From Candidatus Uhrbacteria bacterium (GTDB lineage: Bacteria > Patescibacteriota > Patescibacteriia > UBA9934 > GWF2-40-263), in NCBI GenBank assembly GCA_016219925.1, contig JACRJU010000013.1, positions 64,980-102,565 on the forward strand: a stretch of 37,586 bases of DNA, read 5' to 3'. The translations under genes and the position numbers were made by a program. Below the pieces are notes generated by a model. It was given only the letters and a program-made list of their open reading frames with translations. It was not told the origin of the DNA and searched no databases. Shown in pieces: positions 1 through 37,586 of the stretch; the stretch's first letter is position 1; each line of letters begins with the position of its first letter.

Positions 1-1550
1 GGACCGCCGCCGTTTTCTGTTCCCGTAACGATTTCCACACTGCCATCATTTTCTAAATCACCAATCGCGATGTTGATGCCTTTGCGGTAGGTCGAGCCAT
101 AAGGATCAAACGTTGTATGAAGCGTTCCGTCGGCGTTGTAAATCCACACATGAGTTTCGTTTGCGACAACCGACTCGCGCATTCCGTCGTCATCCAGATC
201 GTAATGCACGACTTGTGTGCCTCCGCGATAAGCGCTGTCGTAGGCGAAAAATCCGGTCCGTTTTTGCACGCCATTCGCGGAAAAGATGCGCGCGAACGAT
301 CCGTTAAGAAATGTCGTATCCTTGATTTCTTCAATTGGGCGCAACAGAAGCAAGCCATCTTTTGCTGGCACGGTTACTTCCGAGACGACCGAGCCGTCGT
401 TTGTGATGGGATCTTGGACCCCATGGATTTTTTCAAATTCTCCTGAAAGGTTAACGGTGTAGGCGTGATTCGTCGCATTGACGATCACTTTTCCTTGGGT
501 GAAGTCCCGTTGCCAGATGCCCGTATCAAGCGTTGCCTGTTGAGGGTTGAAGGTGTTGATTGGCGCCCCTTTTGGCATGCCGAGGAAAGCTTGGTATTCG
601 TCATAAGACCAAATGACCGCGTGGTCGCCTGATCCGTGATCATAGGAGAAATAGCCGTTCGCAAGCAGAGTCGTGGCCAAACCAAATCGCATGGCTTGAT
701 AATCCTGTTGTGTTCCGACTCCGCCAGTGTTGTCGGTATTCACGTTCACGATAACGACGGGATTGGGAATGGTATTTTCAATCGAGACATACTGCGAAGC
801 CTTGTCTTTCCATTCGGCAAGCGTGTTGTGAGAGGAGGGGAACGTCTCAAACATGCGCCCGTCCACAAACGAAGAGAAGGCTGGATTGGAACTTCCATTC
901 GTGAGGAGAATCGAATCTTGGCCGATGAGCGATCGTGTTTTTTCAAACAAGGTTTTGTAACGCTGTGCCCACAGCGCGTTTGCCTCCGGGGCGGTATCAT
1001 TGATTCCATCGCGATTGACATCCACGTTTCCGACCCAACTGATCGAGTCTTGCACTTCGTCGTAAAAAATTCCGTCCCAATATCCCGTCGAGAGAACATC
1101 GTTTTTGACATGCGCGGAGAGATAGTCGATCCAACCAGTGTTAAGATTAAGCGCGCGCGTATTTGGCCAAACGGAAATTTGTTTGCCGCCAGCATCTTTC
1201 AACCACCAATCGGATTGAATGTTGGCAGACATCGCTTGGTGGAGCGGATCCGTCCAATACAAATCGTTCCAGCTCACGGTTGCAATGTAGGGGAGGATGA
1301 TGATGTCTGGATTGAGCTTGCGGATGTTGGAGAAAAAAGAGGGATTGTAAACTTGTGCTTCAATGGGGATCACAATTAAATCAAAGTGCGATAGACTTTC
1401 CCTGTTGCTGTCGAGCACCGGCCCACTCATCAAATAAATATTCGCCGTGCGGACGAAATCGTTTTGAATGATTTTTGCACGCGTCTCAACAGGCCTCAAA
1501 ACAAGAAGGAGGGAAAAGAAGACAAGCATTGAGACAAACAAACGAGGCAT
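1..1550 (-). CDS. Secreted putative glycoside hydrolase-like (GHL15-like TIM barrel) protein with C-terminal FG-GAP/VCBS-type repeat; C-terminus runs off the left edge
   Basis: Reverse-strand frame open from ATG at 1550 to the edge (MPRLFVSMLVFFSLLLVLRPVETRA... signal peptide; ...STGYWDGIFYDEVQDSISWVGNVDVNRDGINDTAPEANALWAQRYKTLFE...; ...INIAIGDLENDGSVEIVTGTENGGG). Absent from the ORF track because no stop lies in the window. Confidence 0.7.
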   Translation of the reverse strand, partial: MPRLFVSMLVFFSLLLVLRPVETRAKIIQNDFVRTANIYLMSGPVLDSNRESLSHFDLIVIPIEAQVYNPSFFSNIRKLNPDIIILPYIATVSWNDLYWTDPLHQAMSANIQSDWWLKDAGGKQISVWPNTRALNLNTGWIDYLSAHVKNDVLSTGYWDGIFYDEVQDSISWVGNVDVNRDGINDTAPEANALWAQRYKTLFEKTRSLIGQDSILLTNGSSNPAFSSFVDGRMFETFPSSHNTLAEWKDKASQYVSIENTIPNPVVIVNVNTDNTGGVGTQQDYQAMRFGLATTLLANGYFSYDHGSGDHAVIWSYDEYQAFLGMPKGAPINTFNPQQATLDTGIWQRDFTQGKVIVNATNHAYTVNLSGEFEKIHGVQDPITNDGSVVSEVTVPAKDGLLLLRPIEEIKDTTFLNGSFARIFSANGVQKRTGFFAYDSAYRGGTQVVHYDLDDDGMRESVVANETHVWIYNADGTLHTTFDPYGSTYRKGINIAIGDLENDGSVEIVTGTENGGG

Positions 1551-1553
1551 AAT

Positions 1554-1850
1554 TTAGACAGGGTTGTTTTCTTCTTCAGAAAGACTCTGCGGGTTTGGCG
1601 AAAACAATCGGTTTCTGATTTTCCACTGTTCAACAAACTGGCCAATGCCGCGCTCGTCGCGTTTGTGGCGAACCGTGGTTGTACGTTGCGACCAGTGCAA
1701 CAAGGATTCGAAATTAATTTTGTATCGTCCTTGAACGACGACGTATGTAATCTCTTGATCTTTGATGGCTCGGCGAATCGTAATAGGACTGACCCCGAAC
1801 ATTCGAGCGGCCTCGGATACAGACAGGCGTATGGCTTCTTTCGTTTTCAT
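1554..1850 (-). CDS. Excisionase/MerR-like helix-turn-helix DNA-binding protein
   Basis: LSVSEAARMFGVSPITIRRAIKDQEITYVVVQGRYKINFESLLHW matches the HTH excisionase pattern; ends 3 nt before the downstream ATG at 1550. Confidence 0.75.
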   Translation of the reverse strand: MKTKEAIRLSVSEAARMFGVSPITIRRAIKDQEITYVVVQGRYKINFESLLHWSQRTTTVRHKRDERGIGQFVEQWKIRNRLFSPNPQSLSEEENNPV

Positions 1851-1872
1851 ATTGTGATGTGTGTATAATCAC

Positions 1873-1914
1873 TTTTGTTTACGCCAGTGTAGACAAAAAT
1901 TATGGAAAAGTCAA
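1873..1914 (-). promoter_or_regulatory. Promoter of the HTH gene with an overlapping operator-like inverted repeat
   Basis: Minus strand TTGACT (1909-1914) - 17 nt - TACACT (1886-1891). Inverted repeat TTTTGTTTAC-GCCAGT-GTAGACAAAA (1873-1898, 9/10 paired) covers the -10 box. Confidence 0.55.
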
Positions 1915-1948
1915 ATAGATAGGTCTATACTATTGATTTTTTACTAAA

Positions 1949-2557
1949 TTGAGCCTATTATCGTACACATTGTTAAGATTTTTTATTCCTGACGGCTTCC
2001 CTGTGGAACTCCAAAAAGAAAAATTTCTTCTCTTCCGCATCAGAGCCTTTCAGGACCAACGGGCTTTCGAACTGATTGTCGAAGAGTTTGGTCAAAGAAT
2101 TGAGAAATTCCTCAAACTCAGGCTATCACGGAGAGAAGATATCGAGGACGTTTATGCAGAGATTTGGGCGCGGTTTTGGTCCTACGCGCAAGACGCGACC
2201 ATTGAATCCATCTCCGGCCTTGTTCACACCATCGCCCGAGGAGCGGTCGCAGAATTCTATCGGACTCGCGAACGCAAACCCGAATTTCTCCTGGCTTCTG
2301 ATGAAAGAACATTCGATGTCAGCGTTCCTCTGCATGAGGACATCATCGCGCGCGTCGATGTGGATCTGCTCAAGACGGCCATGCGCGAGCTTAAAGATGA
2401 TGACGTTCAGCTGATTCAGATGAGATACCTCGATGGGTATCGTATCAAAGATATTGCAAAGCAGTTGGGCAAATCTGAAAACGTCGTTTCGGTAACGCTC
2501 AGTCGAGCCTTAAACAAATTACGCAAGTTGATTCGAGAAAAGTTTGGTGAGGTATGA
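1949..2557 (+). CDS. RNA polymerase sigma factor, sigma-70 family (ECF-like)
   Basis: Region 2-like EDIEDVYAEIWARFW and region 4-like LKDDDVQLIQMRYLDGYRIKDIAKQLGKSENVVSVTLSRALNKLRKLI. The TTG start is uncertain. Confidence 0.85.
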   Translation: MSLLSYTLLRFFIPDGFPVELQKEKFLLFRIRAFQDQRAFELIVEEFGQRIEKFLKLRLSRREDIEDVYAEIWARFWSYAQDATIESISGLVHTIARGAVAEFYRTRERKPEFLLASDERTFDVSVPLHEDIIARVDVDLLKTAMRELKDDDVQLIQMRYLDGYRIKDIAKQLGKSENVVSVTLSRALNKLRKLIREKFGEV

Positions 2558-3441
2558 AAGATCAAGACATCACACAACTCATGCGAACGCTCAAAGACAA
2601 TCCGGAATTCAACCGGTCGTTTGATGCGAAGTCGTCTTGGAAACTCGTTTCCACACGATGTGGATTTGAAAATGAAACAAAACAAGATCGCTACAGTGTG
2701 CGTGACCATATCGAATTTTATGTCTGGTCGTTTAGCCACGCGATGATTCGACCGCTCAGCGCAAGTGTCGCGGTCTTTTTGTTGATGTTGGCCGGATGGG
2801 TTGGGGCGAGCAATGCCTCGTTTAATGCTCTGCCAGGCGACCAAGCCTATCCGCTTAAGCTTCAACTCGAACGCACACAGCTTGCGCTCGCGTTTGATCC
2901 GGTTCAGAAGGCGAAACTGCAGGTGGATTTCGCTTCTCGCCGATTAGAAGAGATGGTTGAGGTTTCAGCACATTCTTACGAGAGCAATCCCGCGGCGGTC
3001 CGTTTAGCGGTCCAACAGTTTAAGAAGGAAGTGCAATCCATCCACGCCGATCTCAAAGAGGTGTCGAGCCGGCCTTCCCAAACCGAACTCGCTAAAGAGG
3101 TCGGTCGCAAGACAAAAAATTATCAGTCCACCGTTGCCGATTCGAGCACCGGTCTTCCGCAGGACGTCAAGGACGAAGTAAGCGAAGTGCAATCTTTACT
3201 CGAACAAACACAAGATGAAGCTGTCGAGGTGATCATCACCGCGCACGAAGCCAACGACGATGCGGCAACCGCGTATGAATTGCAGAAAGCTTTTGAAAAA
3301 GACCTCGCTTCTGTCACCGCCCTTCAGCTCTCTGCGAGTCAAAGAGCACAAGTCGATCAAGCCGTGACGCTTCAAAAAGAGGGCGCTTACCGACGCGCGT
3401 TTCAAATTCTCAAAGAAGTCAAAGCATCAATCTCTCCGTAA
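2554..3441 (+). CDS. DUF5667-like single-pass membrane protein, candidate anti-sigma factor
   Basis: Overlaps the sigma gene (ATGA). One TM helix (PLSASVAVFLLMLAGWVGA), then ALPGDQAYPLKLQLERTQLALAFDPVQKAKLQVDFASRRLEEM, typical of DUF5667. Confidence 0.7.
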   Translation: MKDQDITQLMRTLKDNPEFNRSFDAKSSWKLVSTRCGFENETKQDRYSVRDHIEFYVWSFSHAMIRPLSASVAVFLLMLAGWVGASNASFNALPGDQAYPLKLQLERTQLALAFDPVQKAKLQVDFASRRLEEMVEVSAHSYESNPAAVRLAVQQFKKEVQSIHADLKEVSSRPSQTELAKEVGRKTKNYQSTVADSSTGLPQDVKDEVSEVQSLLEQTQDEAVEVIITAHEANDDAATAYELQKAFEKDLASVTALQLSASQRAQVDQAVTLQKEGAYRRAFQILKEVKASISP

Positions 3442-3657
3442 CCGTATCCGCGCGGACGCGTGTCCGCGGGTGAATCGGGCTCCTTTCCTGTATTAAGAGG
3501 AAGGGATTCCAACTCACCATTCGAGCAACACTTCTAAAAAGTGTTCGAAGGGTGTGCGTATCATCGCGCAACTAAAAAGTCGAGGCCGAAAGGTCGTTGC
3601 GTGTTATTAACTTCATTGGCCAGCTCGGGGCTTATACCGAGCACACACACTTAAATT
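3442..3657 (+). promoter_or_regulatory. Structured intergenic region / candidate 5' leader of the S-layer-like gene
   Basis: Five successive hairpins: 3451-3468, 3482-3505, 3515-3554, 3567-3601 (contains GGCC-GAAA-GGTC) and 3623-3642. Confidence 0.5.
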
Positions 3658-6600
3658 ATGACGAATTCTATTGCAAAGCGCACATTGACCGTTGCCGTTG
3701 CCGCCGCCACGATTCTGTGGTCCGTCGGTTTCGCAACGCTCGTGCCACAACAGGCCTCCGCCGCTTCTTACGGCAGTCTGATCAAGGGCACGACGCTTTC
3801 GACCGTTTATTACTACGGTTCGGATGGTCAGCGCTACTCGTTCCCCAACGAGAAGACCTACTTCTCTTGGTATAACGATTTCTCCGGAGTGACGACGATT
3901 TCCGATTCGGAACTCGCCAGCATCACGCTCGCTGGAAACATTGTGTACCGCGCGGGTGCACACTGGGTCAAGATTACGAGCGATAACAAAGTTTATGCCG
4001 TTGCCAAGAACGGTTCCATCCGTTGGGTGGAGTCCGAGGCGGTGGCTAAGGGTCTCGCAGGTGATAACTGGAACCAATACATCGATGATGTTCCAGATGT
4101 CTTCTTCGTTGACTACTCCGTTGGTGATTCTCTCACCAGCGCGGCAAATGGTTACGAGGGTGCGCTCGTGAAGAGTGGATCTGACACCTACCTCATCTGG
4201 GGCGGGAAGAAGATGAAAGTCGACAGCGCAGGAATGACAGCCAACATGTTTAAGTCTGGCTTTGTCCTCTCCGGCTCTGGCGTCAACCTCGGAGGCCTTA
4301 CCGCTGGAGACGCGGTTTCCAGCAAGCTCGCTTATTTGACGGACGCCGCCCAAAAAGTGACGACCGCTGAAGTGGTGAGTTCAAAGGATGTCTCAGTCAG
4401 TTTTGCTGGCTCGCCATCCGCTTCAACCTTGATTGCCGGCCAGGGCGTTGCCGATTTGGCACACGTCACCTTGACCAACAACTCGGGTTCTGAAGTGAAA
4501 TTGACAAAATTGACCCTCAAGCGCTTGGGCGTCTCTTCGGACACGACCCTTGCCAACCTGTACTTGTTTGATGGGAACGTCCGTTTGACGGACTCCGCCA
4601 CCATTTCCGATGGCAAAGTGACCTTCAACAACAGCGCAGGTATGTGGACCTTGGCCGCTGGTGCTGCCAAGACGCTCAGCATCCGCTCGGACATTGCGGC
4701 CAGCACAAACGGCCAGACCGTTGGTGTCAAACTCGCCGCCGCGTCTGATGTTGGATTCTCCAATGGCGGAAACGCTTCTGGCGCTTTCCCATTTGAGGGA
4801 GCGATCCACACGATTGCTTCTTCTCCAAGCACCTTTGGAACGGCTGACTTCACAGGCAGTACGACTCCAACCGCGGCTACAGATGTTGACCCACAGGAAG
4901 GTATGCGCGTTTTTGAGCGCTCACTTTCTGTTGGTTCAAACGAGCTCTGGCTCAAAGCTGTTCGTTTCCGCAACATCGGCTCTATTGATGCCGTTGATAT
5001 CAAGAACTGGCAGCTTTACGTCGGTGGCGTGATGCGCGGAAGCGCGGTCGCGCAGGAAGATGTAGACGGCTATATCACCTTTGACTTCTCTGCTAGCCCA
5101 ATTGAACTCAAGACAGGCACGCACCAAGTCAAAGTATTGGCTGATGTGATCGGCGGCTCCGGCCGCACCGTGACGGTGGGTCTTCGCAACAGCGCGGACT
5201 TCATCGCCTACGATTCCGATTACAACCAGCCCGTCCGCCCAACGGTCGGCGCAAGCACCTTCTCCGCTATGGATGCCGGTGCCCAGACGATCGCCAGCGG
5301 TTCTCTGACCTTTACCAAGGCTTCCGATTCACCTTCCGGTGATGTTGCCAACACCGCTTCGGGCGTGACGCTCGGTAAGTGGAATGTCAAGGCCTTCGGT
5401 GAGAAGATGAAAGTCGAATCTCTGCGCTTCGCGTTTGTCGAAAGTGACAGTGAGGCTGTCGGATCCCGCAATGGCGCCGTGTTCTTGAATGGCGTCCAGG
5501 TCGGAAGCACGGCAACCCTCAACGACACAAGCTCCACCACAGCCTACACGGCTTACACCTTCGGTTCATCCTTTATTGTTGAGCCAGGTAAGCCAGCCGT
5601 GCTCGAGGTCCGCGGCGACATCTATGACGCTGACGGAACAAACAACATCGAAGCCAGCGACACCTGGATTGCCCGCATCGTTGACATGAACAACTTGAAC
5701 AACGTTCAGCGCATGACCTCTGGGAGCTACATTGATGCTCCAGATGGCACCGCTGTTCCTGCCAACACGCTTACGATCCGAACCGCCGCTCTGTCCGTGG
5801 CTCGCAACGGTTCCTACGCGAACCAGACGACCATTGATCCAAAGACGGCCTACAAGATCGGTTCCTTCTCAGCCACAGCCGGAACAACCGAATCAGTGAA
5901 CCTGACGGACTTCGCTGTTGACTTTGACGGAACGGACACCGCGACCTCTGATACTTCAGAGCCAGCCGCTGGTGACATGTACAACCTGTACGTGAAATAC
6001 GGTCCTGCCAACAACATGATCACGACCAGTACGAAGGGCGCGATTTCAGAAACGTCCAACAGCTGGTCCATCAACTACGAGTTGAAGCCGGGTGAAACGA
6101 TCTACTTCGATGTCTATGCCGATATCGATACCGCGATCTCGACCGGTGAGGTCATTCAAACAGCCTTTGACGTGAACGGAACAGGATCCAAGTCGGGTTC
6201 CTCGCCGTCCACCAGCAAGCAGGCTGGACAGACCGTGACCATCACAGCGGGCACCTTCACGGAATTCAACGATGATCAGCCGGTTGCCGCCCTTGTGGCC
6301 GCCAACCAAGAGGTCGTCGCCGCGAAGTACCGCTTCAGCGCAACCAATGACGATTACCTCATCAAGGAAATGACCACGAGCGTTGCGAGTGCAACCGCTT
6401 CGGCCCTCGTCAACGCGGTTCGCCTCTATGACGGAAATATCCTGGTTTCATCCACGGTGTATGATGAGAACTCTCTGACCCGCGCCACATGGACCGGGTT
6501 GAGCATTCCCGTCAAGGCCAATGTTTCCAAGATTTTGACCGTGAAGTATCTCTTGAACAGCGCCGGAGTTGGCGCCGGCACCTCCCAAACGGATGTGGCC

Positions 6601-7410
6601 AACATGCTTTACTCCGTGAAGTTCACTGACACCAACGGAACCGAGACCACCGAGACATCTGGATCGGAGTTCTCCAGCGTCAACGGAAACGCACAGTATG
6701 CCTTTGCCTCCATTCCAACCGTGAGCGCGGTCGATCTGACCAACAGCGCGATTGTGAACGGACAGGCGATGGATCTCTACAAGTTCACCGTGTCTGCTCA
6801 CAGCGCTGGAAACCTTGCTGTCAAGCAGTTCAAACTGACGACCACCTGGTCTGATGGTCGTAGCGACGACACGCTCACCGTGACTTCGCTCAAGTTCTAC
6901 AAGAACGGAGCGGATGTCACCTCAAGCGTGACGATCGTTGACGAAGATGGAAACGACGTGAAGACCTCCGGTTTCACAGAAGCCGATGAGGATCTCGTTG
7001 TGACCTTCTCTAGCGAGGACACCGTGTCCGCAGGCGAAACCGTGACCTACGTGGTGCGCGGAACCCCGTCTGCATTTGCCACGGTTGCCCCAACATCAAC
7101 ACAGACTGATTCCGTGAGCTTCTACTTGGCTCAGGACGCCGCTGCCTGTACAAAGGGTACTGCGACGGATCCTGGATGCTTCATCAACGATGAGACAGAC
7201 CAAGCCTCAGGACAGTCCGAGATCATGGAGCTCTTCACAAGCGCCGCCGCCAATACTTCTGACGGTACCGCCGCGGAGTTCATCTGGTCCGATGTGAGTG
7301 CCGCCTCTCACGCGTCAGCTGCAAACGCATCTTCGACGGGTGACTGGCACAATGGTTTCTTGGTCAAGAATCTCGACCTTGGCGCCGAGACTTGGTCAAA
7401 GGCCATCTAA
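3658..7410 (+). CDS. Large secreted S-layer-like surface protein
   Basis: N-terminal signal peptide, a 'YYYGSDGQRYSFPNEKTYFSWY...' domain, then long Thr/Ser/Ala/Val-rich beta-rich repeats. C-ending codons suggest high expression. Confidence 0.75.
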   Translation: MTNSIAKRTLTVAVAAATILWSVGFATLVPQQASAASYGSLIKGTTLSTVYYYGSDGQRYSFPNEKTYFSWYNDFSGVTTISDSELASITLAGNIVYRAGAHWVKITSDNKVYAVAKNGSIRWVESEAVAKGLAGDNWNQYIDDVPDVFFVDYSVGDSLTSAANGYEGALVKSGSDTYLIWGGKKMKVDSAGMTANMFKSGFVLSGSGVNLGGLTAGDAVSSKLAYLTDAAQKVTTAEVVSSKDVSVSFAGSPSASTLIAGQGVADLAHVTLTNNSGSEVKLTKLTLKRLGVSSDTTLANLYLFDGNVRLTDSATISDGKVTFNNSAGMWTLAAGAAKTLSIRSDIAASTNGQTVGVKLAAASDVGFSNGGNASGAFPFEGAIHTIASSPSTFGTADFTGSTTPTAATDVDPQEGMRVFERSLSVGSNELWLKAVRFRNIGSIDAVDIKNWQLYVGGVMRGSAVAQEDVDGYITFDFSASPIELKTGTHQVKVLADVIGGSGRTVTVGLRNSADFIAYDSDYNQPVRPTVGASTFSAMDAGAQTIASGSLTFTKASDSPSGDVANTASGVTLGKWNVKAFGEKMKVESLRFAFVESDSEAVGSRNGAVFLNGVQVGSTATLNDTSSTTAYTAYTFGSSFIVEPGKPAVLEVRGDIYDADGTNNIEASDTWIARIVDMNNLNNVQRMTSGSYIDAPDGTAVPANTLTIRTAALSVARNGSYANQTTIDPKTAYKIGSFSATAGTTESVNLTDFAVDFDGTDTATSDTSEPAAGDMYNLYVKYGPANNMITTSTKGAISETSNSWSINYELKPGETIYFDVYADIDTAISTGEVIQTAFDVNGTGSKSGSSPSTSKQAGQTVTITAGTFTEFNDDQPVAALVAANQEVVAAKYRFSATNDDYLIKEMTTSVASATASALVNAVRLYDGNILVSSTVYDENSLTRATWTGLSIPVKANVSKILTVKYLLNSAGVGAGTSQTDVANMLYSVKFTDTNGTETTETSGSEFSSVNGNAQYAFASIPTVSAVDLTNSAIVNGQAMDLYKFTVSAHSAGNLAVKQFKLTTTWSDGRSDDTLTVTSLKFYKNGADVTSSVTIVDEDGNDVKTSGFTEADEDLVVTFSSEDTVSAGETVTYVVRGTPSAFATVAPTSTQTDSVSFYLAQDAAACTKGTATDPGCFINDETDQASGQSEIMELFTSAAANTSDGTAAEFIWSDVSAASHASAANASSTGDWHNGFLVKNLDLGAETWSKAI

Positions 7411-7441
7411 TTCTTCTCTACCTAGTTGAGAAGATCCAAAC

Positions 7442-7466
7442 ATCCGGCCTTCGGGCCGGATTTTGG
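7442..7466 (+). terminator. Rho-independent terminator after the S-layer-like gene
   Basis: ATCCGGCC-TTCG-GGCCGGAT followed by TTTTGG; perfect 8-bp stem with UUCG loop. Confidence 0.85.
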
Positions 7467-7467
7467 T

Positions 7468-7495
7468 TTGAAAGATAATTCATCGGTGGTATGAT
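7468..7495 (+). promoter_or_regulatory. Promoter for 7504 CDS
   Basis: TTGAAA (7468-7473) - 16 nt - TATGAT (7490-7495) with TG one nt upstream; 8 nt to ATG. Confidence 0.6.
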
Positions 7496-7503
7496 CTCTG
7501 TGT

Positions 7504-8973
7504 ATGAGACGATTTATTTTGAGTATCCTTTTTTCTTCCTCCATTTTTCTTTCCCCTCTTTTTTCCCATGCCGCCTGGGTGCAAAAAGACCTCGGCACGA
7601 TTCAAGGGCTCACAGCCATGGCTCAATACGGGGAAGCCTATGTTGCGGTTGGAAATACCGGCAATATCATTCGTTCCTCCGACAAGGGAACAACATGGTC
7701 GGTTGTTGATCAAAACACCAGCGTCTATTGGCAGGATATTGACAGCGAAGGACAAAGCGTTTCTGTCGTTGGGGAAGGGGGCGCGATGAGATCGTCCTCT
7801 GATGGAGGAGCGCATTGGCAAAACGTTTCCCTTGGTGTCACCAATACTCTTTATGAGGTAAACGTAAACGCGGCCTACGGGTTTATTGTTGGCGATCATG
7901 GACGCATCATGACCTTGAGTGGTTATGGGAATACCTGGGTTTCAAACGTTTCGCCAACGTCGCTCGCGCTCTACGGGGTGAGCAATCGGGCAGACGGTTC
8001 GGCTTGGATCGTCGGAGCTGAAGGAGCGTTGTTGTATACGGCGGACTATGGAAACAACTGGACGAACAAAGGGAAGATTGCGGAAACGGATTTGTACGGC
8101 GTCTGGTTTACTTCACCAACAACGGGGTATGTGGTCGGGAAAAACGGAACGTTTCGAAAAACAACAGACGGAGGATCTTCTTGGATGACACTCACTGTAT
8201 CTGGACTCGTTTCACAGACGCTCTATGATATCTCCGGGTCTGGCGATAACCTTATCGTTGTTGGCGATAAGATTATTTTGCGCTCAAGCGACAAAGGCGC
8301 AACATGGACCTCAACGGATTACACGGCACAAAACCAGACGTTCAAAGGGAGTTTGATTGATTCTTCTGGCAATGTGTGGGCGGTTGGCACGCAAGATGAT
8401 GTGAAGTCGGTGATCTGGGAAGACGCATCGGTCAGCGCTGTCGAATTGAGTCCATCCCCCTCGACAGGCTCAGGGGATAAGTCAAATTCAGAGGATCAGC
8501 ATACTGTCGCTTCAAATACGCTTATTAAAGTGGCGTGTTTAGCCTCGTCACTCGCAAACGATCCTTGTCGGGCGGTGTATTTTTATGGAAGCGATGGTAA
8601 GCGCCATGCGTTTCCAAACGAAAAGGTGTTCTTCACGTGGTATGATTCTTTCAATAACGTGACGACGGTTTCCTCTTCTTTTCTTTCCTCTCTGCCGCTT
8701 GGAAAAAACGTGACCTATCATCCGGGCATGCGTCTCGTAAAATTTCAAAGTGTTCCGACCGTCTATGCGGTTTCAAAAGGCGGACAACTTCGCGCGGTTG
8801 CGACCGAAGAGGTGGCGAGCGGTTTGTACGGGACGGATTGGAACAAAAAAGTTGATGACATTTCGGACGCCTTTTTCGGCAACTATGTTTTTGGCACCAA
8901 GATCGAGCAGACAAACAGCTATGATGTCGTCGCCGCAAAGACTTCGGTCGTAAGTTTGGATGAGAATTTTTGA
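7504..8973 (+). CDS. Secreted Ycf48/BNR-like beta-propeller protein with C-terminal domain shared with the S-layer-like protein
   Basis: Repeated 'SSDKGTTWS', 'TADYGNNWT', 'TTDGGSSWM' motifs with V(V/G)G(K/N)xG. C-terminus LIKVACLASSLANDPCRAVYFYGSDGKRHAFPNEKVFFTWY... Confidence 0.75.
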   Translation: MRRFILSILFSSSIFLSPLFSHAAWVQKDLGTIQGLTAMAQYGEAYVAVGNTGNIIRSSDKGTTWSVVDQNTSVYWQDIDSEGQSVSVVGEGGAMRSSSDGGAHWQNVSLGVTNTLYEVNVNAAYGFIVGDHGRIMTLSGYGNTWVSNVSPTSLALYGVSNRADGSAWIVGAEGALLYTADYGNNWTNKGKIAETDLYGVWFTSPTTGYVVGKNGTFRKTTDGGSSWMTLTVSGLVSQTLYDISGSGDNLIVVGDKIILRSSDKGATWTSTDYTAQNQTFKGSLIDSSGNVWAVGTQDDVKSVIWEDASVSAVELSPSPSTGSGDKSNSEDQHTVASNTLIKVACLASSLANDPCRAVYFYGSDGKRHAFPNEKVFFTWYDSFNNVTTVSSSFLSSLPLGKNVTYHPGMRLVKFQSVPTVYAVSKGGQLRAVATEEVASGLYGTDWNKKVDDISDAFFGNYVFGTKIEQTNSYDVVAAKTSVVSLDENF

Positions 8974-9006
8974 AAAATGACAGGCCGGGTTGCTGATGTT
9001 AAAATG

Positions 9007-9028
9007 CTGACGCTTATGCAAGCGTCAG
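9007..9028 (+). repeat. Perfect inverted repeat (9-bp arms) around the likely start codon of the first subtilase
   Basis: CTGACGCTT-ATGC-AAGCGTCAG. Confidence 0.8.
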
Positions 9029-11070
9029 TTTATGTTCGCTTTTTTGGAATTTTGATTTGTTTGAGCCTGCTTTTTGGAGCGGTTGTTTCTGCGCGCGCCT
9101 CGCAAACGCTGGATGATCCGTATCTATCCGAACAGTGGTATTTGGATGCGATTCACGCCAAAGAAACCCAAACGACGGTTTTTTCTGGGTTGCCGGTTAT
9201 TGTGGCTGTGCTCGACGCCGGGTTTGATTTGGATCATCCCGATTTGATCGGACAGTATTGGAAAAACGAAAAAGAAATTCCAAACAATGGCAAGGATGAT
9301 GATGGCAACGGATTTGACGATGATGTTCAGGGTTGGGATTTTGTGGACAGTGATCCAGATCCATCTCCTGTCCTTGCCGAGCCTTTTAATGACACGGTTG
9401 TGTCCCATGGAACCGTGATTGCTGGGATCATCGCTGCTGCCGCGTATAACCACGAGGGTATTGTCGGGATGAGCCCGCAGGCAAAAATCATGCCGTTGCG
9501 GATTCTTAATGAGCATGGCGCTGGATCCACTTTTGATGTGCGTCAGGCGATGGTCTATGCCGTTAACAACGGAGCGCAAGTCATCAATTTAAGCTTCACA
9601 TCGGACCAACCGGACGAATCTTTGCGCAAAACGATGGAATGGGCCGTAGATCAAGGAATCGTTATTGTGACGGCCGTAGGAAACGGAAACCGCAATTTGA
9701 ATGAGAAGCCAACATACCCATCGTGTTTTGACGCTCATACAGCGCGCGAGCTTGTGCTCGCTGTCGCCGCGGGTGATCGTCTTCACAAAAAAGCGACCTT
9801 TTCAAATTTTGGCGCTGACTGCACGGATGTCGTGGCTCCCGGAACAGATGTTTTTTCTACGGTTTATCAGGACACCAGTAAACTTATCACTTCGACCGCG
9901 TATGCTTCCCCGTGGGAAGGCACTTCGATCGCGGCACCGATGGTCAGTGCGGCTGTGGCCGTTTTGAAAGCCGTCTATCCATCTCTCACTCCAGAACAGG
10001 TGATGCTTTCCATTAAGCTCTCGGTTGATCCGGTGAATGAATCATCCGTGGAAGCCCGCAAACATTTAGGTGCGGGATGGCTGAATGTCGCGCGCGCGCT
10101 TGAAGCCGCAACGGTGTTTGCCCATGACCGGCCCGTGCGATCTCATACTTCCATTAAACCATCCGGTTCGTTTGTGGTTGCCCAGGGCAGAGGATATGAA
10201 CCGCGCGTTGTGCGCGTGGATGCCCACGGCAAAGAGCTGGTTTCTTTCTTGGCATACGCCCATCGGTTTCGCGGAGGGGTTTCGATTGCGGTGGGTGATG
10301 TCACAGGCGATGGCGTTGAAGAGATTATCACGGGCGCGCGTAAAGGGGGTGGTCCGCAAGTGCGCGTGTTTGATTTGAACGGTCAGGTGTTGTCGCAATT
10401 TTTTGCGGATGATCCTTCCGATCGCGGAGGAATTCTCGTGGGAGCGGCTGATACGGATGGAGATGGGACGGCAGAAATTTTTGTGACGCCGGAATCCAAT
10501 GGCACGGGAGAAGTCAAGGTGTTCAATCGGCTCGGACAACTTCAAGGATTGTTGAGGCCGTTCGGTCGTCTCACCGGTCAGATTCATCTGGCGTTTGGAA
10601 ATATGGATGATGATTCTCCGCAAGAGCTTATCGCCCTATGGGATCATAATCCGATTCCAGCTGTTCGCATTTTGGATGGCAACGGTCGGTATGTCCGCGA
10701 GTTCCAAATCCCTGCATTTCTCGCTAACGCGTCGGTCGCTTCAGGAGACATGAGCGGCGATGGCAAGGATGATGTGGTGCTTGGAGCTCCTGCGGGTCGC
10801 GGGCCTTCCGTGCAAGTCTATTCGGCTCTTGGCGAACGCGGCGTGTATTTCACGGCTTATACCCCGGGATTCCACGGGGGAGTCACGGCGTGTGTGGGGG
10901 ACGTTGATCAAAACGGCCGAGCGGAAATTTATACGACTCCTGGCGTAGGTGGCGGCCCGCATGTGCGTATTTTTAATCAAGACGGTCAGGCGATCGGTGG
11001 GTTTTTCCCGTTTGATTCTTCCAATCGTTCCGGCGCGACCTGCGCCCTTTGGCATCTTCCTTCTTTATGA
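9016..11070 (+). CDS. Secreted subtilisin-like serine protease (S8) with C-terminal FG-GAP repeats
   Basis: Catalytic motifs VAVLDAGFDLDHPDL, SHGTVIAGIIAA and GTSIAAPMVSAA; FG-GAP repeats (GDVTGDGVEEIITGARKGGGPQVRVF...). Start at 9004 or 9016; the ORF track opens at 8977. Confidence 0.9.
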   Translation: MQASVYVRFFGILICLSLLFGAVVSARASQTLDDPYLSEQWYLDAIHAKETQTTVFSGLPVIVAVLDAGFDLDHPDLIGQYWKNEKEIPNNGKDDDGNGFDDDVQGWDFVDSDPDPSPVLAEPFNDTVVSHGTVIAGIIAAAAYNHEGIVGMSPQAKIMPLRILNEHGAGSTFDVRQAMVYAVNNGAQVINLSFTSDQPDESLRKTMEWAVDQGIVIVTAVGNGNRNLNEKPTYPSCFDAHTARELVLAVAAGDRLHKKATFSNFGADCTDVVAPGTDVFSTVYQDTSKLITSTAYASPWEGTSIAAPMVSAAVAVLKAVYPSLTPEQVMLSIKLSVDPVNESSVEARKHLGAGWLNVARALEAATVFAHDRPVRSHTSIKPSGSFVVAQGRGYEPRVVRVDAHGKELVSFLAYAHRFRGGVSIAVGDVTGDGVEEIITGARKGGGPQVRVFDLNGQVLSQFFADDPSDRGGILVGAADTDGDGTAEIFVTPESNGTGEVKVFNRLGQLQGLLRPFGRLTGQIHLAFGNMDDDSPQELIALWDHNPIPAVRILDGNGRYVREFQIPAFLANASVASGDMSGDGKDDVVLGAPAGRGPSVQVYSALGERGVYFTAYTPGFHGGVTACVGDVDQNGRAEIYTTPGVGGGPHVRIFNQDGQAIGGFFPFDSSNRSGATCALWHLPSL

Positions 11071-12671
11071 TGAAACGTTGGCTCTTTTCGATCTTCTTGC
11101 TGTTCATTGCGGTACCAGTATCTGCCATGACACCCAACGATCCGTTGTTTGAACGGCAGTGGTATTTAAATAAAATCGGAGCGTCGAACGCATGGGATCA
11201 GACCACAGGGTCATCAGATATTATCGTGGCCGTTTTGGATACGGGGTTCGATATGGATCATCCAGATTTGATCAACAACGTTTGGACGAATGCGGGCGAA
11301 GTGCTTGGGGATGGCATCGACAACGACAACAACGGCTACGTGGACGATGTTCATGGGTATGACTTCGTGGGCGACGATGGGGATCCGATTCCTGATCGCG
11401 ACTTGCCGATTGATCGCGAAGCGGCGGCGCATGGCACCATGATTGCGGGTATTATCGGAGCTTCGGGGAATAACGGGGTGGGCATTGCGGGTCTTAATTG
11501 GCACGTTCGACTGATGAATGTGCGCATTCTCAATAACGAAGGGAGCGGGGACTCGATTGCGGCCAAGGAGGCGATTGAATACGCCGTACACAATGGCGCG
11601 CGTGTGATCAACTTAAGCTTTACCGGTTTTGCGGTGGATCCCTCATTTAAGGACGCGCTTCGAAAAGCGTATGAAGCGGGGGTGGTCATTGTGGCGGCGG
11701 TAGGAAACACAAAAAATGGAGGCATTAATGTGGACGACAAACCGATTTATCCGGCGTGTCACGGAGATCGTCCGGATGAAGATTGGGTGATTGGAGTCGG
11801 GGCGTCAAATTCAGATGATGTGAAATCGGATTTTTCCAATTATGGGTCTACCTGTACGGATCTTTCCGCTCCAGGTGAACAAATAACCAGCACAACCTAT
11901 CAGGATGATACCTGGAGTCCTTTTGTAAAAAGTTATTATGAAACCGGATGGTCGGGAACATCCATGGCCGTGCCCATGGTGTCCGGCGCGCTCGCGCTTT
12001 TGTTGAGTGTTTATCCATTGCTAACGCCAGCCGACTTGGAAACCATTTTGCGGCTTTCGGTTGATCCCATAAGTTCGAGCGGGGATGCGTTGGGCAAAGT
12101 TGGCGCCGGCCGTTTGAACGTGGCTCACGCTCTTGCGTTGGTTCCAACGTTTGCAAAAACTTTGACGCCCGCCGCCGCACACCCCGCGATTCCCGAGACC
12201 GCGCCCGGTGCACTCATCAAGCTCGCGTGTCAGGGACAGAGCGCTATGGATGATCCCTGTCGCGCGGTCTATTACTATGCGACCGATGGGAAGCGCCACG
12301 CGTTTTCCAACGAACGTGTCTTCTTCAGTTGGTACACGGATTTTTCTTCTGTGATGGAAGTGTCGAAAAGTTCTCTTTCCGCTCTGCCGCTTGGAAAAAA
12401 CGTCACCTATCATCCGGGCACGCGTCTCGTAAAATTCCAAAGTGTTCCGACCGTCTATGCGGTTTCAAAAGGGGGAGTGCTTCGGCCCATTCCTCATGAA
12501 TCGATTGCGCAGGCGTGGTACGGCATGGAATGGAATAAACAGGTCGATGACATCGCTGACGTTTTTTTTGGAAACTATAAACAAGGCACCGCCATTGCTT
12601 CCAGCATCGATTATGATCCCGCGACCGCGCGCGCGTCCGTTTCTTCCATTTCCGATAATTTCACCCCGTGA
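11067..12671 (+). CDS. Secreted subtilisin-like serine protease (S8), paralogue of the preceding gene, with C-terminal shared surface domain
   Basis: VAVLDTGFDMDHPDL, AHGTMIAGIIGASGNN and GTSMAVPMVSGALALL. C-terminus LIKLACQGQSAMDDPCRAVYYYATDGKRHAFSNERVFFSWY... ATGA overlap with upstream stop. Confidence 0.9.
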   Translation: MMKRWLFSIFLLFIAVPVSAMTPNDPLFERQWYLNKIGASNAWDQTTGSSDIIVAVLDTGFDMDHPDLINNVWTNAGEVLGDGIDNDNNGYVDDVHGYDFVGDDGDPIPDRDLPIDREAAAHGTMIAGIIGASGNNGVGIAGLNWHVRLMNVRILNNEGSGDSIAAKEAIEYAVHNGARVINLSFTGFAVDPSFKDALRKAYEAGVVIVAAVGNTKNGGINVDDKPIYPACHGDRPDEDWVIGVGASNSDDVKSDFSNYGSTCTDLSAPGEQITSTTYQDDTWSPFVKSYYETGWSGTSMAVPMVSGALALLLSVYPLLTPADLETILRLSVDPISSSGDALGKVGAGRLNVAHALALVPTFAKTLTPAAAHPAIPETAPGALIKLACQGQSAMDDPCRAVYYYATDGKRHAFSNERVFFSWYTDFSSVMEVSKSSLSALPLGKNVTYHPGTRLVKFQSVPTVYAVSKGGVLRPIPHESIAQAWYGMEWNKQVDDIADVFFGNYKQGTAIASSIDYDPATARASVSSISDNFTP

Positions 12672-12722
12672 TGATCAGAGGCCCTTCTAGCCCTTGAGCG
12701 CATTTGATAAAATAACCCTACT

Positions 12723-13739
12723 ATGCAAGTTCCAACCACATTTTCTCAAAAGAATATCCTTATTACTGGCGGAGCCGGGTTTATTGGGTCGCATTTGTGC
12801 GAACGAATGCTTAAAGATGGCCATCGGGTGATTTGCCTCGACAATTTCGCGACCAGCAAACCCCAGAACATTAATTCCTTACTGCAACATCCGTCGTTTA
12901 GATTCATCCGCATGGATGTCAACGAGTCGTTCAGTCTGGATCGTTTTTCAGAACTTGCCGCGTTCAAATTACCGTTTCAGGGGATCCAAGAGATTTATCA
13001 TTTCGCTTGTCCGACTTCTATCAAGCAATTTGATCAATACAAAATCCAGACACTCCTCTCCAATTCGATCGGCAACTACCATGTGCTCGAACTTGCAAAA
13101 AAATATCGTGCCAAAATTTTATTGGCGTCGAGTTCCGTAGTGTACGGCGAGCGCAAAGAAGGAACGCAGAGTGTGACGGAAGAGGATGTGGGAGTGGTGC
13201 CGCATTTGTCGCCACGTGCCTGTTATGACGAAGGAAAGCGATTTTCCGAAACAATGTTTGAAACGTATCGACAAGTGCACGGTTTGGATATCCGCATCGC
13301 GCGCATTTTCCGCACGTATGGACCGCGCATGCCGTTATTTGATGGACACCTGATTCCGGATTTTATTTTGAACGCTCTGGACGGGAAGGACCTGGTACTT
13401 TATGGTGGCAAAGATTTCCGCACTTCGCTGGTGTTTGTGACCGATGTGATTGATGGATTGACGCGCCTCATGGAGGCTCCACAAGATCCCGGTCCGACGA
13501 ATTTGGGCAGCGAGCAAGATGTCTCCACGAAGGAAGTCGCAGAAAAAATTATCGCCATGACCGCTTCAAGTTCGAAAGTGGTGGAAGGGGAGAATTTTGC
13601 CTTTTTGTCAGAACTTGCTTTGCCGCGCATTGATCGCGCCAAAGAGTTGGGATGGTTTCCGCTCGTGCGATTGGAAGATGGACTCGAACGCACGATTGAA
13701 TACATGAAGGCGAACAAAATATTGTTGACGGCGCTGTAA
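12723..13739 (+). CDS. NAD-dependent nucleotide-sugar epimerase/dehydratase (extended SDR; UDP-glucuronate decarboxylase-like)
   Basis: ILITGGAGFIGSHLCERMLKDGHRVICLDNF; SSSVVYGE; YDEGKRFSE (YxxxK). Confidence 0.85.
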   Translation: MQVPTTFSQKNILITGGAGFIGSHLCERMLKDGHRVICLDNFATSKPQNINSLLQHPSFRFIRMDVNESFSLDRFSELAAFKLPFQGIQEIYHFACPTSIKQFDQYKIQTLLSNSIGNYHVLELAKKYRAKILLASSSVVYGERKEGTQSVTEEDVGVVPHLSPRACYDEGKRFSETMFETYRQVHGLDIRIARIFRTYGPRMPLFDGHLIPDFILNALDGKDLVLYGGKDFRTSLVFVTDVIDGLTRLMEAPQDPGPTNLGSEQDVSTKEVAEKIIAMTASSSKVVEGENFAFLSELALPRIDRAKELGWFPLVRLEDGLERTIEYMKANKILLTAL

Positions 13740-13760
13740 GCCAATCACGGTCTGGTTTAA

Positions 13761-14077
13761 CGGCGTGTGAGCGGGGCCGGTCGCACGCCGGCCAGTGGGG
13801 GCCCGGCTGGCCATTTCCCCATCCGTGCTCGCAAGCTGCGCGCGGATGGGGGCCCCATGGCCGCCGCCCCACTGGCTGATTGCTCATTCGTTTGCCACTC
13901 GCTTGTTTGGTGATGAACGATTGATCTTGTTATGGCTTGCAGGCGTCGAGGTGCGATGATCTGAACACAGGGGAATCACGGGAGGAACCCTATGGATTCA
14001 CCTGTGTGCATGTCATCACATCAACGGATTCTTCGCCGGCGGTTGGATGTAGCAACAGGGTTTCCTGTCCTCTTTTT
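13761..14077 (+). ncRNA. Candidate structured non-coding RNA region
   Basis: Hairpin A 13761-13790 (10 bp, one U.G); B 13791-13876 (about 29 bp in total); D 13965-14007; E 14018-14050; F 14055-14068 followed by CCTCTTTTT. No convincing ORF. Confidence 0.5.
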
Positions 14078-14107
14078 CCAATCTCCACGTCATCCATGTT
14101 GATGGAG

Positions 14108-14186
14108 AGAGATTGAGTCATGATGTCGAAGGGAACAACGGCGACAAGTCCGTTGGCCCGGAGACATCATGACTCAATCTCTTTTG
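14108..14186 (+). ncRNA. Structured RNA element, copy 1: 20-bp outer stem enclosing conserved 35-nt core, followed by TTTT
   Basis: AGAGATTGAGTCATGATGTC - GAAGGGAACAACGGCGACAAGTCCGTTGGCCCGGA - GACATCATGACTCAATCTCT TTT. Core is shared with 30455-30489. Confidence 0.75.
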
Positions 14187-14208
14187 ACCCAGCGATATCT
14201 TATTGTCT

Positions 14209-14874
14209 ATGAAACTGATCGCCGTTATCCCTGCCTACAACGAAGAACAAACTCTAGCCGATGTGCTCAAGCGCGCGCGGCCTTTTGTGGATGGTTTGAT
14301 TGTTGTGGATGATGGATCCCGTGATCGAACAAGTGATATCGCTCGGACACAAGGGGCGGTGGTTGTTCGTCATGTGATCAATCGTGGCTTGGGTGCTGCT
14401 TTGGGAACAGGCTTCGCTTTTGCTCTGCGTTGCGGAGCGGACGCCGTGGTCACCTTCGATGCCGATGGTCAACACAACCCAGAAGAGATTTCGGCGTTTG
14501 TTTGTGCTCTTGAGAAAGGGGCAGATGTGGTGATTGGTTCACGCATGATGAAGTGTTTGGGGATGCCGTGGTATCGACAAGTGGCGAACGTTCTTGGAAA
14601 TCTCGTGACGCTCGGTTTATTTGGCGCATGGGTGACCGACAGTCAAAGCGGTTTTCGCGCACTCACGGCGTATGCGCTTCGGACCATTCAGCTCAAAACA
14701 GACCACATGGAAGTTTCCTCCGAACTTATTGCAGAGGCACGTCGTCATCGCTTGCGCCTCGCAGAAGTGCCGATCACCGCGATCTATACAGACTACTCGC
14801 TTTCCAAAGGCCAAAGCTTTTCAACAGGCATCAAAACCCTCATCAAACTGATCGTTCGAAGGATAACACAATAG
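14209..14874 (+). CDS. Family 2 glycosyltransferase (polyprenyl-phosphate hexosyltransferase/DPM1-like)
   Basis: MKLIAVIPAYNEEQTLADVLKR...LIVVDDGSRDRTSDIA...VTFDADGQHNPEEI. Confidence 0.88.
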   Translation: MKLIAVIPAYNEEQTLADVLKRARPFVDGLIVVDDGSRDRTSDIARTQGAVVVRHVINRGLGAALGTGFAFALRCGADAVVTFDADGQHNPEEISAFVCALEKGADVVIGSRMMKCLGMPWYRQVANVLGNLVTLGLFGAWVTDSQSGFRALTAYALRTIQLKTDHMEVSSELIAEARRHRLRLAEVPITAIYTDYSLSKGQSFSTGIKTLIKLIVRRITQ

Positions 14875-14877
14875 GAT

Positions 14878-15237
14878 ATGTCTCTCATTCAGATTTTCAT
14901 CGGGCTATTCGCCGCGTTCGCCATCACGCGCGCCGTCCGTCAGTTTCGCTCCGGCGCTCTGACTATTTTGTGGCTATTTGTTTGGGTGATTTTTTGGATC
15001 GCGCTTGCCGCTCTCGCGCTTACCCCACAGATCGCAGATCGCGTTGCCGCGACGCTCGGCGTGGGACGCGGTGTGGACGTTCTTATCTACATCGCGATCA
15101 TAGCATTGTTCTATTTGGTCTTCCGAGTGTTTGTAAAGATCGAACAGGTCGAGCATGAGATCACCGGACTGGTGCGCAAACTTGCGCTTGAGGAGACAGA
15201 TGAGCAACGCTCGCCCATCAAAAAAGATTCCCTATGA
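14878..15237 (+). CDS. DUF2304-family small membrane protein
   Basis: Three hydrophobic segments and C-terminal FVKIEQVEHEITGLVRKLAL; directly follows a GT2 gene, as DUF2304 genes often do. Confidence 0.75.
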   Translation: MSLIQIFIGLFAAFAITRAVRQFRSGALTILWLFVWVIFWIALAALALTPQIADRVAATLGVGRGVDVLIYIAIIALFYLVFRVFVKIEQVEHEITGLVRKLALEETDEQRSPIKKDSL

Positions 15238-16295
15238 TGCCCAAAGTTGCCATCGTGTATCTTTCTTATAACGGGATAAAATATTTGGATGAGGTGATCG
15301 CCGCTCTTCGGGTTCTTGATTATCCGAAGGATCGCCTCGAACTCATTTTTGTTGACAATGCGTCCGCAGATGGCAGTCAGGAATATTTGCGAGGGGTGGA
15401 AGGGATCACCTATTTTGGCAATGACAAAAATTTGGGATTCGCAGAAGGCAACAATATTGGCGTCGAACATGCGCTTTTGCACGGAGCCGATTACGTCTTT
15501 TTGCACAATAATGATTTGAAACTCGCTCCCGACGCCATCACAAAAGCCGTTGCTCTGGCCGAATCCGATCCAGCGATCGGCAGTGTCCAATCGCTCATGC
15601 TGTTTTGGAAGCGGCCGGAAATCATCAACTCAACCGGAGGCATGGTGCACTTTTTGGGATTTGGGTTTGTACGCGATAATGGGAAGTCGCTCACGCAGAT
15701 TCACCTCACAGACGGGGAAGAGATTGCTTATGCGAGCGGTGCGGCGGTTCTGTATCGAGCATCGGTTTTACAGCAGGTTGGTTTGCTTGATCCGTTTTTG
15801 TTCTTGTATCACGAAGATTTGGAACTGGGCTGGCGCATTCGGCTGGCGGGATATCGAAACGTTTTATCGGTACAATCACGGGCGTTTCATGATTATGAAT
15901 TTAAGCGATCGGTCAAAAAATTTTTTTGGATGGAGCGCAACCGTTGGCTTGTGCATTTCTCGCACTTGCGATGGGGGACTCTGCTTTTGCTCCTCCCGTT
16001 TTTGCTTGTGATGGAACCGCTCCTGATTTTGTTTGCGTTCAAAGGCGGATGGCTTAAAGAGAAGGGATTGGTGTATGTGAGTCTCTTGAGTCCGCGGTGT
16101 TGGGTTTATGTGGCGCGCAAACGTCGGGAATCGCGCGCGATCCGGCGCGTGAGCGATGGGCACATCGTCTCGTTGTTCACCAGCAAGATTGAACATCAAG
16201 AAACCTCCAGTTTCATCGTGACCCATATCGGAAATCCCCTTCTGACAGCGGTGTGGGGAATTTTGCGACTTTGGATTAAAAAAGGAGGGTGGTGA
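15234..16295 (+). CDS. Family 2 glycosyltransferase (rhamnosyltransferase-like)
   Basis: VAIVYLSYNGIKYLDEVIAAL...LIFVDNASADGSQEYL...NLGFAEGNNIGV...LDPFLFLYHEDLELGWRIRLAGY. Confidence 0.88.
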   Translation: MMPKVAIVYLSYNGIKYLDEVIAALRVLDYPKDRLELIFVDNASADGSQEYLRGVEGITYFGNDKNLGFAEGNNIGVEHALLHGADYVFLHNNDLKLAPDAITKAVALAESDPAIGSVQSLMLFWKRPEIINSTGGMVHFLGFGFVRDNGKSLTQIHLTDGEEIAYASGAAVLYRASVLQQVGLLDPFLFLYHEDLELGWRIRLAGYRNVLSVQSRAFHDYEFKRSVKKFFWMERNRWLVHFSHLRWGTLLLLLPFLLVMEPLLILFAFKGGWLKEKGLVYVSLLSPRCWVYVARKRRESRAIRRVSDGHIVSLFTSKIEHQETSSFIVTHIGNPLLTAVWGILRLWIKKGGW

Positions 16296-16297
16296 TA

Positions 16298-16341
16298 AGA
16301 TCTCTGCAAAAGTCGCAAGATCGCGACTTTTGCAGAGATCT
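16298..16341. repeat. Perfect 19-bp inverted repeat with 6-nt loop
   Basis: AGATCTCTGCAAAAGTCGC-AAGATC-GCGACTTTTGCAGAGATCT; fills the intergenic gap. Confidence 0.9.
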
Positions 16342-16344
16342 CAT

Positions 16345-17517
16345 ATGAGACCTCCTTCTCTCACCATCGCCCAAATCGTTTGTACCTATCCGCCCTATCG
16401 AGGTGGCATGGGACAGGTTGCGTTTGAATATACGACGCGGCTTCGCGCGCGCGGACATCGCGTGCACGTGTTCACAAACAAGCATGCTGTTTCTGTTGAA
16501 GATCCGGAGTGGATTCACCGTTTGCCAAGCGTGTTGCATGTCGGCAACGCCGGAGTTCTACCATCGCTGTATCGTCGGCTAAGCGGGTTTGATATTGTCC
16601 ATTTACACTATCCTTTTTATGGAGGCGCCGAGCCAGTCATTGTGCGCAAAGCCATGCGCCACGATCAAGGGTTGGTGCTGACTTACCACATGGATGCGAC
16701 CGCCGGGGGCATCAAAGGAGCCTTGTTTAGCGCGCATCGCCGTGTGCTCCTGCCGTGGATTATTGGACGTTCCGACCGCATTCTGGCCAGCAGTGATGAT
16801 TACATTCGCACATCAGCCATTGCAGAGATAGATGGGGCTTTGGACCGTGTGGAGATCCATCCGTTCGGGATCGACCTCAATCGTTTCCATCCGGGAAAGG
16901 AAGACGGATTCAAGCGGAAGCTCACCATTCGCACGGATGTCCCGACGTTGTTGTTTGTTGGGGGATTGGATAGCGCGCATCATTTCAAAGGGGTTCCTGT
17001 TTTGATCGAGGCCATCGCTCAACTGGCAGGAAAATCTTTTCAACTCCTCATCGTGGGTGATGGGAATTTGCGTCCGAGCTTTGAGGCAACGGTGCGCGCG
17101 CGCGGGTTGAACGACCGTGTGCATTTTCTCGGCAATGTGGCAGATCGCGATTTGCCTTCAGTCTACCGATGTGCCGACATCCATCTTTTTCCTTCCACGC
17201 GTCGGGCGGAAGCGTTTGGTTTGGTGGCGCTTGAAGCGGCGGCGACAGGGATTCCGACGATCGCTTCTAATCTCCCCGGCGTACGGACGGTCGTGCAGGA
17301 TGGCAATACAGGTTTGCTGGTTCCTCCAGAGGATGTGAATGAGCTTACGCGAGCCATAACATTGTTGATCGAACAACCGGAAATCCGCGCGCGCTTTGGA
17401 CTTGCGGCGCGCGCCATGGCCCAGCAACGTTTTGCTTGGGATCCCTTTATGGATCGGCTCGAGCAAACGTATCGCAGTGTGATGGATCAACAAAGCGCGC
17501 GTTTTTATCCCGTATGA
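16345..17517 (+). CDS. Family 4 glycosyltransferase
   Basis: ADIHLFPSTRRAEAFGLVALEAAATGIPTIASNLPGVRTVVQDGNTGLLVPPEDVNEL. Confidence 0.9.
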   Translation: MRPPSLTIAQIVCTYPPYRGGMGQVAFEYTTRLRARGHRVHVFTNKHAVSVEDPEWIHRLPSVLHVGNAGVLPSLYRRLSGFDIVHLHYPFYGGAEPVIVRKAMRHDQGLVLTYHMDATAGGIKGALFSAHRRVLLPWIIGRSDRILASSDDYIRTSAIAEIDGALDRVEIHPFGIDLNRFHPGKEDGFKRKLTIRTDVPTLLFVGGLDSAHHFKGVPVLIEAIAQLAGKSFQLLIVGDGNLRPSFEATVRARGLNDRVHFLGNVADRDLPSVYRCADIHLFPSTRRAEAFGLVALEAAATGIPTIASNLPGVRTVVQDGNTGLLVPPEDVNELTRAITLLIEQPEIRARFGLAARAMAQQRFAWDPFMDRLEQTYRSVMDQQSARFYPV

Positions 17518-18710
17518 AAATCGGCGTTTTTTCTAATTTGTATCCGCCGATGGAACGGGGCGGAGCGGAGCTTGTCGCCCAGCGGGTCGCGGATGAATTT
17601 TCGCGACACGGACACGAGGTCTTTGTGCTCTCGACCATGCCGTTTGCCGGTTTGGATAGTCTTCGATTTCATGCAACAGAGCGCCACATTGAACGCGTTT
17701 ATCGTTTCTTTTCTCTCAATCTCTATCATCTCACGAACGCTTCACGGATGCCGTTTCCGTTGCGGCTTGTCTGGCAGGCGGTCGATGCGATGGGGCCTCT
17801 GCCGCATGCGCACATTGCGCAGCTGCTAAAAAAAGAAGACCCCGATGTTGTCTTTACGCATAACCTGAAGGGACTGGGTCTGCACGCGGCGCGTCTAATT
17901 CAGCAGGCGGGCATCCGCCACATTCACACCCTTCACGATGTTCAACTTTCCGTTCCGAGCGGCCTGCTTATTCACGGAAAAGAAAATCATTGGATGAATC
18001 GAGGATGGCCGCGTAAAGTGTATGAGCGCGTCGCCAAGCATGCGCTGGGCCGGCCAGATGTCGTAATTTCTCCCTCTCACTTTTTGGCTGATTTTTATCG
18101 TGGCCGCGGGTTTTTTCAAAATGATCAGATGCACATATTACCGAATCCCGCGCCACGTGCGACCAGTGCGAGCCAGCGTTTTTCCGTGATGATTCCCGGT
18201 CCGGTGCGATTTTTGTATGTTGGACAGCTCGAGCCGCACAAAGGGTTGTTGAATATGCTTGAGAGTCTTTCGCGTCTTTCATTTCCTTTTGAACTTCATA
18301 TCGCGGGGGATGGTTCTCTGGCTTCTTTTATCAGCGGACGAGCTCAGCGAGACGCGTTCGTGTTTTATCATGGGTTTATTTCTCTTGAGCATATTCGGAA
18401 ATTGATGATCCATGCGGATGCGGTGCTCGTGCCATCCGTGTGTTATGAAAATTCCCCTACGGTGATTTACGAGGCATTTCAATTGGGGGTGCCGGTGATT
18501 GCCTCACGAATCGGAGGAATCCCGGAGCTCATCGAAGATGGACAGGATGGACTGCTCGTGCAACCTGGATCGGTTTTGGAACTCGTATCAGCCATGGAAA
18601 AAATTGCGGTCAACCGTTCAGATTTTTGGTCTCGATCGTCTGCCATCAAAAAAGCCGCCGAGCGGTTTTCACTCAAGCGGTATGTGGATCAACTCGAAGA
18701 GTTCCTTTAG
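17514..18710 (+). CDS. Family 4 glycosyltransferase
   Basis: MKIGVFSNLYPPMERGGAELVAQRVADEF...FLYVGQLEPHKGL...SVCYENSPTVIYEAFQLGVPVIASRIGGIPELIEDGQDGLLV. ATGA overlap. Confidence 0.9.
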   Translation: MKIGVFSNLYPPMERGGAELVAQRVADEFSRHGHEVFVLSTMPFAGLDSLRFHATERHIERVYRFFSLNLYHLTNASRMPFPLRLVWQAVDAMGPLPHAHIAQLLKKEDPDVVFTHNLKGLGLHAARLIQQAGIRHIHTLHDVQLSVPSGLLIHGKENHWMNRGWPRKVYERVAKHALGRPDVVISPSHFLADFYRGRGFFQNDQMHILPNPAPRATSASQRFSVMIPGPVRFLYVGQLEPHKGLLNMLESLSRLSFPFELHIAGDGSLASFISGRAQRDAFVFYHGFISLEHIRKLMIHADAVLVPSVCYENSPTVIYEAFQLGVPVIASRIGGIPELIEDGQDGLLVQPGSVLELVSAMEKIAVNRSDFWSRSSAIKKAAERFSLKRYVDQLEEFL

Positions 18711-20851
18711 AGACCTCTGCGAAAATCGTAACGAAAAATAAATACGGAACCATCGCCAACCGCGCGCCAATCGTCCGCGGTTGTTTTAGCTGTTTCAATG
18801 ATGCGCGCGCTGTCCCACCAATAATCATTGACGATATAAAAAAGCGTAAAGATGTTGCCATGCATGGGGACGAGCGCCAGCGCCTGTTTGGCCACTTCGC
18901 GCGTGGGAGTTTCGTTCATTGTCAAAAAAGATTGATAGAGCGCTTCGCCGGTTGGAATGGGATAGAAGAAGAGCGAACCATAATAACGGAAACCGATTTC
19001 AGAAATGGCCGCGGCCGATACGGATTGGTTGGCGAGGACAAGATAGGGGTTGCTATCGGCCCAATCTTCCACGAAGTGCACGGTGGACACATCTTGTGCG
19101 CTCGTGTTGAACCCGTGGTTTATTTCGTAGGCGTCGCGGCGTGGGTACGTGAGATACCACGCGCTAAGAATCAGTGCGCAGGCGAGCATCAGCATTCCCG
19201 CGCGCAGGGCGAGTGGTCGAGTCTCGAGATTCGTCATCACATGGGCGATGGCCAACAGGAAAAAAGGAGCAAGGAAAAATGCCATGAGTGGCACCAGACG
19301 GGAAGCATAATTCAGTCGTTCGTAATCAATGAGAAAAGTGAAGTCAATGACACTTTTCATGATGAGATAGTTGACGGCCAAAGCGAGGGCCATCCACAAC
19401 AGCGTGCGCGTGCGTTTGGAAAGTTCTTTGCGATAACTCCACCAAGCAGCCAACGAGACAATGCCCAAAAGAACCAAGGCATTTTTTCCGTAGAGATAGA
19501 TAAAATCCAGCGCAGGGTTGAATCGATTTTCAAAAAATAAACCAAGATTCAGTCCGCTTAAGAGGCGCAAGGGATTCAGAGCTTCCGGATGTATTCCAAG
19601 GGATTGCCCGCTCACGATCGCATTGAACAGAAAACTCAATGGCAAAACCACACAGGTGATCACCACGACGCCAAAAAAGATGAGGCGTGCGGGTTTTTGC
19701 CACGCCGCAGGCGCGCGGCTGGGATCAACGCACAAGAGGGCAAAATAGAGCAGGGCGGGAAGGCCGGCGATCGGGTGCACGGCGAGCGTTGAGAGTGCCA
19801 CAAGACCGCACAGCAAAAGACGCGGACGTTCCGATTCAAAAAGGTAGGGGACGGAGAACAAAATGAGAAGAAGGGTGAGAAGATTGGCCAGACCTTGAGG
19901 AGTCGTGACGATGAACGAACTCAATGGCAGAAGAAACAGACCGATCAAGGTCAGCATGGAGATGCGGCGCTTGCCCGTGATATGAACCGCCGCGGCATAC
20001 CAAGCGCTGGGAAGCAAGAGAGCGGCCAGCAGGGGAACCAAAAATCCATCGGCCAGTTTTATCGGGATCGCAAAACCGTGGTGCAAAAACAGGACGAGCA
20101 CATACTGTCCGACATAGTACAGCGGTTTGGGAGAGATCGTACCGAATTGCGCCACATGCGATTCGGTGGCTTGATGGATAAATCCATCAAATCCAAAACC
20201 AATGGGATACACAAGCTGGACGAGTGCGAGAAACAAGAAAAGAACGAAAGAAACGATCGGTAAGGTGAGAGCGCGCTCGCGTCCGCGAGCTAGAAGAGCC
20301 GCCATCAGAACGAGTATCAAACCCATTAACAGAAAAATTGACGCGTCGAGGCGTTCCCAAGGAGAACGCACGGGATCAATGATGGGTGATGATGCAAGAT
20401 GTTGGATGAGAAGTCCTCCGAATAAGATGATAAGGGCAACGGTAGCCAGGACACTGCGTGGCAGACGATGGCGGTGATCGTTCCAAAGATCATGAACACG
20501 TTCAAACAACGATGGATGCGCGGCTCGATGGCGCAAGATATTGAGCAAGGGAAAGGTGAGCAAAATCAAAACCTGGATGAGTCCCGGTGGGATCGTCCCG
20601 ATGTAAAAAGCTCCGGTCAGGATGAGAATCAGGATACTGATGAACGCAAGCAGTCCGATACTCCAGCGGATCGGGCCGCGTTCTTGGCTGGCGACAAGAT
20701 ACCCCATGTCCCATCCGGACAAAGCCACGAAAGCGATCAACAGCACGACGCCGAGTTTAACGGAACCAAAAACAAAAGCGTTTGCGATAAAAACGCCTAT
20801 GAAAAGCACGGCAAAGATGCTAGGATGAAAAAGGATTTTGCGCGCAATCAT
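18707..20851 (-). CDS. Polytopic membrane protein, possible GT-C-type glycosyltransferase
   Basis: More than 12 hydrophobic segments. Likely start at 20851 with GGAGG just upstream on the minus strand. Confidence 0.65.
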   Translation of the reverse strand: MIARKILFHPSIFAVLFIGVFIANAFVFGSVKLGVVLLIAFVALSGWDMGYLVASQERGPIRWSIGLLAFISILILILTGAFYIGTIPPGLIQVLILLTFPLLNILRHRAAHPSLFERVHDLWNDHRHRLPRSVLATVALIILFGGLLIQHLASSPIIDPVRSPWERLDASIFLLMGLILVLMAALLARGRERALTLPIVSFVLFLFLALVQLVYPIGFGFDGFIHQATESHVAQFGTISPKPLYYVGQYVLVLFLHHGFAIPIKLADGFLVPLLAALLLPSAWYAAAVHITGKRRISMLTLIGLFLLPLSSFIVTTPQGLANLLTLLLILFSVPYLFESERPRLLLCGLVALSTLAVHPIAGLPALLYFALLCVDPSRAPAAWQKPARLIFFGVVVITCVVLPLSFLFNAIVSGQSLGIHPEALNPLRLLSGLNLGLFFENRFNPALDFIYLYGKNALVLLGIVSLAAWWSYRKELSKRTRTLLWMALALAVNYLIMKSVIDFTFLIDYERLNYASRLVPLMAFFLAPFFLLAIAHVMTNLETRPLALRAGMLMLACALILSAWYLTYPRRDAYEINHGFNTSAQDVSTVHFVEDWADSNPYLVLANQSVSAAAISEIGFRYYGSLFFYPIPTGEALYQSFLTMNETPTREVAKQALALVPMHGNIFTLFYIVNDYWWDSARIIETAKTTADDWRAVGDGSVFIFRYDFRRGL
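18711..18727 (+). repeat. 17-nt repeat AGACCTCTGC[G/A]AAAATC, copy 1
   Basis: AGACCTCTGCGAAAATC; inverted copy at 24844-24860 with one mismatch; related to arms of the 16298-16341 hairpin. Confidence 0.6.
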
Positions 20852-20873
20852 GCGCCTCCATTTTAGCACAGCT

Positions 20874-21452
20874 ATGTTCGAACGTGATCCTCATGCCCTG
20901 TTTCCGCACGACCACCTCATGCGCGTGACGCTCATCCCGCTCATTCCGCGATGGATCACCCCAAATATGGTGACGATTTTGCGGATGCTGTTGACACCGC
21001 TTGTCCTTTTTTTATTGTCTGCAGAAAACTATCGGATCGCCGTTCCGCTGTTTATTTTCTTGGCCTTGACTGATGCCATCGACGGCTCGCTCGCCCGTTT
21101 GCGTAATCAGATTACAGACTGGGGGACCTTTTATGATCCGGTGGCGGATAAACTGCTCATCGGTTCGGTGGTTCTCCTCGTGGTCATCAAACATGTGAAT
21201 CTTCTTTTTGGCTTGCTGATTATTTTTATCGAGGCCCTTATCATTTTGGGAGGCTATATACGCAAGTTGAGGGGAAAGGTATCGAGCGCAAATATTTTTG
21301 GAAAAACAAAAATGTTTCTGCAAGTCGTGGGAGTTGTGCTGCTTTTGATGGCTCTTTGGCTGGGATTCGATCTTTTCATTCCCATGTCGGTCGGCACGCT
21401 TTCGCTTGCCATTGTATTTGCCGTGATCAGTTTGTTCACCTATGGGCTTTAA
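20874..21452 (+). CDS. CDP-alcohol phosphatidyltransferase family protein
   Basis: DGSLARLRNQITDWGTFYDPVADK fits DG(x2)AR(x8)G(x3)D(x3)D. Confidence 0.92.
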   Translation: MFERDPHALFPHDHLMRVTLIPLIPRWITPNMVTILRMLLTPLVLFLLSAENYRIAVPLFIFLALTDAIDGSLARLRNQITDWGTFYDPVADKLLIGSVVLLVVIKHVNLLFGLLIIFIEALIILGGYIRKLRGKVSSANIFGKTKMFLQVVGVVLLLMALWLGFDLFIPMSVGTLSLAIVFAVISLFTYGL

Positions 21453-23070
21453 GGTGGAAACGCGTTGCCTTTTTTGGATCGCCTTTGTCGTTGTCGCCAT
21501 GGGCTTTTTTTTGGGATCCCTTACGTTGTCTGTGGCCGGGGGAGGGCAGGTTTTTGTTTCGCCTGATGAAACCGCCAATGCATTTTTTGCTCGACGATTT
21601 TCACAAACCGGAACTCTGCGCGTTCCTGATGTCATGACTAAAGCATTTTCAGACGCGTTGTATCCGCGCAGTATCGTTGCCAGCGAGGGAGAATTGGTTC
21701 CGCAGAGTTTTTTGGGACTGCCTGTTTTGTATGGCAGTCTGGCGTTTTTTTTCGGGCCGGGGATTTTGTTCATGCTCACTCCGCTGCTGGCTATTTTGTG
21801 TGCACTCGCTTTGCGCCCGCTCTTGCGGCGTTGGTTTTCTGATCAAGTCGCCTCTTTGAGCGCTCTGTTATTTTTGTTACATCCGGCCGTGTGGTATTAC
21901 AGCGCGCGCGGTCTGATGCATAGCGTCCTGTTTGTGTGTCTCCTCATTTTCGGTGCCTATTTTTTCTTCTGCCATCCTTTGGAGCACCATCTCGCTCGTT
22001 GTGAAAAACGATTCGGAAAGATGATGCCGTTCCAGCGACAAATCGATCCCGTTGTCGGCGGTGTTCTTGTGGGGTTTGCTCTTTTTGTGCGCGCGTCGGA
22101 AGTCGTGTGGGTGGGGGCTGCCATTCTTCTGCTGGTCATGGTGAGCCTTCGCCAGACTTCGATAAAAAAAGATTTCGGACGATTCCTCGTTGGATTGGCC
22201 ATCGGTTTGCTCCCTTTTTTTCTTTTCAATGCGCTCACCTATGGCAATGCGCTCGCGACCGGTTATACCCTTCATAACAGCGTCAACGCCGTGCGCTCAG
22301 CTGTTCAATCCGCACCTCACGGCTCGTCGCTGTTTCCTTTTGGTTTGGACTTGAAAGCGTCCGCTTCACACATCCGAGATTATGGTCTGATGTTGTTTTG
22401 GTGGTTGACGGCGCTTGCCCTTTTGGGTTTTCCCATCGTTGCGGCCAAGCGGCCGTGGTACGCCGTTTTGTTTGTGATGATCACGGTTTGGCTCGGCTTA
22501 TGGTATGGAAGTTGGACGTTTTTTGATAATCCAGATCCCCATCAGATCACCATCGCCAATTCGTATGTGCGCTACGGACTGCCAAGTTTTATTTTAGCGA
22601 TTCCTTTTGTCGCCGAGGCGATCGGGTGGCTCTCCGCGCGCGCGCAAACCTCGTGGGCTCGGGGCATGGTCGTCAGTGCGCTTGTCGTGCTCGTGGCCGG
22701 ATTGAACGTCCATCTCATTTTCTTTCAAGGCCAAGATGGATTATCCCGCGTGCGCGAAACCCTTTTGCAAACGCGGCAAGTCAAACAGGAGGTGTTGGCA
22801 CAGATTCCTGAGGATGCAGTGATCGTTGTGGATCGTTCGGACAAGGTGTTTTTCCCCGAGCGTCATGTTCGGTATCCGTTGCGATCTGATCAGACCTACG
22901 AGTTGTTGCCCGCGCTTGCGCAGGCACACCCGCTCTATTATTTTGGCATCACCTTCCCGCAGAGAGATTTGGATTACCTCAATGAGTCGAAACTGCCTCC
23001 GCTTGGATTAAACATTCGTTATCTCAAAACAGACGGTGAGGAATCCCTCTATCAATTTTATTTCCCATGA
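21442..23070 (+). CDS. Polytopic membrane glycosyltransferase-like protein (GT39/ArnT-like)
   Basis: FVSPDETANAFFARRFSQTG in the first extracytoplasmic loop and multiple TM helices. Confidence 0.65.
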   Translation: MGFKVETRCLFWIAFVVVAMGFFLGSLTLSVAGGGQVFVSPDETANAFFARRFSQTGTLRVPDVMTKAFSDALYPRSIVASEGELVPQSFLGLPVLYGSLAFFFGPGILFMLTPLLAILCALALRPLLRRWFSDQVASLSALLFLLHPAVWYYSARGLMHSVLFVCLLIFGAYFFFCHPLEHHLARCEKRFGKMMPFQRQIDPVVGGVLVGFALFVRASEVVWVGAAILLLVMVSLRQTSIKKDFGRFLVGLAIGLLPFFLFNALTYGNALATGYTLHNSVNAVRSAVQSAPHGSSLFPFGLDLKASASHIRDYGLMLFWWLTALALLGFPIVAAKRPWYAVLFVMITVWLGLWYGSWTFFDNPDPHQITIANSYVRYGLPSFILAIPFVAEAIGWLSARAQTSWARGMVVSALVVLVAGLNVHLIFFQGQDGLSRVRETLLQTRQVKQEVLAQIPEDAVIVVDRSDKVFFPERHVRYPLRSDQTYELLPALAQAHPLYYFGITFPQRDLDYLNESKLPPLGLNIRYLKTDGEESLYQFYFP

Positions 23071-24500
23071 CCGTGCGTATTCACCTGATTCAAATAATGA
23101 TCGTGCTTATCCCGATTGGGATGTTTCTTTGGCTTGCGCAGATTGAGTTGGTACCAAGCGGAGTCTTTGTCGTCTCTCATGGCGTGCACGACCGCTCCCC
23201 TTATCTCGATAGTCTTTCGCCAGAGAGTCGCGTCGAGTCGCCCGAGCGCGTGAACGGCACTTGGGTGCAGTCGCTTTTGGATGACCCCGTCTTTTTTTTC
23301 GTCCACCCTCATCGTCACTTCGATACCGCTTCCTTTGAAATCTGGTTTAAGAATGAAGGGGTGCCGATTGTGGAGTTCGGAGGTCTCACGCAAACGAAAC
23401 CAGAGAGTTACGATCTCAAACCCCTGCAAAATCTTCTCATCGACCAGTTGAGATGGGATCAGGTGAAAGGCCAAGGACTGACGTTGTATCAAAAAGAAAA
23501 AATCTATCCGTCGCTTGAGGCTTTTTTTGCCAATCCACCCTCGCGTGATCGTGTCGGGGTCTATCGCGCGGATTTTCTCGTCCCCTATCGTTTGGCCGGC
23601 TATATCGCTTCTTCCGCTGAGCAAACGATTGATGCCAGTTTGCGCGGCACGCATGAAATGAAAACGTACATCAAAAACGAAACGCTCGACTTTACGTTTT
23701 CGTATATGGATATGAATCGTGATGAGGGCGCAGATCCCGTAACGATTACGGTGTTTAATGAACACGGAGAGCCAGTGGCGGATGTCAGAGCCAATGATGA
23801 TGGCAACATGCGTTCGGACGCTCAGTCTTCGTCACTTACGACTTTGAAGATGAATGCTCCGGGATTGTCAGAGGGGGTGTATAAACTTGTGTTGAGCGCG
23901 AGTCGCGACATTTTTTTTCGTCGTATCACCACAACGCAGCAAAAAGTCGTTTTTGTTCGCGGGATGTATTTAGGCGATGAGATCGGCTATCGGGAACCGC
24001 CAAAATCTGTGCAAATTTGGACGGCCTCTCCCAGACTCCAAGGACAAACCCGCCACGGTGCGGGTGTGCAGAACATCACGTTTGGCAAGCAAGTATTCTC
24101 GCTTTCAACGCCTTACCATCTGTTCACCTTTGAGACTCCGGGAACGTTTTCTCCAATGACGTTTCCCAAGGGCGATGTGGAAGTTTTTTTCGACGGACCG
24201 GCGGCGTTTAGCGCATCGGCCTATTTTGAGCCGGATCCGGTCGCGATCCGTTCCTACACACAGCCGGCTAAGCAAGGGATAGCCTTTATCTTAACGAGCT
24301 ACGAACCTCCTCGTCAGCAGAACGGCTGGTTTGTTCAAACGGTTGATTTTGACACCGCAAAATTGGCGTTTAATGCCTCGTCTTGGAAATTTGCTTTTTC
24401 GTTGCCTGACATCAAAGCGTTCGGCGCGAAGCTGGTGGTCAAGCAGATCAATGCCACCTTTACGCGCAAGCCATTTGCATGGGAAGATTTATGGCGATGA
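23067..24500 (+). CDS. Hypothetical membrane-anchored surface protein
   Basis: N-terminal TM segment (IHLIQIMIVLIPIGMFLWLA) followed by a long soluble, beta-rich region; overlaps the upstream gene. Confidence 0.6.
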   Translation: MTVRIHLIQIMIVLIPIGMFLWLAQIELVPSGVFVVSHGVHDRSPYLDSLSPESRVESPERVNGTWVQSLLDDPVFFFVHPHRHFDTASFEIWFKNEGVPIVEFGGLTQTKPESYDLKPLQNLLIDQLRWDQVKGQGLTLYQKEKIYPSLEAFFANPPSRDRVGVYRADFLVPYRLAGYIASSAEQTIDASLRGTHEMKTYIKNETLDFTFSYMDMNRDEGADPVTITVFNEHGEPVADVRANDDGNMRSDAQSSSLTTLKMNAPGLSEGVYKLVLSASRDIFFRRITTTQQKVVFVRGMYLGDEIGYREPPKSVQIWTASPRLQGQTRHGAGVQNITFGKQVFSLSTPYHLFTFETPGTFSPMTFPKGDVEVFFDGPAAFSASAYFEPDPVAIRSYTQPAKQGIAFILTSYEPPRQQNGWFVQTVDFDTAKLAFNASSWKFAFSLPDIKAFGAKLVVKQINATFTRKPFAWEDLWR

Positions 24501-24844
24501 ACCAACAGACACAAGCCACGCTCGCGAAAACAGGATTTTATGTCTCCTTTGTGGCATACGTTTGTTTTTGGTTTCTAGATTTGCTTCGGCCCGGATTCGT
24601 CTCGCGCACGTTCTCGGTACACGTGTTTCTTCTGGCGAGTTTGCTTTTTGGGATTTGGTGGAGTCTGACGGTCAAAGAGTATGTGGACCGACCCTGGGTG
24701 CAAATGATTTTCATCGGCGCTTTTGGCCTGCTCGTGTCTGTGGTAACGTGGGCTTCCGGCCAAGGATTAGGAGCTCTCCGCGTGCTTGTTACCGTTTTGG
24801 TTTTCTTTGTGCCTCTTATTGTTTGGAATCTCATCCGACATTAG
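24497..24844 (+). CDS. Small integral membrane protein (about 4 TM)
   Basis: Hydrophobic segments; ATGA coupling to the upstream stop. Confidence 0.6.
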   Translation: MNQQTQATLAKTGFYVSFVAYVCFWFLDLLRPGFVSRTFSVHVFLLASLLFGIWWSLTVKEYVDRPWVQMIFIGAFGLLVSVVTWASGQGLGALRVLVTVLVFFVPLIVWNLIRH

Positions 24845-24860
24845 ATTTTTGCAGAGGTCT
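24844..24860 (-). repeat. 17-nt repeat AGACCTCTGC[G/A]AAAATC, copy 2 (inverted)
   Basis: Plus strand GATTTTTGCAGAGGTCT. Confidence 0.6.
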
Positions 24861-24869
24861 GCATGAATT

Positions 24870-25274
24870 ATGTCATCCATTTTTTCCAAAATTATCGCGC
24901 GAGAAATTCCTGCGCGCATTGTCTACGAAGATGATCATATGATCGCTTTTCTCGACATCAACCCCGTGAATCCCGGCCACACGCTTGTCGTTCCAAAAAA
25001 CGAACAACCTAACGTGCTGGAATCTTCTGAAGAGGATTTGGTTCAGGTTCTACGTGTGGTGCGTCTGCTCGCGCCGGCGATCGTCAAAGCGGTTGGAGCC
25101 GATGGGTTTAATACGGTCACTAATACCGGTGAGGCATCAGGCCAGAGCGTGCCTCATACCCATTTTCATATTATCCCGCGATTCCTTAATGACGGTCACA
25201 TGCCCTGGGCGCATGCATCGATGAGTGCGGAAGCTCTTGATGCGGTAGCGACGAAAATCAAGCAAGCTTTATGA
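24870..25274 (+). CDS. HIT-family (histidine triad) protein
   Basis: IFSKIIAREIPARIVYEDDHMIAFLDINPVNPGHTLVVPK...SVPHTHFHIIPR. Confidence 0.95.
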   Translation: MSSIFSKIIAREIPARIVYEDDHMIAFLDINPVNPGHTLVVPKNEQPNVLESSEEDLVQVLRVVRLLAPAIVKAVGADGFNTVTNTGEASGQSVPHTHFHIIPRFLNDGHMPWAHASMSAEALDAVATKIKQAL

Positions 25275-25810
25275 GCTGGAAAACATTGAGCACAAAAACG
25301 ATCATTGAAAATGAGCACTTGCGATTTTTGCAAGATGCCTTTGAAACAGAGAACAGGAAGAAAGGGACGTATTGGTATCACGCCAATGCGTACGGAGACA
25401 AAGCCGTGGATGTTTTTATCCAAAAAGACGAACACACTTTTGTGATGATTCGCGAGTATCGTTATCTGTTTGATCGAATCACCATTTCAACCCCTCAAGG
25501 TTCGATCGAACAAGGGGAGAGTCCTGAAGAAGCGGCCAGACGCGAAGTGCGGGAGGAGGCGGGCTATGCGGCGGATACGTTTATCAATCTGGGATGGTTT
25601 GCGACGGCGCCGGCATTTTCTAAAGAGCAGGCGTGTATTTTTTTAGCCAGAAATATCCATCCCGTTGGTCAACAATTGGATACCATGGAAGAGATTGATG
25701 TCATAGAAATGACGGCGGAGGCCATTGATCAAGCCATTGCCGATGGAACCATTTGGGATGGACAAGCCATCGCCGGATGGGATAAGGTCAAGGCCTATTT
25801 GGCTCTATGA
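25271..25810 (+). CDS. NUDIX hydrolase (ADP-ribose pyrophosphatase-like)
   Basis: Nudix box GSIEQGESPEEAARREVREEAGY. Confidence 0.9.
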   Translation: MSWKTLSTKTIIENEHLRFLQDAFETENRKKGTYWYHANAYGDKAVDVFIQKDEHTFVMIREYRYLFDRITISTPQGSIEQGESPEEAARREVREEAGYAADTFINLGWFATAPAFSKEQACIFLARNIHPVGQQLDTMEEIDVIEMTAEAIDQAIADGTIWDGQAIAGWDKVKAYLAL

Positions 25811-26811
25811 AAATTCTTGTGACCGGCGGAGCGGGATTCATGGGCTCTACCATGATTCATTATTTGCTCAAAAATTATGATGACGTGCAGGTCATCAGTT
25901 TTGATGCGCTCACCTATGCCGGCAATCTGGAAAGTTTGTCTGATGTACAGGACGATTCGCGCTATACATTCGTGAAAGGCAATATTGCCGACCCGCAAGC
26001 GATTGAGGCAATTGTTTCAAAAGGCGTGGATCTCATCATTAACTACGCGGCCGAGACGCATGTGGACCGTTCGATTTTGGATCCGCGCGCGTTTATTGAT
26101 ACGAATATTTACGGCGTGTATACGCTTCTTGAGGCGGTAAAAAAGTTTAACGTCCCGCGCTTCATTCATATTTCGACCGATGAAGTGTATGGCGCGGTCA
26201 TGGAAGGGGAGTCAGATGAGCACAGCGCCTTTGAACCGCGCAGTCCGTACTCGGCTTCCAAAGCGGCGGCGGATCATTTGTGCCACGCGTATCATGTGAC
26301 CTTCGGGGTGCCTGTGATCATGACGCATTCGGTGAATTTTTTCGGTCCGTTTCAGTTTCCCGAAAAACTGATTCCGCTTTTTACCTGTAACCTGATGGAC
26401 GGGAAGCGTGTGCCGGTCTATGGGGACGGTATGCAGATTCGTGAATGGATTTATACGCTCGATCATTGCCGCGCGATCGATCTGATCGCCCAGAAAGGAA
26501 ATGTCGGAGAGGCCTATAACATTGGCACCGGCCACCGCGTCCCCAATCTGGAGATCACACACAAATTGCTAGAACTTCTTGGTTGCGATGAATCGCACAT
26601 TGAGTACGTGAAGGACCGAGCCGGCCATGACCGCCGTTATGCCCTGAACTCGCAGAAGCTTCGTACGGAATTGGGATGGGAGCCGGCGACTTCGTTTGAA
26701 GATGGGTTGGCAAAAACGGTTGAGTGGTATAAAACGAACCAGACCTGGTTGAACCGATGCCGGTCTGGCGCGTATCAGCAGTATTACGAACAGCAGTATC
26801 TTTTAAGATAA
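25807..26811 (+). CDS. rmlB: dTDP-glucose 4,6-dehydratase
   Basis: MKILVTGGAGFMGSTMIHYLL...ETHVDRSI...FIHISTDEVYG...YSASKAAADHL. Confidence 0.9.
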   Translation: MKILVTGGAGFMGSTMIHYLLKNYDDVQVISFDALTYAGNLESLSDVQDDSRYTFVKGNIADPQAIEAIVSKGVDLIINYAAETHVDRSILDPRAFIDTNIYGVYTLLEAVKKFNVPRFIHISTDEVYGAVMEGESDEHSAFEPRSPYSASKAAADHLCHAYHVTFGVPVIMTHSVNFFGPFQFPEKLIPLFTCNLMDGKRVPVYGDGMQIREWIYTLDHCRAIDLIAQKGNVGEAYNIGTGHRVPNLEITHKLLELLGCDESHIEYVKDRAGHDRRYALNSQKLRTELGWEPATSFEDGLAKTVEWYKTNQTWLNRCRSGAYQQYYEQQYLLR

Positions 26812-26852
26812 CCCTCCTGACTCATTTGAACCTGTCCTCTCTCCTTTTAAGT

Positions 26853-27698
26853 ATGAAAATCCTCATTTTCGGAAACGGGTATATTGGGAATCGTTGCAAA
26901 GACGTCTGGGGCGATGAGGCGGTTGTTTCAACAGCTCACGTTCACAGCAAACATGATGCGCTTGATGAAATTCGCAAGCACCAACCAGAAGTTGTGCTCA
27001 ATGCCGCAGGCGTTAAAGGCCATCCCAATGTGGATTGGTGTGAAGATCACCAAATCGAGACCATCGCGGGCAACACGATGATGCCTATCCTACTCGCGCA
27101 AGCCTGTGCGGACGCGGGAGTGTATCTGTTGCACATGGGTTCGGGGTGTATTTTTTATGGCGACTCGCCTCATGAAGACCGCGCGTGGCGCGAGGAAGAT
27201 TTTGGAAATCCCGCTCCCGTGTATTCGCGTTGTAAATGGGCGGCTGATCTCGTTCTCTCAACGCTTCCGCATGTCGGGATCGCGCGCATCCGGATGCCCA
27301 TTGATTGGAAACCGGCGGGGGGAAATTTGATTGATAAGCTGGCCACATATCCAAAGATTATCGATGTCGAAAATTCCGTGACGATCATTGACGACATGAT
27401 TTCCGTGTTTCATCAGCTCCTTGAGAAGAAAGCGACAGGAATTTTTCATGTGACCAATCCCGGCACGATGAAGCATCGCGAGCTTATGGGACTCTATAAG
27501 GAGCTTGTGGATCCCGCGCACACCTGCGAGTGGATTTCCAATGAGGAACTCGTGACGCAAGGGCTAGCGAAAAAAGGACGATCAAATAATTTTTTGGCGA
27601 ACACCCGACTCGCACAATTTGGAATCACGATGCGACCAGTCCAAGAAGCGCTTCGCGACACAATACAAAAGTACGCGGAGGCGAAGAAAGCTTTGTAG
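26853..27698 (+). CDS. NRS/ER-like (nucleotide-rhamnose synthase/epimerase-reductase) SDR, RmlD superfamily
   Basis: VVLNAAGVKGHPNVDWCEDHQIETIAGN...GSGCIF...IARIRMPI...NSVTIIDDMISV...GIFHVTNPGTMKHRELMGLYKELVDP...RSNN resembles the plant NRS/ER and RHM C-terminal domain more than canonical RmlD. Confidence 0.75.
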   Translation: MKILIFGNGYIGNRCKDVWGDEAVVSTAHVHSKHDALDEIRKHQPEVVLNAAGVKGHPNVDWCEDHQIETIAGNTMMPILLAQACADAGVYLLHMGSGCIFYGDSPHEDRAWREEDFGNPAPVYSRCKWAADLVLSTLPHVGIARIRMPIDWKPAGGNLIDKLATYPKIIDVENSVTIIDDMISVFHQLLEKKATGIFHVTNPGTMKHRELMGLYKELVDPAHTCEWISNEELVTQGLAKKGRSNNFLANTRLAQFGITMRPVQEALRDTIQKYAEAKKAL

Positions 27699-27756
27699 TT
27701 GACTCATCCCCTGCCTGTGGGTAGGATGATCTTCTTGTTATAGAAACAAGAAGGAG
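27699..27756 (+). promoter_or_regulatory. Promoter, dyad and SD for the 27762 CDS
   Basis: TTGACT (27699-27704) - 17 nt - TAGGAT (27722-27727); CTTCTTGTT-ATAGA-AACAAGAAG (27731-27753); SD AAGGAG (27751-27756). Confidence 0.75.
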
Positions 27757-27761
27757 CGAAA

Positions 27762-28499
27762 ATGACTCGGATGTTTTACGAGTTCGAGGACTTCGAGGTC
27801 TGGGCTCGTGCGCGGGCAGAGCAGCTCGCCATGAATATCGAGATCTGTGGCCTCGATCGGCTCTCGCCCGACTGGATCATGCCTGACCAGAGCGGTGTGC
27901 AGATCATGCATCGCTTTGGCTTGTTCTTTCGGGTCGGGGGCCTCCGCGTGGTTCGTTACCTGCTGGGGACATGGGGCCAGCCGATGTTTTTCCAGCCCAA
28001 CGGCCACGTCGGCCTCATTCTGGCCGAGGGTTCCACGAGCGCCGATCGGTTCCTGCTGGTGCAGATGTTTGCCGAGCCCGGCAACGTCGGCATCAATCTG
28101 GACGGCGTCAATACGCGCGTGCTGGCCGGGCCGCCCATCCAGTTCTCGCCGGGTAAACTCGAACAGCATCGCCGCGCGCTTGCTGGCGAACTCGACGACA
28201 AGGGGCAAGGCTTCAAACCAGTCCCATTCGCCGATGTGGCCATGGACCATCACAACCTGCCCGACTGGGCCCGGAGCGCTCTGTGGCAGGGAGCGGTCGA
28301 AGATGGTGGACGCTTCTTCGAGAAGGTCAACCGCTACGGCGTCATCACAGTGAAGGACCCGGACGATGTCGATGGCGAGATCCAGAGAACCGGCCAGCCC
28401 GAGAACTTCGCCTGGGTGTCCCTCATGGTTTGGCGTCAGATGCGCGACTGCGGCCTCATCAATGGGCACCTGCGCGCGATCGCCTCACTGCTCATCTGA
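27762..28499 (+). CDS. Half-length NDP-hexose 2,3-dehydratase (EvaA/TylX3)-like protein
   Basis: HRFGLFFRVGGLRVVRYLLGTWGQPMFFQPNGHVGLIL...RFLLVQMFAEPGNVG...GGRFFEKVNRYGVITV...FAWVSLMVWRQMRDCGLINGHLRAI follows the order and spacing of that family's motifs as recalled. SD and promoter present. Confidence 0.6.
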   Translation: MTRMFYEFEDFEVWARARAEQLAMNIEICGLDRLSPDWIMPDQSGVQIMHRFGLFFRVGGLRVVRYLLGTWGQPMFFQPNGHVGLILAEGSTSADRFLLVQMFAEPGNVGINLDGVNTRVLAGPPIQFSPGKLEQHRRALAGELDDKGQGFKPVPFADVAMDHHNLPDWARSALWQGAVEDGGRFFEKVNRYGVITVKDPDDVDGEIQRTGQPENFAWVSLMVWRQMRDCGLINGHLRAIASLLI

Positions 28500-28536
28500 T
28501 TGTTCCTCATCCGAGGGCCGATCATTTCGCCTCAAC

Positions 28537-28560
28537 CGCACACGCCGTGTGCGATTTTTT
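28537..28560 (+). terminator. Terminator of the 27762 CDS
   Basis: CGCACAC-GCC-GTGTGCG then ATTTTTT. Confidence 0.85.
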
Positions 28561-28577
28561 ATTAGAGAGGTCTTTAT

Positions 28578-28605
28578 AAAAAAAGAACCCGCTTGAGAAG
28601 GGTTC
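28578..28605 (-). terminator. Terminator of the 28604 minus-strand CDS
   Basis: Minus strand GAACCC-TTCTCAAGC-GGGTTC then TTTTTTT. Confidence 0.8.
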
Positions 28606-29176
28606 AGGAGAGCAGGCCGAGCTTCGCGACCGCGGCGATGGAGCGGCCGTCGGTCGACTGCGCGACGAACTCGCGGGGCATCATGCCCTCTTCGTCCGGG
28701 AAGTCCACGTCGTTGCGGAAGACCGCCATGGTGCCGACGATCCGCTGGGGGTTGGCCTCGACGATGCCATCGGGCGCGCCCCCCGAGGCTTCCAGCTCAC
28801 CCTTGGAAAGCGAGCTGGGTTTGAGTTCCATGACAGGCCCGTTGAGCCCCTTGGCCGTGCGTACGCGCACGAATCCTCGCGGGTTCACGTCGACCACGAT
28901 GTGCCCGACGATGTGTGGACCTTCGGCGGGTGACGCGGTGTTGGGCTCCTCGATGACGGCGCCCAGATTCCAGCCGCCGGGATGGGCCACGACGCCGAGC
29001 GCATGGAACTTGCCGTCGCCACGCCGGATTTGCCCGGTCGCGAGGTCGAACACCCAGAGCTCGGCTTCCCTGCCGGCCGCCACCTTGGCGTCGACGAAGT
29101 CGGCGGGTTCGAGGAAGATGACGGCGCGATCACCCAGGCGATCCCGGGCGTCTTGAAGAGAAAGAGAAGGGGGCAT
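28604..29176 (-). CDS. Hypothetical protein, GC-rich codon usage
   Basis: 190-aa ORF with GGAGG SD, canonical promoter and its own terminator. No family recognised. Confidence 0.7.
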   Translation of the reverse strand: MPPSLSLQDARDRLGDRAVIFLEPADFVDAKVAAGREAELWVFDLATGQIRRGDGKFHALGVVAHPGGWNLGAVIEEPNTASPAEGPHIVGHIVVDVNPRGFVRVRTAKGLNGPVMELKPSSLSKGELEASGGAPDGIVEANPQRIVGTMAVFRNDVDFPDEEGMMPREFVAQSTDGRSIAAVAKLGLLS

Positions 29177-29224
29177 GGATCCTCCGAGTAGGGAAGTTGG
29201 CGGTCATCATGATCCGCGCACGAA

Positions 29225-29283
29225 GATATATCAGAGAAAAGAGATTCGGTCAATTTGACGCCGTCGGGGCTCTTTGCTACGTT
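29225..29283. promoter_or_regulatory. Divergent promoter pair with back-to-back -35 boxes
   Basis: Minus: TTGACC (29253-29248) - 17 - TATATC (29230-29225). Plus: TTGACG (29255-29260) - 17 - TACGTT (29278-29283). Confidence 0.65.
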
Positions 29284-29325
29284 GCTCTCGATTGCCTTGA
29301 TGGGGTCACTCGACCGTTTCATTCT

Positions 29326-30408
29326 ATGAAAGCCCTCATTGCCGCTGGCGGGCATTCGACCCGTCTGCGCCCTATCACGTGGACCCGCAACAAGCATCTG
29401 ATTCCGCTTGCCAATCAGCCAATGCTTTTGTTTCCGATCCGAAAAATTATCGACGCCGGCATCACGGATATCATCATCAACGTCAACCCCGGCGAAGTCC
29501 AACTCATGGCCGACGCCCTTGGAGACGGAAGCGCGTATGGCGCGCATTTCAAATATGTCGAACAGCGCGGAGGAGCCAAGGGGCTTGCTCACGTCGTTGC
29601 AAACGCGGAAGAGCATTTACGCGGGGAACGCTTCCTGTTTTTTCTTGGCGACAACATCATTTTGGGAAGCATTAAAAAATTCGTTGATCGATTTCAAAAC
29701 GAACAGCTCGATTGTATGATCGCGCTTTCGCGCGTGAAAGATCCCCAACGGTTCGGCGTGCCAGAGTTTGATGAACACGGACGGCTCGTGCGTACGATTG
29801 AAAAACCGGCCCAGCCCCCCTCACCGTTTGCCGTGACCGGCATCTATCTGTTCGACGACCAGTTTTTTAGCGCGTTCAAAACCATCGAACCGTCCGCCCG
29901 AGGAGAATACGAAATCACAGATGTCATCAGTTGGTATATTCAAAATGGCAAAACCGGCCATGAAGAAATTACCGGGTGGTGGAAAGATACCGGCACGCCC
30001 GATGCTCTCATCGAGGGTAATGCGCTTATCATGGACGATTTACCGCGCGAGTATTTTTGTATCGAGTGCGATGTGCCAGAAGCGGCTCAAATTCAGGGGC
30101 AAGTGAGCATCGGCAAGGGGACGCGCGTGAGTCCGGATTGTTTGATTCGCGGTCCGGTCGTGATTGGAGAAAATTGTGAGATCACTTCTTCTTATATCGG
30201 GCCGTACACGGCCATCGGAAACAAGGTTAAAGTAAAACAAACCGAGGTTGAGCATTCAATCATTTTTGATGGAGCGATTATTGATACGACTCGGCGCATT
30301 GTAAATTCGCTTATCGGACTCAATGCCACACTCGTTGATTATAAACGCACCCATCCAAAAACCGGCCATCGGTTAGTGGTCGGTGATAACAGCTTTGTGG
30401 AACTTTAA
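29326..30408 (+). CDS. rmlA: Glucose-1-phosphate thymidylyltransferase, long form with C-terminal hexapeptide/beta-helix domain
   Basis: MKALIAAGGHSTRLRPITWTRNKHLIPLANQPML...FFLGDNI...WWKDTGTPDALIEGN; C-terminal RGPVVIGENCEITSSYIGPYTAIGN. Confidence 0.85.
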   Translation: MKALIAAGGHSTRLRPITWTRNKHLIPLANQPMLLFPIRKIIDAGITDIIINVNPGEVQLMADALGDGSAYGAHFKYVEQRGGAKGLAHVVANAEEHLRGERFLFFLGDNIILGSIKKFVDRFQNEQLDCMIALSRVKDPQRFGVPEFDEHGRLVRTIEKPAQPPSPFAVTGIYLFDDQFFSAFKTIEPSARGEYEITDVISWYIQNGKTGHEEITGWWKDTGTPDALIEGNALIMDDLPREYFCIECDVPEAAQIQGQVSIGKGTRVSPDCLIRGPVVIGENCEITSSYIGPYTAIGNKVKVKQTEVEHSIIFDGAIIDTTRRIVNSLIGLNATLVDYKRTHPKTGHRLVVGDNSFVEL

Positions 30409-30433
30409 GTAGTCAATTCACCAATCATCTTTT

Positions 30434-30514
30434 AGACCTCATAAATATTTTGTCGGAGGGAACAGCGGCGATGAGTCCGCTGGCCCGGAGACAAGGTATT
30501 TATGAGGTCTTTTC
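30434..30514 (+). ncRNA. Structured RNA element, copy 2: 21-bp outer stem enclosing conserved 35-nt core, followed by TTTCTTT
   Basis: AGACCTCATAAATATTTTGTC - GGAGGGAACAGCGGCGATGAGTCCGCTGGCCCGGA - GACAAGGTATTTATGAGGTCT. Two outer pairs are U.G on the plus strand, indicating plus-strand RNA. Confidence 0.75.
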
Positions 30515-30528
30515 TTTACGTCATCCAG

Positions 30529-31836
30529 TTACCGTTGCAGACGTTTTCTGAATCCGCCCCCCTCTTTCGTTATTCCTGCGATCCACGCTCCGTCTTCTTC
30601 AAACCAATAATCCGCGACTCTCAACCCTTCCACAAGAGTTGTTTTATTAATCTCCCCGCGCCGGTCGAGTTCTTGGGCGTACACATTTCCGCCCGTTTCA
30701 AATACAACGACTTTGCCTTGTGCGTACCAATGCAGATCATGAATGGGTTGGCTGAGTCGCGTCACCGTGACACGATTGTGAGTGGAAGGGTCATAGCGCT
30801 CGATCGCAAAACCATCGGTAAACAGAAGTCCATGAGTAGATTCATCAAACGTCCACTCGGTCGCGTCACTGTTCAGGAGGATCGGTTCGGTTTTTTCGCG
30901 AGGGTCAATCAAAATCACACGGCCACGCAACGTGTCTTCGACTAAAAGATAGGGGTCGGGTGCAGGGACAAAACGATATGAACCGATTGGGAGATAAGCC
31001 AGAATACTCGCGATGCCGTCCGGATTCATCGTGGAAAGGATACTACGGTCAGCGGTGTTTTGGATGAGCAGACGGTCATTTCCATTGGAGGCGATAGCCA
31101 TTGCCGAGAAGGGAAGAGGGGTTGTGGCCCCCGTGAGGAAATCCACTTCGCTCACCTTTTTGTCATCCAAAAGATACCCTCGTTCGTTTGCCCGCGCATC
31201 AAACACCATCGTCGTTCCGTTGTTCAAAGTTCGGATGATCTTGCGTGTTTGGATATCGACGATGGAATCAGCCACAAAGAGATAGCGCCCATCCTGGGAC
31301 CAGAGTCCTTTTTTCAACCGGCTTGGATCCGTTGTTGAAATGAGAGCGATACGTGCAAGATCGTTATCTATTTTTTTTCCCCAGATTTCATAGCCGCCTG
31401 TAATTTTTTTAAAAAAAGCAACCGTCCCCGTTTGACCATGCACGAGAGATTGTTCAAAATCTTTGGGTGCAGGCTGACTCGTAGGAGGTTCTGTCAAAAA
31501 TAAAACGATGTTGGAGGCAAAGATGCTTTGGCGACTCACGACATCAAGTGTTTTTTGCCAAGAGGAGTAGTCGGGTTTTTCCACGCGGATGAGATGTGCA
31601 CCCGGCCACACATCATCAATGACCGCGGGAGTGTGCTCTTTGCGCTCTTGTCCATCAATCCATACGGTTGCTCCTTTCGGTAGTGAACTCACGCTCACAA
31701 TGCCGGTCTGGACGATTTTTCCAGAACCAGGGTGGTAGCGATATCCCGCGGTATACAAAACAACCAAAGGAGCACTTATCAAAAAAGCCAACACGAAGGT
31801 GAAAAAAAGAATAGGCCTCCAAAAGCGGGACAACAT
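30529..31836 (-). CDS. PEGA-domain membrane-anchored protein with beta-propeller-like C-terminal region
   Basis: TM anchor, then GIVSVSSLPKGATVWIDGQERKEHTPAVIDDVWPGAHLIRVEKPDYSSWQKTL (PEGA). Confidence 0.8.
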   Translation of the reverse strand: MLSRFWRPILFFTFVLAFLISAPLVVLYTAGYRYHPGSGKIVQTGIVSVSSLPKGATVWIDGQERKEHTPAVIDDVWPGAHLIRVEKPDYSSWQKTLDVVSRQSIFASNIVLFLTEPPTSQPAPKDFEQSLVHGQTGTVAFFKKITGGYEIWGKKIDNDLARIALISTTDPSRLKKGLWSQDGRYLFVADSIVDIQTRKIIRTLNNGTTMVFDARANERGYLLDDKKVSEVDFLTGATTPLPFSAMAIASNGNDRLLIQNTADRSILSTMNPDGIASILAYLPIGSYRFVPAPDPYLLVEDTLRGRVILIDPREKTEPILLNSDATEWTFDESTHGLLFTDGFAIERYDPSTHNRVTVTRLSQPIHDLHWYAQGKVVVFETGGNVYAQELDRRGEINKTTLVEGLRVADYWFEEDGAWIAGITKEGGGFRKRLQR

Positions 31837-31879
31837 AGGTATCAACGATTTTACGGTAAAAGAGTCCGCCCAACAAGCT

Positions 31880-31908
31880 TTGACGCTCGGTGTGCACAGG
31901 AGTATTCT
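31880..31908 (+). promoter_or_regulatory. Promoter of the S41 protease gene
   Basis: TTGACG (31880-31885) - 17 nt - TATTCT (31903-31908); 7 nt to ATG. Confidence 0.65.
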
Positions 31909-31915
31909 ATGGGTC

Positions 31916-33172
31916 ATGATGCGTACGCCAAAAACATTTCCCGTCTTGTTTGGAACCCTTGCCATCGTCCTCGCTTTTGTCGTGGGATTTTTTTTCGGTG
32001 ATGCTCGCGCCACGCGCAAGCTCGTGCCACAAGGCGAGGGCCATGTGCTCGGCCAAGGGGGCGCTCCAGGCGATCTTTCCAAGGATGTGGACTTCGCGCA
32101 GTTCTGGAACGTGTGGAATTATGCGAAGGATGAATTTTATAAGCAACCGGTTTCTGATAAAGATCTTTACTACGGTGCGCTTAAAGGCGTCGTTTCTGGT
32201 TTGCATGATCGGTACTCTGTTTTTTTCGATCCGGAAGAAGCCAAGGCGTTTACGGCCAATCTTGAAGGATCATTTAGCGGCATTGGGGCAGAAATTGGCG
32301 CGAAGGATGACAAACTCGTCGTGATTGCCCCGTTGGCTGGTTCTCCGGCAGAAAAGGCGGGATTACAGCCTGGCGACTGGATTGTTCAAATCGATGCTAA
32401 AGACACGACCGACATGAGCGTTGAGGAAGCGGTGTCGCTCATTCGTGGCGAAAAGGGAACAGACGTGACTTTGCTTATCAGCCGCGACGGACTCGAAGCC
32501 GCGACAGAGGTGAAGATCACACGCGATAAGATCGTCGTGGATTCCGTCAAGTGGAAATTGGATGATCAGCGCATCATGCGCATTTCCATCAGCACGTTCA
32601 ATCACGATACCCCCGAGCTTTTTTCTAAAGCGGTCCAAGAAATTTTGACGAGCAATGTGCGTGGAATTGTGATTGATCTGCGCAGTGATCCCGGAGGCCT
32701 GCTCACCAGTGCTATTGATGTGGCCTCATCATGGATTGGCTCTCAGCCGGTGGTGATTGAAAGATCCAAATCGGATGCCCATACCTTCAATGGCGTAAAG
32801 GCCCCGCTTCTGACGGGCATCCCAACCGTTATTTTGGTCAATGGCGGGAGTGCTTCCGCTTCGGAAATCGTTTCGGGTGCGCTCCAAGATTATGGTTTTG
32901 CTAAATTGGTAGGGACACAGACGTTCGGAAAGGGGTCGGTACAAGATTATCGTGAATTAGATGACGGTTCCGCGATCAAAGTGACGACAGCGGCGTGGTA
33001 TACTCCAAAAGGTCGGTCAATCAATGAAAAAGGCATCACCCCTGACATTGAAATTCCGTTTACTCTTGAAGAGTTTAAACAGAAGAAGGATCCGCAACTA
33101 GAAGTCGCTTTGAAGGTTCTACTCGGAACGTATGACGCTCAAAAAGAGACCACTCAAAAAAGCGCCAAATAA
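31916..33172 (+). CDS. ctpA: C-terminal processing peptidase, S41 family, with PDZ domain
   Basis: PDZ (GIGAEIGAKDDKLVVIAPLAGSPAEKAGLQPGDWIVQID) and catalytic region GGSASASEIVSGALQDYGFAKLVGTQTFGKGSVQ. Confidence 0.92.
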   Translation: MMRTPKTFPVLFGTLAIVLAFVVGFFFGDARATRKLVPQGEGHVLGQGGAPGDLSKDVDFAQFWNVWNYAKDEFYKQPVSDKDLYYGALKGVVSGLHDRYSVFFDPEEAKAFTANLEGSFSGIGAEIGAKDDKLVVIAPLAGSPAEKAGLQPGDWIVQIDAKDTTDMSVEEAVSLIRGEKGTDVTLLISRDGLEAATEVKITRDKIVVDSVKWKLDDQRIMRISISTFNHDTPELFSKAVQEILTSNVRGIVIDLRSDPGGLLTSAIDVASSWIGSQPVVIERSKSDAHTFNGVKAPLLTGIPTVILVNGGSASASEIVSGALQDYGFAKLVGTQTFGKGSVQDYRELDDGSAIKVTTAAWYTPKGRSINEKGITPDIEIPFTLEEFKQKKDPQLEVALKVLLGTYDAQKETTQKSAK

Positions 33173-33632
33173 AAAAGAACCAGCCGAGCGCGAGGTCTCG
33201 GCTGGCGGGATTGTATTCAAACGTAAAGGGACAAAGGTTTGGATCGCCATGATGCAGGATCCTTATGGCAAGTGGGCGTTTCCCAAAGGACATGTGGAAG
33301 GCGATGAAGCGGTGGAAGAAGCGGCCGCGCGCGAAACGCTTGAAGAGTTGGGATTGGAACAAGTGCGATTGCTTGAGGAGTTGGGCAAGATTGATATTTG
33401 GTTTCGTGATCGCTATCAAAAAAAAGGCAAGCTTATCCATAAAGATATCCATTACTTTCTTTTTGAGACGCCAGGAAACGCCAACTTGCATCCAGATCCA
33501 CAAGAGCATGTCCTCGCGGCCAAATGGGTTCCTATGGCTGGCCTTTTGAAAGAGTCGAGCTACCCGGATATGGTGCCTGTGCTTCGACGGGCGCTTACGC
33601 ATCTGCGCGCCTTGGGAAAATCGTCTTCTTGA
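33132..33632 (+). CDS. NUDIX hydrolase
   Basis: GHVEGDEAVEEAAARETLEELGL Nudix box. Confidence 0.9.
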   Translation: MTLKKRPLKKAPNKKEPAEREVSAGGIVFKRKGTKVWIAMMQDPYGKWAFPKGHVEGDEAVEEAAARETLEELGLEQVRLLEELGKIDIWFRDRYQKKGKLIHKDIHYFLFETPGNANLHPDPQEHVLAAKWVPMAGLLKESSYPDMVPVLRRALTHLRALGKSSS

Positions 33633-33666
33633 TAAAAATACCTCCCTGTTGTTATATGGGAGCATT

Positions 33667-34053
33667 ATGGTGCGTCCATTGTCTTTTCATGGGCGAGTCG
33701 AAAAGGGCGAGGGTATTGCCGCTCAACTCGGCTGTCCCACGGCAAATGTCGCGGTCGAACAGGGAGCTATCATTCCAGCTCTTGGTGTTTATGTCGGAGA
33801 AGCGGAAGTGGACGGTCAGCGGTACCAAGCGCTTATTTGCATCAACGATGGGCGAACAGGTTACAATTTGAAGATGGAAGTCCACTTGGTGGGCCAGAAA
33901 GATATTGATTTTACTGGGAAGCATATTTCCGTTGATTTATACGAAAAAATAAGGGATCTGATCCCTTTTCCAGGCAATGAGGTTATGACCGAGATGATCA
34001 AAGTTGATTTGGAAAATGCGCGGAAGTGGTTTGCCACTTCTTCCCCTATTTGA
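33667..34053 (+). CDS. Stand-alone riboflavin kinase domain protein
   Basis: GRVEKGEGIAAQLGCPTANV...GVYVGEA...INDGRTGYNLKMEVHLVG resembles the RibF C-terminal flavokinase domain; no FAD synthetase domain. Confidence 0.75.
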   Translation: MVRPLSFHGRVEKGEGIAAQLGCPTANVAVEQGAIIPALGVYVGEAEVDGQRYQALICINDGRTGYNLKMEVHLVGQKDIDFTGKHISVDLYEKIRDLIPFPGNEVMTEMIKVDLENARKWFATSSPI

Positions 34054-34098
34054 TCCCTTGTGCTAACATTATCCAGTAAAACTTAAGTTTTCCACATT

Positions 34099-34380
34099 AT
34101 GGCTAAGATGACCAAAAGCCAGTTCGTCAACACGATGGCTGAAATGATGGGAGTTTCGAAGAAAGAAGCTTCCGAGGCATGGGACAAGTTCGTTGAGATG
34201 GCCTACCGCGAGGTGAAATCTCATGGAGAATTCAACCTTCCAGGCCTTGGGAAACTCGTCAAAAAACAGCGCGCCGCGCGCACGGGTCGCAACCCAATGA
34301 CCGGAGAGAGCATTTCAATCCCGGCAAAGACGGTCGTCAAGTTCCGTGTTGCTAAGCAAGCAAAAGACGCTGTCCTCTAA
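34099..34380 (+). CDS. HU-family DNA-binding protein
   Basis: MTKSQFVNTMAEMMGVSKKEASEAWDKF...FNLPGLGKLVKKQRAARTGRNPMTGESISIPAKTVVKFRVAKQAKDAV. Confidence 0.92.
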   Translation: MAKMTKSQFVNTMAEMMGVSKKEASEAWDKFVEMAYREVKSHGEFNLPGLGKLVKKQRAARTGRNPMTGESISIPAKTVVKFRVAKQAKDAVL

Positions 34381-34391
34381 ATAGACAAAAT

Positions 34392-34418
34392 AAAAACGGG
34401 ACGCGTGGTCCCGTTTTT
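34392..34418 (+). terminator. Rho-independent terminator after HU
   Basis: AAAAACGGGAC-GCGTG-GTCCCGTTTTT. Confidence 0.9.
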
Positions 34419-34429
34419 ATAATAAAATC

Positions 34430-35521
34430 ATGACCCAACACAAAGCCATTCTTATCGATCTCATTCATCCGCGCATGCTTAAAGCGCATGCGTTTGATCG
34501 TCTGGCCGAGCTTGAAGAACTCGTAAATACCTACGGGGGAATTGTAGTTGTCAAAACTTGGCAGAAACGATTTGCTCCTCATCCCAAGACGTATATCGGA
34601 ACCGGCAAGGTTGGAGAACTTGGTGAAGAAGCCAAACGTCTTGGTGCCGATTTGGTGATCATCAACGGCGAGCTCAAACCGCGACAGACGTACGAGATTT
34701 CCGAGACCTTGCGCAAATATAAGGTACAAGTTTGGGATCGTATTGATTTGATTCCAAAGATTTTTGCCAAGCATGCCAAGACGGCAGAAGCGCGACTTGA
34801 AATTGAACTGGCAAGTATTCATCACATGGGCCCGCGCATTTTTAGAATGGGCATGGAGCTGTCTCGTCAAGGGGGCGGTATTGGAACCAGCGGAATTGGG
34901 GAAACAAACACGGAGCGCATGAGGCGACATTTGAAAGAAAAAGAGCGGCGCATCAATGAGAAGCTTGCCACTTATGAGCGAGGCCGTGCCTTGCAACGCG
35001 CCTCGCGCAAAAGACAATCGCTTCAAACCGTGGCCATTGTCGGTTACACCAATGCGGGAAAGACAACCCTGCTTAATGCTCTGACCGGCCGAAAGGAATA
35101 TGCGGCTGATGTGTTGTTTGCCACGCTTGATACGCGGGTGGGGAAGTTGTATTTTCCAGAAAGTGGGCGGACGGTGTTGGTGTCCGACACCATCGGATTT
35201 ATCAAACAACTTCCTCCAGAACTCATTAAGGCCTTTACCTCGACGCTTTCGGAGGCTGTTGATGCTGACGTGTTGTTGATCGTGCTTGATGCGGGGGATG
35301 CTCATTTGTTTCAGCACTTTCATGTCGTGCGCGATATTCTTTTACGTCTCGGGATCGTTAATCGTCCGTATCTGCTGGTGCTCAATAAAATGGATACCAC
35401 GACTGCCTCGATTCGATCGCAAATAGAACAGAGGCTTTCAGACGAGCCGTTTGTATGGATCAGCGCCCAAAGCGGACAAGGGCTCGGTGGTCTTAAACAG
35501 AAGCTCATGGAGATTGTATAG
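34430..35521 (+). CDS. hflX: GTPase HflX
   Basis: TYIGTGKVGELGEEAKRLGADLVIINGELKPRQ...RQGGGIGTSGIGETNTERMRRHLKEKE...VAIVGYTNAGKTTLLNAL...DTIGFIKQLPPELIKAFTSTL. Confidence 0.96.
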   Translation: MTQHKAILIDLIHPRMLKAHAFDRLAELEELVNTYGGIVVVKTWQKRFAPHPKTYIGTGKVGELGEEAKRLGADLVIINGELKPRQTYEISETLRKYKVQVWDRIDLIPKIFAKHAKTAEARLEIELASIHHMGPRIFRMGMELSRQGGGIGTSGIGETNTERMRRHLKEKERRINEKLATYERGRALQRASRKRQSLQTVAIVGYTNAGKTTLLNALTGRKEYAADVLFATLDTRVGKLYFPESGRTVLVSDTIGFIKQLPPELIKAFTSTLSEAVDADVLLIVLDAGDAHLFQHFHVVRDILLRLGIVNRPYLLVLNKMDTTTASIRSQIEQRLSDEPFVWISAQSGQGLGGLKQKLMEIV

Positions 35522-35525
35522 AACC

Positions 35526-35551
35526 AAAAAACCGGCCGAGGCCGGTTTTTT
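35526..35551. terminator. Bidirectional terminator between hflX and rpmB
   Basis: AAAAAACCGGCC-GA-GGCCGGTTTTTT. Confidence 0.9.
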
Positions 35552-35796
35552 TAGGCGAGTCCTCCCGCTTTTTTGATTTTGGCAAGATCGTAGGTTTTCC
35601 CCTCGCGGTCCCATTTTTTGAGGGTGCGAAGTCCGCGGTTGGAGATCGTTACTTCGACCATGCGGCCGGTGGGGGGGTTGAGCAGTCGGCGCGTTTGCAG
35701 ATTGGCAAACATCTTTCGCTTGACATGGCGCTTGGAGTGGGAAACCCAGTTGCCGACGGTCGTTTTTTTGCCAGTGATAATGCAGGATTTGGACAT
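35551..35796 (-). CDS. rpmB: 50S ribosomal protein L28
   Basis: MSKSCIITGKKTTVGNWVSHSKRHVKRKMFANLQTRRLLNPPTGRMVEVTISNRGLRTLKK. Confidence 0.95.
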   Translation of the reverse strand: MSKSCIITGKKTTVGNWVSHSKRHVKRKMFANLQTRRLLNPPTGRMVEVTISNRGLRTLKKWDREGKTYDLAKIKKAGGLA

Positions 35797-35930
35797 AGGA
35801 AGAAGAAGTAAGAAGACAGAAGAAAGAAGTAAGTAAGGGGAAGAGTACAGAAGTCCCAGGAATTTGTCCAGAGCTCGGGGAAAACCGCTGTGGTCTCAAA
35901 TGAGCCAAGGTGTGCTAAAATATTTTCACT

Positions 35931-36668
35931 ATGCTGAAGAAAGACCATCACCAACGCGAGTCGTCTCAGTCGTTACCTTATTGCCGCATCCCACTTACGG
36001 CAGAGGAGGAGCGAACCCAATCCGAACCCACAGACATTCATCAGATTTCTTGGCGTATTTTCCGCATTATGGCGGAGTTTGTTGATGGGTTTCAACTGCT
36101 TAGCGAGACTTCGCGCGAGGTTACTTTTTGGGGAGGCACGCACATCAAACCAGAGAGTCCGTGGTATCAGATCGCAGAGGAAGTGGCGTTTCGTTCGGCT
36201 AAAGCCGGTTACACCGTCATTACTGGCGGAGGTCCCGGTATCATGGAAGCCGCCAACAAAGGAGCCAAGCGCGGCGGGGGCGTTTCTGTGGGCTTTAACA
36301 TTCAGCTTCCTAAAGAGCAACAGCTCAACAAATTTGTCACACGCGGCCATGCGTTCCATTATTTCTTTTCCAGAAAAGTGATGATGGCCGCTTCTGCGCA
36401 AGCGTATGTGTTTTTTCCAGGCGGATTCGGGACGATGGACGAATTTTTTGAGATTGTGACTCTGATTCAGACAGGGAAAATGCAAAAGACGCCGGTTCTA
36501 TGTGTCGGGAAGGAGTATTGGGGCGGATTGATGAGCTGGGTGAAGTCCTCTTTGTTAAAACAATATAAAACGGTTTCTGAAAAAGATTTGGAAATCATCC
36601 AGATCGTTGATACTGCAGATGAGGCTTTCAAGGTCATTGAGACTTCCAAGGAACGCTTGTTCTTTTGA
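35931..36668 (+). CDS. LOG-family/TIGR00730-type Rossmann-fold protein
   Basis: TVITGGGPGIMEAANKGAKRGGGVSVGFNIQLP...FSRKVMMAASAQAYVFFPGGFGTMDEFFEIVTLIQTGK. Confidence 0.92.
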   Translation: MLKKDHHQRESSQSLPYCRIPLTAEEERTQSEPTDIHQISWRIFRIMAEFVDGFQLLSETSREVTFWGGTHIKPESPWYQIAEEVAFRSAKAGYTVITGGGPGIMEAANKGAKRGGGVSVGFNIQLPKEQQLNKFVTRGHAFHYFFSRKVMMAASAQAYVFFPGGFGTMDEFFEIVTLIQTGKMQKTPVLCVGKEYWGGLMSWVKSSLLKQYKTVSEKDLEIIQIVDTADEAFKVIETSKERLFF

Positions 36669-36674
36669 CCGCTA

Positions 36675-37586
36675 TGTCCGAGCACCTGCATCAGAAAAAT
36701 GGCCATCGCGACGCTTGGGTGGTAGACGTCAACATGGGATACGGACATTCGCGCGCGGCATATGCTTTGAAGGATCTCTCTAATGGCGAGGTTCTTTCGG
36801 CGAACGATTACGATGGGATCCCTGAAAGCGATCGCAAAATTTGGCGCGACAGCCGTAAACTTTACGAGACGATTTCTCGCATGAAACCCCTGCCGGTCGT
36901 GGGCGGGCTTCTTTTTGAAGCGCTCGACCGTTGGCAGGAGATCCCCGATTTTTATCCGCGTCGCGACCTTTCTCGTCCCAATTTACAGGTGCGGCAAATT
37001 TATCATTTGATCAAAAAGGGATTTGGCCGCCACCTGGTCGAGCTTTTTTCCAAAGATCCGAAACCGCTCATTACGACTTTTTTCATCCCGGCTTTTTTTG
37101 CCGATGCGTTTGAGTATCCCGGCGACATTTATTGTGTGACGACGGATGCAGACATTTCGCGCAGTTGGGCGCCGCTCGATCCGCAACGCAGCCGAATCAA
37201 ATATGTAGCAAGCAACGGTCGTGTGGTTGAGCGATTAAAGTTGTATGGCGTGCGCGAAGAAAACATCTTTTTGACCGGTTTTCCCTTGCCGAAAGAGTTG
37301 ATTGGAGGCCCACAGGCCGAAACCCTTAAAGATGCTCTTTGTCAGCGTCTGTGCAATTTGGATCCTGGAGGGATTTTTGGACAGCGGTATGCCAGGGCTT
37401 TGAACGCGGAGCTGGGTCCAGCCCGATGCCGCCTCGCTTCGAGCGACCATCCACTGACGCTCACGTATAGCGTTGGAGGGGCCGGGGCTCAGCGCCAACT
37501 TGGGGTGCTTCTTTTGAAGAGTCTGAAAAGCAAAATTGCCCAACAGAAGATTCGTCTGAATCTCGTTGCAGGTGTACGCAAAGACG
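36675..37586 (+). CDS. Putative MGDG synthase/GT28-like glycosyltransferase, truncated by right edge
   Basis: Frame open from ATG 36675 to the end: MSEHLHQKNGHRDAWVVDVNMGYGHSRAAYAL...YCVTTDADISRSWAP...KYVASNGRVVERLKLYGVREENIFLTGFPLPKEL. Missing from the ORF track because no stop is in the window. Confidence 0.6.

Follow-up and report, generated by a model that had tools for sequence, protein, structure and literature searches.

The structured element that occurs twice in the window, the whole stretch of 37,586 nucleotides of a Candidatus Uhrbacteria genome (G000; 874 kb) analysed here, is best read as a member of a previously undescribed family of palindromes scattered through the genome, similar in kind to the REP elements and the Rickettsia palindromic elements (RPE) but belonging to neither. 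Copy 1 is formed by a left arm (14108..14127, + strand), a conserved 35-nt core (14128..14162, +) and a right arm (14163-14182, +) that close a 20-bp outer stem, followed by TTTT up to 14186. Copy 2 has the same layout on the same strand, with a 21-bp outer stem that includes two G.U pairs (left arm 30434..30454), its core at 30455..30489, and a right arm (30490-30510) running into TTTT up to 30514. Re-examination bore out both copies and the five differences among the 35 core positions reported by a first-pass annotation, as well as the inner fold described there. The core of copy 1 passes from a GNA/GGA internal loop through GGG/CCC, an AA/G loop and a 6-bp stem to a CGAYRAGU apex. Both copies were far more stable than dinucleotide shuffles (z = -9.9 for copy 1 and -7.7 for copy 2), with 0 of 200 shuffles equally stable in either case. 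Full pairing of the outer stems, also claimed there, holds for copy 1, and for copy 2 only if the two G.U pairs are counted. The copies differ in setting: a glycosyltransferase gene (Pfam Glycos_transf_2) starts with an ATG at 14209, 22 nt downstream of the end of copy 1, and copy 2 occupies a convergent gap, where an NTP-transferase gene on the + strand ends at 30408 and one for a PEGA-domain protein on the - strand ends at 30529.

Beyond the window, a degenerate core pattern matched 20 places in the genome, compared with zero for the reversed control pattern, and a covariance model built from those 20 matches located 23 scattered copies. Extending the search to 73 genomes of the order identified eight carriers: five genomes spanning two genera, with 23 copies in the window genome, 11-13 in G001 and 27, 16 and 27 in the remaining three (G006, G024 and G032), and a further three genomes (G005, G018 and G060) with one copy each. 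The carriers identifiable by contig name are Candidatus Uhrbacteria or Parcubacteria metagenome-assembled genomes (MAGs) of one family, within which presence is patchy even among closely related genomes and most genera are without the element. The rest of the order yielded no copies, and neither did 380 genomes sampled across the phylum, the latter in a weak search with few candidates scored in each genome. No copies were found in IMG/VR, phages or plasmids, and viruses, phages and plasmids were rejected as carriers on that ground. The covariance models of Rfam 15 matched neither the window element nor related loci, the long form described below included, in agreement with the first-pass annotation, whose author did not recognise the core as a named family; published work on hairpins in Uhrbacteria or on palindromic repeats in Patescibacteria yielded nothing relevant.

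Across 102 copies, the anatomy is that of a conserved tip on freely varying arms. The outer stem of ~21 bp varies in sequence and keeps its pairing, and its outer ends hold almost no sequence information. Inward of it lies a 3x3 loop (5'-GNA/5'-GGA) with an A invariant on both sides, followed by the GGG/CCC pairs, AA facing G, an inner stem of six pairs and an apex of either C-GANNA-G-U or the shorter C-GANA-G-U; the cores fall into two types, the short apex usually going together with a purine mismatch at the third inner-stem pair. Double changes were seen in 27 of 30 pairs and 94% of cells were paired, falling to about 33-41% when partners were slid by 1-3 columns as a control. The compensatory A-U to G-C change first noticed between the two window copies is real and recurs across the family. 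The first-pass annotation had named three outcomes that would count against it, and the opposite of each was observed: further copies exist, Rfam holds no match, and the inner stem covaries. Outside the arms there are almost no conserved positions and no conserved promoter or flank, so that an sRNA gene is unlikely; an own promoter or a longer conserved transcript was rejected on the same evidence. The conserved unpaired and non-canonical positions belong to the fold of one strand, and the purines among them suggest recognition as a folded single strand.

Mismatches within the arms also point to one strand. A G.T mismatch on the strand of the element is an A.C mismatch on the opposite strand, and in the genus of G006, G024 and G032 the arms hold 70 G.T against 16 A.C, mismatches that are not fully independent of one another; a model-free count gave 74 against 24. 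The ratio was 31:8 in copies antisense to the host transcript and 21:3 in sense copies. An origin in host transcripts predicts a reversed bias in antisense copies, and the lack of any such reversal argues that the strand of the element itself is, or was, folded, with the proviso that copies and mismatches are non-independent observations. The bias was absent in G000 (11:11) and G001 (9:10).

Gene context, called with a simple purpose-made gene finder, placed 72 of the classified copies between co-directional genes, 16 in convergent and 6 in divergent gaps and 5 within tgt, the gene for tRNA-guanine transglycosylase (TGT). Orientation relative to the transcript was even among the tandem copies (40 vs 32), and a rule of orientation by replication strand was rejected, no consistent relation being found. 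Copies are enriched close to the 3' ends of genes and between convergent genes, as with copy 2. This would fit a decorated transcription terminator, or a stabiliser of mRNA 3' ends, that works in either orientation and has a protein-bound tip, as would the mild enrichment of TTTT after arms facing a nearby gene 3' end (15 of 65, vs 6 of 85) and the A/T-tract flanks on several copies in the genus of G006, G024 and G032 (e.g. AGAGCGG...CCGCTCTTTTTT). We nevertheless regard such a role for the family as unlikely. The T-rich run that the first-pass annotation saw after both window copies is there, but most copies in the family are without a T-tract, and the features of an intrinsic terminator are found in the window copies individually rather than in the family. 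Several copies are tightly squeezed: 2-14 nt separate them from a stop codon and 7-12 nt from the start of the next gene in the same direction. A strong terminator in copy 1, so close upstream of an ATG, would silence the glycosyltransferase gene unless a promoter sits within. At L115:4688 a separate terminator-like hairpin stands upstream of the element; the G.T bias, moreover, is independent of transcript strand, and the element lies inside tgt in seven genomes. Individual copies such as copy 2 may possibly terminate transcription, which would not explain the family as a whole.

Many copies share their site across species, with flanks 70-90% identical. In the genus of G006, G024 and G032, 7 of 17 orthologous copy pairs are inverted relative to each other, and in G006 an inverted copy (L096:2808) stands close to the place orthologous to that of window copy 1, with incomplete alignment of the flanks. 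Cores at orthologous sites were scarcely more alike than random pairs (distance 0.11, compared with 0.145). Arms at shared sites are up to 80-87% alike and several such pairs carry different core haplotypes, with type-2 and GTG/CAC haplotypes occupying sites where the orthologue bears another. Point mutation would require repeated identical multi-base switches, making core exchange or re-insertion the more likely explanation. Empty sites exist in relatives, too diverged for a target-site duplication to be read, and no clean one was seen. At L009 and L013 of G000, three copies share 141-161 bp extending past the hairpin, apparently as recent larger duplications. Inversion, haplotype turnover at fixed sites, compensatory re-matching of arms and these longer duplications could all arise if the element were a DNA palindrome that does not truly transpose and persists passively through the repair that its hairpins provoke: cruciforms or hairpins on the lagging strand would be cleaved, and repair from other copies would swap and invert the core and make the arms match again. 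Such an account would leave unexplained both the many unrelated sites and the conserved core in single-copy genomes, and does not predict the strand-specific G.T excess; we consider it improbable.

In G005, G018 and G060 the sole copy lies within tgt, in frame and each time in the same loop, and G000, G001, G024 and G032 also carry a copy in that loop. The insert keeps the frame open in either orientation, and the insert-bearing TGTs occupy three separate positions in the TGT tree. G006 (97% complete) yielded no tgt gene, although its relatives have one. The tgt cores of G005 and G060 are identical at 40 of 40 positions, in a variant unique among the copies here, and stand inverted between unlike arms; fourfold sites are 48% identical. 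Either the core is selected as nucleic acid or the tgt loop has been recurrently re-entered, although this pair needs care given the recorded contamination of G060 (9%). Selection at the protein level was rejected, as the two orientations encode unlike peptides, and binding of TGT to its own mRNA through a UGU loop was set aside, since G005 has the element in inverted form and most loops contain UGU on neither strand. The tgt genes of G012, G023, G025, G026 and G028 hold other, seemingly unrelated repeat insertions in the same loop, marking it as a permissive insertion spot in this bacterial family. A core conserved in genomes with only one copy would be compatible with a host function too; however, a chromosomal DNA site that host selection maintains for protein binding or organisation, which would account for a core strongly constrained even as a single tgt copy and occurring in either orientation, is very doubtful given that most genera of the family are without the element, that GC skew and gene strand bear no consistent relation to it, and that the conserved unpaired positions belong to the fold of one strand.

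Some copies bear additional hairpins in the apex, and one genus carries a long form with ~124 nt between the arms, whose extra hairpins lie between GGGA and the inner stem and whose full-length copies are 89-100% identical in G006, G024 and G032 (L294-L302 and L304-L307). Intermediates are present. In G006 some copies have most of the long form within a different outer palindrome, and at L297-L300 and L302 the palindrome enclosing it is CCCTGAGCTTGTCGAAGGG...CCTTCGACAGGCTCAGG. Since the short form spans four genera and only one has the long form, derivation of the long form by nesting is more likely than the reverse path, internal deletion of the long form. In the long copies inspected by eye, no transposase gene adjoined the element. 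A second dispersed structured repeat of ~90 nt (GAGACAGACGGGCCGACTTTTTCTTGGCC...GGCAGAAAAAGCGTCCCGTAACTGTCTC) also occurs in G006, G024 and G032, sometimes near the first (L090:2800-2890, L097:2800-2890 and 5530-5625, L093:955-1045, L112:12875-12965 and, on the minus strand, L095:3230-3325); it has no Rfam match, and its 29 predicted pairs show little covariation.

Taken together, random orientation relative to genes, inversions, tgt inserts, patchiness, empty sites and nested forms are the marks of a mobile repeat, and the family shows what is generally expected of mobile palindromic repeats: copies that are scattered and patchily distributed, and relatives in which a site is empty. The first-pass annotation had favoured a functional RNA over a transposon end. 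It was right that this is a structured, covarying family, and its sense that a folded single strand matters is supported by the excess of G.T over A.C; a terminator, processing site or ligand-binding element is at odds with these same marks, including inversion at orthologous sites, in-frame tgt inserts in both directions and variants both nested and internally shortened. REP elements move as folded single strands, and the element described here would undergo copying or exchange with its own plus strand in hairpin form, ssDNA being a more likely intermediate than RNA. The non-canonical motifs of the core would be recognised by a putative mobilising or repair enzyme and the arms would need only to pair, allowing their sequence to drift and vary by locus; hosts may have come to use some of the copies at gene ends as terminators. 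We place about even confidence in this reading of an ~80-nt, family-restricted mobile palindromic repeat with a folded plus-strand intermediate, a core recognised by a putative enzyme and arms that merely pair. More tentatively, in several hosts the hairpin may move without a Y1/RAYT partner, its plus-strand tip being transmitted and re-entering palindromes either way, swapping tips, nesting and finding a harbour in tgt. No Y1 transposase (PF01797) was found in G000, G001, G018 or G024, MAGs that are 91-94% complete. A Y1 transposase was rejected as partner because its presence does not track the element, as was a reverse transcriptase, which showed no correlation with it.

How small bacterial palindromes move and remain palindromic is an old open question, for which three related species with many orthologous sites, a strand bias in mismatches, inversions, tip swaps and nested forms offer a natural experiment. 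The family also provides a structured repeat that persists in frame within an enzyme gene of Patescibacteria, and a warning that RNA-like covariation does not necessarily identify a cis-regulatory RNA.

Among known systems, MITEs (NEMIS, RUP, ERIC, CIR and similar) are likewise short, non-autonomous, multi-copy and palindromic, but are defined by conserved terminal inverted repeats, whereas here the centre is conserved and the arms are not, and no clear target-site duplication accompanies the copies, the empty sites being too diverged to read one. REP elements are also intergenic palindromes, found mainly downstream of genes, between unidirectional or convergent genes (PMC3733652). The Uhrbacteria element differs in its length of 80 nt rather than 20-40, in lacking a GTAG or CGTC tag, conserved and unpaired, next to its stem, and in a host genome in which no Y1 (RAYT) transposase was found. 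RPEs are small palindromic repeats of reduced genomes that also occur in frame within protein genes (PMC10969869), a likeness shared by the present element through tgt. However, RPEs enter many genes and encode a conserved peptide, whereas the Uhrbacteria element is known in frame only from tgt, in both orientations and with unlike peptides; most of its copies are intergenic, and it is the 35-nt tip that is conserved while the arms are free to vary.
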